Below, one piece after another: positions 1-64,000 of a stretch of DNA of 64,000 nt. Each line of letters begins with the position of its first letter. The first letter of the stretch is position 1. Origin of the DNA: Deltaproteobacteria bacterium (GTDB taxonomy: Bacteria; Desulfobacterota; Binatia; UBA1149; CAITLU01); assembly GCA_016218925.1 (NCBI GenBank), contig JACRCR010000160.1, positions 25,718 to 89,717 on the forward strand. Direction: 5' to 3'. The position numbers and the translations under genes are program-made. A model generated the notes under the pieces. The model had not been told where the DNA came from, searched no databases, and was given only the letters and a program-made list of their open reading frames with translations.

Positions 1-2
1 TC

Positions 3-80
3 CCACGACTCGGACAGCACACGCAGGAGGTGCTGAGGGCCGCGGGTTTCAGCGACGAAGAAATCGACAGGCTCCACTGA
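3..80 (+). CDS. C-terminal fragment of a CaiB/BaiF-type CoA-transferase (5' truncated by window)
   Basis: Frame 3 reads PRLGQHTQEVLRAAGFSDEEIDRLH* ; the 'P-LGqHt-evL-..G-s.eeI..L' ending is typical of the family. Confidence 0.6.
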   Translation, partial: PRLGQHTQEVLRAAGFSDEEIDRLH

Positions 81-213
81 CCGCCGCGCCGCGCGCTGCG
101 ACGTTCGACGCGCCGGCCAGTGGCGTCGCACGTTGCGTGCGCGGGTTCGGGGCGTGGCGGGGACCGCCCCGGTGGTGGAACAGCGACGCCTGCGCCGCTA
201 CCATTGCACCAGG

Positions 214-837
214 ATGTGGGGTGGAGGAGGAAGCGCACGCGGCTTTGCGGTGGCCGTGGTGGCGTCGTGGCTCGTTGCGTGCAGCACCGCGGCGCCGCGC
301 CAGGTGGACGATGCCTGCGCCATCTTCTCGGAGCGCGAAGGGTGGTACGACGACGCGCTGGACGCCAACAAACGATGGGGCGTGCCGATCTCGATCCAGC
401 TCGCCTTCATACGCCAGGAATCGTCTTTCGAGAGCGACGCCAAGCCGCCCCGCAAGAAATACCTGGGCTTCATACCGGGCCGGCGTCCCTCCAACGCATT
501 CGGTTATGCGCAGGCGCTGGATTCGACCTGGGACGAGTACCGGAAGGCGACCGGCGAACGTGGCGCCGACCGCGACGAGTTCGCCGACGCCGTCGACTTC
601 ATCGGCTGGTACAATGCCCGCAGTGCCAGACTCTGTGGTCTTCGCAAGGACGACGCCTACGGTCTCTACCTCGCCTATCACGAAGGGCCGCATGGTTATC
701 GGCGTGGCAGCTACCGTCACAAGCAATGGCTGATGGCCGCAGCCACGCGCGTTGCCAAGAAGGCCGAGCGCTACCGCAGCCAGCTCCAGCGCTGCGCCAA
801 GGACCTGGAGCGCAAGAAGTTCCTCTGGTTCTTCTGA
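214..837 (+). CDS. Lytic transglycosylase-like (SLT-fold) lipoprotein
   Basis: ORF 133..837; likely start ATG 214; lipobox-like VASWLVAC; IQLAFIRQESSFESDA and AFGYAQALDSTWDEY resemble SLT catalytic motifs. Confidence 0.7.
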   Translation: MWGGGGSARGFAVAVVASWLVACSTAAPRQVDDACAIFSEREGWYDDALDANKRWGVPISIQLAFIRQESSFESDAKPPRKKYLGFIPGRRPSNAFGYAQALDSTWDEYRKATGERGADRDEFADAVDFIGWYNARSARLCGLRKDDAYGLYLAYHEGPHGYRRGSYRHKQWLMAAATRVAKKAERYRSQLQRCAKDLERKKFLWFF

Positions 838-891
838 AACCGCTCGCGACGACCGATCGATGCGCGAAACCGCCACCGAAATGATGCCGGC

Positions 892-1944
892 GTGATCGAG
901 CGACTGCGCAATACCTTGGTTGTCTCGCTACTGGGACTTCCGCGTCCGGCTCTGTCGCTGCTGGCGGGGCGCCCCATCGTGCGCGACGACGCGCCGCTGG
1001 ACGTACAGGTTCAGACGATGCTGAGGCTGGTTGCCGCCGCCGGCATTCCGTCGGTCGAAACGCTCAGTGCTGCCGATGCGCGCAAGGTCTTCGCGGCGTC
1101 GGCCGGACTTCTGGCCGGTCGTGCGCCGGTGATGTCGCGTGTCGAGAATCGGTGCATCGCAGGGCCGGCCGGTCAGATTGCGCTACGCATCTACGTCCCG
1201 CGCACCGGCAAGGCGCCACATCCGGTGCTGGTGTACTACCATGGAGGGGGGTGGGTGATCGGGAGTCCGGACACTCACGATGTTCCAGCCCGCTGCCTGG
1301 CCGAGCGCAGCGCGTGTATCGTGATCTCGGTCGACTATCGTCTGGCGCCCGAGCACAAGTTCCCCGGGCCTTTCGAAGATGCGATGGCGTCGTTTGCGTG
1401 GGCGGCGGCCAACGCCGCCTCTTTCGGCGGCGATCCCTCGCGCATCGCGGTGGGAGGCGACAGCGCCGGCGGCAATCTCGCGGCAGCGGTCGCACAGCAA
1501 ACGAGCCTGACCGGTCGGCGCGTCCCGGACTTCCAGCTTCTGGTCTATCCGGTGACCGATCTGGGCGCCGAGTCGCGCTCCTACGAACTGTTCGCCGATG
1601 GCTTCTACTTGACGCGGCCGCTGATGCGCTGGTTTCGAGATCACTATCTGCCCGATTCCACGCCGGCATCGGCGTGGGGCGAGGATCCGCGCGTCTCACC
1701 GCTTCGAGCGCCGAACCTGGCGGGTCTGCCGCCGGCTTGCGTAATGACGGCCGGCTTCGATCCGCTTCGCAATGAGGGCAAGGCTTACGCCGAGCGGTTG
1801 CTCGAAGCCGGAGTCGCCGTCGACTACCGCAACTACCCCACGCTCATCCACGGTTTCTTGTCGATGGCAGGTGTGATCGGGCCGGCGCGAAGCGCGTTCG
1901 CCGACGCGGTGTCGGCGCTGCGTGCCGGGCTCCGCACCGGCTAG
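892..1944 (+). CDS. Alpha/beta hydrolase, hormone-sensitive-lipase family esterase
   Basis: HGGGW oxyanion motif, GDSAGG nucleophile motif, C-terminal HGF; GTG start. Confidence 0.9.
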   Translation: MIERLRNTLVVSLLGLPRPALSLLAGRPIVRDDAPLDVQVQTMLRLVAAAGIPSVETLSAADARKVFAASAGLLAGRAPVMSRVENRCIAGPAGQIALRIYVPRTGKAPHPVLVYYHGGGWVIGSPDTHDVPARCLAERSACIVISVDYRLAPEHKFPGPFEDAMASFAWAAANAASFGGDPSRIAVGGDSAGGNLAAAVAQQTSLTGRRVPDFQLLVYPVTDLGAESRSYELFADGFYLTRPLMRWFRDHYLPDSTPASAWGEDPRVSPLRAPNLAGLPPACVMTAGFDPLRNEGKAYAERLLEAGVAVDYRNYPTLIHGFLSMAGVIGPARSAFADAVSALRAGLRTG

Positions 1945-2004
1945 TCGCCGGGTCCGGCAGCGTCTTTCGCAGTGCGCGAACGAATCGCGTCCGCGCCGAC
2001 TTGC

Positions 2005-2472
2005 TCATCTCTCGGCAGCGAGCTCGCGTACGACCTGCAGCGCCTCGTCGACGTGCTTGGTTGCCTGGAGCTGAGAGTTGAAAACGTGTCGCACCACGCC
2101 CTTCTTGTCGATCACGTAGGTGACGCGTCCGGGAAGGATCCACATCGTGGCCGGTACGCCGTAGGCTTTGCGCACTGTATTGCCTTCGTCGGCCAGCAGC
2201 GTGAATGGGAGACGGTGGTGTTTGGCGAAGCCCTCGTGCGCAGAGATCGAATCGCCACTGATGCCGATCACCTCGGCTCCGGCGCTCGCGAAATCCTCAT
2301 ACGAGTCGCGGAAGCTGCACGCCTCCTTGGTGCACCCCGGGGTTTCGTCCTTCGGGTAGAAGTACAGCACTACGGCGCTCTTGCCGCGGAAGTCGGCGAG
2401 CGACACTCGTGTGCCGTCCTGGCTTCGAAGCCGGAAATCGGGCGCTATCTCGCCCACGCTCACGCTGCCCAT
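2005..2472 (-). CDS. bcp: Peroxiredoxin (BCP-type thioredoxin-dependent thiol peroxidase)
   Basis: VLYFYPKDETPGCTKEACSFRD motif with Cys peroxidatic residue. Confidence 0.92.
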   Translation of the reverse strand: MGSVSVGEIAPDFRLRSQDGTRVSLADFRGKSAVVLYFYPKDETPGCTKEACSFRDSYEDFASAGAEVIGISGDSISAHEGFAKHHRLPFTLLADEGNTVRKAYGVPATMWILPGRVTYVIDKKGVVRHVFNSQLQATKHVDEALQVVRELAAER

Positions 2473-2539
2473 TGCATCACTCCTCGACGGGTGTTCCGAC
2501 TGCTGGCGGTAACGGTCTCGGCGGCGCGACGTCGAGCGC

Positions 2540-3157
2540 TCACGCGAGCGTCGCCGAGCCCCAATAGTTGAACATCAGTGGCCGGATCCCCGGCAGATAT
2601 ATCGTCTGCAGGTCGTCGACACGGAAGCCGGCGTCTTTGAGCAGCGTCGGTATGTTCCGGTTCATGTTGCAGCCGCCCGACATGAACTTCCAGACGGGAT
2701 TGAGGCGGTTCTGCCACTTGCTCACGGATTCATCCGGGGCAAGTCCGTGCTCGGAGTAGTACATCGAGCCGCCGCTCTTGAGCACCCGGCGCATCTCGAG
2801 CAGGGCCGCGTGCACGTCCGGAATCGTGCACAGCGTGTAGGTGATGACGATGCTGTCGACGGTCGCGTCGGCGAGCGGAATCTTCTCGCTCGACAGCGTA
2901 ACCCAATCCACGTCGATACCGGCCTGCTCGGCGCGCTTTCGCGCCATCACCTGGAGCTCCGGGGAGGGATCGAGTCCGATTACCCTGTCGACTCTGGTCT
3001 TGTCGTAGAAGGAAAGGTTGAGTCCCGATCCTATTCCGATTTCCAGAACCCTGCCGTGCGCGAGAGGCACGACCTTGGCACGCTGGCGCATGATGGGGCG
3101 GACCCGCATGGTGGCGTCGAGGAGCGGCGCGGCGATGTACTTCTTGTAGATACCCAC
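2540..3157 (-). CDS. Class I SAM-dependent methyltransferase
   Basis: VLEIGIGSGLNLSFYD motif I; UbiE/phospholipid methyltransferase-like. Confidence 0.88.
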   Translation of the reverse strand: MGIYKKYIAAPLLDATMRVRPIMRQRAKVVPLAHGRVLEIGIGSGLNLSFYDKTRVDRVIGLDPSPELQVMARKRAEQAGIDVDWVTLSSEKIPLADATVDSIVITYTLCTIPDVHAALLEMRRVLKSGGSMYYSEHGLAPDESVSKWQNRLNPVWKFMSGGCNMNRNIPTLLKDAGFRVDDLQTIYLPGIRPLMFNYWGSATLA

Positions 3158-3298
3158 GCCGTATGTATGGAGCGCGGGTGCGGGACAGGCAAGTCGAGCG
3201 GCGGCGTTGTGTTCGAGGAGGAAGCGCCCGGTCCCTCCGGCGCGCTGGGAGGAGATGCGCGCGTCGGAGGGACCCTATCCGGTTGTCGGTTCCGGACT

Positions 3299-3700
3299 CT
3301 ACTTCAGGGACAGGGTGTAGTCGGTCAGCGCTTGGATCTCGGCCGCGGAGAGCTTCTCCGTGTACGGCTTCATGACCAACTTGTCACCTTCTTTGGCCTT
3401 CACCCCCTTGGTCATCGAATCGGACACCTTGGCAGCGGTGAGGCCGGCCTTGACGGCGGCGGCTGTCAGATCCTGAACGCCCATCTTCTCGCCGGCCTTC
3501 GAGCCCTTGCCGTCCTTGCCGTGGCAGGAGGCGCAGTTCTTGGCCCACAGCGCTGCGGCATCCGGAGCCGCGCCTTCGGCCTGCGCCGAGGTGGCTGCGA
3601 AGGCCAGCAACGCAACGACTGCAAGCGCCGACACGGTGCCCAGCGCCAAGCGGCGCTCGATCTTCGAACCCGAGACTGTCTGTGATGCGATGGAAATCAT
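3299..3700 (-). CDS. Monoheme c-type cytochrome, secreted
   Basis: Signal peptide, NCASCHGKDGKG heme-binding CxxCH motif, distal Met region. Confidence 0.9.
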   Translation of the reverse strand: MISIASQTVSGSKIERRLALGTVSALAVVALLAFAATSAQAEGAAPDAAALWAKNCASCHGKDGKGSKAGEKMGVQDLTAAAVKAGLTAAKVSDSMTKGVKAKEGDKLVMKPYTEKLSAAEIQALTDYTLSLK

Positions 3701-3814
3701 GGCTCTCGTTCCCTCCTAGCTGGCTTTTGCCGTTGTCCAAGGACCGCTACGCAGAGCCGGCCTCGGAGTCATCGTCGATCCGCGGTTTTTCAAAGCGGGC
3801 CGACACGGTGCTGT

Positions 3815-4033
3815 TCAGGCGCGGCGTTGTTCGAATGCGAGGGTGCCCGGCTGCGTTGCGGCCAGCGCGTGCCCGTATCCGCCAGACAGGGTCTGACTCG
3901 AGCGAGTCTCGGTCCTGGCCTTTGCGTCCCCGGTTGCGAGCGCAACGATCGTTGCGAGCGCGGCCAGGACTGCGGCCGCCATTCCGAGGCGCTGCCGCTG
4001 GCGGTCGGCAAGCGCAGCTTCTGTAACACCCAT
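3815..4033 (-). CDS. Small exported/membrane hypothetical protein
   Basis: 72 aa with one hydrophobic segment; GGAGG ribosome-binding site 6-7 nt upstream of ATG; no homology assignable by eye. Confidence 0.4.
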   Translation of the reverse strand: MGVTEAALADRQRQRLGMAAAVLAALATIVALATGDAKARTETRSSQTLSGGYGHALAATQPGTLAFEQRRA

Positions 4034-4472
4034 TGGGAACCTCCAGGCCGAACCATGATTAGTCGATCAGATGGTTTGGCGGTCGACGTTGTGGCGTTGC
4101 TAACGCAAACCCCGTGCCACGTTCCGCCGCCGCGGTGCTGGTTCGTCCCGGCCGCCACGCGGGTGCGCAGCAGGGTCGCCGGAAGCTTCGGGACTCGATG
4201 TTGCAGCCGATTCGCGCCGTCCCTGCGCCGTCGGGGCGCATCGCGCCGGCCCTCGAGGTCGCCCGCGCTTTGTCAGGCCTGTGAACGAAAAAGGCGAGGT
4301 TCTTCAAAGCTGCGAACGCGGGCTTCGGCCCGGTCCCGGGCATAGCGCCGGGTGGGCCAGACGCCGCGCCGCGGGGCCCGCCCGGGCCGGCCGAGTTGGC
4401 GGGAATGGGGGGCCGGGCGGCTGCGGCGCGGGGCGTGGTTCGACTCCGCTGCGCGCCGCAGGGCGCCCGAAC

Positions 4473-6080
4473 TCAACGCCGGGGGTTGCCCGCAGCGGTC
4501 GGTTCGGTTCGGTTCAAGCGGCGATAGATCCGGCGGTTGGCTCTGTGGATCCGCAGGAACGAGTCGTACATCTCGTCATAGATCGACCGCAGGCGCGGAT
4601 CCGGCCGGTAGGTCCGCTCGACCGCGACGGCCGAGGGGATGTCTTCGAGTCGCATCCACCCGAGTCCGATCGCGGCGACGAATGCGGCGCCGCGGGCGTT
4701 GGCGTGGATCGGGTCCGCGACGGCGTGGATCTCGCGTTCGAGAACGTCGGCGAAGATGCGACACCACAGCGCGGACCTGGCACCTCCACCGATGATGCGG
4801 ATGGGGTCGAGCCGGCGGCGCAGGAATTTCTCGACGTACCCGAGACTCCAGCGCGTGTTGTAGGCCACCCCCTCCAGGACGGCGCGCGCCATGTGGTCGA
4901 GCGTCGTGCGTGGCGAGATGTTGTGAAACGCGCCGCGCAGGTGATGATCGTCGACAGGCGTGCGTTCGCCGTTGAGCCACGGCGTGAACAGCAGCTTGTC
5001 GCTGCCGGCCGGGACCGACGCGGCGATCCGATCGACCAGTTCGTAGCGCGCATCCGGGATCGAGATCCCGAGCAGTTCGTTGCGGCGGAACACGATGTTG
5101 TCGGCGAGGAATCCGAGCGCGCCGCCGGCGAGATCCTGTTCGTTGACGCACTGGTACTTGCCGGGGATGGAGGTCGGAAAGCACGCGATGGAGTGCAGAA
5201 GATCGGTCTTCTTGAACGGCACGAGGCACTCGATCCACGAGGAAGTTCCGATGTAGAGATGTCCCTCATAGTCGCGCACCGCACCCGAGCCGTACAGCGC
5301 GCACTGGTGGTCCGGAGAACCGACCACCACGCGCACCCCGGGGCGCAGTCCGATCGCCTCGGCGACCCGCGGGCGCACTGCACCGAGCACATCGGTCGAC
5401 GCACGCAACGGCGGGAGTTTGTCCCGGTCGATGCCGATCATCGCGATGAGTCCGGTGTCGTAGTGCACGTCGTTCGGATCCCGCGTATCGGTGACCCAGA
5501 AGAGCTGCATCGAATCGTACGATGCGGCGAACTCGCCGGTGAGCTGCAGGTTGAGATAATCCTTGCTCGGCAAGAAACGATGCGTTTGCCGGTAGATCTG
5601 CGGGAACTCGTGTTTCACCAGCAGCGCGTGCGCAGCGTCGTCCTTGCCGGACAGCGACGGGGCGCCGCCGGTCTTGGACACCCACCTCCAGCAGCGCAGC
5701 AGATTGTAACCGAAGATGCTCGGGTAACCGCCCACCACGCGGCGAACGTACGGAGCGCCACGCGAGTCCATCCACGTGAGCGACGGCATCAGTGCATCGC
5801 CGTTGCGATCGACCGCGACCGTGCTCGAGAAGGTGCTCGACACGCACATCGCTTCGATCGCTTCGGGTGCGACTGCTGCGCGCCGAACCAGGCGCGAGGA
5901 GGCGGCGATCAGCGCCCTCCACCAGTCGTTCGGGTCCTGCTCGGCGCCTCCACCGTCGATGAAGTTCATCGGCGTCTTCTCGAACTCGCTGTCGACGACC
6001 TCTCCGCCGGCGCGGACGAGCGCGGCTTTGATGCCGGAGGTTCCGTGGTCTATCGCCAGAACGCAGGGGTCGCCGCTCAC
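4473..6080 (-). CDS. FGGY-family carbohydrate kinase (xylulokinase-like)
   Basis: N-terminal VLAIDHGTSGIKAAL, C-terminal IIGGGARSALWCRIFADVL. Confidence 0.92.
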   Translation of the reverse strand: MSGDPCVLAIDHGTSGIKAALVRAGGEVVDSEFEKTPMNFIDGGGAEQDPNDWWRALIAASSRLVRRAAVAPEAIEAMCVSSTFSSTVAVDRNGDALMPSLTWMDSRGAPYVRRVVGGYPSIFGYNLLRCWRWVSKTGGAPSLSGKDDAAHALLVKHEFPQIYRQTHRFLPSKDYLNLQLTGEFAASYDSMQLFWVTDTRDPNDVHYDTGLIAMIGIDRDKLPPLRASTDVLGAVRPRVAEAIGLRPGVRVVVGSPDHQCALYGSGAVRDYEGHLYIGTSSWIECLVPFKKTDLLHSIACFPTSIPGKYQCVNEQDLAGGALGFLADNIVFRRNELLGISIPDARYELVDRIAASVPAGSDKLLFTPWLNGERTPVDDHHLRGAFHNISPRTTLDHMARAVLEGVAYNTRWSLGYVEKFLRRRLDPIRIIGGGARSALWCRIFADVLEREIHAVADPIHANARGAAFVAAIGLGWMRLEDIPSAVAVERTYRPDPRLRSIYDEMYDSFLRIHRANRRIYRRLNRTEPTAAGNPRR

Positions 6081-7300
6081 AACTCCATTCTCGTCATCGA
6101 GCCATCCGCCGCGATCGTCTCGAATATCAGCAGCGGGGGACGCTTGCCGTCGCCTGCGCGCGGCGTGCCGGCCATGACCTCGGTGGCCAGGCCGATGAAT
6201 TCCATCGGATCCAGACAGGCTTCGGGCGGCAACACCCCTTTGGCGGTGATGCTCCCGCGCTGCATCAGCATCACGCCGATCGCGGCCGGGATTCCGGTGC
6301 CCTCGCCGAGCGCGCTTTCGTCGGAGCCCATGTGGACGCGCACCTCACGCGGGTCGCCGTTCTTGCGGCCCTTCACCACCACGGACATGCAACCGCGCTG
6401 CTTGCCGAAGGCAGTTTCTTTCAGGATCCGTTCGCGCTGCTGGAGCAGGAACGCGATCGAGAAATCGTACGGGACCACGTCGTGTCCGCCGACGTCGATC
6501 GGTTCCTTGCTGGTGAGTCCGAGGCGGCACAGCTCACCGGTCAGATTGTAGTACTCGAGCGGCAGTACCGATCCTCTGTTGGTCACCTGCCGCACCCGCA
6601 GGTGCTGCGGCATCGTCACCTGTTCGGGGTGAGGGTACGGATAGGTCGGCGTGGGTCCGAGGACCGGGAAGTCGAATGTCTGCCGCAGCGCGATGCCGTC
6701 CTCGCCGAAATATCTGACGGTTTTCAGCCGGCCCTCCAGAAACATCGGGATGTCGATGCTCATGCAGTGGAAGCGATGTCCGATCACTCCGGGACCCTCG
6801 GTCGGTTCGCCGCCGTGGCAGTGGAAGATGTCGATCGAGTCGGTCTCGTCCATCTGCGAGTCGGCTATGTACTTCGCGAGCAGATTGGTAGCACCGGGGG
6901 ACGCGCCCATGCCGATCAGTGCGGTGATCCCCGCGCGGCTGGCCGCGTCGTTCATCGCGAGGACGTCGAGCGTCACGTCGACGTCATCGCAAATGTCGAC
7001 GTAGTCGATCGCGGCGTCGATCACTGCGGCGAGGATCGTCTTTACCGTCTTGTAGAACGGGCCTACGCAGTTGAGTACGATGTCTGCACCGTCGATCGCC
7101 CTGCGAACGCTGGCCGCGTCGCCGGCGTCGGTCGCCACGAAGCGGACTCGGTCGGCTCCCAGGCCCTCGACGAGCTGGCGGGCGCGGGCCGCGTTCTGGT
7201 CACCGATCACCACCTGCGAAAATTCCGGTCGCTGCGCGAGTGTCCTCACCGCGACGCTGCCAACTGCCCCACAACCACCCAGTACGACAACCTTGCTCAT
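6077..7300 (-). CDS. Saccharopine dehydrogenase-like NAD(P)-binding protein
   Basis: VVVLGGCGAVGSVAVRTLA Rossmann motif; VLNCVGPFYKT; overlaps the kinase start by 4 nt. Confidence 0.88.
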   Translation of the reverse strand: MSKVVVLGGCGAVGSVAVRTLAQRPEFSQVVIGDQNAARARQLVEGLGADRVRFVATDAGDAASVRRAIDGADIVLNCVGPFYKTVKTILAAVIDAAIDYVDICDDVDVTLDVLAMNDAASRAGITALIGMGASPGATNLLAKYIADSQMDETDSIDIFHCHGGEPTEGPGVIGHRFHCMSIDIPMFLEGRLKTVRYFGEDGIALRQTFDFPVLGPTPTYPYPHPEQVTMPQHLRVRQVTNRGSVLPLEYYNLTGELCRLGLTSKEPIDVGGHDVVPYDFSIAFLLQQRERILKETAFGKQRGCMSVVVKGRKNGDPREVRVHMGSDESALGEGTGIPAAIGVMLMQRGSITAKGVLPPEACLDPMEFIGLATEVMAGTPRAGDGKRPPLLIFETIAADGSMTRMEL

Positions 7301-7428
7301 GACTTTCTCGACCTCCTTGTGTTCCCGGGCGCCGCGGCGCCCGCGGTGTCATCGTCTCGTGTGCGCGTCGCAGGCTCGCGGCCGCCCCGTTTCGTTGCCC
7401 ACTGGCTCGCGACGCGTCGCCGCCGTTC

Positions 7429-8082
7429 TCATCGCGTTTGTTTCAAGGCCAGACGGGCCAGCGCATCGAACGCGGCCAGGCGCCGCCGGTCGGTGCGCTT
7501 GTCTTGCAGTGCCACCGAGTCAATCGCGGCCGCCTGCATCGCCAGAATCAACACGTCGAACGCGTCGTCGAAGTGGGGCGGAGCGTTGGCGCCGTAGAGT
7601 TCTCGTGCCCGCCGCAGCAGGTTGGCCTGGTGCCGCAGCGCCATCGGTCGCAGCGCGGCTCCCAGCGCGCCGTCCGAGCGTGCCGCGAGATAGACTTCGT
7701 TGGTCATCAGGTATTCGGGAGTCGTCATCACCTTCCACAGCGCCTCAACTGAGGCGGCGGCGACGTCGTCCTTCTTTCCGGCCCGCTCGATCGAACGCCT
7801 GTAGCGCGACTCGAGATCTGCGAACACCTGCTCGATCGCCGCGACGATCAGGTCGGCCTTGGTGGGATAGTGGCGGAACAGGGCTCCCTCCGACACCTGT
7901 GCCTCGCGCGCGATCGCTGCCGTGGTGAGCCGCGCGTAGCCCGAATCGACCAGGCATCGGGCAGTGGCGGCGAGCAGCCTGCGCTGCGTCTCCACGCTGC
8001 GATCCTGCTGCGCGACGCGGCGCCGGCCGAGCGCGACCGGGGCTGTGCCGGGCGAAGAGGGACGGGGGACGGGCTTGCGCAC
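7429..8082 (-). CDS. TetR/AcrR-family regulator
   Basis: TTAAIAREAQVSEGALFRHYPTKADLI helix-turn-helix. Confidence 0.92.
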   Translation of the reverse strand: MRKPVPRPSSPGTAPVALGRRRVAQQDRSVETQRRLLAATARCLVDSGYARLTTAAIAREAQVSEGALFRHYPTKADLIVAAIEQVFADLESRYRRSIERAGKKDDVAAASVEALWKVMTTPEYLMTNEVYLAARSDGALGAALRPMALRHQANLLRRARELYGANAPPHFDDAFDVLILAMQAAAIDSVALQDKRTDRRRLAAFDALARLALKQTR

Positions 8083-8364
8083 GCGGACTTCTTACCCGGA
8101 CGGCCGGGTGAATGCAAGTGAGCACTCGCATTTTATCCGCTTCGCCGCGGTCGGCGCGGCCAGACGGCGCGGTGAGCCGCGCAGCGGCCGGCGCGCAGCT
8201 GTCGCGCGCGTCCGTCTCGTCTTGACGGAGCGGTGGTTCGGACGGAAGATCCGCGCCGCAACTGCGAAGAATCACCAGCATCTACCACGATTCCGCGTCA
8301 GCGCCGGCGCGCAGTAGCGCGACCCGGGCGGCACACGGAAGCCCGAACCTGTCAGGGGGCCTCG

Positions 8365-9231
8365 ATGGAACTGAAAGAAGCAATTGGTCGCCGGCGCTCG
8401 ATGCGCTTTCTCGCGCCGTATCGTCCGGTGGAAAGAGAGAAGATCCAGAAGATGCTCGAAGCCGCCCGGCAGTGTTCGTTCTGGGGCAACGTCAGAGCGC
8501 TGCGGGCCACGGTGATCGAGAAAGCATCGGCGCCGCAGGAGATCCTCGACGCGATCCCGGAAGGATCGGCGCTGGGCGGATTCCAACTGCGACTGGCGCC
8601 GGTGATCATCGTCTGGTGGCTCGACTGGCACGCGATCAAGGTGCAAGGCGACCGGCTGCACGAACTGGTGGAAGCAGGTGCTGCGGGAATCGACAAGGCC
8701 GACAGTCATCGCTACCTCGACGAGAAACTCATCCCGTTCTTCGCCGCTGCCGGCGACAGCCTGAAGACCGGCGGAATGACCGAGATGGACTGCGGTCAAG
8801 GAATCGCCCATGCCACGCTGGTGGCCTTCGAGGAAGGACTCGGCACCTGCCTGCTCGGCTTGCCGGCCCACAAGAAGCTGAAGAAAGCGCTCGGGCTTCC
8901 CGAAGACTCGAAGTTCCTGTGCGTGCAGACGGTGGGCTATCCGGCCGAGCAGCCCGAGGCCGGCGGCCAGCGCCCGCGGCTCCCGTTCGAAGAGATGTTC
9001 ACGCTCAACGTCGCCGCCAACCCGTTCCCGCGTGAGCAGAAGGTCGTCGACGAACTCGTGCAAGCCAAACTGATCCAGGCGCAGGCTCCGCTGCCGTGGC
9101 GCTTCGAGGAACTCCAGTACCTCGCCAAGGCTCTCGACATCGCACCGATTTTCGGCGAGGAGTCCGACGGCATCGCGGTTGCGATGATGCAGGAGATGCA
9201 AGAGGCGATGGAGAAGGGCGGCAAGTCCTGA
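8365..9231 (+). CDS. Nitroreductase-family flavoprotein
   Basis: ORF 8233..9231; likely start ATG 8365; IGRRRSMRFL N-terminus and GIAHATLVAFEEGLGTCLLG motif. Confidence 0.85.
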   Translation: MELKEAIGRRRSMRFLAPYRPVEREKIQKMLEAARQCSFWGNVRALRATVIEKASAPQEILDAIPEGSALGGFQLRLAPVIIVWWLDWHAIKVQGDRLHELVEAGAAGIDKADSHRYLDEKLIPFFAAAGDSLKTGGMTEMDCGQGIAHATLVAFEEGLGTCLLGLPAHKKLKKALGLPEDSKFLCVQTVGYPAEQPEAGGQRPRLPFEEMFTLNVAANPFPREQKVVDELVQAKLIQAQAPLPWRFEELQYLAKALDIAPIFGEESDGIAVAMMQEMQEAMEKGGKS

Positions 9232-9275
9232 TCGAGGCCGGGCAGCGAACCCAGGATCAGATAGGAGAGGCGACA

Positions 9276-10409
9276 ATGGGCGATCCGTTCCCGCGCGAGG
9301 TTTTCGTGGTCGGCGTCGGCATGACGGCGTTCGGCCGGCATGAAGGCAAGACCATCCAGGATCTGGGACCCGAGGCTGTGCGAGCGGCGCTGGCCGATGC
9401 CGGTCTCGGCTACGAGGCGATCGAGACCGCCTACTGCGGCCACGTGCTGCAAGGCTCGACAGCGGGGCAAAGGGTGCTGTACGAGCTCGGGATGACCGGC
9501 ATCCCGATCTTCAACGTGGAGAACGCGTGCGCCAGCGGCACCTCGGCGCTGCGTGCTGCGGCGCTGGCCGTCGGTCATGGAATCGCCGACGTCGCGCTGG
9601 CCTGCGGCTTCGAAGTGATGGGGCGCGGTGCCATCCCCACCGGAGGGGACGCGCGCCTGGAGCGCGGCGCCCCGGCCGGAGTCGCTCCGCTTCCCGCGCT
9701 GTTCTCGGCGGTCTTCCGCGCTCACGCCGAGCGCTACGGCACCACCCTCGAACAACTGGCCGCGGTCACCGTCAAGAACCGCGCGTACGGAGCCAAGAAC
9801 CCGCGTGCCCAGTTCCACGAGGCTGTCACCCTCGACGAAGTGATGGCTTCGCGCGAGGTGGCGCCGCCGCTGCGGCTGCTCATGTGCTGCCCGACCACCT
9901 CCGGCGCCGCGGCGGTGGTGGTGGCCAGCGCCGATGTCGCGCGCGGGACCCGCAAGCCGATCCGGATCGTGGCGTCCGTGCTGCGCTCAGACCCGGCGAT
10001 CGACCGAGGGGACGCGCTGGCGGGAATCACCGAGATCAACTCCGCGGCGATGCGCGCCGCGTTCGAGCAGGCCGGCGTGCGACCCGACCAGCTCGATACC
10101 GCCGAAGTCCACGACTGCTTCTCGATTGCCGAGATCATCCACTACGAGAACCTCGGCCTGTGCGCGCGCGGCGAAGGCGGCCGCTTCGCCGAGCAGGGCA
10201 TCAAAGACGCCCGCGTGAAGGTGAGCACGAGTGGCGGCCTGCTCGCCAAGGGCCATCCGCTCGGCGCCACCGGCGTCGCTCAGACCGTCGAGGCCGTCGA
10301 GCAGCTTCGCGGCGAGTCGGGCGAGCGACAGGTCCAGGGCGCGCGTCTGGCGCTGGCGCACTGCCAGGGGTTCGGCGGCGCCGCCGGCGTGCACATCTTC
10401 GCGAAATGA
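9276..10409 (+). CDS. Thiolase-family (SCP2/acetyl-CoA acetyltransferase-like) protein
   Basis: ORF 9096..10409, start ATG 9276; NACASGTSAL, EVHDCFSIAEI, GGLLAKGHPLGATG motifs. Confidence 0.92.
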   Translation: MGDPFPREVFVVGVGMTAFGRHEGKTIQDLGPEAVRAALADAGLGYEAIETAYCGHVLQGSTAGQRVLYELGMTGIPIFNVENACASGTSALRAAALAVGHGIADVALACGFEVMGRGAIPTGGDARLERGAPAGVAPLPALFSAVFRAHAERYGTTLEQLAAVTVKNRAYGAKNPRAQFHEAVTLDEVMASREVAPPLRLLMCCPTTSGAAAVVVASADVARGTRKPIRIVASVLRSDPAIDRGDALAGITEINSAAMRAAFEQAGVRPDQLDTAEVHDCFSIAEIIHYENLGLCARGEGGRFAEQGIKDARVKVSTSGGLLAKGHPLGATGVAQTVEAVEQLRGESGERQVQGARLALAHCQGFGGAAGVHIFAK

Positions 10410-10508
10410 GAGAAGTCGGCGCCGGTTGCTGACCCGACCCCCGGCGGCGGTGTTCACGGCGCCGCGCCCGCTGCGGGCGCTGCCGGAGCCGATTGTGGAG
10501 AAGCTACC

Positions 10509-12107
10509 GTGACGAACGATTTCGAGACCTTCGCGCGAGTGCTCGAGCAGCAGGCGGTTGCCAAGGGCGACGAGACTTTCCTGCTGTTCGAAGGCGAATG
10601 CATCGGCTACGCCGAACTCGACCGCCGCGCCAATCGCATCGCAGCGGCACTGGCGAGGCGCGGCGTCGGGCAAGGCTCGGGCGTGGCGATCATGATGAAC
10701 AACTCGCCGGCCTGGCTGGAGGTTTTCTTCGGCACGCAGAAGCTCGGCGCCTACGCGGTGCCGATCAACGTTGCACTGCGCGGCGAGGGTCTCGGCTATA
10801 TCATCGACCATTCTGAAGCCGCCACGCTGGTGGTCGACGCCGACCTGCTCGATGCAGTGCTGCCGATCCGCGCCGAGCGCAGCGGTCTGAGCCGCCTGAT
10901 CGTCAACACTTCCTATCTGGTGGATCCCGCCACCGCGCCGCCGGTGCCTGCCGACGCTGTCACGCTGGCCGATCTGGCGGCCGAAGGCTCACCCGAGCCT
11001 CGCGATCGCGACCTGACGCCGGGAGGCAAAGCGGTGCTGCTCTACACGTCTGGCACTACCGGGCTTCCCAAGGCGGTGGTGGTACAGCGCGGGGGCTTCA
11101 GTTGGGCGGGCGTCACCGCTCTGGCGCAGGCCGCCTACGGTCCCGGCGAAGTTCTCTACACCTGCCTGCCGCTCTTCCACGCCAACGCGCTGTTCCTGAG
11201 CGTCATGCAGGCGCTGCGCTGCGCACTGCCGATCGCGATCGGACGCCGTTTCAGTGCCAGCCGTTTCTGGGATGATCTTCGCAGATACGATGCGAGCACG
11301 TTCAACGCGCTCGGAGCGATGATCCCGATCCTGCTCAAACAACCTCCCAGGCCCAGCGACCGGCAGCACCGCGTACACGTCGTGTTCAGCGCCGCCGCGC
11401 CCAAGTGGGCGTGGGAGCAGTTCGAAGAACGGTTCGGAACCAAGATATGGGAGGCCTACGGCGCAGTCGACGGCGGTGGGTTCATGCTCTTCAACATGGG
11501 CAACGGACCGAAGGGCTCGATGGGCGTGCCGCCGCCCGGCGTGGACGCGCGAGTCTTTCGCGAGGATGGCACCGAGGCCGAGCCCGGCGAAGTCGGCGAG
11601 CTGGTCTTCAAGGTGGACGACCCGGTGGCGCGGCGCGTGGACTACTTCAAGAACGAGAAGGCTTCGGCCGCCAAGATCCGCGACGGGTGGTTCCACACGG
11701 GCGATCTCGCCTCGCGTGACGATGAGGGGTGGTTCTACTTCGCCGACCGAGCCACCGATTCGCTGCGCCGGCGCGGCGAGAACATCTCCTCGTTCGAGAT
11801 CGAGAAGATCGTCAATCAACACCCGAGCGTTCTGGAATCGGGGGCGTACGGTGTGCCCTCCGAGCTCGGCGAAGACGACGTCATGCTCGCGGTAGTGAAG
11901 AAACCCGGCATGGAAGTCACGCCCCAGGAGCTCGTCGCGTTCTGCGAGCAGCGCATGGCCAAGTTCATGGTTCCCCGTTACATCGATTTTCGCGACTCGC
12001 TGCCCAAGACCGAGACTCACCGCGTGCAGAAGGCCAATCTCAAGAAGGAAGGCGTGACGGCGACCACCTGGGACCGGGAGAAGACCGCGCCGCCGCGTCC
12101 CGCGTAG
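10509..12107 (+). CDS. AMP-dependent acyl-CoA synthetase/ligase
   Basis: LLYTSGTTGLPKA, YGAVDGGG, WFHTGDLASRDDEGWFYFADRATDSLRRRGENIS. Confidence 0.95.
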   Translation: MTNDFETFARVLEQQAVAKGDETFLLFEGECIGYAELDRRANRIAAALARRGVGQGSGVAIMMNNSPAWLEVFFGTQKLGAYAVPINVALRGEGLGYIIDHSEAATLVVDADLLDAVLPIRAERSGLSRLIVNTSYLVDPATAPPVPADAVTLADLAAEGSPEPRDRDLTPGGKAVLLYTSGTTGLPKAVVVQRGGFSWAGVTALAQAAYGPGEVLYTCLPLFHANALFLSVMQALRCALPIAIGRRFSASRFWDDLRRYDASTFNALGAMIPILLKQPPRPSDRQHRVHVVFSAAAPKWAWEQFEERFGTKIWEAYGAVDGGGFMLFNMGNGPKGSMGVPPPGVDARVFREDGTEAEPGEVGELVFKVDDPVARRVDYFKNEKASAAKIRDGWFHTGDLASRDDEGWFYFADRATDSLRRRGENISSFEIEKIVNQHPSVLESGAYGVPSELGEDDVMLAVVKKPGMEVTPQELVAFCEQRMAKFMVPRYIDFRDSLPKTETHRVQKANLKKEGVTATTWDREKTAPPRPA

Positions 12108-12147
12108 CCGATCGGACGCCGGTGCGCCGGCGAGCAAGGAGACCGCG

Positions 12148-13395
12148 ATGCAATATCTGGATCTGGACCTCGACCTGACCGATCGCGAACGCGAGCTTCG
12201 CGCGGCCGCGCACCAGTTTGCGGCCGACGTTCTGCGTCCGGCCGCAAAGGCACTCGATGAGATGCCCGCCGACCGGGTCGTCGAGAAGAACTCGCCGCTT
12301 TACGAGGTGCTGCGCAAAGCCTATCGGCTCGGATACCACACCATCGGTATTCCCGAAGAGCTCGGCGGGCAGGGGCTCTCGCCGCGCGAGCGCCACATAG
12401 TCTCGGAGGAACTCGCCTGGGGCTGCTCGGGGCTGGCGATCGCGATCGGGGTGGCGTCGTTCCCGTCGCTGGCCGCCGCGATGTCGGGCAACCCCGATCT
12501 GATCAAGACCTACGTCACGCCGTTCCTCAGCGACACCGAAGCCAGGATGATCGGCTGCTGGGGCGGCACCGAGCCCAACCACGGCTCCGATTTCGTCGCT
12601 CTGGGAGCGGCCGAGAACAGCAATCCGGCGATCGTTCCGGACGTGCGCGCCAGGCTGGTCGGCGACGAGTGGGTCATCAGCGGCCAGAAGTCGCAGTGGG
12701 TGAGCCTCGGCACCATCGCCACCCACACGCTCGCCTTCCTGTCGGTAGACCCGAGCAAAGGCATGTCGGGCAACGGCGTGTGCATCATTCCGCTCGAGCA
12801 ACCCGGCGTTTCCAAGGGGCCCGCGCTCAACAAGCTCGGCCAGCGCCCGCTCAACCAGGGCGAGCTGTTCTTCGACGACGCGCGCGCTCCGCAAGACCAC
12901 ATGCTGGTGGGCCCCGAGATGTACGACATGTACGTCGACGGCATTTTGGCGATGGCCAATGCGCTGATGAGCGCGACCTTCACCGGCGTGGCGCGCGCGG
13001 CCTTCGAGGAGGCGCTGGCCTACAGCAAGACGCGCATTCAGGGCGGCAAACCGTTGTGCGAGCATCAGCTCATCCAGCGGATGCTCTTCGAGATGTTCAT
13101 GAAGGTGGAGGCGTGTCGCCGGCTCTCGCGCGCTGCCTACTGTTACAACGCGGTGACGATGCCGCCGGCCGTCGAGTATTCGATCGCGGCGAAGGTGTTC
13201 TGCACGCAGGCGTCTTTTGACGTGGCGTCGATGGCTCTGCAGATCCACGGTGGCTACGGCCTCAGCAAGGACTACGTCGTCGAGAAGCTGTTCCGCGACG
13301 CGCGCGCGTCGCTGATCGAAGACGGTACCAACGAAGTGCTCGGACTCGCCGCCGCGCGCAAACTGGTCGAGCGCTACGGGAACGCGGTGAGCTGA
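12148..13395 (+). CDS. Acyl-CoA dehydrogenase
   Basis: Full-length ACAD fold; LQIHGGYGLSKDYVVEKLFRDARASLIEDGTNEV C-terminal signature. Confidence 0.95.
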   Translation: MQYLDLDLDLTDRERELRAAAHQFAADVLRPAAKALDEMPADRVVEKNSPLYEVLRKAYRLGYHTIGIPEELGGQGLSPRERHIVSEELAWGCSGLAIAIGVASFPSLAAAMSGNPDLIKTYVTPFLSDTEARMIGCWGGTEPNHGSDFVALGAAENSNPAIVPDVRARLVGDEWVISGQKSQWVSLGTIATHTLAFLSVDPSKGMSGNGVCIIPLEQPGVSKGPALNKLGQRPLNQGELFFDDARAPQDHMLVGPEMYDMYVDGILAMANALMSATFTGVARAAFEEALAYSKTRIQGGKPLCEHQLIQRMLFEMFMKVEACRRLSRAAYCYNAVTMPPAVEYSIAAKVFCTQASFDVASMALQIHGGYGLSKDYVVEKLFRDARASLIEDGTNEVLGLAAARKLVERYGNAVS

Positions 13396-13403
13396 AAGCT
13401 GGA

Positions 13404-13514
13404 GGGGTCAAGTCGCGCCTTTCGATTTGCCGTCGCGACCGGTCGGAGCTGAGAGGGTAGGGGGGTCAAGTCGCGGCTTTCGATATGTCGTCGCGACCGG
13501 TCGGAGTTGAGAGG
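13404..13514. repeat. Tandem pair of ~53-nt intergenic direct repeats (period 58 nt), each containing the 10-nt palindrome CGACCGGTCG
   Basis: 13404-13456 and 13462-13514: ggggtcaagtcgcgSctttcgatWtgYcgtcgcgaccggtcggagYtgagagg, 4 mismatches by hand alignment. Confidence 0.9.
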
Positions 13515-13528
13515 AAGGCGCAGGTGCC

Positions 13529-14284
13529 ATGGGCAACGTAACGATCGAACGCGAAGGTGCGGTGGCAGTCTTGCGACTGGCCCGTGCACCGGTCAATGCG
13601 CTGGAACTCGAGTTCGCCCGCGAGTTCGAAACGGCGCTGCTCGAGCTGACGCCCGCGCAAGGGGTAGGTGCCATCGTGCTGGCGGGCAGCGGCGGTTGCT
13701 TCTCGGCAGGCCTCGATCTGAAACGGGTGCCCTTCTACAGCTTCGAACAGCAGCGCGAGATGGTCGCGACGGCCAACCGGATTCTCGCCTGGCTCTACGG
13801 GTGTCCGCTCCCGGTGGTGGCGGCGGTGACCGGACATGCGATCGCCGGCGGTCTGATCTTCGTGCTGGCTTGCGATTATCGCGTAGGCAGCGGCGCGCCG
13901 TGCAAGATCGGTCTCACCGAGGCGCAGGTCGGGATCCCGGTCCCGGCGGTGGCGATGGAGGTGCTGCGGGCGGAGGTCGCGCCGCACGTGGCACGCGTGC
14001 TGGCGCTGCGCGCGCGCAACATCGGACCGCAGGCCGCTCTCGCGTTCGGTGTTCTCGACGAGTTGCAGCCACCCGACCGCGTCCTGCCGGTGGCGATCGA
14101 ACGGGCGCATGAAATGGCGGCGATGCCCGTGCAGGGGTACGCGAAGATCAAACGCCAGCTGCGCTCCGAAGCGTTGGCCCGGATCGAGGAAATCCTCGCG
14201 GGCGGTACCGATCCGATGCTTCGGTCGTGGGTTACAGAGGGCGCCGGAGAGGCCGCCGCCGCACTGTTGCGTGGAGCGAAGTAG
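13529..14284 (+). CDS. Enoyl-CoA hydratase/isomerase family protein
   Basis: AIVLAGSGGCFSAGLDLK and GHAIAGGLIFVLACDYRVG crotonase motifs. Confidence 0.93.
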   Translation: MGNVTIEREGAVAVLRLARAPVNALELEFAREFETALLELTPAQGVGAIVLAGSGGCFSAGLDLKRVPFYSFEQQREMVATANRILAWLYGCPLPVVAAVTGHAIAGGLIFVLACDYRVGSGAPCKIGLTEAQVGIPVPAVAMEVLRAEVAPHVARVLALRARNIGPQAALAFGVLDELQPPDRVLPVAIERAHEMAAMPVQGYAKIKRQLRSEALARIEEILAGGTDPMLRSWVTEGAGEAAAALLRGAK

Positions 14285-14320
14285 CACGCCGGCCCGCGGC
14301 GGCACAGAGGAGACGAAGCG

Positions 14321-15592
14321 ATGAACGAATTCATGTTGGATGAACGTGCGCGAGCGGCGCAGGACAAGACCCGCGAGTTCGTCAAGAATGAGGTCGATCC
14401 CGAGTATCTGCGGCGCATGGATCGCGACGAGATCCGCTTTCCGCGCGAATTGTACGAGAACTACGCCCGGCACAACCTGCTCGGGCTCAGGTTCCCGAAG
14501 CAGTACGGCGGGCAGGGAATGGACTGGGTCGCCGAATGCGCCGCGATGGGCGAGATCGGCGTGCTCGGCATGGCAGCCGGCTGCGCCTTCGTGATGCCGT
14601 CGATCGTCGGCGAGGCGCTGAACACCTTCGGCACCGAAGAGCAGAAGCAGAAGTATCTGAAGCCGATGCTCGAGGGCAGGCTGGTGTCGGCAGAGGCCCT
14701 GACCGAGCCGCGCGGTGGATCCGATTTCTTCGGTGCCAGCAGCCGCGCCGAAGACCGCGGCGACCATTTCGTCGTTCGCGGCATGAAGCGCTTCATCGTC
14801 GGAGCCGAAGGCGCGGATTTCTTCCTGGTCTACGTCCGCACCAACACCGCCGACGACGCGCCGCCGCACATGCGCATCAGCGCGATGATCATCGAGCGAG
14901 GCCCCGGCGTCGAGGTGAAGTACCTCTACGGTCTGATGGGAACCCGCGGCGGCGGCACCGGTCGCGTCGTGTTCCGCGACGTCGTGGTACCCAAGGCCAA
15001 TCTGGTCGGTCCGTTGCACGGCGGGGCGCTGGTCTTCAACACCATGATGATCCCGGAGCGCCTGTGCAGCGCCGCGCCGGCGCCGGGCGGCATGCGTGCG
15101 TCGCTCGAGGTGGCGATGAACTACGCCGACCGGCGGCGCGCGTTCGGCAAGCCGATCAGGAAATACCAGGCGGTGAGTTTCATGATCGCCAAGGCGCAGA
15201 CATTGCTGGACGCGAGCCACGCGATGATCTTTCAGGCGGCGCGCGCGGCCGATGTCGGTGCTCCCACGGTGCGGCGTATCGTCTCGGAGACCAAGAAGTT
15301 CGTCACCGAGGCGGCCTGGGATGTGGCCAACCTGGCGATGCAGGTGACCGGAGGCATCGGCTACACCGACGTCTATCCGATCGAGCGCGCGGTGCGCGAC
15401 ACGCGCCTGGCGCAGATCTGGACCGGCACCAACGAGATCATGAGCGGGATGATCCAGCACGACCTCTACGAGGAGTTCCACGCGCAGCGCGGCCGCTATC
15501 GAGACTTCGAGCGCGACGCGATGCACCCGGACGACACCGAGAAGATCTTCGACGACGACGACATGTGGAAGGTCTTCGACAAGCAGCAGTGA
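14321..15592 (+). CDS. Acyl-CoA dehydrogenase
   Basis: ALTEPRGGSDFFGASSRAEDRGDHFVVRG; QVTGGIGYTDVYPIERAVRDTRLAQIWTGTNEIM. Confidence 0.95.
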   Translation: MNEFMLDERARAAQDKTREFVKNEVDPEYLRRMDRDEIRFPRELYENYARHNLLGLRFPKQYGGQGMDWVAECAAMGEIGVLGMAAGCAFVMPSIVGEALNTFGTEEQKQKYLKPMLEGRLVSAEALTEPRGGSDFFGASSRAEDRGDHFVVRGMKRFIVGAEGADFFLVYVRTNTADDAPPHMRISAMIIERGPGVEVKYLYGLMGTRGGGTGRVVFRDVVVPKANLVGPLHGGALVFNTMMIPERLCSAAPAPGGMRASLEVAMNYADRRRAFGKPIRKYQAVSFMIAKAQTLLDASHAMIFQAARAADVGAPTVRRIVSETKKFVTEAAWDVANLAMQVTGGIGYTDVYPIERAVRDTRLAQIWTGTNEIMSGMIQHDLYEEFHAQRGRYRDFERDAMHPDDTEKIFDDDDMWKVFDKQQ

Positions 15593-15645
15593 GCGAGCGC
15601 TGCCAACCCAGTGCAGGACAGAGAACCGCACACAGGGAGGCCACA

Positions 15646-16005
15646 ATGAACAAGTCAGTGATGATCGCCGCCGTCTTCGTCGCCGTCAGTGCCGGATCGG
15701 CGCTTGCCCAGCTACCGGCTGCTCCGGGCGCGGTGATGCCCTCGCCCAAGGCTGTCGTCGAGGGCGCCAAGCAAGGCGCGACCGATGCGGCCGGCGCGCA
15801 GGTTCAGGGCGCCAAAGACGCCGCCGCTGCCAAGGCCGCGGGCGCGGCGAACCAGGCCACCGGCGGCGCTGCCGCGGCGGCAGCGGACAAGGCGGCCGCT
15901 GCGCAGCAGACGGCCGATCAGGCCAAGCAGGCAGCCGACAGCGCCAAGCAGGCCGGCCAGGCCGCAGAGGGCATGGGCAACATGATGAAAGGCGTCGGTC
16001 ACTGA
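15646..16005 (+). CDS. Secreted Ala/Lys/Gln-rich low-complexity helical protein
   Basis: ATG 15646 after cagggagg; signal peptide MNKSVMIAAVFVAVSAGSALAQ; LEA-like AKxAADxAKQA repeats. Confidence 0.75.
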   Translation: MNKSVMIAAVFVAVSAGSALAQLPAAPGAVMPSPKAVVEGAKQGATDAAGAQVQGAKDAAAAKAAGAANQATGGAAAAAADKAAAAQQTADQAKQAADSAKQAGQAAEGMGNMMKGVGH

Positions 16006-16042
16006 CCGGGCCTCGTTGCTGGCGTCGCGCGGCCCTTCAGCT

Positions 16043-17059
16043 TCAACGCGACCGGCCGGATGGCGCTTCTTGCCGCGCGTCGGCGGGTGCGTACATGCTT
16101 TCCCAACCGCGCTGCTGCCAGCCAAAACCGCCGGCGGCTTTGACGCGCTGATACTCGCGCGTGCCGTGCGCGTTCTGGAACGCCCACATCGCGCGCGCCC
16201 AGGCGGGCAGATCGGGTATCCAGAAGCGCTGTGGCAGCGGCTCGGCCGGGTGCTCGGCGCCGAGCCGCACGCGCGCCAGGATCACGCCTTCGCCTTCTTC
16301 GTGCAGCCGCCGCGCCAGCAGCGACCCGTCGGCGGCGACGATCTGCGCCTCCCCCAGATAGTGCGAGCTGTATCGCAGGAACGGTGCTCCGGGAGTCTGG
16401 CACTCGAAATGGGCGCAATGCGCCGCGTGGATTACCGGAGCTCCGACCAGACGCGCGAACCGCGCCGGGGTCGAACGCATGATCTCACGGTTTTGCGCGT
16501 CCCAGCCCGACCACAGTGTGCGTAGCAGCGGCGCCTGCGGCAGCGTCCACCAGCACGACCCGCCGACGATCATGCGCGCGCGTCCGCGCAGCCGCGCGAC
16601 CGTGCGTGTCCGCACCAGTTCCCAGCATACCGCCGCACCTACCGGTCCGAGCGGGCTCTGGATCAGTCCGTCATCGTGGCCGCCTATGTAGTATGCGTTC
16701 TCCCACATCGTCGGTTGGTCTTTGTCGTGCTGTCCGAGCACGCCATCGGGTCCGGCCAGGACGAAGCGGTTGGTTGCATCGCCGCCGTGAGCCGTGATGA
16801 ACGATCCGCCGACCACGCCGTGGTACTCGCGTGCGAGGTCGCACAGCAGGCGGGTGGCCGGCCCGTCAGGGGGCAGCGCGACGTGGCGCAGCGCGAAGTG
16901 ATAGCCCACCGGGCTGGTGAAGAACTCCGGCAGCACGACCCATTGCGCGCCGCGTCGAAACGCTTCGCGCACCAGCAGCTCCGCGCGCGCCAGATTGCCC
17001 GCCACATCGCCCAGGCGCGCGTCCATCTGGATCGCCGCCGCGGTGATCGTCTGGTCCAT
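16043..17059 (-). CDS. Carbon-nitrogen hydrolase (nitrilase superfamily)
   Basis: Likely start ATG 17057-17059 (MDQTITAAAIQMDA); E-K-C triad candidates: VVLPEFF, HDKDQPTMWENAYY, AAVCWELVR. Confidence 0.9.
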   Translation of the reverse strand: MDQTITAAAIQMDARLGDVAGNLARAELLVREAFRRGAQWVVLPEFFTSPVGYHFALRHVALPPDGPATRLLCDLAREYHGVVGGSFITAHGGDATNRFVLAGPDGVLGQHDKDQPTMWENAYYIGGHDDGLIQSPLGPVGAAVCWELVRTRTVARLRGRARMIVGGSCWWTLPQAPLLRTLWSGWDAQNREIMRSTPARFARLVGAPVIHAAHCAHFECQTPGAPFLRYSSHYLGEAQIVAADGSLLARRLHEEGEGVILARVRLGAEHPAEPLPQRFWIPDLPAWARAMWAFQNAHGTREYQRVKAAGGFGWQQRGWESMYAPADARQEAPSGRSR

Positions 17060-17322
17060 TCGAGTGGTCCCCGGCCGCTGCATAGCACGACGCTTCACGA
17101 AGGCGGAACCTCCGCGGTGCGGCGCGGCGCCGGTCGGGACGACGTCGCCGGTGTGGGCAGTGTGCCGCCGCTGCGGAGGTCGCTTCGACCCCGCTCCCGG
17201 CATAATCAATAGGTGTGGTCGCATCGCGCGCTGATCAACCAACCGCTTCGCGGAGTGCGGCGCGCGCGGCCGCGCCGGTGGAGGGCGTCGCTGGTCCGCG
17301 ACCCGAACAGATCGAAGACCAC

Positions 17323-18636
17323 ATGCGTGCTCGGATGCGAGACGTTCTCGCCTCGCGCTCGACCGCTGCGGCGTTGGTAGTCCTGACCGGAACCGGCGCA
17401 TTCTGCGCGATCAAACTCTGGTTGACGCCGGGCGCGGCGCTGTCGGGGTATGCGCCGCTGCTCGGGCTCGCGTTGTTTCAGGTCGTGGTGCTGATGTGCG
17501 TGCAGCGCGGCGCGACGACCTCGCTGCTGGAGCGGGTGCTGGTTGCGGACATGGCGGCGGTCTGCGCGGCGATCGCTTGGGCAGGAGTAGTACCGGGCCG
17601 CGCCACGGGTTCGGACTTTTTCCTGATGGGCCTGGCGATGCTCGGCGCCGCGCTGGTGCCGTGGAGACCGCGATCTCAGGCGACGCTCGCCGTGGTGGCC
17701 GCCATTGCGATCCTCGCCAACGCTTATGGTGCCAACGCAGCGATGACGGGCACGGTGGACTTCCGCACCTTCGTGCCCGCGGCGGTGCTGCTCGGCGCGT
17801 CGGTGTACACCAGTTACACGTTGCAGGCGGCCGAGCTGCAGAGCGCGCGCGCCGACCTGCTGCGGCGAAGCGCCGAAGCGGAGACCAGGGAGCAGAGCAT
17901 GATGCTCGAACGCAATGTCCTGGAGCGCACCGCGGAATTCCAGGCGGCCAACGACGAGCTCGAAGCTTTCAGCTACTCGGTATCGCACGATCTGCGTGCA
18001 CCGCTGCGTGCGATGGACGCTCTGAGTCAGGCGCTGCTCGAGGACTACGGGGCCAGTCTCGACATCGATGCCAGGGACTACCTGCAGCGCATCCGCGGGG
18101 AGACGGGCCGCCTGGGAGATCTGATCGACGATCTCCTGCGTCTCTCCCGGGTGACCAGATCGATCATGACGCGAGAAGTGGTCGATTTGAGCGCCGTCGC
18201 GTCGATCGAGGCGGCGAGGCTGCGCAGTTCGTGCCCGCAGCGCGACGTGCAATTCGTGATCGCGCCCGGCATGCACGCGAGTTGTGACGGCGCCCTGGTT
18301 CGGGTGCTGCTCGAGAACCTGCTCGGGAACGCGTTCAAGTTCACTCGCAAGACGGCGCGTGCACGCATCGAGTTCGGTTTCGAGCAGCACGACTCCGGCC
18401 GCGTCTACGTGGTCAGGGACAACGGAGTCGGCTTCGACATGGCGCACGTCAGCAAGGTCTTCGAGGCGTTCGAGCGTCTGCACAGCGCAGACGATTTCGA
18501 AGGAACAGGAATCGGGCTGACCACCGCCGACCGGATCGTCCGCCGGCATGGCGGTACCATCACGGCACATGCGCAACCCGGCGAGGGAGCCACGCTGCGC
18601 TTCACGCTGGGGCCCGCGGGGGAGGAGATTTCATGA
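17323..18636 (+). CDS. Membrane-associated sensor histidine kinase
   Basis: ORF 17215..18636, likely start 17323; ELEAFSYSVSHDLRAPLRAMD H-box; DNGVGFDM; GTGIGLTTADRIVRRHGG. Confidence 0.92.
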   Translation: MRARMRDVLASRSTAAALVVLTGTGAFCAIKLWLTPGAALSGYAPLLGLALFQVVVLMCVQRGATTSLLERVLVADMAAVCAAIAWAGVVPGRATGSDFFLMGLAMLGAALVPWRPRSQATLAVVAAIAILANAYGANAAMTGTVDFRTFVPAAVLLGASVYTSYTLQAAELQSARADLLRRSAEAETREQSMMLERNVLERTAEFQAANDELEAFSYSVSHDLRAPLRAMDALSQALLEDYGASLDIDARDYLQRIRGETGRLGDLIDDLLRLSRVTRSIMTREVVDLSAVASIEAARLRSSCPQRDVQFVIAPGMHASCDGALVRVLLENLLGNAFKFTRKTARARIEFGFEQHDSGRVYVVRDNGVGFDMAHVSKVFEAFERLHSADDFEGTGIGLTTADRIVRRHGGTITAHAQPGEGATLRFTLGPAGEEIS

Positions 18637-19073
18637 ACGACCCGATCGTACTGTTGGTCGAAGACAACCCCAACGACGAACTGCTGACGATTCGCGCGCT
18701 GCGCAAGGAGAACATCGCCAACAACATAGTCGTTGCTCGCGATGGCCAGGAGGCGCTCGATTATCTCTTCGGCAACGGAGCGTACGCCGGGCGCGATTTG
18801 TCGGTCCTGCCGCAGGTGATGCTGCTCGACCTCAAGTTGCCCAAGGTCAGCGGGCTGGAGGTGCTCGCGCGCGTGCGCGCCGACGAGAGGCTGAAGGCTC
18901 TTCCTGTGGTCATCCTGACGTCGTCGGCAATGGACCGCGACATCGTCGACGGCTATCGCCTCGGCGCCAACAGCTACGTTCAGAAATCGGTCAGCGCGGA
19001 GGATTTCAGGCAGGCAGTGCAGCGGCTCGGGCTGTTCTGGCTCCTGGTGAACAAGGTGCCGAGCACGTTCTGA
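18633..19073 (+). CDS. Response regulator, single REC domain (Rcp1-like)
   Basis: VLLVEDNPNDELLTIRAL, LLDLKLPKVSGLEVL; 4-nt overlap with the kinase. Confidence 0.93.
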   Translation: MNDPIVLLVEDNPNDELLTIRALRKENIANNIVVARDGQEALDYLFGNGAYAGRDLSVLPQVMLLDLKLPKVSGLEVLARVRADERLKALPVVILTSSAMDRDIVDGYRLGANSYVQKSVSAEDFRQAVQRLGLFWLLVNKVPSTF

Positions 19074-19179
19074 CCTCCCTGACCGATTCGAAGCCGCCCG
19101 AGGGACTGCGAGTCCGGATCGCGGCGCGCGGACGCGGCGGCCGCGCATCGATCGAAGGCACGACGAGGAGGACGGCGAT

Positions 19180-19839
19180 ATGGCGCCAGTTGACGTCTAC
19201 GAAGCGATGCGCACCACGCGAGCGGTGCGCAGACTGAGGTCCGATCCGATTCCCGACGATGTGCTGCGGCGGGTGCTCGAGGCCGCGACCTGGGGGCCGA
19301 CCGGCGGTAACCGTCAGCCGTGGCGCGTGATCGCAGTGCGCGACGCCGCCAAGAAGAGCCGCCTGCAGCAACTCTACGAAGCACCCTGGCGTGCCTACTC
19401 AGCCGCTCACCGAGAGGCACTGGCGGCGGCGCCGTCCGACGTCAACGAGCGCGATGCGCGGATGCTCGCGGCAGCCGACCACCTCGCATCGCACCTGGGC
19501 GAGGCTCCGGTGATCCTGGTCTTCTGCTTCAACGCCAGGTTGATGGCGATCACCGACTCGGTGCTCGACCGTCCCTCGGTGGTTGGTGGAGCATCCGTGT
19601 ACCCGTCGGTGCAGAACACGCTGCTCGCGTGTCGCGCCGAAGGCCTCGGTTGCACGCTGACGACGTTGCTGTGCATCGCTGAGCCGCAGGTCAAGGAACT
19701 GCTCGAGATTCCACAGGAATGGGGCACCTGCGCATTCGTTCCGATCGGCTATCCGGTCGGTCGCGGTCACGGCCCGGTCAGCCGTCGCCCGCTCGAGACC
19801 ATGGCGTACGCCGACGCGTGGGGAGAACCGCTTCGTTGA
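19180..19839 (+). CDS. Nitroreductase-family protein
   Basis: MRTTRAVRRLRSDPIPDDVLRRVLEAATWGPTGGNRQPWRVIAV. Confidence 0.92.
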   Translation: MAPVDVYEAMRTTRAVRRLRSDPIPDDVLRRVLEAATWGPTGGNRQPWRVIAVRDAAKKSRLQQLYEAPWRAYSAAHREALAAAPSDVNERDARMLAAADHLASHLGEAPVILVFCFNARLMAITDSVLDRPSVVGGASVYPSVQNTLLACRAEGLGCTLTTLLCIAEPQVKELLEIPQEWGTCAFVPIGYPVGRGHGPVSRRPLETMAYADAWGEPLR

Positions 19840-20705
19840 GACCGGGCGGCCGACATCACCGCGGATGGCGACTGGCCGCCCGGTGCGTCGCGACCGTCGT
19901 GCTCGCGCGGCTGGGTGTGGCGACGCTGGCGCTTGTGGATGTCGTTGCGCTCGCGTCGCTGGACATCGGTGCGCTCGCACAGACGGAGCCGCCCCGGAGC
20001 GCCGCGGCCGATGCGCGCGCCGGCGCGCTGGCACGCGAGATTCTCGATCACGTCGACGACCTGTTTCGCGGGCAGGCCAGTCACGGGCGTGCGCGCATGA
20101 GCGTCACCACCGAGCACTGGCAGCGCAGCCTCGAGCTGGAGTTCTGGAGCAAGGGCAAGGAGCGATCGCTGATCCGCATCACTGCGCCGAAGAAGGAGCA
20201 GGACACCGCCACTTTGCGTTCGGGAAACGACCTGTGGAACTTCCTTCCCAAGGTGAAGCGCGTCGTCAAGCTACCCTCCTCGATGCTCGGTGCGTCGTGG
20301 ATGGGCTCGCACTTCAGCAACGACGATCTGGTCAAAGACAGTCGCATGGCCGACGACTACGCGCTTTCGATCAGTTTTCGTGGCGTTCGCGACGGCGCCG
20401 AGGTGATCGAGGTCACCGGTATCCCGCACCCCGACGCCGCAGTGGTGTGGGGCAAGGTGGTCGTGGAGGTACTGGCCGCCGACCGGATGCCGCGGGCTAT
20501 CGGCTACTACGACGAACAGATGAAACTGGCGCGGACACTGACATACCACGACGTCGCCGCCTTGGGCGGGCGCCGCCTGCCGACGCGGATGTCGATGCAG
20601 CCGGCCGACGAGACCGCCGAGTCCACCGAGGTGCTCTGGCTCGAGATCGCCTTCGACGTCGATCTGCCGGACGAGATGTTCTCGCTGCGCAGCCTGCAGC
20701 AGTGA
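19836..20705 (+). CDS. Outer membrane lipoprotein-sorting (LolA-like) protein
   Basis: ORF 19719..20705; start uncertain (TTG 19836 proposed); IRITAPKKEQDTATLRSGNDLWNFLPKVKRVVKLPSSMLGASWMGSHFSNDDLVK. Confidence 0.85.
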   Translation: MRPGGRHHRGWRLAARCVATVVLARLGVATLALVDVVALASLDIGALAQTEPPRSAAADARAGALAREILDHVDDLFRGQASHGRARMSVTTEHWQRSLELEFWSKGKERSLIRITAPKKEQDTATLRSGNDLWNFLPKVKRVVKLPSSMLGASWMGSHFSNDDLVKDSRMADDYALSISFRGVRDGAEVIEVTGIPHPDAAVVWGKVVVEVLAADRMPRAIGYYDEQMKLARTLTYHDVAALGGRRLPTRMSMQPADETAESTEVLWLEIAFDVDLPDEMFSLRSLQQ

Positions 20706-20711
20706 CGTGCG

Positions 20712-21923
20712 ATGATACGGATGGGCTGGCGAAATCTGTGGCGCAACCGGCGGCGCACCGCATTGACGATGACCACGGTGGGTTTTGCCACCGCGATCCT
20801 GGTGCTCACGCAGGCGCTGATGCACGGGATGGTAGAAGGTACCGCGCGCAACGCCACCGACACTTTCGTCGGTGAGGTACAGGTTCACGCGCCTGGCTGG
20901 GTCACCGACCGTTCCTTCTACAATTCGCTGGCGGCGCCGCGTCCGGTTCTGGCCGCGCTCGCCGAGGCTGGCCTGCCCGCGGCTCCCAGAGCGTACGGCT
21001 TCGGCCTGACCGCGCGCGCCAACAAATCGGCAGGCGCGATGTTCTGGGGCGTCGACCCGGCCGCCGAGGCCGGTGCGTTCGATCTGCCCGCGAGTCTGGA
21101 ACGCGGCAGCTTCCTGACGGCGGCGGCCAGCCGCGAGGTGGTGCTGGGGCGCAAGCTGGCGCGCTCGCTCGAAGCTGACGTCGGCAGCGAAGTCATAGCG
21201 GTGGTCGAAGCCGGCGACGGGTCGATAGGCAACGAGCTGTTCACCGTGGTCGGCATTCTGCAGGGACTCGGCGAGACCGCCGATCGCAGCGCGGCGATCC
21301 TGCACAGCGACGACTTCAACGCTCTCTTCGTAGCCGGCGGGCGCATCCATGAGATCGCCGTCAATACACGCGGCGCGGTCGCGCCGGATCGGCTCGAAGC
21401 TCGTGTGGTCGCGCTCGCCCGCGACGCCGACGTCCGCACCTGGCGCGAACTGCTGCCGATGGTTTCCGACATGCTCGGCGTGCTCGACGCGAGCCTGTGG
21501 ATCTTCTCGTCGGTGTTCCTGCTGGCGGCGGGCCTCGGAGTGACCAACACGATGTTGATGGCCGTCTACGAGCGCACCCACGAGTTCGGCGTGCTCAAGG
21601 CGCTCGGAACGCCGCCGCTGCGCATCGCCGCCGATGTCGCCGTCGAGGCGCTGCTGCTGGCGGTGGTCGCCACGGGTATCGGTGCCGGCGCAGGGACGGC
21701 CGGCGCGCTGGCGCTGCAACGCTGGGGAATCGACACCGCTGCCTGGGCAGGTTCGACTTCGCTGGCCGGTGTCGCGTTCGATCCGATCTGGCGTGCGAGC
21801 TTCTCGCTCGGCGCGCTGACGACGCCGGTGCTGACCATGTGGCTCGTCTGTGTGTTGGCGGCCGTGTATCCGGCCGCCTCGGTGGCCAGGCTGCGGGCTG
21901 TCGAAGCCATCGGCCGCACCTGA
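20712..21923 (+). CDS. ABC transporter permease (FtsX/LolE type)
   Basis: MIRMGWRNLWRNRRRTALTMTTVGFATA; C-terminal FtsX domain TNTMLMAVYERTHEFGVLKALGTPP. Confidence 0.92.
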   Translation: MIRMGWRNLWRNRRRTALTMTTVGFATAILVLTQALMHGMVEGTARNATDTFVGEVQVHAPGWVTDRSFYNSLAAPRPVLAALAEAGLPAAPRAYGFGLTARANKSAGAMFWGVDPAAEAGAFDLPASLERGSFLTAAASREVVLGRKLARSLEADVGSEVIAVVEAGDGSIGNELFTVVGILQGLGETADRSAAILHSDDFNALFVAGGRIHEIAVNTRGAVAPDRLEARVVALARDADVRTWRELLPMVSDMLGVLDASLWIFSSVFLLAAGLGVTNTMLMAVYERTHEFGVLKALGTPPLRIAADVAVEALLLAVVATGIGAGAGTAGALALQRWGIDTAAWAGSTSLAGVAFDPIWRASFSLGALTTPVLTMWLVCVLAAVYPAASVARLRAVEAIGRT

Positions 21924-21931
21924 GGAAGGCG

Positions 21932-23173
21932 ATGATCGCACGCATGGCATGGCGCAATCTGTGGCGCCGCAAACGACGGACGCTGATCACGGTGGCTTCG
22001 ATCTCTCTGGGTCTGGCGTGCGTGGTGTTCTTCCTTTCGCTCGCTGAAGGTGTCTACGCGCAGCTGGTCGACGACGCGGTGCGGATGCTGGCCGGCCACG
22101 TGACGGTCGAGCACGAGTCGTACCGCGACGCACCGGCGGTCGACCTGGTGGTCGCCGATGCCTCGTCGCTGCGACGCCGCATCGAAGGCGTGGAGGCGGT
22201 AGCAGCGACGAAGCTGCTGATCGCCGGCCAGGGAATCGCCCGAAGCGGACGCGGAGCGGTCGGCGTTTCGATAGTCGGCGTCGAACCGCAGGTCGAGGCG
22301 AAGACCTCGCCGCTGGCGCGCAAGATGATTGCGGGGCGTTATCTCGAGTCCGGCGACGAGAGTCTGGCGGTGATCGGCAGCGCACTGGCCGAGCGGCTCG
22401 GACTGACCCCGGGCAACAAGCTCGTGATTGCGAGCAACGATCGCGACGGCAACCTGGTCGAGCGACTTTTTCGTGTCAGCGGGATCTTCAAGACCGGTGC
22501 CGAAGAGATCGACGGCTATCTGGTGGAAGTGCGCCTGGCCGACTCGCGCGGGCTGTTCGGCCTGGGCGCGGACGACGTGACCCAACTCGGCGTGCTGGTC
22601 CGCCCCGGCTACGACCCCGCGCGTCTGCGCGAGCAATTGGCCGCGGCGATCGGCGACGCAGAGATCGGCCGCCTGAACCTGGCGGTGCGTCCGTGGCAGG
22701 AGGTGATTCCCGAACTCGCCGCCTTCATACGTCTCGACCGCGTGTCCGACCACACCTTTCAGGCCCTGCTGGTGGTGCTGGTGCTGTCGACGATCCTGAA
22801 CACGCTGGTGATGGCGGTGCTCGAGCGCGAGCGCGAACTGGGCGTGATGCTGGCTCTGGGGACCTCGCGCGGGCGGCTGGCGACGCTGGTACTGGTGGAG
22901 GCCGCGATTCTGGCCGCGATCGGTTGCACGGCCGGACTCGCGCTCGGCGGCGCCGTTTCGGGTCTCGTACAGGTGTACGGATGGGATCTGAGCAGCCTGT
23001 ATCCCAACGGGATGACTCTTTCGGGACTGGCCTTGTCGACGACGATCCATGCGCGCGTGAGCGCGCACAAACTCTTCGTCATCGGCGCGCTGGTCTTCGC
23101 CGCGACGGTGATCCTGGCGCTGTTCCCGGCCTTTCGCGCGGCCCGGGTCAGCGCCCTCGAGGGTGCGCGATGA
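21932..23173 (+). CDS. ABC transporter permease (FtsX/LolE type)
   Basis: ORF 21497..23173, start ATG 21932: MIARMAWRNLWRRKRRTLITVASISLG; VMAVLERERELGVMLALGTSRGR. Confidence 0.92.
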   Translation: MIARMAWRNLWRRKRRTLITVASISLGLACVVFFLSLAEGVYAQLVDDAVRMLAGHVTVEHESYRDAPAVDLVVADASSLRRRIEGVEAVAATKLLIAGQGIARSGRGAVGVSIVGVEPQVEAKTSPLARKMIAGRYLESGDESLAVIGSALAERLGLTPGNKLVIASNDRDGNLVERLFRVSGIFKTGAEEIDGYLVEVRLADSRGLFGLGADDVTQLGVLVRPGYDPARLREQLAAAIGDAEIGRLNLAVRPWQEVIPELAAFIRLDRVSDHTFQALLVVLVLSTILNTLVMAVLERERELGVMLALGTSRGRLATLVLVEAAILAAIGCTAGLALGGAVSGLVQVYGWDLSSLYPNGMTLSGLALSTTIHARVSAHKLFVIGALVFAATVILALFPAFRAARVSALEGAR

Positions 23174-23919
23174 TTTCGCAGTCGAGTTGCCGAGGCGCCG
23201 GTGGATCCGGCCGCGTGATGCTGCGGCTGGCGTCGGTGACGAAGGAGTATCGCGACGGCGAAGTCGTCGTCCGGGCGCTACGCGGCGTCGATCTGGAGAT
23301 CGGCGCGGGCGAATTCGTGGCGATGGCGGGACCTTCAGGCTCGGGCAAGAGTACGCTGCTGCACATCGCCGGAGCGCTCGACCGGCCGACGGCGGGAAGC
23401 GTCGAAGTGGACGGCCACGATCTCGCCACGCTCAGCGAGCGCGAGCTGGCGCGCCTGCGGCGCGACCGCATCGGCTTCGTGTTCCAGAGTTACAATCTGA
23501 TCCCGGTGCTGACTGCAGCCGAGAACGCCGAATACATACTGATGCTCCAGGGAGTCGCCGCAGCGGCGCGTCGCCAGCGCGTGCGTGAGCTGCTGGCGGA
23601 GGTGGGTCTGACGGGCCTCGAAGACCGCTACCCGCGCGAACTCTCGGGAGGACAACAGCAGCGCGTCGCGATCGCGCGCTCGCTGGCTTCGGGTCCGGCT
23701 CTGGTGCTGGCCGATGAGCCCACCGCCAACGTCGACACGGCCACGGCCGATTCGCTGCTCGATTTGATGGAAAGGATGCACCACCAGCGCGGCGTCACGT
23801 TTCTGTTCTCGACTCACGATCCGCGCGTGATGCGCCGCTCTCACCGCTTGCTGGGACTCGTAGACGGACGCATCGAAGGCGACGGTGCGCCAGCCGATCT
23901 GCTCGATGGCAGGCTCTGA
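23170..23919 (+). CDS. ABC transporter ATP-binding protein (LolD/MacB type)
   Basis: ORF 22693..23919, start ATG 23170; Walker A GPSGSGKST, signature LSGGQQQRVAIARSLA, Walker B LVLADEP. Confidence 0.95.
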   Translation: MISQSSCRGAGGSGRVMLRLASVTKEYRDGEVVVRALRGVDLEIGAGEFVAMAGPSGSGKSTLLHIAGALDRPTAGSVEVDGHDLATLSERELARLRRDRIGFVFQSYNLIPVLTAAENAEYILMLQGVAAAARRQRVRELLAEVGLTGLEDRYPRELSGGQQQRVAIARSLASGPALVLADEPTANVDTATADSLLDLMERMHHQRGVTFLFSTHDPRVMRRSHRLLGLVDGRIEGDGAPADLLDGRL

Positions 23920-25255
23920 CCCGAGCGTTACCGCCGCTCGCCGCTGCGCGTCGCTGGTCGTAGCGGGGCTGTGGCTGGCGGCGGCGACGCCCGTCGCGGC
24001 GCTGCTCGGTGACGTCGAGGGCAGCGGCGGCCTCGACGCGAACCTGCGCACGACGGTGCTGGGCATCGACAACTACCATGCACCTGCGCTGCTGGGCGAC
24101 CACGACTTCGACATGGCCTCGCAGACCCTGCTGCGCGCCGTCATCGCCGGACGCCCGAGCGACAGCCTGCGCTACGAAGTGCACGCCGTGCAGTCACTGG
24201 AGCAATCGACCGCGACCGGCGGCGCGGCCGCCGGTCTGGCGTCGCCGGTTGGCCCGTCGTCGTCGAACCGTGAACTGCGATATCGCGCGCTCGACTTCAC
24301 CTGGGCGCAGGACGACCGTGGTCAGTGGCGCAGCGGCCTGGTGCTGGACCGTGCCAACGCGACGTTGCGGCTAGGGGCTTTCGACGTGACCGCGGGCCGT
24401 CAGGCCATCACTTTCGGCCACACCTTCTTCTGGAGCCCGCTCGACGTGTTCTCGCCGTTCGACGCGCAGCAGTTCGACCGAGACTACAAACCCGGTGTCG
24501 ATGCGTTGCGGGTGGACGGCGATCTCGGCGCTCTCAGCGGCGTCACCTTGGTGGCCAGTGCGGGGCGCAGCATCGACGCGGCAGGCCAGGCTGCGCACGG
24601 CGGCTTTGCCGACGCGTCGTGGACAGGGTCGGCGCTGCTCGCGCGTGCATTCACGAACGTGGCGGGCTGGGACCTGGAGATCCAGGCGGGCAAGGTGTAC
24701 GCCGGCTGGCAAGTCGGGCTGGGCGCCACCGGTGAATGGCTCGGAGTGGACCTGCGGGTCGAGATGGCGGCGTTGCGCGCCGATTCCAGCCCGCCGCTGG
24801 TCATCGACTTGCCGGCGCCGATGCCGGATCTGGTGCGCGATGCCGAGACTCTCGTCGTCGGGGCGGGGCGTCGCTTCGATAACTCTCTGGATCTGCACGC
24901 GGAATATTTCCTGAACGGCAGCGGCGACGCCGATGATCTGGCGACCTCGCTCGCGCGCGTGTCGGGCGGTGCGTTGCTCGCCGCCAGCCGTCATCTGATC
25001 GGTGTTACCGCGGCCTACGAGCTGCTGCCGATCCTGGTCGCGCGACTGTCGTGGATCGTCTCGCTGGAAGACGGCTCGGGGCAGGTGCAGCCGGGTCTGA
25101 CCTGGTCGGCCGCCGACAACGTCGAAGTGTTGCTGGGCGCCTTCGTCTCGCACGGGCAGCGTCCCGATACGCCGGACTCGGGATCGGTAGATTTCCGCAG
25201 CGAGTTCGGCAGTTATCCGAGCGTGCTGTATCTGCAGCCGAAGATCTACTTCTGA
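23885..25255 (+). CDS. Predicted outer-membrane beta-barrel protein
   Basis: Signal-like N-terminus, aromatic/glycine-rich strand pattern, C-terminal YLQPKIYF ending in Phe; start 23885 or 23906. Confidence 0.65.
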   Translation: MRQPICSMAGSDPSVTAARRCASLVVAGLWLAAATPVAALLGDVEGSGGLDANLRTTVLGIDNYHAPALLGDHDFDMASQTLLRAVIAGRPSDSLRYEVHAVQSLEQSTATGGAAAGLASPVGPSSSNRELRYRALDFTWAQDDRGQWRSGLVLDRANATLRLGAFDVTAGRQAITFGHTFFWSPLDVFSPFDAQQFDRDYKPGVDALRVDGDLGALSGVTLVASAGRSIDAAGQAAHGGFADASWTGSALLARAFTNVAGWDLEIQAGKVYAGWQVGLGATGEWLGVDLRVEMAALRADSSPPLVIDLPAPMPDLVRDAETLVVGAGRRFDNSLDLHAEYFLNGSGDADDLATSLARVSGGALLAASRHLIGVTAAYELLPILVARLSWIVSLEDGSGQVQPGLTWSAADNVEVLLGAFVSHGQRPDTPDSGSVDFRSEFGSYPSVLYLQPKIYF

Positions 25256-25268
25256 GCGCCTCGGCGCT
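25255..25268. terminator. Possible bidirectional terminator hairpin between convergent genes
   Basis: AGCGCC-TC-GGCGCT inverted repeat at the stop codon; no clear U-tract. Confidence 0.3.
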
Positions 25269-25295
25269 ATCTCGTGGCAGGCGCGGAACGCGAGC

Positions 25296-26495
25296 CTACA
25301 GCATCGCAATCGCCTTGATCGCCATCACCTCGTTGGTGGCGTCCATGATCTGCAGCAGCTTGGCGTCGCGCATGTACTTCTCCAGACCGTACTCCTTGGA
25401 GATGCCGTATCCGCCGAGTACCTGAACCATCTCTACCGTGTGCTTCATCGCCATGTTGGTCGCGAAGACCCGCGCCGCCGCCGACAGCTTGAGGTCTCCG
25501 AGCGCGCTCTGCGCCAGAGTCCACGACGCTTTCCACAGCAGCCCGCGCGCCGCCTCGATCGCCTGGAAGCACTCGAAGAAGCGAAACCCTATCGCTTCGT
25601 GCTCGACGATCGGCCTGCCGAACTGCACCCGCTGCTTGGCGTAGCCGAGCGCTTCTTCGTACGCCGCCCTCATCAAACCGACGGCGAGATAGCCGACTCC
25701 GATGTTGCCGACGGTCTTTATGGCATTGTGGATCATCGGATAGTTCTCGCTCGGCGGTACCAGCATGTAATCGGCGGGAATGCGTGCGCCGTCGAAAGCG
25801 ACCGCCGCCTGGTTGAGCGCTCTCATGCCGATCTTGTCGAGCGCGTTGCCGCGCTGTACTTTCTCGCCGAGCGGCACCAGGAACACACCGGAGCCTGGAA
25901 TCCCCTTTGACGGGTCGACGCACGCGAAAACCAGAAAGAGGTCGGCGATGCCGCCGTTGCTGACGAAGCTCGACTTCTCGCCGTCGATCCGCCAATGGCC
26001 GCCGTCGCTGGTAGCGCGAGTGGCGTGGTGCACTGAGGGATCGTGATAGTTGCTGCCGTCCGAGCCGATGTTCCCTTCCGAGCTGCCCCACGCGGTGATG
26101 AGAGCACCGGTGTCGTCTTCGCAGTAGGGCCGCACGAACCTTTCGATCATGTCCTTGCGGTCGGGCGCCAGCACGCTGACGAACAACGGTGCCACCGGTG
26201 CGGCGAGCAACGTGGCGGTGATGCCGATCCCTCCCACGGCCAGTTCTTCCCACACGAGTGCGGTGGTCAGCGGGTCCAGCCCCATTCCGCCGAACTCTTC
26301 GCGGATTCCCATCTTGCCGAATCCGAGCTCGAAGGCCTGAGCGAGGACGTCTCTGAAAATCGCGCTGGTGAACACTTCGTCGGGGTTGGCGATCCTGTCG
26401 AGCGCGATCTCGGCCGGGCGCAGGACTTCGCGCGCGAATCTTCGCGCGAGTCCCTGGATTTCGAGCTGCTGGCGGGTTGGCGAGAAGTCGATCAT
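25296..26495 (-). CDS. Acyl-CoA dehydrogenase
   Basis: ORF 25296..27107, likely start ATG 26493-26495 (MIDFSPTRQQLEIQGLARRFAREVLRPAE); VLGGYGISKEYGLEKYMRDAKLLQIMDATNEV. Confidence 0.93.
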   Translation of the reverse strand: MIDFSPTRQQLEIQGLARRFAREVLRPAEIALDRIANPDEVFTSAIFRDVLAQAFELGFGKMGIREEFGGMGLDPLTTALVWEELAVGGIGITATLLAAPVAPLFVSVLAPDRKDMIERFVRPYCEDDTGALITAWGSSEGNIGSDGSNYHDPSVHHATRATSDGGHWRIDGEKSSFVSNGGIADLFLVFACVDPSKGIPGSGVFLVPLGEKVQRGNALDKIGMRALNQAAVAFDGARIPADYMLVPPSENYPMIHNAIKTVGNIGVGYLAVGLMRAAYEEALGYAKQRVQFGRPIVEHEAIGFRFFECFQAIEAARGLLWKASWTLAQSALGDLKLSAAARVFATNMAMKHTVEMVQVLGGYGISKEYGLEKYMRDAKLLQIMDATNEVMAIKAIAML

Positions 26496-27262
26496 CTCTC
26501 GAATCCCCAGTCGGTGCGTGCGAAGCAGTGCGGAAGGAACGCCGACGAGTCGGCCTCGCCGACGATCTCTCCGGGAAGCATGCGGTTGGTGCTGGTGAAA
26601 TAGTACGAAGTGATCGGCTGAACGCATTCGATCTCGTTCCACGGATCGAACGGCGAGGGCTGGAAGGCGATCTCGCCGGGACCCATCTCGAATGCGTGGT
26701 ACTCGACCTCGGTCTTTTGTCTGACCACCAGCACCGGGCCTTCGAACCCCGGCTTCAGGTCGGCCCTCGGCATGAACTTGAACAGAAAACTCGGGCCGAC
26801 TTTGAGAGGCGGCTGATCCATCTTCACCTCGAGGTTGGCCGTCACCGTGACGAACCGGACTCCCTTCCTCTCGATCCAGCCGGTCGCGACATCGCCCTGG
26901 CGTGACAGGTGAATGTTGCCGGTCTTCTTGGGAAAACCGTAGATCTCCCTGCCGTTGAAGATCCGATCGTCGCTGCCGTCCAGAGGCATCGAAAGACAGT
27001 AGTTGCCGATCTCTCCGCGGTACTGGCAGCGCACGAAGATCGCGCCCTCGCGATATCCCGGCCCGAGGTTGGTCTCGGGGAATCTGCAGATGTAGACCAG
27101 CGCCCACGGCTCGGCGGCGGGCTCGAGCGGCGGCGGAAGCAGCCGCGAGACGATCTGCGGCCGTGTCTCGTAGAGCAGCCCGAGCATCTCGGCCCCCGGA
27201 AACTCACGCACCGCGTGCCGGTAGTAACTGTCGATTTCCTCGCTCGACTTTACGAATCCCAC
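26492..27262 (-). CDS. Acetoacetate decarboxylase-family protein
   Basis: Overall ADC-like pattern: YREGAIFVRCQYRGEIGNYCLSMPLD, GREIYGFPKKTGNI. Confidence 0.82.
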   Translation of the reverse strand: MGFVKSSEEIDSYYRHAVREFPGAEMLGLLYETRPQIVSRLLPPPLEPAAEPWALVYICRFPETNLGPGYREGAIFVRCQYRGEIGNYCLSMPLDGSDDRIFNGREIYGFPKKTGNIHLSRQGDVATGWIERKGVRFVTVTANLEVKMDQPPLKVGPSFLFKFMPRADLKPGFEGPVLVVRQKTEVEYHAFEMGPGEIAFQPSPFDPWNEIECVQPITSYYFTSTNRMLPGEIVGEADSSAFLPHCFARTDWGFER

Positions 27263-27342
27263 TGTCGTCTCCTGGTCCGGAATCTGCGTGCAGCGGCTTG
27301 CACGAAGGCTATCCGGCGGCGGCTGGTTCGCCGTTGGTTACG

Positions 27343-29385
27343 CTACGGATTCGGCTCGCCCGCGGCGCGGAGCCGGACCCGTGGCAGCGCGAAGAAGAAG
27401 GTGCTCCCCTTCGCGAGTTGGCTGTGTGCCCATATTCTTCCGCCGTGGCCCTCGACGATTCCCTTGCAGATGGGGAGCCCGAGACCGGCGCCATGGCGGT
27501 CGTCACGCGTGGCTTGCCAGTATCTATCGAAGACGTGAATCAGATGTTCGGGCGCGATTCCGCTCCCGCTGTCACTGACCCAGAACAGCACTTCACCGTC
27601 CTGGCTGCTGGTTCCCACTTCGATGCGGCCTCCGGCTGGCGTGAACTTGATCGCGTTGCCGATCAGGTTGGCGAAGACCTGCTGGATCCGGCGCCGGTCG
27701 ACCAGTACGCAGGCGTCATCGGTGCGGACCGCCGCCGTGAGCTCCACGTCCAGCGCTATCGCCCGCGCCGCTTCGACCGCGGCGCCGACCAGATCCGCGC
27801 AGGGGTGGGGCTGCCGGTCGTGAACCATCTGCCCGGCTGCCAGCAGCTTCTCGTCGAGCAGGTCGTCGATCAGGCGGTTCATCTCGTCGATCGATTCGTT
27901 GATCAGACGCGCCGCGCGTCTCTCGGACTCGGTCGCGGCGCGAGCTCCGAGCGTGTGGGCGGAGAAGAGTATCGCGGTGAGCGGACTGCGAAGCTCGTGG
28001 GCCACCACCTGGAGCACGTCGTCGCGCGCCGCGGTGGCATGCTGGGCGGCCTGGAACAGCCGCGCATTGTCGATGGCCATGGCGGCCTGCCGTCCGAGCG
28101 CCTCGGCGAGTTGGAGGTCTTCTTCCCCGAAGCGAACGCCTCCGCGGCATCCGAGAAAGACGATGGCGCCGAGCATCCGGTGATGCACCGCCAGCGGGAT
28201 CGTGATCGACCAGGTCGGGTCGAGTCGTTCCAGAAGCCTGCGGTCCTCGCCTTCGATCCCGAGCGCGCCGGCGAAGTCGGGCGGCAACTCCGCGCAGGAC
28301 TCGGCCCGGCGCGTCTCGAACACGCGACGCACCATCGGCGGCGGTTCCCCTGGTTCGAGCGACCGTTGCAGGGCCTTGGCGATCTCTGCCTTGGCCGGAT
28401 CGGAGGTCGCGACCTCGAGGCGGCGCACCTGTCCTCGTTCGTCGACGACGTCGACGATGACGAAGTCGGCGACCGAGGCCGAGGCGAGCCGCGCGATGCT
28501 GGCGAGGGTCTTCTCGTGGTCCAGTGACGAAGCGAGCAGCGCCGCGGCTTCGACGAGAAAGCGCTGTCTGGTCTCGCGGCGCCGGCGTTTTGAAACGTCA
28601 CGCAATACCGCCGCGGAGATTCGCTGTCCTCCCACCGTGAACGACGAGATCGCGATCTCGGCGGGGAACTGCTCGCCGTCGCTGCGCCGTCCGACGACCG
28701 CACGCTGCTCTCCCGAGGTTCGTGATCCGGGCTGTCGCTCGATGAATCGTTCGATGTGCCGGCGATGGGCGGGACCCGAGCCCGGCGGGAGCAAGTCATC
28801 GAGAGGCCGCCCGAGCATCTCTGCGCTCGAGCGGCCGAATATGCGCTCGGCACCTTGATTGAAAACCGTGACATTCTGGTCGCCGTCGACGGCGATGATC
28901 GCGTCGGTGGCGAGCGTGACGATGCCGGACAATTTTTCTTCCGAAACGCGCAGTCCGTCTTCAGCTACTTTGCGCGGCGTGATGTCGAAGCCGGTGCAGA
29001 AAACGAGGTCGGTGGCGGGGCTCTCTTCTATCCGCGTCGTGCACCGCCACAGGATTTCGCGGCGCTCGCCACCCTTGGTCATCCATGAGTTCTCCAGGGT
29101 GATCGGGTCGTGACCGGCGGCCAGCGCGGTCATGTGCGCCTCCTGGATCTCCGGGCGGTAGTGCCGCAGCAACTCCGCGCGCTTGATCGGGTCGCGGACC
29201 TCGTCGAGCGTGTAGCCGGAAAGTTCCTCGCAGGCCCGGTTCCAGTACACGACCTCCAGATCGCGATCGAGCACGACGACGAGCGAACCGACCATGTCGA
29301 AGAGGTGAAAATCGTGGCCGATCGCCGGGGTGGCTCCGGGTCCCGGAGCCGCGCTGCCGCGGCTGCGATGTCGCGGGATGCTCAC
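27343..29385 (-). CDS. PAS/GAF sensor histidine kinase
   Basis: Two PAS-like segments, GAF-like segment, H-box VAHELRSPLTAILFSAHTL, HATPase VSDSGSGIAPEHLIHVFDRYWQ. Confidence 0.92.
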   Translation of the reverse strand: MSIPRHRSRGSAAPGPGATPAIGHDFHLFDMVGSLVVVLDRDLEVVYWNRACEELSGYTLDEVRDPIKRAELLRHYRPEIQEAHMTALAAGHDPITLENSWMTKGGERREILWRCTTRIEESPATDLVFCTGFDITPRKVAEDGLRVSEEKLSGIVTLATDAIIAVDGDQNVTVFNQGAERIFGRSSAEMLGRPLDDLLPPGSGPAHRRHIERFIERQPGSRTSGEQRAVVGRRSDGEQFPAEIAISSFTVGGQRISAAVLRDVSKRRRRETRQRFLVEAAALLASSLDHEKTLASIARLASASVADFVIVDVVDERGQVRRLEVATSDPAKAEIAKALQRSLEPGEPPPMVRRVFETRRAESCAELPPDFAGALGIEGEDRRLLERLDPTWSITIPLAVHHRMLGAIVFLGCRGGVRFGEEDLQLAEALGRQAAMAIDNARLFQAAQHATAARDDVLQVVAHELRSPLTAILFSAHTLGARAATESERRAARLINESIDEMNRLIDDLLDEKLLAAGQMVHDRQPHPCADLVGAAVEAARAIALDVELTAAVRTDDACVLVDRRRIQQVFANLIGNAIKFTPAGGRIEVGTSSQDGEVLFWVSDSGSGIAPEHLIHVFDRYWQATRDDRHGAGLGLPICKGIVEGHGGRIWAHSQLAKGSTFFFALPRVRLRAAGEPNP

Positions 29386-29436
29386 GCGCCCGTGACTACG
29401 CCGTCGCGGCTGCTAACGGAAACCGGACCTGAAACG

Positions 29437-32400
29437 CTACAGTCCGGCAAGGACGTCGAGCAGGCGTTGCTGGTCGGTCCTGCCCTTGTCCAGGCACGCG
29501 GTGGCTCCAGCGGCGCGACTGCGTTCGAGTTCGTCCTGGGTGCACGCACCGGTGAGGATGATCACCGGCAGCCGCTGCCACCGCGTCGAACGCCGGATCG
29601 CATCGGTGAGTCCGAACCCGTCCATGCCAGTCATGTTCACGTCGGTGATGACGGCGTCGACGGTTTCGCGCTCGAGCAGGGCCAGCGCTTCTTCGCCGGA
29701 GGCCGCTTCGATCACTTGATAACCGGCTCTCGACAGCAGCCGCGCTTCCAGGACCCGCTCGTCGCGCGAATCGTCGACGATCAGGACTCGCCCCGCTCGT
29801 TCCCTACTCCGGCGTGTCTCGAGCAACTCGCGCACCTTGCGCAGCAACACGTCGGTCGGGCACGGCTTGGGCACGAATTCGCTCCCGGGTTCGAGCAGAC
29901 CATGGCGCACGATGGCGTCGTCGGCGTACCCCGACATGTAGAGGATCCGTGTGCTGGGGCGCAGCGCGATCAACCGCTCGGCCAGTTGCGGTCCGCTGAT
30001 CCCCGGCATCACGACGTCGGTGAGCAGCAGATCGATGTTTCCCTGGAATCGTCGAGCGATCTCCAGGCCCTGCTCCCCATCGGCGGCGGGAAGCGTCCGG
30101 TAGCCGTGACTCTCGAGTATCCGGCGGACCACATCGCGAACCGCCGCCTCGTCTTCCACCAGCAGGATGGTCTCCGTGCCTCCGATCGCCGTGGACGAGG
30201 ACGTACGCTCGGCGGTCTCCACCGGAGCGTCGACGCGTGGAAGGTAGATGTTGAACGTCGTTCCTTGCCCTGGTTCGCTGTAGACGGCGATGTGCCCTCC
30301 GCTCTGCTTCACTATCCCGTGCACGGTGGCCAGCCCGAGCCCGGTACCCTTTCCGGGTTCCTTGGTCGTGAAGAACGGTTCGAAGATGCGCGCGAGGGTC
30401 TGCTTGTCCATGCCCTGACCGGTATCGGATATCGAGAACGACACGTACTTTCCCGGGCTGACATCGACGTGCGATCGCGCATACGCTTCGTCGAGCTCGG
30501 CTTCGCCGGTTTCGATAGTCAGCTTGCCGCCGTCCGGCATCGCGTCGAGTGCATTCAGCACCAGATTCATCACGATCTGGTGCAATTGGTTGGGATCTAC
30601 GCGAACGTGCCCGGACGGCGTTTTCGACACGATCGTCAGGTGGACATCCTCGGTGATCAGACTCGTGAGCATGCTCTCGATTCCGCGCAACTCGGTGTCG
30701 AGATCGAGCACCTTGGGTTGGAGGACCTGCTTGCGGCCGAAGGCGAGCAGCTGCGCGGTCAGCGCCGCCGAACGTCGAGCGGCATTGTGGATCTCACCGA
30801 TGGGCCCCAGCATGGCAGGCTGGCCGCCGGCAGCGTCGGCAAGCAGGTCGCAGTACCCGTTGATCACGAAGAGCTGGTTGTTGAAGTCGTGCGCGATTCC
30901 CCCCGCCAGCCGTCCCACCGCCTCCATCTTCTCCGCCTGACGGAACCGTTCTTCGAGGCGCAGCCGCTCGGTGACGTCTTCCTTGATGGCGATGAAATGG
31001 CTGATGTGGCCTTCGTCATTGCGAACCGGAGTGATCGTCTGTCGCTCGGTGTACAGGCTACCGTTCTTGCGGCGGTTGACGAGCTCTCCTTCCCAGATGT
31101 TTCCGGCCAGGATCGTGTCCCACAGGACTTTGTAGACGGAAACGTCCTGCAGGTCCGACTTGAGAAGCTCGCGCGGGTTGCGGCCGATGGCCTCAGCCCA
31201 GCTATAGCCGCTGAGAGCGGTGAAGGCGGGGTTGACCCACTGGATCGCACCGTCGCGGTCGGTGATGACGATCGCGTTGCCCGCCGACTCCAGAGCGGAG
31301 CTCTGCAGGTGCAGCCGCTCCTCGGCCTGTTTGCGCTCGGTGGTGTCCGAGCGGATCGCGACGTATTGAAACGGCTTGCCATCGGCACCGAGAAACGGGA
31401 CTACGGTGGTGTCTCCCCAGTTGATGGTTCCATCCCGGGCGCGGTTGGCGAGTTCGCCTTTCCACACCCGTCCGGCGCGCGTCGTAGCGCGTATCGAGCG
31501 CACGAACTCGGGTGAGTAAGTTCCGGGATCGATCAGGCGATAATCTTCACCGACGAGCTGCTCGCGAGCATACTTCGAGATCGCACAGAAGTTGTCGTTG
31601 ACGTAGGTGATCTTACCCTTCGCGTCGGTTATCGCGACTATGGCGTGCTGGTCGAGAGCGAATTTCTGATCCCTCAGCTCGCGGACCACCGAGTCGGTGC
31701 GCGTCAGCGCGTCGTCGAGCGTGCGCGAGAGCGCACCGATCTCGTCATCTCCGGCGATCTCGCTCCAGTTCTCAGGAGCGTTCTCGTGGCGATGTTCGAT
31801 GAGTTTCCCGATCTTCGCTATCGGGGCGAGGACCAGGCGGTTGAGCATCGCGTATCCGAGAGCGGACAGCAGCAGCAACGCCGAGAGCAGGGCGAGCGAG
31901 AACTCGACGGTCAGACGCCGGATCGCGGCCTGAGAGGGACGCAGATCGAGATGAACGATTACCGCTCCATCGACCAGCGGTCCGGCCGCCAGTTCCGGCT
32001 GGCTGAGAAGCAGCGGCGACGTGAAGTCGAAACGACCGGTACCGCCGTGATAGTGGCTGGAGCTGTGCCTGGTGCGGACAGCTCTCGCGAAATCGTCTGC
32101 GGCATTGTCTACCGGCAATGTGTCAAGAGGTTCGCCGAGCCACGCCACACGCGTCGAGGCCATGATGCGAGCCGGATGGCCGCCGGCCACGATGATGAGG
32201 CTGACCTCCTTTTCCGCGCCGAGCGCGGTGACCACGCGCTGCAACTCACCCTGGCGCGAAATGCTCTCGGCCGCGTAGTTGAGCGAATTCGCCAGCAATT
32301 CGGCGCGTAGACGTACCTTGCTGATGACCAGGTTGCGCGACACCACGTAGGTACCCCACACACCGGCAAGCGACAGGGCAACGCCGACCACGATCAACGG

Positions 32401-32454
32401 TTGCAGGATCTTGCGCCTGAGCGAGCGCGCGACCGGGGTTGGTGCGGCCCTCAT
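29437..32454 (-). CDS. Membrane hybrid histidine kinase (HAMP, 2x PAS, HisKA/HATPase, 2x REC)
   Basis: GGIAHDFNNQLFVINGY H-box; SISDTGQGMDKQTLARIFEPFFTTKEPGKGTGLGLATVHG; ILLVEDEAAVRD and VLIVDDSRDERVL receivers. Confidence 0.93.
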   Translation of the reverse strand: MRAAPTPVARSLRRKILQPLIVVGVALSLAGVWGTYVVSRNLVISKVRLRAELLANSLNYAAESISRQGELQRVVTALGAEKEVSLIIVAGGHPARIMASTRVAWLGEPLDTLPVDNAADDFARAVRTRHSSSHYHGGTGRFDFTSPLLLSQPELAAGPLVDGAVIVHLDLRPSQAAIRRLTVEFSLALLSALLLLSALGYAMLNRLVLAPIAKIGKLIEHRHENAPENWSEIAGDDEIGALSRTLDDALTRTDSVVRELRDQKFALDQHAIVAITDAKGKITYVNDNFCAISKYAREQLVGEDYRLIDPGTYSPEFVRSIRATTRAGRVWKGELANRARDGTINWGDTTVVPFLGADGKPFQYVAIRSDTTERKQAEERLHLQSSALESAGNAIVITDRDGAIQWVNPAFTALSGYSWAEAIGRNPRELLKSDLQDVSVYKVLWDTILAGNIWEGELVNRRKNGSLYTERQTITPVRNDEGHISHFIAIKEDVTERLRLEERFRQAEKMEAVGRLAGGIAHDFNNQLFVINGYCDLLADAAGGQPAMLGPIGEIHNAARRSAALTAQLLAFGRKQVLQPKVLDLDTELRGIESMLTSLITEDVHLTIVSKTPSGHVRVDPNQLHQIVMNLVLNALDAMPDGGKLTIETGEAELDEAYARSHVDVSPGKYVSFSISDTGQGMDKQTLARIFEPFFTTKEPGKGTGLGLATVHGIVKQSGGHIAVYSEPGQGTTFNIYLPRVDAPVETAERTSSSTAIGGTETILLVEDEAAVRDVVRRILESHGYRTLPAADGEQGLEIARRFQGNIDLLLTDVVMPGISGPQLAERLIALRPSTRILYMSGYADDAIVRHGLLEPGSEFVPKPCPTDVLLRKVRELLETRRSRERAGRVLIVDDSRDERVLEARLLSRAGYQVIEAASGEEALALLERETVDAVITDVNMTGMDGFGLTDAIRRSTRWQRLPVIILTGACTQDELERSRAAGATACLDKGRTDQQRLLDVLAGL

Positions 32455-33449
32455 AGCGGCGGCTCTTTACCGACGAAGATCGCGGTGAAAGCGTCACTGC
32501 GGCGATCGGCTCCTTTGATTTGTCCGCTCTGGCGCATCAGCCGGTCACAGGTGTCGATTGCGGCTGTGAGTTTTCCGCCCGGTCGCAGATAGTCGGCCTG
32601 ATCGGACTCGAAGAGGCGTTTGGTGCCGCCCGTCAAAGCCTCGCGAAATTCCGCGGGCGTGATGTTCTCGCGGCCGGCCATTATCCGGTCGGCATCGTCC
32701 GGATAATGGTCTCGGTACGCGACAGCGCGATGATATGCGCGCAGCAGCTTGGCGATGTCAGCCGGGCGCCGGGCGTTGATCTCGGCCTCCACTGCGATGA
32801 CGTCGAGCACTTCGCCGGGGATATCTGCAGTGGAGAAGATTTTGTGGGCCGCGCCGTCGCGCAGCAACCTGATCGAAGTTGGAGGGTAGGACACCACCGC
32901 GTCAGCTTCCCCTTTGCGAAAAACGTCGAGCATCGAGACTTGGTCCATCGGTACCGGCCTGACGTCGGCCAGCGTGAGTCCGTTTTTCTCGAGGGCGCGC
33001 CCGAGCACGTATCCGCCGAGCGACGCCGGTTCGATGGCAATGCGCGCTCCGCGCAAACCGACACCATCGGCGATGCCCGCGCGGGCCAGGATGACGTCCG
33101 CACCGTCGGAGTAGTCGACGACCTGTACGATCTGGGGCGAACGGTCGCAGTTGTCGCGGATCTGCAGCACATCGATCACCGTCGTCGCGATGACGTCGAT
33201 CTGGCCGCGTTCGTAACTACGCCGGGCATCGGACAGGCACGAAAACTCGACGATTCGCAGATCCAGCCCTTCGTCGCGGTAGAAGCCCTTCTCCTGGGCC
33301 AGATACAGGAACTCGTAGCCGGGCCACGGATTGATGCCCAGTCGCAGAGAAGGGGCGGCTTCCGGAGAACACCCGATGACGAACGAGAGTGCGGCGGTTG
33401 TCACCAACGGGCGAAGGTAGCGGGCGATCGGGTTGCGGGTCACCGGCAT
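32451..33449 (-). CDS. NMT1/THI5 (TauA/SsuA)-like solitary substrate-binding lipoprotein
   Basis: Lipobox-like FVIGC; LRLGINPWPGYEFLYLAQEKGFYRDEGLDLRIVEF; 4-nt overlap with the downstream kinase. Confidence 0.88.
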   Translation of the reverse strand: MPVTRNPIARYLRPLVTTAALSFVIGCSPEAAPSLRLGINPWPGYEFLYLAQEKGFYRDEGLDLRIVEFSCLSDARRSYERGQIDVIATTVIDVLQIRDNCDRSPQIVQVVDYSDGADVILARAGIADGVGLRGARIAIEPASLGGYVLGRALEKNGLTLADVRPVPMDQVSMLDVFRKGEADAVVSYPPTSIRLLRDGAAHKIFSTADIPGEVLDVIAVEAEINARRPADIAKLLRAYHRAVAYRDHYPDDADRIMAGRENITPAEFREALTGGTKRLFESDQADYLRPGGKLTAAIDTCDRLMRQSGQIKGADRRSDAFTAIFVGKEPPL

Positions 33450-33758
33450 TCTCCACGGCTCTCGCGCGCTGCCGCGACGGCGCGTCGATGAAGTTCACGC
33501 TGCTCGTGTCTGAGCGTCCGGCATATGCCCCAGCCGGGCGCGTGCCCCACGCATGTCGAGCCGCGGTCACTATAGTCTTCCTGAGGCGGATAATTGCAAC
33601 GCTGTTCATCAAGCCGGCGCCGGACTTCCCTCACCTCGCTCGAGAGCCTATCGTTGTCTGCGTGGCAAGAGGCGAAGCGCGATCCGAGGGATACGAGAGG
33701 CGGTTATTGCAACGGAAGATCCAACGCTGATGGCCGCCGTTCCTGGGTGGGGCTAGAA

Positions 33759-35612
33759 ATGAAAGACGACCAAAGTATCAGCGGGTCTGTATCGGCGGTC
33801 CGACGTCGATTGATCGCGGATCGGAGCGGATTTCTTGTTCTGCACGTTGTCGTGCTGCTGCTTCTCGCGGCCCCCTCCGGCATCGCGCAGGAAGCGAGTC
33901 CATCTGCAAACGACGCGGGAGGCGCCGGCGCGCCGGCCGCGACGCCCGGTGCGCCGGTCGGCGCCGACATCGAAACGCTGCGAAAGCTGCTCGGAGTAGC
34001 GCCAGCCCCCAAGCCGCAGCCGGTGGTCGAGCCTGAAACGAAGCCGGAGCCTGCGGCGCCTGTTCCCGAGGCCGTGGAGCAGAAGCAAGAGGAGCCGGCC
34101 GCGGCGCCTGTGGCGGTGGAGCCTCCAGCCAAACCCGCCGAGGCCGAGGTGCAGGTGAAGGAGCCGGCCAAGGCGAAGCCCTCCAAGCCGGCGCCGTCGC
34201 GCCAACCGGCGCGGCCCGCAACCGTCAAGACCAAGCGACCGGCCCCGAAACCGGCTCCCGTTCGTCGTGTCGAGCCGGCCACGCCGAAGACAGTAGAGAA
34301 GCCGCCCGCCGAAGCGGCGGGCGGCGAAGCCGGACAACCGCAGGCCGAAGGCGCGAAGACCGATCAGCAAGCAGCGCCGGCCCCCGCGCCGGTCGCCGCT
34401 GCGACCCCCGCTGAAGACCTGCCGTCCGAGGGGACGTTGGTGACCGGCAAGGATCTCGAGCGCTGGCGCCATCTGCTGGTGCCGGGACAGCAGTGGGCGC
34501 TGTCTCGCGGGGCGACCATGCGGGTGGTCAAGCGCGAAGTGATTCCGATGGAGCGTGCGCGCACCGAGGCCACAGAGCGCTATCACGCCCAGGTCAGCCT
34601 ATCGGCGGATAGATTGCACGCAGAGAACTACGTGGCCGGCCTGCCGTTCCCGGTCGTCGATCCGGAGGACCCCGACGCCGGCATCAAGCTGATGCTCGAT
34701 TACGAGGCGCGAATCATCATTGACGACGTAGACGTGCGCAACTTCGCGTGCATGACCGGTGGGCTGGATCCGAAGCTGGGACTGCGCATCGAACGCGACT
34801 TCCGCAACGGGCACCTGCGGCGCCTCTCCTACGTCGGCCGCAACTACGTGCAGCCCAAACCGACCTGGCACACTCCCGATGCGCTTCGCTCGCGAGAGGT
34901 GCTGCATCCGATAACGGAACCGTTCGACCTGAAAGGCGCCGGCTTCAGCTACACCCGCTTCCTGGATACCAGCCGTCCCGACGACTCGTGGTTGTACTAT
35001 CCTCAGACCAAGCGGGTTCGTCGTTTGAGCACCGCGCAGCGTTCCGAGGGCGTGTTCGGACAGGACATCGATCTGGACAGCTACGCCGGTTTTTCGGGTT
35101 CTCCGGCCTGGAGCGAGTGGCGCTTCCTCGGCGTCAAGACCGTCCTGGCCGTCATGCACGCCGAGAATCTGCCACCGAAGTGGCTGTCGCCGCCGGCCGA
35201 TTTCATGTTCGACGACGTCTGGGAGCCTCGCGAGGTGTACGTTCTGGAAGGCCGCTCGCGTCTGGCCGGGTACGCGTTCAGCCGCCGCATCATCTACCTG
35301 GACCGCGAGTCGTTCCTGATCCCGATGAACGAGATCTACGATCTCAAGGGCAACCTGTGGAAGTCCGAGATCCAATCCTGGAGGTTCGCGACCAAGCCGC
35401 GGCCGGAGGCGGTGCGGGCCGTTTACGACGACGTGCAGGGATTCATCCCGGGGATCACGATGTTCGACATGCAGTTCAATCACGCGACTCGCTGTGAACT
35501 GCCGGCGCACGACGCGCCCGGCGAGGAAGGCTGGTACTACAACTTCGGCGACGCCGAAGGCACCACGGAGGAAGTCTTCATGGTGTCGGCTTTCATCGGT
35601 TCGGGACGTTGA
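33759..35612 (+). CDS. DUF1329-family protein with long Pro/Ala/Lys/Glu-rich N-terminal linker
   Basis: ORF 33594..35612, likely start ATG 33759; LDTSRPDDSWLYYPQTKRVRRLSTAQRSEGVFGQDIDLDSYAGFSG and DVWEPREVYVLEG resemble DUF1329. Confidence 0.82.
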   Translation: MKDDQSISGSVSAVRRRLIADRSGFLVLHVVVLLLLAAPSGIAQEASPSANDAGGAGAPAATPGAPVGADIETLRKLLGVAPAPKPQPVVEPETKPEPAAPVPEAVEQKQEEPAAAPVAVEPPAKPAEAEVQVKEPAKAKPSKPAPSRQPARPATVKTKRPAPKPAPVRRVEPATPKTVEKPPAEAAGGEAGQPQAEGAKTDQQAAPAPAPVAAATPAEDLPSEGTLVTGKDLERWRHLLVPGQQWALSRGATMRVVKREVIPMERARTEATERYHAQVSLSADRLHAENYVAGLPFPVVDPEDPDAGIKLMLDYEARIIIDDVDVRNFACMTGGLDPKLGLRIERDFRNGHLRRLSYVGRNYVQPKPTWHTPDALRSREVLHPITEPFDLKGAGFSYTRFLDTSRPDDSWLYYPQTKRVRRLSTAQRSEGVFGQDIDLDSYAGFSGSPAWSEWRFLGVKTVLAVMHAENLPPKWLSPPADFMFDDVWEPREVYVLEGRSRLAGYAFSRRIIYLDRESFLIPMNEIYDLKGNLWKSEIQSWRFATKPRPEAVRAVYDDVQGFIPGITMFDMQFNHATRCELPAHDAPGEEGWYYNFGDAEGTTEEVFMVSAFIGSGR

Positions 35613-35725
35613 GACGATGACGACTCAGGCCCCGGCGCGGGCGGTGTGGCCACGGCGGCCGGCGTCACGTAGACTCGCCGCCGCATCGTCTGGGTCGACC
35701 GGACCCCGGCGCACCGGAGGCAGCC

Positions 35726-38287
35726 ATGGCCACACAGAGCGCACCGCGACCCCACCACGCCTTCAAGGAGCCGCACGGACTCTCGCCGCGCATCCAGTGG
35801 CTGCGCGACCACTACTTTCGCGGCCTGGGCCGTAGCTGGAACAACGAATTCACCTGCTGGACGACCGGTACGGCGTGGGACGTCGTCTACGACGAACTCG
35901 CCTACTACATCGTTCCCGAGACCTACGCCTTCTTTCAGACCTTCCGGTCCTCGACTCTGCAGGCGGCGCGTCCGGTTCCTCTCGAGGCCGACTTCTGGAA
36001 TTGGAGTCTGCCCGAGCGGCGCGCGTGGCTGATCCGCAAGGTGATGGTCGACTGCGTGCCGCAGGAGGTGCTGCCCGGCGACCTGATAGCCGGAGCTCGG
36101 TTCAACATTCTGGTCTCGCGCGCCTGGACCAAGCGTGAGAGTGCGCGCCGCGATCGACTGGTCAACGGGCCGCACGCAATCCGCGCGGCGGTCAAGTGGT
36201 TCCACGAGCACGGCTACGGGAACAGCGGCGCCACTTCGGGTCATCTGATCCCGGGCCACGCGCGCGCGTTGGAAATCGGCTGGAAGGGGATCCACGACGA
36301 GATCGAGAGCGCCTACGAGGCGCTGCCTGCGCGTGACAAGCGCGGCGCGAAAGGTGCCGAGCTGCGTGCGATGAAGACGGCCGCGACGATGTCTCGCGAT
36401 GTCGCGGCGAAATATGCCGCGCTGTGCAGTCGCCTCGCCGATGAAGAAGCCGACCCGCTGCGCAAGTCCGAGTTGGTGGCGATGGCCGCCAACCTCGAGC
36501 GGGTTCCATGGCTGCCGCCGCGCAATTTCTGGGAGGCGCTGCAGGCACTGTGGATCAACCACATGCTGATCATGAGCGACGAGAACTATCCGGGACCGGG
36601 CGTGAGCTTCGGCCGCATGGACCAGTACCTGCTTCCGTACTGGCAGCGCTCGCTCGCCGAAGGCATGGACCGCGAGTTCGGCAAGGAACTCCTCGAGTGT
36701 TTCTGGGTGCACGCCAACACCGCCTATGACGCGATGATCAGGATGGGCGGCAACCAGGGCATCACCGCGGGCTTCGGGCAGTTGATCAGTCTGTCCGGAC
36801 TCGGCGCCGATGGGCGCGACATGACCAACGACCTCACCTACGCGATCCTCGAGGTCGTCGACGCGATGTCGCCGATCCTCGAACCCAAGCCCAACGTGCG
36901 GCTGCACCGCGGCACACCCGAAGTGCTGCTCGACAAGGTAGTCGAGATGATAGCCGCGAGTCAGGGCGCACCGTTTCTGCTCAACTTCGACGAACGCTCG
37001 ATGGCCGGTATGCTGCGCGAGGCCAGGATGGCCGGCTGCGAGCACCTCATCCACGAAGGCAACGTACACGAGTACGCGTCGGTGGGTTGTCTGGAGAACA
37101 CGATGGTCGGCAACGACCGATCGGGGACCGTCGATAGCAATCTCAACCTGCTGAAAGCCGTCGAACTGGCGCTGACCGGTGGCTGCGATCTGGTCCCGGC
37201 CGTGGATCCGCTCACCGGCAAGGCGGCGCGGATTACGCGCGACGGCGCGCATACGCCGCAGGCCGCTGACTTTGCCGGTTGGGAGGACTTCTGGGCGGCC
37301 TACGTCGAGCAGACCCGCGCGATCGTGCGGCGCTGTGTGGACCTCTACGAGCGCAGCGAGGCCGCGCGTGCGCAGTTCAGCCCGACGCCGTATCTGTCGT
37401 GTCTGGTCGGCGGATGCATCGAGCGCGGACTCGATATCACGCGGGGAGGCGCGGAGCTGAGCTTCACGACTATCGAGGCGGTCACGTTTGCGACCACGGT
37501 CGATTCGTTGCTGGCGATCAAGTACCTGGTGTTCGACGCCAAGAAAGCGACCATGATCGAACTGGTGCGGGCTCTGCGCGACAACTGGGAGGGGCACGAG
37601 ACGCTGCAGGCGTGGGCCAAGTTCCGCGCGCCCAAGTACGGGCGCGACGACGACAGCGCCGACGCGATGGCACGCGACGTGATGACGGTGTGGACCGAGG
37701 AGACCTGGCGGCATCGCACCCGCTCTACCGGGCGCCAGTTCCGTCCGGGCATGCTGAGCTGGAACTACTGGGTGGGCGACGGCTACGTAATGGCCGCCAG
37801 CGCCGACGGACGGCCCAAAGGACGCTTCCTGTCCAACGCGATATGTCCTTCCAACGGAGCAGATACCAACGGCCCCACCGCCAACGCGAACTCGGTCGGC
37901 AAGGCGCTCGGTGGCAGGGCGCCCGCCGCCCGCGTTTCGGGCAGCGCCAAGGCCGGCGCGAAGCCCGGGGACTTCGGCGACTGGCAGGACTACGTCAACA
38001 TGCTGCCCAACGGCGCCAGCCACACGATGACGTTCAGCCCGGCGCTGCTCCGGGACGCCGAGCACCGCGAGAAATTCAAGGCTTTTCTGCGCGGCTACTG
38101 CGAGAATGGCGGCACCGCCTTGCAGGTAAACGTGCTCGACGTCGAGACGCTCAAGGACGCGCAGAAACATCCCGAGGATTACCGTCACCTGCTGGTGCGC
38201 GTGACGGGCTACAATGCTTACTTCACGAGCATCGGCCGCGAGCTGCAAGACGAGATAATCGCGCGCGAGATGCACCAGCAGATGTAA
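35726..38287 (+). CDS. Glycyl radical enzyme (pyruvate formate-lyase superfamily), substrate unknown
   Basis: Active-site Cys motif YASVGCLENTMVGND; C-terminal glycyl radical motif RVTGYNAYFTSIGRELQDEII. Confidence 0.93.
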   Translation: MATQSAPRPHHAFKEPHGLSPRIQWLRDHYFRGLGRSWNNEFTCWTTGTAWDVVYDELAYYIVPETYAFFQTFRSSTLQAARPVPLEADFWNWSLPERRAWLIRKVMVDCVPQEVLPGDLIAGARFNILVSRAWTKRESARRDRLVNGPHAIRAAVKWFHEHGYGNSGATSGHLIPGHARALEIGWKGIHDEIESAYEALPARDKRGAKGAELRAMKTAATMSRDVAAKYAALCSRLADEEADPLRKSELVAMAANLERVPWLPPRNFWEALQALWINHMLIMSDENYPGPGVSFGRMDQYLLPYWQRSLAEGMDREFGKELLECFWVHANTAYDAMIRMGGNQGITAGFGQLISLSGLGADGRDMTNDLTYAILEVVDAMSPILEPKPNVRLHRGTPEVLLDKVVEMIAASQGAPFLLNFDERSMAGMLREARMAGCEHLIHEGNVHEYASVGCLENTMVGNDRSGTVDSNLNLLKAVELALTGGCDLVPAVDPLTGKAARITRDGAHTPQAADFAGWEDFWAAYVEQTRAIVRRCVDLYERSEAARAQFSPTPYLSCLVGGCIERGLDITRGGAELSFTTIEAVTFATTVDSLLAIKYLVFDAKKATMIELVRALRDNWEGHETLQAWAKFRAPKYGRDDDSADAMARDVMTVWTEETWRHRTRSTGRQFRPGMLSWNYWVGDGYVMAASADGRPKGRFLSNAICPSNGADTNGPTANANSVGKALGGRAPAARVSGSAKAGAKPGDFGDWQDYVNMLPNGASHTMTFSPALLRDAEHREKFKAFLRGYCENGGTALQVNVLDVETLKDAQKHPEDYRHLLVRVTGYNAYFTSIGRELQDEIIAREMHQQM

Positions 38288-38304
38288 GGGTCGTCGGGTC
38301 GAAC

Positions 38305-39297
38305 GTGACGGGATCTGACTGCTCCGCGCCGCTCGTCAGGACGGCAACCGTCCTGAACATCCAGAGGATGTCGACCGAAGACGGCCCCGGCCTGCGCACG
38401 ACGGTGTTCTTGAAAGGCTGCAGCCTGCAGTGTTCGTGGTGCCACAATCCAGAAGCGATGTGCATGGGCCCGCAACTGGTCTGGCACTCGAGCAAGTGTA
38501 TCGGCGCGGGAGCCTGCGAAGCCGTCTGTCCTGAAGATGCGATCGTGCGACGCGATGGCACCATCATCGTCGATTCGGCTCGGTGCACGTTGTGCGGCGA
38601 CTGCGTGGAGGGATGTCCGTCGGCGGCGATGGAGATCCTCGGGACCGTCTGGGAGCTGGATGCGCTGGTCGCGGAGGTCGCCAAGGATCGCAGCTATTTC
38701 GACATCTCGGGCGGCGGAGTCACGATCTCGGGCGGCGAACCGGGGCTGCAGGCGCCGTTCGTCGGCGCGTTCCTCGATCGCTGCCGCGCGCTCGGGCTCG
38801 GCACTGCGGTCGACACGGCAGGGCTGATCTCGCGCACTGCGCTGGTCGAACTGGCCCGGCGCAGCGATGTCGTGCTCTACGACCTCAAGGAAATCGATTC
38901 GGGTCGGCACGCCTGCGTGACCGGTCAGCCTAACGAGCGCATTCTGGGCAATGTGATCGCACTGGGAGAACTGATGCGCGCCGAGGGATGTCCACGCGAC
39001 CTGTGGATCCGAACGCCGCTGATCCCCGGCGTGACCGCGACCGAAGAGAACCTGCGAGGCATCGGCGCGTTTCTCGCCGAGCACCTGGCCGGGGTCGTCT
39101 CGCGCTGGGAACTGTGCGCGTTCAACAACCTCGCGGCAGACAAGTACGGACGTCTGGGTCTGGAGTGGCCGTTTCAGGGCGTACCGTTGCTGACCCGGCA
39201 GCAACTGCGCGACGCCGAGAATGTCGCGCGTGACTCGGGCGTGGATCCCGCCATCGTCATCGCCACCGGACGCACCCGTGTCGGAGAAGGCGAGTGA
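38305..39297 (+). CDS. Glycyl-radical-enzyme activating protein (radical SAM)
   Basis: ORF 37279..39297, proposed GTG start 38305; IQRMSTEDGPGLRTTVFLKGCSLQCSWCHNPEA; CTLCGDCVEGCPSAA ferredoxin-like insert; ISGGEPGLQ. Confidence 0.93.
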   Translation: MTGSDCSAPLVRTATVLNIQRMSTEDGPGLRTTVFLKGCSLQCSWCHNPEAMCMGPQLVWHSSKCIGAGACEAVCPEDAIVRRDGTIIVDSARCTLCGDCVEGCPSAAMEILGTVWELDALVAEVAKDRSYFDISGGGVTISGGEPGLQAPFVGAFLDRCRALGLGTAVDTAGLISRTALVELARRSDVVLYDLKEIDSGRHACVTGQPNERILGNVIALGELMRAEGCPRDLWIRTPLIPGVTATEENLRGIGAFLAEHLAGVVSRWELCAFNNLAADKYGRLGLEWPFQGVPLLTRQQLRDAENVARDSGVDPAIVIATGRTRVGEGE

Positions 39298-40214
39298 GCG
39301 TCGAGACGGCGACAGCACGGGAGGTGGATAGCGTGACAGCCAGCGCAGCTCTAGGCGAAGACGCCGTGCGCGCGTTCGAGAACGACGCCAAGATCGCGTT
39401 GCTCGCCACTCTCGACGCCGATGGCAAACCCCACCTCAGCCTCATCACGTCGCTGCAGGCGCGAACTCCCGGCGAACTGATGTTCGGCCAGTTCAGCGAG
39501 GGACTGAGCAAGCAGCATCTTCGCGCGGATCCGCGCGCCGGCTTCCTGGTGATGAGCAAGGACCGCCGAATATGGCGCGGGAGCGCACGGTGGACCCACG
39601 CCGCCAAGCACGGTGACGAATACGAACTCTACAACCAGAAACCGATGTTCCGCTACAACGCGTACTTCGGCATCCACACCGTGCATTATCTCGACCTCGT
39701 CGCACTCGGTGGCGAGGAAAAGTTCGATGCGGGGTCGTTCGTGCGTGGACTGCTGACCACCTCGCTGGTGCGCCGCCTGGTCGGCGGCAGCGCTGGCGAG
39801 CGCATCTTGACGCCGTGGGCCGAGCGGCACATCGGCCGCGCGCGCACGCTGAAGTTCCTCGCTTACGTGGGCGGCGACGGGTACCCGGCGATCATCCCGC
39901 TGGTGCCGTGTCTGCCGGCTGACAGCGCCCGCCTGGTCGTCGCCGGCTCGGTGCACCCCGGCGAGTTCGATGCGCTCGGCCGCGGGACCACTTGCGCGCT
40001 CTACGCACTGAACCTCGAAATGGAGAGCGTGCTCGTGCGCGGGCGCTGGTCGGGGGTCGGCCGCTACGCCGGTCTGCGAGCCGCGACGCTCGACATCGAC
40101 TGGGTCTACAACTCGATGCCTCCGAGCCACGGCGTGATCTATCCTCCTACCGTGCTCTCTCCCGTCACCGAGTCGGACTACACAGCGGCTGATCCTCAAT
40201 CCTCCGGCATATGA
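39294..40214 (+). CDS. Pyridoxamine 5'-phosphate oxidase-like FMN-binding protein
   Basis: DAKIALLATLDADGKPHLSLITSLQARTPGELMFGQF; RAGFLVMSKDRRIWRGSARWTH; 4-nt overlaps both sides. Confidence 0.75.
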   Translation: MSVETATAREVDSVTASAALGEDAVRAFENDAKIALLATLDADGKPHLSLITSLQARTPGELMFGQFSEGLSKQHLRADPRAGFLVMSKDRRIWRGSARWTHAAKHGDEYELYNQKPMFRYNAYFGIHTVHYLDLVALGGEEKFDAGSFVRGLLTTSLVRRLVGGSAGERILTPWAERHIGRARTLKFLAYVGGDGYPAIIPLVPCLPADSARLVVAGSVHPGEFDALGRGTTCALYALNLEMESVLVRGRWSGVGRYAGLRAATLDIDWVYNSMPPSHGVIYPPTVLSPVTESDYTAADPQSSGI

Positions 40215-41536
40215 CCGAGGTTCCGTCCGACCACACGTTGCCGCCGCGGGCGTTCCACTTGCTCGCCAAGCCGACCGGTGCGATCTGCAATCTCGACTGC
40301 GACTACTGCTTCTTCCTCTCCAAGGAGTCGCTCTATCCCGGCAGCCGCTTCCGGATGGCGGACGAGCTGCTCGACTCCTACATCCGCCAGCTGATCGGGG
40401 CTCAGCAGTGCCAGGAGGTGTCGGTGGCGTGGCAGGGCGGAGAACCGATGCTGATGGGTTTGGACTTCTTCCGCCGGTCCATCCAGTACCAGAACAAGTA
40501 TCGCCGGCCCGGGATGACGATCTCGAACACCATCCAGACCAACGGCACGCTGATCGACGACGAGTGGGCCGCGTTCTTCGCCGAGAACGACTTCCTGGTC
40601 GGCATCAGCATCGACGGTCCACGCGGGATGCACGATGCCTACCGGCGCGACAAGGCCGGCGAGCCGACCTTCGATCGCGTCGTTCGCGGTCTCGACCTTC
40701 TTCGCGATCACGGCGTGGAGTTCAACGCGCTGGTGACGCTGCACCGCGCCAACGCCGACCATCCGCTCGAGGTCTACCGCTTCCTGCGAGATGACCTGGG
40801 CATACGGCACATCCAACTCATCCCGATCGTGGAACGCGTGGCCGAGAGCGAAACCGGCGAAGCGGCGGCGGGAGAGCACGGCGAGCGAGGCGCTGACACG
40901 TACGGGAGCGATCGGCCGCCGCGCACCCAACGCGGCGATGCGGTCACCGAGCGCTCGATCACGGCAGAGCAGTACGGTCGCTTCCTGATCGCGATCTTCG
41001 AGGAGTGGGTCCGCCGCGACGTAGCGGAAGTCTACGTCGATCTGTTCGATGTCGCGCTCGCCAATTGGATGGGAGAACCGTCCGGTTCCTGCGTCTTCTC
41101 GCCGACCTGCGGGCTCGCTCTGGCGATGGAACACAACGGTGACGTGTATTCGTGCGACCACTTCGTGGAGCCCGAGTACTTGCTTGGCAACATCGCCGAC
41201 ACACCGATGAGCGAGCTGGTCGCATCGACCAGGCAGCGCAGGTTCGGCCACGACAAACTCGACACGCTGCCAGACTACTGCCGTCGCTGCTCGGTGCGCT
41301 TTGCCTGTCATGGCGGCTGCCCCAAAGACCGGTTCGTCCTCACTCCGGACGGCGAGCCGGGACTGAACTACCTGTGCGCCGGATACATGGCGTTCTTCGA
41401 GCACGTCGACAGGCCGATGCGCATCATGACCGAGCTGGCGCGCCGAAGACGCGCGCCGGCCGAGATCATGCAGCTATATGCCGCCGAGGACGCCGAACGC
41501 GATGCCGCGCGCATTGCTCCCTCGACGCGCTGTTAG
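40211..41536 (+). CDS. Anaerobic sulfatase-maturating enzyme-like radical SAM/SPASM protein
   Basis: KPTGAICNLDCDYCFFLSKESLYP (CxxxCxxC), VAWQGGEPMLMG, C-terminal CDHFVEPEYLLGNI...CRRCSVRFACHGGCPKDRF SPASM Cys cluster. Confidence 0.93.
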   Translation: MTEVPSDHTLPPRAFHLLAKPTGAICNLDCDYCFFLSKESLYPGSRFRMADELLDSYIRQLIGAQQCQEVSVAWQGGEPMLMGLDFFRRSIQYQNKYRRPGMTISNTIQTNGTLIDDEWAAFFAENDFLVGISIDGPRGMHDAYRRDKAGEPTFDRVVRGLDLLRDHGVEFNALVTLHRANADHPLEVYRFLRDDLGIRHIQLIPIVERVAESETGEAAAGEHGERGADTYGSDRPPRTQRGDAVTERSITAEQYGRFLIAIFEEWVRRDVAEVYVDLFDVALANWMGEPSGSCVFSPTCGLALAMEHNGDVYSCDHFVEPEYLLGNIADTPMSELVASTRQRRFGHDKLDTLPDYCRRCSVRFACHGGCPKDRFVLTPDGEPGLNYLCAGYMAFFEHVDRPMRIMTELARRRRAPAEIMQLYAAEDAERDAARIAPSTRC

Positions 41537-43926
41537 ACGCGGATCCCGAGCGCTTGCAGGAAGCGCATGCTTTCGAGCGGCGTGAAGGGCGCCGGGTCGA
41601 TGTCGAAGCGCGCGCGCAGCAGCTTTCCCTGGAACGGATTGGCGCCCTTGTACAGCGTGGAGACCTGGTTGCCGAGGTCGGCCCCGAGCGAGAAGCCGTC
41701 GTAGGAAGTCACCAGCAGCACCCGATTGAAGGTGTGTTCGGCCACCTTGCGGTCGCCGATGTACAGCGAGCCCGTGCCCTCGAATGGCCGCGCCGTCATC
41801 TTCTGCACGTACCGCACGGTGAGCGGTCCGTCCGGCAGCGTTTCGCTCGACTCGATGCGTTCGACGAACGGGACCGCGCTCTGCTCGTAGCGCAGCTTGC
41901 CGCCGTGGATGAAGAACGTGTAGCCCGCGTGCTTGGAGCCGCAGGCCAGCAGCACGCCGTCGCCGCGGCCGGGCGCGCGCTCGATGTCGACCGTGATCGT
42001 GTGGTCGCAGCCGGCGATGTACGGCGAGGTGTGCGCGGACAGCCGCTCCACCGGAGGGTGGAACTCCCACACCTTGCGCGTGCCGCGGCGCTGGCGGTCC
42101 TGCGCCATCTTGATGATCAGGTTGCGATCGTCGAGCGGGAAGGCCCCGTACTTCTCGGCGTCCTTCGTCCACCTGGCGACCATCTCGCTGACTTTGTCGG
42201 GCATCTTCGCGGCGAGGTCGTGGAGTTCGTTGGGATCCTTGGACAGGTCGTAGAGCTCCCAGACATCGTCCTCAAACGGCTTGCCGCGCTCGTGGCGGGT
42301 TACCAGGCGCCAGTTGCCGTCGAGGTAGGCGCGCTGGCCGCCCAGTTCGAAGTACTGCGAGGTGCGCGTCGGCGCCGCCGCGTCCGTGAAGGTCGCGACG
42401 ATGCTCGCGCCTTCCAGCGGCTTCAGCCTGCGGCCACGGTAGACGTCGGGCCTCTTCACTCCCACCGCCTCCAGGATCGTCGGGTACAGGTCGATCACGT
42501 GGACGAAGTTGCGGCGGACCTGTCCGCGTGCCGCGATCTGTTTCGGCCACGAGATGATCAGCGGGTCGGCCACTCCGCCGAGGTGCGTGTACTGCTTGTA
42601 CATGCGAAAAGGCGTGTTCGACGCGCACGACCAGCCGATCGGGTAGTGGGGGAAGGTCTCGTCCTGTCCCATCGTGTCGTAGAACTCGGCGGCTTTCTCG
42701 ACCGGGATCGGATAACCGAGCGCTGAGGCCAGTACATTCGGCGTTCCGGTCGGCGTGCCCTCGGCCGAAGCGCCGTTGTCGGAGAGCAGTACGACGAGCG
42801 TGTTCTCGCGCTCGCGGATCTCTTCGAGCGAAGTGAGCAACCGGCCGATGTTGGCGTCGAGACTGGAGACCAGGCCGGCGTAGACTTCCATGTAGCGGCT
42901 GTAGACGCGCCTTTCGATGTCAGTGAGCGTGTCCCAGGGCTCGGCGCCGGGCGACAGCGGCGGCAGCTCGCTGGTTTCGGGCACGACACCGAGTTTGCGC
43001 TGGCGCTCGAGCCTCGCCTTGCGCACTACGTCCCAGCCCTGGTCGTACATCCCGTGGTAGGCATCGCGATCGCGCGCGCGCACCTGCAGCGGCGAGTGCG
43101 CGGCGGGGTAGGCCACCTGGAGGAAGAACGGCTTGTTGGGGGTGAGCGTCTTCTGCGTGCGAACGTAAGCGATCGCGCGGTCGGTGAGGTCGTCGAGTGC
43201 GTAGTAATCGTCCTTCTCGGCATGCTCGACGGGGCTGACTCCGTCGATCAATTCGGAAGGCTTGAAGTAGTCGGTGGAGTGCCCCTGGAACCAGAATGCG
43301 CGTTCGAAGCCGCGGTTGGTCGGCCAGTTGTGGTACGGACCGACCGCGCTGCACGAGGCCGCCACGTTCATGTGCCACTTGCCGACGTGCAGCGTGGACC
43401 AGCCGGCGTCGCGCAGGACTTCCGCCGTGGTGGCCGCCTCCAAGGTGAGGTCGCCGCGGTATCCGGGGTAGCCGCTGTCGAGGTCGGCGAGCCAGCCCAT
43501 GCCGGCCGAGTGATGGTTGAGGCCGGTGTTGAGCGCCGCCCGCGTGGGCGAGCACATCGCGCAGGTGCGGAAGTTCGTGTACTGCAGGCCGTCCTTGGCC
43601 AGTGCGTCCATGTTCGGAGTGCGGATCTCGCTGCCGTAGACGCCCAGGTCCGAGAAGCCGACGTCGTCGATGACGATCACCACGATGTTGGGGGCACCGG
43701 CCGGGGCCTCCAACTCGCCCGCGTAGGCTGGACGCGAGTCCGCGAACGATTCGGCGACCTCGGCGGCCTGGCCCGCGCCAACCGCCTCGGGCGTGCGCAG
43801 TTTGCGGGTCTTCTCCTGCACGGTGAGCAGGCCCTTTGCGCCGAGGGCTGTCACCACCGCGCCTCCGGTGGCGCCGATCAGGAAAGAGCGCCGGTCGATC
43901 CGTTTGCTGTTGCCGTCGTCCGCCAT
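41533..43926 (-). CDS. Arylsulfatase (Cys-type formylglycine sulfatase) with Tat-like leader
   Basis: Likely start ATG 43924-43926 (MADDGNSKRIDRRSFLIGATGG); VVIDDVGFSDLGVYG; CSPTRAALNTG FGly motif; GKWHMN. Confidence 0.95.
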   Translation of the reverse strand: MADDGNSKRIDRRSFLIGATGGAVVTALGAKGLLTVQEKTRKLRTPEAVGAGQAAEVAESFADSRPAYAGELEAPAGAPNIVVIVIDDVGFSDLGVYGSEIRTPNMDALAKDGLQYTNFRTCAMCSPTRAALNTGLNHHSAGMGWLADLDSGYPGYRGDLTLEAATTAEVLRDAGWSTLHVGKWHMNVAASCSAVGPYHNWPTNRGFERAFWFQGHSTDYFKPSELIDGVSPVEHAEKDDYYALDDLTDRAIAYVRTQKTLTPNKPFFLQVAYPAAHSPLQVRARDRDAYHGMYDQGWDVVRKARLERQRKLGVVPETSELPPLSPGAEPWDTLTDIERRVYSRYMEVYAGLVSSLDANIGRLLTSLEEIRERENTLVVLLSDNGASAEGTPTGTPNVLASALGYPIPVEKAAEFYDTMGQDETFPHYPIGWSCASNTPFRMYKQYTHLGGVADPLIISWPKQIAARGQVRRNFVHVIDLYPTILEAVGVKRPDVYRGRRLKPLEGASIVATFTDAAAPTRTSQYFELGGQRAYLDGNWRLVTRHERGKPFEDDVWELYDLSKDPNELHDLAAKMPDKVSEMVARWTKDAEKYGAFPLDDRNLIIKMAQDRQRRGTRKVWEFHPPVERLSAHTSPYIAGCDHTITVDIERAPGRGDGVLLACGSKHAGYTFFIHGGKLRYEQSAVPFVERIESSETLPDGPLTVRYVQKMTARPFEGTGSLYIGDRKVAEHTFNRVLLVTSYDGFSLGADLGNQVSTLYKGANPFQGKLLRARFDIDPAPFTPLESMRFLQALGIRV

Positions 43927-44330
43927 GTCGATTCCTCGGGCGGACGGCCTGACAGGCGGCGTCCGCATTGCTGGTTGAGAAAGTGAAAAATTTGCCCGGG
44001 TGGCGGTCAGAGCCTGGGCTGCGTCGAGTTGCCCGAGTCCGACGCGCCCTTCCGAGGCGGCCCACCATGCCTGCGTTCCGATCGCGTGACAACGCTTCGT
44101 CGCCCGGTAGGGCGAGACCTCGATCATCCGACCCACTCGAGGTCCGTCTCGGGAGCTTGCTGCGACATCGCTCCGTGCGGTGGTTCTGCGAAGACGCCTG
44201 CCGCGGCGAGCCGGTGGCGCAGGGGCATCGCCCTCAGCCGCGACAAGCGCTCGCAAGACAACCTCTCTCCCTGACATCGCCACCGCACCGGGATAGGATC
44301 CGAGCGAAAACGTTGGAGCGGGGTGTCGCC

Positions 44331-47300
44331 ATGAGGGGATTTCGGTGTCACGCGCACGGGGAACGTGCGAACACGTCTCGGGCCTTCGGCCGCGTGCGCC
44401 TGTTGTGGGGCGGACTGCTGTTGCTCGGTGTTCTCGCCGCGCCGGCGACCGCCGCCGCGGTTTGCGGCGACGCGATACTAGACCCTAGCGAAGAGTGTGA
44501 TCCGGGCGGCGGCACCTACGTCGACGGCGACCCGGCCAACGGTTCGTGTAGTACCGGCGGCGACTGCTTCTACGAATTCAGTTGCTGCAAGTTCAACTGT
44601 CAGTTCGTCGGCGAGGGTGCGACCTGCTTCGACGACAATCCGTGCACGACCGCCGATCAATGCGACCAGGTCGGCAACTGCGGCGGCAACAACGTACCTG
44701 ACGGCGGGCTCTGCGATGACGGATTGTTCTGCACGGTCGGCGACCAGTGCACCGCCGGGGTCTGCTCGGGGCCGGCCTACGATTGCAGTGACTCCAACGT
44801 GTGTACCGACGACTCGTGCAACGAAGCCGCCGATTCGTGCTCGAACGTGCCGAACGCCGTGGCGTGCGACGATGGCCTGTTTTGCTCGACCGGCGATCAG
44901 TGTTCGGGCGGCGCCTGCTCGGGGACGGCGCTCAGTTGCGACGATTCGAACGCCTGTACGGACGACTCGTGCGACGAGGTGGGCGACGCCTGCATCAACG
45001 CGAACAACGCCAATGCCTGCGACGACGGCCTGTTCTGTACGGTGAGCGATGCCTGCACCGGCGGCCTCTGCACCGGCCCGGCCCGCGACTGCGGCGACTC
45101 CAACGCGTGCACCGACGACTCGTGCAACGAAGCGGGGGACGTCTGCATCAACGCCGACAACGCCGACCCGTGCGACGACGGCCTGTTCTGCACGGTGAGC
45201 GACGCGTGCGCGGGCGGCGTCTGCACCGGCGCGGCGCGAGACTGCGGCGATGCCAACGTCTGTACCGACGACGTGTGCGATGAAGGCACAGCCGCGTGCA
45301 GCAACCCGAACAATACCGCCGCTTGCGATGATGGTCTGTTCTGCACGGCCACCGATAGCTGCTCGGCCGGCGCATGCGTGGGAAGCGGCAACGGCTGCGA
45401 CGATGCCAATGCCTGCACCGACGATACCTGCATCGAGGTCGGGGCTCTGTGCCTGTACGCGAACAACGCGGCGGCGTGCGACGATTCCGACGCTTGCACG
45501 ACGCTCGATACCTGCTCGGGCGGCGTGTGCGTGGGCGGTCCGGCGCTGGTGTGCGACGACGCCAACATCTGCACCGACGACTCGTGCAGCCCCTCGCTCG
45601 GGTGCGTCTTCGACGGCAACGGGATTTCGTGCGACGATGGGCTCTTCTGCACGCTGAACGACCGTTGCCGCGCCACCGTGTGCTCGGGCGCCGCGCGCGA
45701 CTGCGGCGACGGGAACATCTGTACCAGCGATTTCTGCGACGAGGCCGGCTCGGCCTGCGGCAGCGCGTTCAATACCGTCGAGTGCGACGACGGCGACGCC
45801 TGCACGGTCGACGACCGCTGCAGCGGCGGCTCGTGCGTGCCTGGCGCGGCCATGACGTGCGACGATTTCAACGTCTGCACCGACGAGGCTTGCGATCCGA
45901 GCGTTGGATGCCAGTTCTTCTCCAACTCCCTGGCGTGCGACGACGCCGATCCTTGCACGCCGGCCGATACCTGCGTGGCGGGCGCCTGCCAGGGCAGCGG
46001 CTCGCTTTGCGGCAACGGGATCGGCGACGGCGGCTGCGGTGAGACCTGCGACGACGGCAACATCGCCGACGGCGACGGCTGCTCCGGCGCGTGTCAGCTC
46101 GAGCTTCGCGCGGAGCTGTCGCTGGCCAAGGTGGACGATTTCGACCCGGTTCTTCCGGGCGGCCTCCTCACATACACGCTGGCGTACTCGAACAGCGGCG
46201 AGGCCCCGCTGACGGGCGTTGTGGTGTCCGATCTGGTCGATCCCAGTACTACGTTCTTTGCGGCGCAGCCGGCGCCCGACGATGGCACGCAGGATCGCTG
46301 GACGATCGGCGCGCTCACACCCGGACAGAGCGGTAGCATCCAAGTCACGGTGGTCGCCGGCGCCGATCTCGGCGACGGCGACATCCTGCTCAACGCAGCC
46401 GAGATCGCTGCCGACGACGGCACGCTCGCACAAGCTACCGAGTCGACAGCGGTGTCGGCGAGCGTGAGCACGGCGCTGCTTCGGGTCGACGTCGCTCCGT
46501 ATCTTGCGTCGTCGCGCGCGCCGGGATCGCTGATCTACGCGGTGTTCTATCGAAACGAGGGCTCGGACACGGCGGTGGCGGCAACGCTCGCGTTGGAGTT
46601 CCCCGCCGGCATGACTTTCGGTGGCGCCACGTTGGCGCCGGCGTCGCAATCGCAGGCGACTGCGTCGTGGTCGCTCGGGGACCTCGAGCCGGGCGCGCGC
46701 GGGGGCTTCGTAGTTGCGGCGCGCGTGACCTCGGGTCTCGCCGCTGGCACCTCGCTGGCGGCGTGCGCGCAGCTCAGCGGTCTTGCGCCGGAGGGGGCCC
46801 TGGACGGGCCGGGTCTGCATGGCGGTTCCTGTGCGACCGCGAACGTCATCGGGCAGTGCGATCTGTGGTTCGCCAAGACGCACGAGCCGGTCGCGACCCT
46901 GCCCGGCGTAACCGGCGCGGTGTTGTCGCCGGCGGCGACCGCTCCGGTTGGTGCCGGCGGCGATGCGCTGGCGCGAGCTTCCGTCCGGGTGCTGGCGTCG
47001 CGTCTGTCGGGTAAGCAGCGGGCGCTGGTGATGCGTGCCGTCGATCCGCCGCACACGGCGACCGTCGCAGGCAACCGCAACGCGCGCGCCGGCGGCGGTG
47101 TGAGCTACTCGATCCGTTACAAGAACATCACGGTCACCAATTCTCTCGACGTCACGGTTGCGGATGCCGTCACGCTGACGCTGATCGCTCCGGCGCCGGC
47201 GTCGAGGGTGGGAAACTCGCTTCATTGGGACAACCTGGTGTCGCCGAGCGGCGCGGTGGCGCTTCGCGGCGTGGTCGATCCTGCAGCCGCGCCAGGAACG

Positions 47301-48806
47301 CTGCTGGAGGTGGCTGCGCAGCTCACCGACGATGCGGCCGCGATCGCCAGCGGCTCGTTCTCGACGCTGGTGCTCGACGATACCACGCCGGCTGCCGGCG
47401 ACGGCGCGCCGCTGGTCAGCGTCGCGGGAGTGCGCAACGCCAGGGCCGCGGCGGCGGTTTCGTTCAGTGTGCGCTATAGCCACGCCGGCGATTCCAACGC
47501 GCTGGTACTCGATCTGCCGGCGGGTCTCTCCGTCTCGTCGACATCGCCGCCGGCCGACGCGACCGGCGATGCAACGCTTGCCTGGAACGACCTGCACGCG
47601 CCGTCGGGGAGCATCGCCATACGCGGCGAACTCGCTCCCGATCTCGCGCCGGGCACCGCTCTGACGCTTTCCGCCACGCTGACCAACGACGGCGGCGAGT
47701 CCGCCACTGGCGGTTTCACGACCACGGTGCTGGAGCCGCGGCCCGACACGGTCGATGCGCCGCCGACGCTGGTAGGGACCGACATCACTTACGAGCTCCG
47801 CTGGCTGGCGCCGTGCCAGGACGGCGCGACGCTCGAAGTGCGCGACAGGCTTCCAGCGGATCTCGAACTGGTGACGGCTTCTGCCCAGCGCGGGTTCGTC
47901 AGTCGCGAAGCGGCCGGCGTCGCGATGGCGTTTCCGAGCACGCCGGCGGGTGCGCCGCAGGTCGCCCGCCTCTTCTCGCGGGTAGCTGCCGATCCGGCGC
48001 CCGGCACCCTCGTGGTCAACGAAGGTGAGGCCACTTTCGCCGCAGGCGTCAGCCGAGACGCGGACCTGTTCGAAGTGCCCGACCTCGGTGGCGTCGATGC
48101 GACGCCCAGGATCGACATCCTCGGTCGTACGACGGTTCGTGATGGCCGTGCGATCACACTCAGCGTTCGCGCCGCTGGACTCGCGCCCGGCGCGCGTGTG
48201 GTGGTCGCAGTTCCGGCCGAACTGGTTCCGACGTCGATCCAGCCGGAGCCGAGCGAGGTGGCCGGGAACGTCTTTACCTGGACGAATCTGCAAGAGACGG
48301 CGGTCTCGCTCCGCGTGCGAGGCGATATCGTGCTCGGCGACACGCCGGCGCTCGCGGCCTACGTTACGACTACCGCTGCCGTGCGAAACCCCGACGGCAA
48401 GCAAGCCACCACCGAGTTGCACACGCTGGCCACGATTCTTCGCAAGCCGCCCAAACCGCCGGTGGTACGCCCGGCGAGGTTCTCGCTGAGCGGCCAGCGG
48501 TGGGTCACCGACGGTGGGCGCGTCACTCTCGTTGCGCGCTACCACAACGTGGCCGGCAGCGCGGCGATCGAGATGGCGCTGCCCGAGCAGTTCGTCGCCG
48601 ACGCCGTCTACCCGGAAACCGGTACCGTCAACGGCAACATCATCCGCTGGCCGGCTACCAGCGGCGCCTCCGGCAAGGTCTCCGCGCTCGTGCACGTCGA
48701 TTTCGCCGGGGACTCTTCGGAGATCGACGTGGTGACGTCCACCGCGACGCTGACGCTCGAGAGCGGCGAGGTTCTGAGCCGCTCCCGCGGCTTCCTGGTG
48801 CGTTGA
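44331..48806 (+). CDS. Very large secreted Cys-rich repeat protein (Dicty_CTDC-like repeats, then DUF11/Ig-like region)
   Basis: ORF 43968..48806, likely start ATG 44331 with signal peptide; repeated CDDGLFCTVxDxCxxGxCxGxxxxCxDxNxCTDDxC; CGNGIGDGGCGETCDDGNIADGDGCS; DUF11-like LSLAKVDDFDPVLPGGLLTYTLAYSNSG. Confidence 0.88.
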   Translation: MRGFRCHAHGERANTSRAFGRVRLLWGGLLLLGVLAAPATAAAVCGDAILDPSEECDPGGGTYVDGDPANGSCSTGGDCFYEFSCCKFNCQFVGEGATCFDDNPCTTADQCDQVGNCGGNNVPDGGLCDDGLFCTVGDQCTAGVCSGPAYDCSDSNVCTDDSCNEAADSCSNVPNAVACDDGLFCSTGDQCSGGACSGTALSCDDSNACTDDSCDEVGDACINANNANACDDGLFCTVSDACTGGLCTGPARDCGDSNACTDDSCNEAGDVCINADNADPCDDGLFCTVSDACAGGVCTGAARDCGDANVCTDDVCDEGTAACSNPNNTAACDDGLFCTATDSCSAGACVGSGNGCDDANACTDDTCIEVGALCLYANNAAACDDSDACTTLDTCSGGVCVGGPALVCDDANICTDDSCSPSLGCVFDGNGISCDDGLFCTLNDRCRATVCSGAARDCGDGNICTSDFCDEAGSACGSAFNTVECDDGDACTVDDRCSGGSCVPGAAMTCDDFNVCTDEACDPSVGCQFFSNSLACDDADPCTPADTCVAGACQGSGSLCGNGIGDGGCGETCDDGNIADGDGCSGACQLELRAELSLAKVDDFDPVLPGGLLTYTLAYSNSGEAPLTGVVVSDLVDPSTTFFAAQPAPDDGTQDRWTIGALTPGQSGSIQVTVVAGADLGDGDILLNAAEIAADDGTLAQATESTAVSASVSTALLRVDVAPYLASSRAPGSLIYAVFYRNEGSDTAVAATLALEFPAGMTFGGATLAPASQSQATASWSLGDLEPGARGGFVVAARVTSGLAAGTSLAACAQLSGLAPEGALDGPGLHGGSCATANVIGQCDLWFAKTHEPVATLPGVTGAVLSPAATAPVGAGGDALARASVRVLASRLSGKQRALVMRAVDPPHTATVAGNRNARAGGGVSYSIRYKNITVTNSLDVTVADAVTLTLIAPAPASRVGNSLHWDNLVSPSGAVALRGVVDPAAAPGTLLEVAAQLTDDAAAIASGSFSTLVLDDTTPAAGDGAPLVSVAGVRNARAAAAVSFSVRYSHAGDSNALVLDLPAGLSVSSTSPPADATGDATLAWNDLHAPSGSIAIRGELAPDLAPGTALTLSATLTNDGGESATGGFTTTVLEPRPDTVDAPPTLVGTDITYELRWLAPCQDGATLEVRDRLPADLELVTASAQRGFVSREAAGVAMAFPSTPAGAPQVARLFSRVAADPAPGTLVVNEGEATFAAGVSRDADLFEVPDLGGVDATPRIDILGRTTVRDGRAITLSVRAAGLAPGARVVVAVPAELVPTSIQPEPSEVAGNVFTWTNLQETAVSLRVRGDIVLGDTPALAAYVTTTAAVRNPDGKQATTELHTLATILRKPPKPPVVRPARFSLSGQRWVTDGGRVTLVARYHNVAGSAAIEMALPEQFVADAVYPETGTVNGNIIRWPATSGASGKVSALVHVDFAGDSSEIDVVTSTATLTLESGEVLSRSRGFLVR
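44712..46007 (+). repeat. Coding tandem repeat, 153 nt (51 aa) unit, eight full units plus a ninth half unit
   Basis: TGC codon of the unit-initial Cys at 44712, 44865, 45018, 45171, 45324, 45477, 45630, 45783 and 45936, each exactly 153 nt apart. Confidence 0.93.
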
Positions 48807-48990
48807 CCGCCACGAAGAGTCGCAGCGCGTGAGGGCGCCTCCGCGCCACGACGTTCACCGTTCTGGAGCAGTGCCCGCAGACTGGGGCGGCCTGCCGGCA
48901 GAGGGCGGCCTCGACGCCGGCACTCCGGTCAGGCCAGGCTCGCCGCGCCCGGTTTGACGCCAGCCATCGGCTCGCGCTAAAAGAGAACGA

Positions 48991-49944
48991 ATGTTCGTTT
49001 TGCATAGCGTGGCGCCGCGGGCGAGCCGCACGGCGCAGTTCATGGCCCTGTTCCGGGCGCTCGAATCCTGCCGGCCGGCCACCCAGCGTCTGTTCTGCGA
49101 CCCGTACGCAACCCTCTTCTTGCCGCCGTCGCTGAGGCTGGCGGTGTGGGTCGCAAGCCTTCCGCTGGTCGGCGCGCTGGTCCCGTGGTTCATCGACCGC
49201 CGCTGGCCGGGCGCCAGATCCTCGGGTGCGGCGCGTACGCGATTGATCGACGACGAGGTAGGCGCGGCTTTGCGGCGCGGCATCGCTCAGGTCGTACTGC
49301 TCGGCGCCGGTTTCGACGCACGCGCCCATCGACTACCCGGCATCGAGCGCGCCCGCGTCTTCGAGGTCGATCGTTCAGCGACCATGGGCGCGAAGCTCGC
49401 GGCTCTGCGTTCACGCATGGAGCGGCTGCCCGACCACGTCGTGCCGGTCGAAGTGGACTTCGAGCGTAACGACCTGCAGCAGGCGCTGGCGGCGGCGGGC
49501 TTTCGCCGCGAGGTACCCGCGATGGTCGTCTGGGAGGGAGTGACTAACTATCTGACCGCCGAGGCGGTTGACGCCACGCTGCGGGCGATCGCCGAGCTGA
49601 CCGCACGGGGAAGCAGGCTGCTCTTCACTTACGTTCATCGCGGCGTGCTGGACGGCTCGACGTCTTTTGATCAGACACGGCGTCTGTCGGCGACACTGCG
49701 CAGGGTTGGTGAGCCGTGGAGATTCGGCCTGGATCCCGCCGAGGTCGGCGCCTACCTGGCGGCGCGCGGTTTTGAGTTGCTGGCGGACCAGGGCGCGCGG
49801 GAATACCGAGCCAGGTATTTCGGCGAGCCCGGGCAAGGCTACGAGTTCTATCGCGCGGCGCTGGCCGAGCGGGATCACCGCGGCGCCGGCGCAGCGAGCG
49901 AGCGCGAGGACGACTCGAGGACCAGACAGCCATGCCCAAAGTAA
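48991..49944 (+). CDS. Class I SAM-dependent methyltransferase (leucine carboxyl methyltransferase-like/TIGR00027 type)
   Basis: ASRTAQFMALFRALE; QVVLLGAGFDARAHRLPG; VFEVDRSATMGAKLAAL; VWEGVTNYLTAEAV. Confidence 0.92.
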   Translation: MFVLHSVAPRASRTAQFMALFRALESCRPATQRLFCDPYATLFLPPSLRLAVWVASLPLVGALVPWFIDRRWPGARSSGAARTRLIDDEVGAALRRGIAQVVLLGAGFDARAHRLPGIERARVFEVDRSATMGAKLAALRSRMERLPDHVVPVEVDFERNDLQQALAAAGFRREVPAMVVWEGVTNYLTAEAVDATLRAIAELTARGSRLLFTYVHRGVLDGSTSFDQTRRLSATLRRVGEPWRFGLDPAEVGAYLAARGFELLADQGAREYRARYFGEPGQGYEFYRAALAERDHRGAGAASEREDDSRTRQPCPK

Positions 49945-50555
49945 GCGATACGCATCGCGCCGCGCGGCGCCGGCAAGTCCTGGACGCGGCCACCGAATGC
50001 TTCGCGCGGCAGGGATTCCACCGCACGACGATGCAGGACATCGTGCGCGAGGCCGGACTCAGTGCCGGCGCGGTCTACGGATACTTCGCCGGCAAAGACG
50101 ACATCATCGAAGCGATCTCCGCCGAGCGGCACGAGCGCGAACGAGAACTCATCCGCCAGGCACGCGGCCTGCCCGCGGCGGAGGTCCTGCGGCGACTGGC
50201 GCGCGACTTCCTGGGAAGCCTGACCGAGCGCGACGAACAGAAGAGGCGCCGGGTAGGCGTGCAGGTCTGGGCCGAGGCGCTACGCGAGCCGCGAGTGATG
50301 CGCCTGGTTCGCCGCGGCATCGACGAGCCACTGCGCTTGCTGACGCAGGTGATCGAGCAGGCACAGGCGCGCGGCGAGATCGCGCCGGGGCTCGACGCGC
50401 AGGCGGTCTCGCGCGCGATCGTCGCGCTCTTTCACGGTTTCGTGCTGCAGCAGAGCTGGGATCCGCGCGTCAAAGTCGCGCCGTACCTGGCCGCTATCGA
50501 GGCGGTGATCGACGCCTTGCTCGCGCATCGAGGCGCCGCGGGCAAGAAAGCGTGA
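49932..50555 (+). CDS. TetR/AcrR-family regulator
   Basis: HRTTMQDIVREAGLSAGAVYGYFAGKDDIIEAI. Confidence 0.94.
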   Translation: MPKVSDTHRAARRRQVLDAATECFARQGFHRTTMQDIVREAGLSAGAVYGYFAGKDDIIEAISAERHERERELIRQARGLPAAEVLRRLARDFLGSLTERDEQKRRRVGVQVWAEALREPRVMRLVRRGIDEPLRLLTQVIEQAQARGEIAPGLDAQAVSRAIVALFHGFVLQQSWDPRVKVAPYLAAIEAVIDALLAHRGAAGKKA

Positions 50556-51220
50556 CGCGCTCGGGCGTCCTGTTCGCACTGCTCGCGGCCGCCGTGGTGC
50601 TGGCAGTCCTGGTGTTCGGTTCGGCACTGCGCGAGATCGATGCCGAGGCTGTAGCTGTCCGCGTGCGCGCCGCAGGTCCGCTCGGACCCGCCGCGTTGCT
50701 GCTGCTGCTGGTGCTCCAGTGCGTGGTCGCCCCGCTCCCGTCGGAGCCGGTGATGGTCGCGGCCGGGTTCGTCTACGGCCCGGTGTTCGGCTTCGCGATC
50801 TCCTGGCTGGGTGTCGTGCTGGGGGCCGGCGTCTGTTTCGGTCTCGCGCGTCGTTTCGGGCGCCCGCTCGTGTTGCGCTTCGTTCATGCCAGGCACCTCG
50901 ATGCGCTCGATGCCTATGTCGCCGATCGCGGCGTGGGTGCGGCCTTCGCGTTGGTGCTGTCGATCCGCCTGCTCGCGTTCATGTCGTTCGACATCGTCAG
51001 CTATGGCTGCGGGCTGACCGGCTTCCCGCTGCGCTGGTTCGTGCTGGCCAGCGGCCTCGGCGTCGTGCCTAAGGCTTTCGCGTTCACGTACGCGGGTGCC
51101 AGTGCCGCGTCGCGGCCCGGTTGGCTCGACGCCGTGATCCTCGCCGGCAGCTTCGGAGTGGTGTTTGCGGTCCCGTGGTTGGCGCGGCGCCTGTCGCGGC
51201 GCCGCGCGACCGGCGACTAA
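50552..51220 (+). CDS. TVP38/TMEM64 (DedA/VTT-like) membrane protein
   Basis: ORF 49667..51220; GTG start 50552 overlapping the TetR stop; VVAPLPSEPVMVAAGFVYGPVFGFAISWLGVVLGAG, multiple TM segments. Confidence 0.85.
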   Translation: MTRSGVLFALLAAAVVLAVLVFGSALREIDAEAVAVRVRAAGPLGPAALLLLLVLQCVVAPLPSEPVMVAAGFVYGPVFGFAISWLGVVLGAGVCFGLARRFGRPLVLRFVHARHLDALDAYVADRGVGAAFALVLSIRLLAFMSFDIVSYGCGLTGFPLRWFVLASGLGVVPKAFAFTYAGASAASRPGWLDAVILAGSFGVVFAVPWLARRLSRRRATGD

Positions 51221-51717
51221 CGCCGTGCAGCAAGACGCCCGCTGCGCGCGGCCAGCGCGAGTTGCAGAACTCGGCCGGCGGCGCGCGGCGACGCAGGCCG
51301 GCACGGTGGCGCTGGGGATGAGTCGATCTGCGGAGCCGGCCAAATGGCCATTCTCTCCTTGCCAGGATCCGGCCATGAGGGGTAGATTGCGGCCGCACTG
51401 CGTCGGCTGATCATCCGTCTTTGTCGGCAACAAGGAGGGGTCCGATGGCGGGATGATCCCAACTGCGGTTGCTCAGCGGCCCGAGTGGCCGCGCCGTTCA
51501 GCGGAGAAGGCGCGGTCGCTCGCGACGGCTGCATCTTGCTGCTCCTGGTAACTCCGAGTTCAAGTTGGCCGGCTTCGTCTCGTCGGAACCGTGACCGTGC
51601 TGTTGGTGCAATGCACGATCGGCGTCGCCGCGGCGCCGAACCAGCTCAGTGCGGGTGGTCGATCGTGACGGGGTCGGCGTGATCGCAACCAAGCAAACCG
51701 AGAAAGGGAGGTGTCTC

Positions 51718-52200
51718 ATGCCAAGAGTCGGGTCAGGGAAAGTGGCTGTCGCTCTGGGTGCGGTGCTGCTTTTCGCCAGTCAGGGCTGGGCGTTCAATCC
51801 TCAGCCCGAACCGCCGGGGATATTCGGCGTGGTGAGTAGTCAGAGCATCGGTGTGAACATCGTGAACGTCGGCGGCAAGCGCAACGAGACCTGTGACGTC
51901 AAGCTTCAGCTGCTGGATAGCGCCGGCGCGGTCGTGGAAGAACTTCAAGTCCGCGATCTTCAGGTGGCACGGTCCAGTTTGCTGGTGGTCGACGCCGGCC
52001 GGTTCGGTCTCGCGCCGGGGCAGCGCAAGCAGCTTCGTGCGGTGGTCGTGCCGCTCATTTCGCCGGCGCTGGGCCGTAGCTGCAACAGCCTGATGCTGCC
52101 TACTGTCGAGATCTTCGACACCACGACAGGAGAGTCCGGGTTGATCTTGAGTCCGGCGGTCTTGAAGGGATTCAATCCGCAGCCGGAACCTCCGGGGTGA
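51718..52200 (+). CDS. Secreted hypothetical protein flanked by FNPQPEPPG at both mature ends
   Basis: ATG 51718 after gggaggtg; signal peptide ending QGWA; FNPQPEPPG at 51793-51819 and at the extreme C-terminus 52171-52197. Confidence 0.85.
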   Translation: MPRVGSGKVAVALGAVLLFASQGWAFNPQPEPPGIFGVVSSQSIGVNIVNVGGKRNETCDVKLQLLDSAGAVVEELQVRDLQVARSSLLVVDAGRFGLAPGQRKQLRAVVVPLISPALGRSCNSLMLPTVEIFDTTTGESGLILSPAVLKGFNPQPEPPG

Positions 52201-52393
52201 TGCCTGGCGGCGCGGGCGCCGGCGAGGCCGGCGGATGCCATCCCATGCCGTTGACAGCCTCGAGACAGAAGGAAGAAAGTGGCGCGCCAAGCTCGCGGTG
52301 CCGGTGCCGCTCGCCGTGCGCGATCGTCGCCACACGTTCCGGTGTTTGACTGGAGGGGAGGCTCTCGAAGGTGTGACGTCTTCATCGACAACC

Positions 52394-52425
52394 GGCAGCC
52401 CCACGCGAGATCGCGCGTGGCTGCC
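52394..52425 (+). promoter_or_regulatory. 5'UTR stem-loop adjacent to the RBS of the 52440 gene
   Basis: GGCAG(CC)CCACGCG-AGATCG-CGCGTGGCTGCC: 12 paired bases with 2-nt bulge, followed by aagggg and ATG 52440. Confidence 0.6.
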
Positions 52426-52439
52426 AAGGGGAACCAGCA

Positions 52440-52925
52440 ATGAGAACGGTGAGTGTGGGTTTGTTGATCCTGCTGTTTGCGGCCACCACCGCGAATGCGG
52501 CAGGCTTGGGGCCGCGCAAAGCCAGTGACCTCGTGATGATCACCGCTTCGAACACCGATTGTCCCTTCGGCGGAGAGGCGATCGACCTGAGGTTCGCCGC
52601 CGATGGAACCACCAGCGCGCTCGTGATTCCGGCAGGGCAGGCGCTGGTGGTACAGAGCGTCCAGTGGCGGACGTTCGGTATCGTGGCGTACGAACATATC
52701 GAGCTTCTGCTGAGTCTGCAGACCGCCACCGGAGTCGCCACCGCAGTGGCCGGTGACGGCAGCATCTCGGATAGTCTGGGCGGCAACGCGGGGAGTATCC
52801 AGATCACTCCTGGGGTGATCGTTCGTCCCGGTCAGACACTGTGCACTACCTGCACGTCCGCGTTTTCCTCTCAGACGGTTCAATGCCTCGGCACTGCGCA
52901 GGGTTTTCTTACCAAGGACAAGTAG
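52440..52925 (+). CDS. Secreted Cys-containing hypothetical protein
   Basis: Signal peptide MRTVSVGLLILLFAATTANA; four Cys in the mature region. Confidence 0.7.
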   Translation: MRTVSVGLLILLFAATTANAAGLGPRKASDLVMITASNTDCPFGGEAIDLRFAADGTTSALVIPAGQALVVQSVQWRTFGIVAYEHIELLLSLQTATGVATAVAGDGSISDSLGGNAGSIQITPGVIVRPGQTLCTTCTSAFSSQTVQCLGTAQGFLTKDK

Positions 52926-52998
52926 CCGGCGGCCTGAGCCCGAGTAATGCCTCGCAGTTCCAGTCCGGCGAGAGCCTCGGCCCGGCGGCGGGCCGCGG

Positions 52999-54696
52999 TT
53001 ACTTGCCGGAACCGGTAAGGAAGTAGCGGACCGCGAGCAACGCGGCGATGGCGTAGAAGCACGACGAAACGACCGGGAATCCCACCACCGTCCAGGTCTG
53101 GAAGTCCAACGCGAGCGTCCCGCACAGCGCGGCTGCGGCGATCATCAGCGCCAGCCGGTTGCGCTCGTTCACGCGCGCGTAGCTGCGCTGGATTTCCTCG
53201 ATGTGGTTGATCTCGACGCCGAACTGAGCGCGGCCTGCACGTACGTCCTCGAGGATGGCACGCGAGGTATCGGGCAGGCCGCTGAGGGTGTCGGACAGGT
53301 CGCGGATCGCGTCGTAGGCGCTTCGCGCGAGCCGGCGCGGGCTGTAGCGCTCGGCCAGCAGCGCCGCGACGTAAGGCTGTACGGCCGCGGTGATGTCCAT
53401 GTCGGGGATCAACTGCTTGGCCACGCCTTCCATCGTGATCACGGCCTTGAACGTCATCGTGTAGTCGGCCGGCATCCGGATGCGATGCTTCAGCGCCATC
53501 GCCACCAGATCGGTGAAGAACGCGCTGAACTCGATCTCGCTGATCTTCTTTCCGCCGAAGCGATGTTCCATGCACTCGACCACGTCGGCCTCGAAAGGCT
53601 CGTACAGGCGAGTCGACTCCTTGCCGTGTACGCCGATCTTCCAGAACGTGCGCGCGACGGCGGGGAAGTCCTGGCTCACAAGCGCCGTCAGCAGATCGGC
53701 GAGGTGGTCGCGCTGGCGCATCGAGAGACTTCCGACCAGCCCGAAGTCGATGAAGCACAGCGTGTTGTCGTCGCGGACGAAGAGATTGCCTGGATGCAGA
53801 TCGCCGTGGAAGAAGCCGTCGGCGTGGATCATCTGAAGGACCGCGTTCAGCGCGGTGCGGACCACGCGATCGACGTCGAAACGATCCGGCGTGATCGACG
53901 AGATCTTGGTGCCGTCGATGAATTCCATCGTCAGCACGCAGGCGGCGCAGCGGTCGCGGTACGGGATCGGGAAGTGGACGCCGGGCTGGTCGCTGAAGTT
54001 GCGACGGAAGCGCTCGATGTGATCGAGTTCGTTGCCGAAGTCGATCTCGCGGCGGATCGCCCGCTCGAACTCGGATACGACGCCGACCGCCGAGTAAAGG
54101 CGCGCGTCGGGAAAATTGGCTTCCAGCGCGCGGGCGAGGAAGCCCATGATCTCCACGTCGGCTTCGATCTGCTTCTTGATGCCGGCGCGCTGGACCTTCA
54201 CCACGACCTCGACGTCGCGGCCGCGCAGGCGGGCGCGGTGAACCTGGGCTATCGACGCACTGGCCAGGGGTTCGGGACGGAAATCGTCGAAGAGATCCTC
54301 GATCGTGCCGCCCAGTTCCGCCTCGACGATCTTGCGGACGTCGTCGAACGGCATCGGCGGGACCGCGTCCTGCAGCGTCTTCAGTTCGTCGATCCACTCG
54401 GGCGGGAGCAGGTCGGGCCGGGTGGACAGGATCTGTCCGAGCTTGACGAATGTCGGCCCCAGTTCGTGGATGGCCAGCAACACGCGCCGCTGGATCGGGA
54501 GGTGTTCGTCGTCGCCGGCGCGCAGCTCGAACAGTTTCTTGACCAGCCACTCGTCGCGCAGGCTCAGTTGCTGCAGGAACGCGCCGAACCCGTGCCGTGC
54601 CAGTACGGCGACGATCTGGCGGAAGCGGCCTACGTCGCGGAACACGGCTTCGCCGCTGCGCAGATTCTCGTAGGCTCGCTGTAGGGTCGTTGACAT
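52999..54696 (-). CDS. ABC1/AarF/UbiB-family atypical kinase
   Basis: GPTFVKLGQILSTRPDLLP; FHGDLHPGNLFVRDDNTLCFIDFGLVGSL; C-terminal TM segments. Confidence 0.94.
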   Translation of the reverse strand: MSTTLQRAYENLRSGEAVFRDVGRFRQIVAVLARHGFGAFLQQLSLRDEWLVKKLFELRAGDDEHLPIQRRVLLAIHELGPTFVKLGQILSTRPDLLPPEWIDELKTLQDAVPPMPFDDVRKIVEAELGGTIEDLFDDFRPEPLASASIAQVHRARLRGRDVEVVVKVQRAGIKKQIEADVEIMGFLARALEANFPDARLYSAVGVVSEFERAIRREIDFGNELDHIERFRRNFSDQPGVHFPIPYRDRCAACVLTMEFIDGTKISSITPDRFDVDRVVRTALNAVLQMIHADGFFHGDLHPGNLFVRDDNTLCFIDFGLVGSLSMRQRDHLADLLTALVSQDFPAVARTFWKIGVHGKESTRLYEPFEADVVECMEHRFGGKKISEIEFSAFFTDLVAMALKHRIRMPADYTMTFKAVITMEGVAKQLIPDMDITAAVQPYVAALLAERYSPRRLARSAYDAIRDLSDTLSGLPDTSRAILEDVRAGRAQFGVEINHIEEIQRSYARVNERNRLALMIAAAALCGTLALDFQTWTVVGFPVVSSCFYAIAALLAVRYFLTGSGK

Positions 54697-54756
54697 CCGG
54701 AACGAGTACTCACCGACACAGTAACGGCGGAAGCGGTTCGCGTCTACCGCGCTTGA

Positions 54757-55653
54757 TCATGGCGACGGCTTCTGCGTGGCGTTCCTGACCATCGAAAGGA
54801 ACACCCCGGCCGCTGCGCTGAGACGTACGTCTTTGCGATAAAGCACGAACAGTTCTCGCGAGATCTGCATGTTCTGCGCTTTCACTACGGCGAGGCGGCC
54901 CGCCTGCACTTCCCAGTCGACCGCGATACGCGAGACTGCGGCGATGCCCAGGCCCGCGGCGACGGTGTGCTTGACCGCTTCGACGGAATCCAGCTCGAGA
55001 TAGGGCTGCCAGCTCGCGCCTCGTCGAACGAGCCACTGATCGAAAGCTCGCCTGGTTGCGGAGCCCTCCTCCCGGGCGATGTACTGGTCGTCGAGGATCT
55101 CCTGGATGGGCACCGCCCGCCGGCGCGCGAGGCGATGCGTCGGTGCAGCGATGAGACAGATGGCATCGTTCGCGAATACCTCGGTCGTCGTATGGTTCGT
55201 GTCGACGCGCTCTCCCACAAAGCCGAGATCGAGCTCGCCACGAACCACTTTGCCTTCGATCGCGCGCGAGTTGGCGATCTCGTAGCGAAGGTCCACGCCA
55301 GGATACTCGCCATGAAACGCGGCGAGCGTTGGCGGAAGCATGTACGTCCCGGGCGTGGAGCTGGCGCCCACGCGGATCTCGCCGCGGCGCAGTTGGCCCA
55401 GATCCTCGAGCGCGGCGCGCACGCTGCGGACCTGCCCGATCAGCCGCGCGCCCTCCTCGAGCAGCAGTTCTCCCTGGGCGGTCAGCCGCACGCGACGCCC
55501 AGCCTGCTGGAACAGCTTCACCCCGAGGTCTTCTTCGAGGCGCTGTACCTGCCGCGAGACGGCGGGCTGCGTGAGATGACGGACGGCGGCGGCCTCGGTG
55601 AAGCTGGCGGCGCGGGCCACGGCGAGAAAGGTCTCCAGATAATCTATATCCAT
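54757..55653 (-). CDS. LysR-family transcriptional regulator
   Basis: MDIDYLETFLAVARAASFTEAAAVRHLTQPAVSRQVQRLEEDLGVKLFQQ. Confidence 0.95.
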   Translation of the reverse strand: MDIDYLETFLAVARAASFTEAAAVRHLTQPAVSRQVQRLEEDLGVKLFQQAGRRVRLTAQGELLLEEGARLIGQVRSVRAALEDLGQLRRGEIRVGASSTPGTYMLPPTLAAFHGEYPGVDLRYEIANSRAIEGKVVRGELDLGFVGERVDTNHTTTEVFANDAICLIAAPTHRLARRRAVPIQEILDDQYIAREEGSATRRAFDQWLVRRGASWQPYLELDSVEAVKHTVAAGLGIAAVSRIAVDWEVQAGRLAVVKAQNMQISRELFVLYRKDVRLSAAAGVFLSMVRNATQKPSP

Positions 55654-55679
55654 GCCGGTTTGTCATCCGAAGGATAGAA

Positions 55680-55692
55680 ACAATTCATTTGT
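55680..55692. promoter_or_regulatory. Candidate LysR operator in the divergent promoter
   Basis: ACAA-TTCAT-TTGT inverted repeat in an AT-rich patch between divergent lysR and TSUP genes. Confidence 0.35.
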
Positions 55693-55726
55693 AGCATAGT
55701 GCCCTGAGCCCGTATGGTGCAAGCGG

Positions 55727-56539
55727 ATGCACGTCATGGATGGAAGCGCACCCGCGAGCCTCTTGATGTTGGTCGCCGGACTCGGATTCGGAGGCGGCGT
55801 GCTCTCGGGCCTGCTCGGCATCGGCGGCGGCATCCTGATGACCCCGCTGCTGCTCTTCGTCCCGGTGGCTTGCCGACTACCCGCGTTGGACATGCAGACG
55901 GTAGCCGGCCTGACGATCGTGCAGAGCCTGTTCGCCGGCCTGTCAGGACTCGCTTCGCACCGCGAACGCGGGAACGTCCATTTCGGCCTGGCCCTGTGGC
56001 TCGGCGGCACGATGGTGGTCACGGCGTTCGGTGGCGCGTGGTGGTCGAGGGACGTCAGCTCGGAAACGTTGCTCGCGCTCTTTGCGGGTCTTGCAGTAGC
56101 CGCTGCCTGCTTGATGCTCGTCCCGGCCGCCCACGCCGACGAAGAGCGCGGCGCGGATCGCGTCTCGTTCGGCAGAGCGCGCGCTGTCGCAGTCGGGATC
56201 GTGATCGGCTTCACCGGCGGTATGGTCGGCCAGAGCGGGGCTTTCATGGTGGTGCCCGCGACGATCCACTTCCTGCGGGTCCCCGTGCGAACGGCGATCG
56301 GCACCACGCTCGCCGTGGTAGTGCTGGCGGCGCTGGCGGGAACCGCAGGCAAACTTTCAACCGGGCAGGTCGTTCTGCCGCTGGTGCTGGCGCTCGTGCC
56401 TCCGACGATGATCGGTGCACGCATCGGCGCGCGGTGGAGCGGACGTCTGCGGCCGGATGTTCTGCGACGTGTGCTCGCGCTCGTCATCGCGGCTGCCGCG
56501 ATGCGGATCTGCTACGAACTTCTCACTCGCGCGACGTGA
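55727..56539 (+). CDS. TauE/SafE (TSUP) family membrane transporter
   Basis: GGGVLSGLLGIGGGILMTPLLLF; VGIVIGFTGGMVGQSGAFMVVPATIHFLRVP. Confidence 0.92.
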   Translation: MHVMDGSAPASLLMLVAGLGFGGGVLSGLLGIGGGILMTPLLLFVPVACRLPALDMQTVAGLTIVQSLFAGLSGLASHRERGNVHFGLALWLGGTMVVTAFGGAWWSRDVSSETLLALFAGLAVAAACLMLVPAAHADEERGADRVSFGRARAVAVGIVIGFTGGMVGQSGAFMVVPATIHFLRVPVRTAIGTTLAVVVLAALAGTAGKLSTGQVVLPLVLALVPPTMIGARIGARWSGRLRPDVLRRVLALVIAAAAMRICYELLTRAT

Positions 56540-56556
56540 CGAACAGGAGGACTGTG

Positions 56557-57651
56557 ATGAGCACCGAAGACAACCTCGACACGAAGACGATGACCGCCGC
56601 CGATGCGCCCGCAGCGTGCAGGCTCACGGAGATGAGCCACGGCGGTGGTTGAGGGTGCAAGATAGGGCCGGCGGCCCTACACGAAGCACTCAGCCATCTA
56701 CCGCTCATCACCGATCCGCGCGTGCTGGTGGGAATAAATACGGGCGACGACGCAGCGGTGATCCGCCTGCGTGATGACCTCGCGCTCGTCCTGACGGTGG
56801 ATTTTTTCACGCCGGTGGTGGACGACCCCTACGATTTCGGTCAGGTCGCGGCGGCGAATTCACTCAGCGACGTCTACGCGATGGGAGGAGTTCCACTCTC
56901 CGCGCTTTCGATCATCGGTTTCCCCGCTACGAGCACACCGCTCGACGTGATGGGACGCATTCTTCGGGGCGCGGCCGACAAGGCCAAGGAGGCCGGCATC
57001 GAGATCGTCGGCGGCCACTCGGTAGAGGATCCGGAGCCCAAGTTCGGTCTGGCTGTGACGGGGACGATCCATCCGGACCGGATACTAGCCAACCACGGGG
57101 CGCGGCCGGGCGACGCGTTGTTTCTCACCAAGCCTCTCGGATCCGGCGTTCTGACGACAGCGATCAAGCGCGGCCTGCTCGACCATGCCGAGATCGCTGA
57201 GGTCACGCGCGTGATGGCGACGCTGAACGCGGCAGCTTCCGAAGCAGCGCTCGGCGCGCAGGCGCACGCGTGTACCGACGTGACCGGCTTCGGGTTGCTC
57301 GGACACGTGCGTGGCATGCTCCAGGGTCGTGGTCTCGGTGTCAGCCTCGGCGCCGGCGCGATCCCGCGGCTCGGACGCGTCTCCGATCTCTTGCGCGACG
57401 GCGTGTGGCCCGGCGGAACGCAGCGCAATCTCGACTACTACGGCCCTTGGTTGCGGCTCGAACCCGGTGCGCCGCAGGACACGAGGCTCCTCGTCGCCGA
57501 CCCGCAAACTTCCGGCGGGCTGCTGATCGCGGTCGCACCGGATCGGGCCGGCGAGCTGGCCGATCGTTTGCGAGACCTCGGTGTCGAGGGTTGGGCCGAG
57601 ATCGGCCGGGTCACCGAAGAAGCCGGCGAAACGATATCGATCACAGCGTGA
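56557..57651 (+). CDS. selD: Selenide, water dikinase (selenophosphate synthetase), Sec-containing, in-frame TGA at 56650-56652
   Basis: ATG 56557 in frame through TGA to stop 57651: MSTEDNLDTKTMTAADAPAACRLTEMSHGGG-U-GCKIGPAALHEAL...VGINTGDDAAV...VDFFTPVVDDPYDFGQVAAANSLSDVYAMGG. Confidence 0.93.
56647..56695 (+). promoter_or_regulatory. Bacterial SECIS-like element of selD
   Basis: Lower stem GGTTGAG/CTCAGCC (one G-U) plus TGC/GCA, upper stem TAGGGCC/GGCCCTA, GGC apical loop; TGA lies in the lower stem, 17 nt before the loop. Confidence 0.8.
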
Positions 57652-57662
57652 CGGAGGAATCC

Positions 57663-58472
57663 ATGGCAAGAATCGCGGTATTGGCGTATGGGACGAGCGC
57701 GTATGCGCTGTTTCTCGGGACGTTTCTTTACCTGATCGGTTTCGTCGGGAACCTCGTAGTGCCCAAGTCCATCGACTCCGGCGCCGGCGCAGGCACGCTC
57801 GCCGCGTGGATCGTCGACGCCGGATTGCTGGGTCTGTTTGCTCTGCAGCACAGCGTGATGGCGCGTCCGGGCTTCAAGCGACGGTGGCTGCGCATCATTC
57901 CGATTGCCATCGAGCGAAGTACCTTCGTACTGCTCACCAATGTCATCCTCTGGTTGCTGTTCTGGCAGTGGCGGCCGATCGCGACGACCTTGTGGCAAGT
58001 ACCGGGCGGCTTGGGGACAGCAGCCGTCCAGTCGATCTTCGTCGTTGCCTGGATCGTCGTCCTGCTCGGCACATTCATGACGAACCATTTCGAATTGTTC
58101 GGACTGCGACAGGTCTGGCTCCATTTCCGGGGAACCCCGTACGCGCCCATCGCGTTCACCACGCGCGGGTTCTATCGCTACGTCAGGCATCCGCTCATGG
58201 TCGGGTTCCTGCTCGCGTTCTGGGCAACACCCCGGATGACGGCTGGCCACTTGATGTTCGCGTTCACGATGACCGCGTATGTTCTGTTCGGCATCCGCCT
58301 GGAAGAGCGCGATCTCGCCAAGGTCCTCGGGAAGTCGTACGAAGCCTATCGAGCTTCGACCCCGGCTCTTCTTCCGCGCGGTCGATCGACGCGCGACGGT
58401 GCTCGAAGACCGCGTTCGAGTCGTCAACGACACGGCCGCATCCGGACCGAGCCGGTCGGACGAGGAATCTAG
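57663..58472 (+). CDS. mddA: Methanethiol S-methyltransferase (MddA)-like / isoprenylcysteine carboxyl methyltransferase-type membrane methyltransferase
   Basis: FLYLIGFVGNLVVPKSIDSG, LLGLFALQHSVMARPGFKR, NHFELFGLRQVWLHFRG, RYVRHPLMVGFLLAFWATP; GGAGG RBS; 11 nt after selD. Confidence 0.75.
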   Translation: MARIAVLAYGTSAYALFLGTFLYLIGFVGNLVVPKSIDSGAGAGTLAAWIVDAGLLGLFALQHSVMARPGFKRRWLRIIPIAIERSTFVLLTNVILWLLFWQWRPIATTLWQVPGGLGTAAVQSIFVVAWIVVLLGTFMTNHFELFGLRQVWLHFRGTPYAPIAFTTRGFYRYVRHPLMVGFLLAFWATPRMTAGHLMFAFTMTAYVLFGIRLEERDLAKVLGKSYEAYRASTPALLPRGRSTRDGARRPRSSRQRHGRIRTEPVGRGI

Positions 58473-60511
58473 CTCCACATCGCACGTAGCCGGGCGCCGA
58501 CGTCCACCCGCACGCTGCCTCGAGCAGTACCCGAACGATCCACGTCTCGGTTGCCGCAATGCGTGCGCCGTTCGAAGCGGTCGAGGATCGAATCCGGGAT
58601 GAAGCGTGTGCGCGGCGCGTAGACGTGGCGATCACCGTAGCGGTGCTGCTCGCGGGTGAAGAAACGCTGCGGGTGGATCAGGTACAGGTGATCGCGCGCG
58701 CGGGTCATCGCGACGTAGAGCAGGCGCCGCTCTTCCTCTATCTGGTCGCGGCTTCCGGTCGACATGTCGGATGGAATGCAGCCGTCGACGGCGTTGAGCA
58801 GGTAGACGACATCCCATTCCCTGCCCTTGGCCGAGTGGATCGTCGAGAGGATCAGGTAGTCCTCATCCAGGTGCGGAGACCCCGCCTCGTCTCCGCTCGC
58901 GCTCGGCGGGTCCAGTGTCAGCTCGGTCAGAAAGCGCTCGCGCGACGGATAGCCGGCTGCAATCTGTTCGAGCTGATCGAGGTCGCCGCCGCGCGCGTGC
59001 GCCGCATCGTAAAGCCGCTCGAGGTGCGGCTGATACCACTCGCGCACGGCGCCCATCTGTCCGTGCCACGTAGCGGCTCGGTGCAAGCCGGTGAGCAGGT
59101 TGCAGAGCGAGGGCCACTCTTCGGCCGCGGCCGGCGGGGCGCGGAATCCGTGCAGCGCGCCGAAGTCGAAACCCTGCGCGTCCAGCACCGCGATCGCGCG
59201 CCGCGCGTTACCCGGCCCCATGCCGGGCAGCAACTGCAACACACGAAACGCCGCGAGCGAGTCGTGAGGGTTCTCGACCCAGCGCAGGATGCACAGCAGA
59301 TCCTTGACGTGCGCGGCTTCGAGGAACTTGAGGCCGCCGTACTTGATGAAAGGGATGTTGCGTCTCGCCAGCTCTACTTCGAGCTGATCGCTGTGGTGCG
59401 CGGTTCTGAAAAGGACCGCCTGCCGCTGTAGCGCTATGCCGGCCTCGCGATGCTCGAGGATCCGTTCGACGACGTAGTCGACCTGTGCTGTCTCGTCCTC
59501 TGCGGTGACCAGTATCGGCCGTTGCTGTGATCCCCTGGTCGAGAACAGGTTCTTCGCGAAACGCTCGCTCGCCAGTGCGATCACCGCGTTGCAGGCGTCG
59601 AGGATCGGCACCGACGAGCGGTAGTTCTGCTCGAGCGTGATCACCGTGGCGGGCGGAACGAAGCGGCTGGGGAAGTCCAGGATGTTGCGCACCGTCGCGG
59701 CGCGAAACGAGAAGATCGACTGGGCATCGTCGCCGACTACGGTCAGTCCCAGCCCATCGGGCCGCAGGCCGAGCAATACCGCGGCCTGCAGCGCGTTGGT
59801 GTCCTGATACTCGTCGACCAGCACGTGGTCGAAGCGTTCCCGTACCGCCTCGGCCAGCGCCGGTTCTTCCATCATCTGGTGCCAGTAGAGCAGCAGGTCG
59901 TCGTAGTCGAGCACGTTGCGCGTCTGCTTGGCCTCGACGTAGGCGCGAAACAACGCGCGAAGCTCATCGCTCCACGACTGGCACCACGGGAAGGCTGCGG
60001 CCAGCACTTGTTCCACCGAGCTCTGCGCGTTGACCGCGTGTGAGTAGATGGCCAGGCAGGTCGCCTTTTTCGGAAAGCGTCGCGTCTTGCGCGAGAGCCC
60101 CAGCTCGTCGCGCAGCAGGTTGATCAGATCCTCCGCGTCGGGGCGGTCCAGCACGGTGAACGACGGTGCCAGGCCCACCGACTCGGCGTGCAGCCGCAGC
60201 AGGCGGTTGGCGATGCTGTGAAACGTTCCCGCCCAGCGCAGCGGTTGCGTGCGTGTCTGCGCGCAGATGCGCTGTGCGCGACGGGTCATCTCCTGCGCCG
60301 CGCGCCTGGTGAACGTCAGCAGCAGGACCCTGTCCGGGTCGGCCCCAGCGGCGATCAAGTGCGCGACCCGATGTGCCAGCGTCTTGGTCTTTCCGGCTCC
60401 GGCGCCGGCGATGATCAGCAGCGGCGGTGCGGCGGTGGCGCTGCCGTGCTCGACCGCGGCGCGCTGCGCCGGGTTCAGTTCCTCTACCAGCCTGCTCGGT
60501 TCCACCGCCAC
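58469..60511 (-). CDS. UvrD/Rep-family ATP-dependent DNA helicase
   Basis: LIIAGAGAGKTKTLAHRVAHL; VLVDEYQDTNALQ; VVGDDAQSIFSFRAA; STIHSAKGREWDVVYL; RRLLYVAMTRARDHLYL. Confidence 0.95.
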   Translation of the reverse strand: MAVEPSRLVEELNPAQRAAVEHGSATAAPPLLIIAGAGAGKTKTLAHRVAHLIAAGADPDRVLLLTFTRRAAQEMTRRAQRICAQTRTQPLRWAGTFHSIANRLLRLHAESVGLAPSFTVLDRPDAEDLINLLRDELGLSRKTRRFPKKATCLAIYSHAVNAQSSVEQVLAAAFPWCQSWSDELRALFRAYVEAKQTRNVLDYDDLLLYWHQMMEEPALAEAVRERFDHVLVDEYQDTNALQAAVLLGLRPDGLGLTVVGDDAQSIFSFRAATVRNILDFPSRFVPPATVITLEQNYRSSVPILDACNAVIALASERFAKNLFSTRGSQQRPILVTAEDETAQVDYVVERILEHREAGIALQRQAVLFRTAHHSDQLEVELARRNIPFIKYGGLKFLEAAHVKDLLCILRWVENPHDSLAAFRVLQLLPGMGPGNARRAIAVLDAQGFDFGALHGFRAPPAAAEEWPSLCNLLTGLHRAATWHGQMGAVREWYQPHLERLYDAAHARGGDLDQLEQIAAGYPSRERFLTELTLDPPSASGDEAGSPHLDEDYLILSTIHSAKGREWDVVYLLNAVDGCIPSDMSTGSRDQIEEERRLLYVAMTRARDHLYLIHPQRFFTREQHRYGDRHVYAPRTRFIPDSILDRFERRTHCGNRDVDRSGTARGSVRVDVGARLRAMWS

Positions 60512-60829
60512 TCCCGGTCTCCTGTGCGCGCCTGTGCCGTGCGATCCGAAACGCGAGGGTGCACCGTACCATCGGCGAAGGAATGGCGAAAGTCAGAGGC
60601 GAAAGCGCCCGGCGGCGATCGCGACGAGCGCCGGCTGGCGAGCCGCCAGCCCCGCAAAACCGGCCTTTATCATGTCGATGCGTGCCGAGTGCCACTTTCT
60701 CCCATCCGACCGTTCGGTAGACTCGGCGCCCAACGGAATAACAAGACTATCGACAGCCGATGACGCGCGGCGTTTCGCAGCGGCAGCGGGCGAGGTCGAG
60801 TGACACGAGTGACACGGAGGAGCGCACAA

Positions 60830-63595
60830 ATGACGCAGACCAAGGGCAAGTGGGCCGACGCGTATCGAGGCAAGTGGACCTGGGACAAGGTGACTTGGGG
60901 CAGCCACTCGGTCGACTGCTACCCGGGCGGTTGTTCGTGGCACGTCTACACCAAGGACGGCAGGATCGTCCGCGAAGAACAGGCGGCAGTGCTTCCGCCG
61001 ATCGAAGCCGGCATCCCCGACATGAACCCGATGGGCTGCCAGAAGGGTGCATCGTGGAGTCACTGCCACTACTCGCCCGACCGCATCACCCAGCCGATGA
61101 AGCGCGTGGGCGAGCGCGGTGAAGGCAAGTTCGAGCCCGTCTCATGGGACGACGCACTGACCGACATCGCCGACTCGATGCTCGATGCGATCGCCGACCA
61201 GGGCGGCGAATCGATCCTGACGCTGCTCACTCCCGAAGTCGGAGCGATCCCGGCACGCATGTTCGCGTACCTGCTCGGCACCGCATCTACCGACGGCAAC
61301 GCCGAGTTCCAGGATTTCAGCCCCGGTTGGCACATCACCTGGGGCCTGTTCAATCCGACCTCGACGATGGACGACTGGTTCCTGGCCGAGCTCACGCTGA
61401 TCTGGCACGCCAATCCCGTCTACACCAACATTCACTGGTACCACTACCTGGCCGAGTCCCGCTACAACGGCGGCGAAGTGGTGACGATCGCGCCCGATTT
61501 CAGTCCTTCGGCGATTCACGCCGACCACCACCAGCCCATTCGCATCGGCACCGACGCGGCGCTGGCACTGGCGATGTGCAAGGTGATCATCGATGCCGGG
61601 CTCTACAAGAAGCAGTTCGTGCAGGAGCAGACCGACCTGCCGTTGCTGATCCGTACCGACAATGGGCGTTTCCTGCGCGGTAGCGACGTGTACGAAGGCG
61701 ACCGCGAAGACCAGTTCTTCTGGTGGGATCGCCTGACCAACCTGCTCACTCCGGCGCCGCGCCACACGCTGGCTACGACCGGCGTCGACCCGGTGCTCGA
61801 CGGAACTTACAAAGTCACGCTGCTCGACGGCACGACCGTCGAAGTAGAGCCGGTGTTCGCGAAGTTGCAGCGGCACCTCGAGGACTACACGCCGGAAAAA
61901 GCCGGCAAGATCTGCCAGATCCATCCCGACAACATTCGCAGCCTGGCGCGCAAGGTCGCCACCCACCGCACCAAGATCTTCATCGGCTGGAACTCTGGCA
62001 AGTACTACCACGGCGATCTGATGGAGCGCGCAATGGCTCTGCTGCTCGGGCTCACCGGCAACTGGGGCAAGAAGGGCACCGGCACGCGTTCGTGGGCCAT
62101 CATGGCGATGGACGGCGGATCGTTCATGCACCGCAAGGCGGGTCCGGGACAGGAAGAGGCGCAGAAGCTGATCGGTCAGATGATCGCGATGCGCCGCATG
62201 GTCACGGCCGAAGATCCGTCGATGACGTCGGAGATGGCCCAGAACCGCGGTGCGGAAATGGCCGGTGAGATGGGCGGCTTCGGCAACACGATCCCGCCCG
62301 CGTTCCTGTGGTACTACCAGTACGGTTACAAGGAGCGCTGGGACGATCCCGAGAATCACGACCCGTCGATGAAGAAGACCTTCGGCGAGTACATGAACGA
62401 AGCTGTCGACAAAGGGTGGTGGAATGCTGCTGCCACCGGCGTCTACAAGACCGTCGAGCCGCGTGTGCTGTTCGAGTCCGGCGGCAACATGCTGCGCCGC
62501 CAGCGCGGCGGGCAGAAAATCCTGCTCGAGGGCCTGTGGCCGAAACTGAAGATGATCGTCTCGGTGGATTACCGCATCACGACCACCGGGCTCTATTCCG
62601 ACTACATCCTGCCGGCCGCGCAGCACTACGAGAAGCTCGGCACCAGCATGCCGTCGGTCCATCATCTGAACTACGTGCTGTGCGATCGCGCCACGCCTCC
62701 GGCCGGCGATTCGCTGGCCGACGTCGAGATCGGCACGCGGCTGGTCGAGAAGATCGAGCAGCGCGCCGCGGCACGTGGCGTGAAAGGCTTCACCGACCGC
62801 AACGGCAACTACCGCAGCTTCGAGGGACTGATGGCGCGTGCCACGTTGGGCGGCGCGATTCGTGACGAGGAGAAGCGCTTCGCGGAGATCGTCAAGGACA
62901 ACGTGGTCTACGGGATTCTTCCCAAAGGCACGACGCTCGAGAAGTTGCGCGAGAAGGGCTCGGTTCGCTTCGAGGGCTGGGGCATGGTCGGACACGGTGT
63001 GTCGCAAGGGTCCACGATCAAGCCCGACGAGGTTCACAACCCGCTGCGCTGGCACACCGAAGACAAGGTCCCGTACGACACGCTGGTGCGCCGCGCGCAG
63101 TTCTACATCGATCACGAGTGGTTCCTGGAGGCCGGCGAAGAACTCGCCACCCACAAGGAGCCGCCTCCGCAGGGCGGGAAGGGCCGTCGCTTCGAGATGA
63201 CCAGCGGCCACAACCGCTGGAGCATCCACTCGATGAACATGACCAACAACGTGATCCTGAACACCCACCGCGGCGAGCCGTTCGTGTTCATCAACGACAA
63301 GGACGCCGCCAGTCTGGGCATCGAGAACGGCGAGAAAATCAAGCTGGTGAACAACGTCGGCGAGTCGATCCTGGCCGCCAAGGTTACGCCGTCGTGCCGC
63401 CCCGGTCAGGTGATTCTCTACAACGGTTTCGAACCGTATATGCACGAGAACTGGTACGGCAACGCGGAACTGGAGCCCGGCCACATCAAGCACCTGGGCC
63501 TGGTCGGCAACTACGGACAACTCAAGTACCGGTTGTTCTCGTGGCAGCCCATCCCCGCCGACCGCGCCGTGCGTGTCGACGTCCAGAAGATCTGA
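60830..63595 (+). CDS. Type II molybdopterin oxidoreductase alpha subunit (NarG/EbdA/DdhA-like)
   Basis: ORF 60800..63595, start ATG 60830 after acggagg; HSVDCYPGGCSWHVYTKDGRIV...MGCQKGASWS FS0-type motif; molybdopterin-binding region; C-terminal dinucleotide-binding domain. Confidence 0.9.
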   Translation: MTQTKGKWADAYRGKWTWDKVTWGSHSVDCYPGGCSWHVYTKDGRIVREEQAAVLPPIEAGIPDMNPMGCQKGASWSHCHYSPDRITQPMKRVGERGEGKFEPVSWDDALTDIADSMLDAIADQGGESILTLLTPEVGAIPARMFAYLLGTASTDGNAEFQDFSPGWHITWGLFNPTSTMDDWFLAELTLIWHANPVYTNIHWYHYLAESRYNGGEVVTIAPDFSPSAIHADHHQPIRIGTDAALALAMCKVIIDAGLYKKQFVQEQTDLPLLIRTDNGRFLRGSDVYEGDREDQFFWWDRLTNLLTPAPRHTLATTGVDPVLDGTYKVTLLDGTTVEVEPVFAKLQRHLEDYTPEKAGKICQIHPDNIRSLARKVATHRTKIFIGWNSGKYYHGDLMERAMALLLGLTGNWGKKGTGTRSWAIMAMDGGSFMHRKAGPGQEEAQKLIGQMIAMRRMVTAEDPSMTSEMAQNRGAEMAGEMGGFGNTIPPAFLWYYQYGYKERWDDPENHDPSMKKTFGEYMNEAVDKGWWNAAATGVYKTVEPRVLFESGGNMLRRQRGGQKILLEGLWPKLKMIVSVDYRITTTGLYSDYILPAAQHYEKLGTSMPSVHHLNYVLCDRATPPAGDSLADVEIGTRLVEKIEQRAAARGVKGFTDRNGNYRSFEGLMARATLGGAIRDEEKRFAEIVKDNVVYGILPKGTTLEKLREKGSVRFEGWGMVGHGVSQGSTIKPDEVHNPLRWHTEDKVPYDTLVRRAQFYIDHEWFLEAGEELATHKEPPPQGGKGRRFEMTSGHNRWSIHSMNMTNNVILNTHRGEPFVFINDKDAASLGIENGEKIKLVNNVGESILAAKVTPSCRPGQVILYNGFEPYMHENWYGNAELEPGHIKHLGLVGNYGQLKYRLFSWQPIPADRAVRVDVQKI

Positions 63596-63622
63596 CGCCA
63601 GGAAACAGAGGAAGACGACGTC

Positions 63623-64000
63623 ATGGGAACCATTACCAAATCGAAGCGCCAACTGGCTTGGGTGTTCGACCTCAACAAGTGCATCGGCTGCCAGACCTGC
63701 TCGGTCGCCTGCAAGGTGCTGTGGCCCCAGGAGGACCCCGGCACCGAGCAGCAATGGTGGATGACGGTGAACACCCAGCCGGGCCGCGGCACTCCGCGCG
63801 ACTGGGAGACGATGGGCGGCGGCTACGACGCCGATGGCAAGTTGCAGCTCGGGCACATTGCCACCGACGAAGAGATCGGCGGCGGCTGGAACTTCAACTA
63901 CGACGAAGTGCTGCGCGGCGGCGGCGGGCGCTCCAAGCACCTTCACAAGATCTCGGGGAGCAAGACCTGGGGCATGAACTGGGACGAGGACGAAGGCGGC
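63623..64000 (+). CDS. Iron-sulfur beta subunit of the molybdoenzyme (3' truncated by window)
   Basis: ATG 63623: MGTITKSKRQLAWVFDLNKCIGCQTCSVACKVLWPQEDPGTEQQWWMTVNTQPG, NarH/EbdB-type N-terminus; open to window end. Confidence 0.92.
   Translation, partial: MGTITKSKRQLAWVFDLNKCIGCQTCSVACKVLWPQEDPGTEQQWWMTVNTQPGRGTPRDWETMGGGYDADGKLQLGHIATDEEIGGGWNFNYDEVLRGGGGRSKHLHKISGSKTWGMNWDEDEGG

What the first reader, a model, noticed from the sequence alone, without database searches (positions are those of the whole stretch)
51718..52200. Same nonapeptide FNPQPEPPG at the mature N-terminus and at the extreme C-terminus
The signal peptide is followed by AFNPQPEPPG and the protein ends GFNPQPEPPG*. The codons differ between copies (ttcaatcctcagcccgaaccgccgggg versus ttcaatccgcagccggaacctccgggg), so the peptide rather than the DNA appears conserved. 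Bracketing a small secreted domain (two Cys in the mature part) with identical proline-rich tags suggests a recognition or assembly signal, possibly a sorting, ligation or protein-protein binding motif. My impression that similar NPQPEPPG strings occur in other uncharacterised proteins is unverified.
Basis: partly seen in the sequence, partly recalled or inferred. Interest (0 to 1): 0.65.

Follow-up and report, generated by a model that had tools for sequence, protein, structure and literature searches.

The report
Recurring nonapeptide tag on secreted proteins
A nine-residue peptide (FNPQPEPPG) sits at both ends of a small secreted protein, and nearly the same peptide recurs in dozens of unrelated secreted proteins and exported mini-peptides across many bacterial phyla, so it looks like a shared extracellular recognition word whose reader is unknown.

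Summary
Confirmed. P0001 (51718-52200) is a real 160-aa secreted protein: signal peptide, FNPQPEPPG, a confidently predicted beta-sandwich, FNPQPEPPG. The 154 copies have 139 DNA versions, so the peptide is conserved, not the DNA. It follows Sec signal peptides, lipobox cysteines and double-Gly leaders, or lies at C-termini or in loops. P0001's domain is a separate family that mostly lacks the tag; carriers have it at either end or between tandem domains. In some genomes the word is the whole predicted core of 19-23-aa peptides (MKxKTxVKAG|FNPQPDPPG), found in exactly the 6 of 26 tested genomes that encode one C39-peptidase ABC exporter (p=4e-6). No family library or open-access paper searched records the motif. 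Best reading: a portable extracellular ligand motif with an unidentified binder, and P0001 a bivalent display scaffold.

The parts
51706..51713 (+). Ribosome-binding site GGGAGGTG, 4 bases before the ATG
   Evidence: sequence
51718..52200 (+). CDS of P0001, 160 aa, secreted two-tag protein
   Evidence: core matches a family profile built without it at E 5e-17
51718..51792 (+). Signal peptide, residues 1-25 (MPRVGSGKVAVALGAVLLFASQGWA); cleavage predicted by eye
   Evidence: sequence; helix 8-19 in the model
51793..51819 (+). First tag FNPQPEPPG, residues 26-34, at the predicted mature N-terminus
   Evidence: outside the fold, pLDDT about 65-87 in these blocks
51820..52149 (+). Beta-sandwich domain, residues 35-144, with C59 and C122 (likely disulfide, inferred)
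   Evidence: AlphaFold2 strands 35-144, pLDDT mostly above 90; family alignments A1/A2
52150..52170 (+). SPAVLKG, linker before the second tag; cf. NPGVIRG, KPGEAAG, SPGSLVG before the tag in other phyla
52171..52197 (+). Second tag FNPQPEPPG, residues 152-160, extreme C-terminus
   Evidence: low confidence, no secondary structure

Best explanation
FNPQP[DE]PPG (with a sister form LNPQPLPP) is a portable extracellular short linear motif. Shown: it is present on exported proteins of many unrelated folds and is the predicted core of exported mini-peptides; it is kept at the protein level; it can be gained at either end of a domain. Inferred: outside the cytoplasm it is bound by a conserved partner (receptor, envelope protein or processing enzyme) not identified here. 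P0001 would be a secreted beta-sandwich scaffold displaying the motif twice, a bivalent ligand able to bridge partners or bind more tightly. In genomes with the KAG system the motif is probably released as a free 9-13-mer after a C39-peptidase ABC exporter removes a 10-aa KAG/RGG leader; there it would act as a soluble ligand of the same partner, as a signal or competitor.
For: Recurrence in 66 BLAST clusters, mostly exported, across phyla. 139 DNA versions of 154 copies. The -1 residue is G or A in 113 of 154 copies. 65 of 154 copies follow a plausible export cleavage site (33 Sec, 14 lipobox, 18 GG/KAG leaders) and 18 more lie within 8 aa of the stop (heuristic classes). The tag is separable from P0001's domain: homologues found with a tag-free profile mostly lack it. 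In the model both tags lie outside the fold. KAG peptides and one exporter family: 6 of 6 versus 0 of 20 genomes, p=4e-6, with HlyD and C39-ABC genes adjacent or within 3 kb in four loci. Unrelated loci in one genome share the word (3-4 loci in Mycolicibacterium genomes; a KAG peptide plus two tagged domain proteins in one Terriglobia genome), although only 3 of 683 sampled genomes other than the start genomes carry it.
Against: No binder was found, and no gene family recurs next to the motif loci. Most carrier genomes, the window's included, lack the KAG exporter, so the free peptide is not needed for the word to exist. No experiment supports a bound state. The host is one species; its sequenced congener lacks the gene.
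Confidence: 0.45

Rival explanations
1. Processing or sorting signal: an envelope enzyme (sortase, exosortase or transpeptidase-like) cuts or joins at the motif, as LPXTG or PEP-CTERM tags are handled.
For: Exact short word on many exported proteins; often terminal.
Against: No fixed position; also in the middle of beta-rolls and in tandem repeats. No membrane helix or basic tail after it. Lipoproteins that carry it already have an anchor. Some carriers have a separate PEP-CTERM. No enzyme recurs in neighbourhoods.
Confidence: 0.13
2. Antimicrobial or toxin peptide: the free KAG cores are bacteriocin-like or act like proline-rich peptides (apidaecin core IPQPRPP is similar, recalled), and secreted proteins carry the word as decoys or donors.
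For: Leaders of bacteriocin type and C39 exporters; a Nif11 precursor between radical SAM genes.
Against: D/E at position 6 and no cationic character in the nonapeptide; no immunity gene identified; most copies are embedded in larger proteins.
Confidence: 0.12
3. Domain-boundary relic: the tag is only the linker between tandem copies of the P0001 domain, kept at both ends of a one-domain protein.
For: L073 and L080 have tag-domain-tag-domain architecture, and their PGxxxG-tag boundary resembles P0001's C-terminal SPAVLKG-tag. This may explain how P0001 got two copies.
Against: Does not explain the same nonapeptide in unrelated folds and 19-aa peptides; a linker need not be exact across phyla; most homologues lack it.
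Confidence: 0.1
4. Translational pause element: PPG stalls ribosomes without EF-P and the word times export or folding.
For: PPG is a strong EF-P-dependent stall motif (own knowledge); many copies lie just after signal peptides.
Against: FNPQ recurs together with PPG across contexts; copies occur anywhere in the chain and NPQPEPP occurs five times in one protein (L094); the final G is replaced by K, R, T or A in variants.
Confidence: 0.06

Closest known systems
Sorting tags (LPXTG sortase, PEP-CTERM exosortase)
   Same: A short exact word on many unrelated exported proteins
   Different: No fixed position, no membrane helix or basic tail, no recurrent enzyme; found N-terminal, internal and C-terminal
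Double-glycine leader peptides exported by C39 (AMS/PCAT) transporters, incl. Nif11 and NHLP classes (PMC2887384, PMC6363468)
   Same: KAG and GG mini-peptides have a short leader with V/I at -4 and travel with C39-ABC and HlyD genes
   Different: 10-aa leader ending AG (or RGG); exporters below the NHLP family cut-offs; the same core is also built into Sec proteins such as P0001
Proline-rich antimicrobial peptides (apidaecin, oncocin; recalled)
   Same: Aromatic or aliphatic residue followed by xP[QR]PxPP
   Different: Acidic, not cationic; bacterial; embedded in larger secreted proteins
Eukaryotic proline-rich SLiMs (SH3, EVH1, GYF ligands; recalled)
   Same: Short polyproline-II type word scattered over unrelated proteins
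   Different: Bacterial and extracellular; partner unknown; no fixed PPG+hydrophobic or PxxP+basic signature

Membership tests
Sortase/exosortase tag | Tag at C-terminus followed by hydrophobic helix and basic residues | tested here: not met
   P0001 ends at the motif; copies in all positions
Sortase/exosortase tag | Recurrent processing enzyme near substrates | tested here: not met
   All-vs-all of 862 neighbour ORFs shows no enzyme family shared across the loci; an unlinked enzyme is not excluded
C39-exported double-Gly peptides (for the KAG/GG mini-peptides) | C39-peptidase ABC exporter linked or co-occurring | tested here: met
   C39 domain; 6/6 KAG genomes vs 0/20 others; adjacency or within 3 kb in L055, L205, L234, L236
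C39-exported double-Gly peptides (for the KAG/GG mini-peptides) | Leader ends GG, GA or GS | tested here: inconclusive
   GG or RGG in some; AG in most KAG peptides; PMC6363468 lists GG, GA, GS
C39-exported double-Gly peptides | P0001 itself has such a leader | tested here: not met
   P0001 has a Sec-type signal peptide; own genome has no match to the KAG exporter
NHLP/NHLM bacteriocin export system | Transporters score above NHLM_micro_ABC1/ABC2/HlyD cut-offs | tested here: not met
   Best scores below cut-off
Nif11 RiPP precursor (L091 only) | Nif11 leader above cut-off with modification enzymes nearby | tested here: met
   TIGR03798 35.7 bits vs cut-off 32.3; B12/radical SAM neighbours
Proline-rich antimicrobial peptide | Cationic peptide | tested here: not met
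   The nonapeptide has one acidic and no basic residue
Proline-rich antimicrobial peptide | Ribosome binding and antibacterial activity | not testable with these tools
   needs bench assays
Known Pfam/NCBIfam family for P0001 | Score above any family cut-off | tested here: not met

The most novel reading that the evidence does not exclude
Bacteria of many phyla share a small lexicon of extracellular peptide words (FNPQP[DE]PPG, LNPQPLPP, LLPAVQ, NHNETLVR). The words are exported as free mini-peptides by a dedicated KAG-leader C39 exporter and are also displayed on unrelated secreted proteins. This would be a common peptide recognition or communication code not described before.
Probability: 0.25. 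Interest if true: 0.95.

Novelty: categorically new. Interest (0 to 1): 0.76.

Why it matters
An exact nine-residue peptide that recurs, with varying codons, in unrelated exported proteins across many bacterial phyla is hard to explain except by specific recognition outside the cytoplasm. If a common reader exists, it is a widespread unrecognised extracellular binding system. The mini-peptides provide simple, synthesizable ligands with which to find it.

Tried and rejected
Known family for P0001 or the mini-peptides: none above cut-off except the Nif11 leader of L091. DNA-level mobile element or contamination: rejected, 139 nucleotide versions and presence in complete isolate genomes. Phage or plasmid carriage: one viral contig hit, no tblastn match in the plasmid or phage collections (a 27-aa query is insensitive). 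Literature: no paper held contains FNPQPEPPG, NPQPEPPG, NPQPDPPG, NPQPLPP, KAGFNPQP or NHNETL. Solved structures: no sequence match worth using; the fold search gives only generic beta-sandwich matches with low TM-scores, first hit Ena2A spore fibre subunits, not used. GYF-domain binding was considered and dropped because the residue after PPG is not conserved. 'of' with a locus id failed. A Pfam call with a wrong frame failed.

Full report
Observation. P0001 spans 51718-52200 on the + strand. A ribosome-binding site GGGAGGTG lies 4 bases before the ATG, and third-position G+C is 74% against 47% at second positions, as expected of a real gene. After a signal peptide (QGWA|F) the mature protein starts FNPQPEPPG, and its last nine residues are the same. 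The two 27-base stretches differ only at synonymous positions. No Pfam or NCBIfam family fits. The own genome contains the word only here.

The domain between the tags. Motif-bearing proteins from other phyla include 20 that cluster with P0001 by BLAST with the word masked. A profile built from homologues without P0001, tags cut off, matches P0001's core at E 5e-17, while 2,000 shuffles reach at best 0.19. AlphaFold2 gives a confident beta-sandwich at residues 35-144 and leaves both tags outside the fold without secondary structure. The two cysteines (C59, C122) fall near positions where many homologues have 'PC', probably a disulfide (inferred).

The tag is separable from the domain. The tag-free profile was searched in genomes around one carrier (G454, Terriglobia). 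It gave three proteins in G454 itself, two of them tagged with FNPQPDPP, and 16 homologues in other genomes. None of the 16 has FNPQP; one has FDPQPDPPK in a loop. In the window's own class, four other genomes have the domain and none the tag. Among tagged members the tag is N-terminal (L015, L036, L064, L087 and others), C-terminal (L025, L039, L063, L070, L074, L076, L082, L109), or precedes each of two tandem domains (L073, L080). P0001 is the only single-domain case with both. The tandem forms suggest how P0001 got two: its C-terminal SPAVLKG-tag looks like the inter-domain boundary (inference).

The word elsewhere. With P0001 these give 125 proteins, which with the word masked form 76 BLAST components, or 66 after merging the tiny KAG peptides. 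Small low-complexity proteins cannot be clustered well, so by eye I count about 30 clearly different families. They include mycobacterial secreted peptides, myxobacterial lipoproteins, alphaproteobacterial PEP-CTERM proteins, planctomycete beta-roll proteins, Zixibacteria repeat proteins, Paenibacillus 52-aa peptides, a Nif11 precursor and an archaeal protein. The chance number in all encoded protein is about 0.2. In samples the word is rare: leaving out the start genomes, 1 of 394 genomes of the own phylum, 2 of 140 around Minicystis and 0 of 149 around Mycolicibacterium, with backwards-pattern controls 0. Carrier genomes often hold several unrelated copies.

Context. The preceding residue is Gly (70) or Ala (43) in 154 copies. 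Internal and C-terminal copies are often preceded by a [ND]PG[VS][ILW]xG-like stretch. 65 copies directly follow a plausible export cleavage site (heuristic). A second word, LLPAV, occurs in 13 of 125 motif proteins and 0 of 862 neighbouring ORFs, p=1e-12. The neighbours include shadow ORFs and the motif proteins include relatives, so the p-value is indicative only. A sister form LNPQPLPP appears in the same proteins or genomes.

Free peptides. In Minicystis, Archangium, Acidobacteria and Thiodictyon the word follows a short leader (MKTKTSVKAG, MKVKTNIRGG) and ends the peptide or is followed by a few residues, up to 14 in Thiodictyon. Other peptides with this leader have other cores, some in multi-core polyproteins (a (WP)QHNETLVRA-type core five times in L230; LNHNQ in L234). 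Thiodictyon's peptide has the word placed before an NRCDTVRR tail that its neighbour peptide also bears. Four loci place such peptides next to, or within 3 kb of, a HlyD gene and a C39-peptidase ABC exporter, about 50% identical between phyla. In 26 searched genomes the exporter is found in exactly the six with KAG peptides (Fisher p=4e-6). Separately, Mycolicibacterium has a GG-leader peptide ending FNPQPEPPGKPTQRQ near a cNMP-C39-ABC exporter. C39 exporters cut leaders after double-Gly motifs and read V at -4 (PMC6363468); the KAG leader has V/I at -4 but mostly AG at the cut. The systems score below NHLP cut-offs, so I call them NHLP-like only.

Interpretation. Position-independence, exactness, protein-level conservation and near-restriction to exported molecules fit a short linear ligand motif better than a sorting tag, a pause site or a linker. 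What is shown is the distribution, the separability and the exporter association. Cleavage and release of the mini-peptides are predicted, not shown. The binder, the bivalency of P0001 and any signalling role are inference. 'Categorically new' rests on the absence of any matching family model or open-access paper and on the motif not meeting the defining features of the known tag classes tested; subscription literature was not searchable. Many carriers are metagenome-assembled genomes, though several are complete or isolate genomes.

Noticed in passing
L021, L023, L030, L039, L067, L078, L080, L088, L110, L115: A second word, LLPAV[QKHE] or LPAVQ, recurs in unrelated motif proteins; LLPAV is absent from 862 neighbouring ORFs. 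It resembles the DUF1559/pilin-like string LLPAVQAARE (recalled).
   Followed up: partly
L230:8567-9160 (Minicystis rosea): A multi-core peptide with five KAG-leader units and cores like WPQHNETLVRA; the related string NHNETLVR lies near the end of the tagged Sec protein in L067.
   Followed up: partly
L055, L205, L234, L236: Uncharacterised C39-ABC/HlyD exporter family that co-occurs with KAG/RGG-leader mini-peptides in three phyla; L205 also has a FAD-dependent oxidoreductase between exporter and peptide.
   Followed up: partly
L091:248-5217: Nif11 precursor whose core starts FNPQPEPPG, flanked by a B12/radical SAM and a HemN-like radical SAM protein: a probable RiPP cluster.
   Followed up: partly
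43968-48806: Large ORF with DUF11 and cysteine-rich Dicty_CTDC repeats, a probable surface protein; the real start codon may be further downstream.
   Followed up: no
52440-52925: Next gene: a 161-aa protein with a signal-peptide-like start and no known family, same strand, 240 bases after P0001; no motif.
   Followed up: no
51793-51819: The word resembles the gliadin epitope core PFPQPELPY (recalled); probably only a shared proline-rich composition.
   Followed up: no
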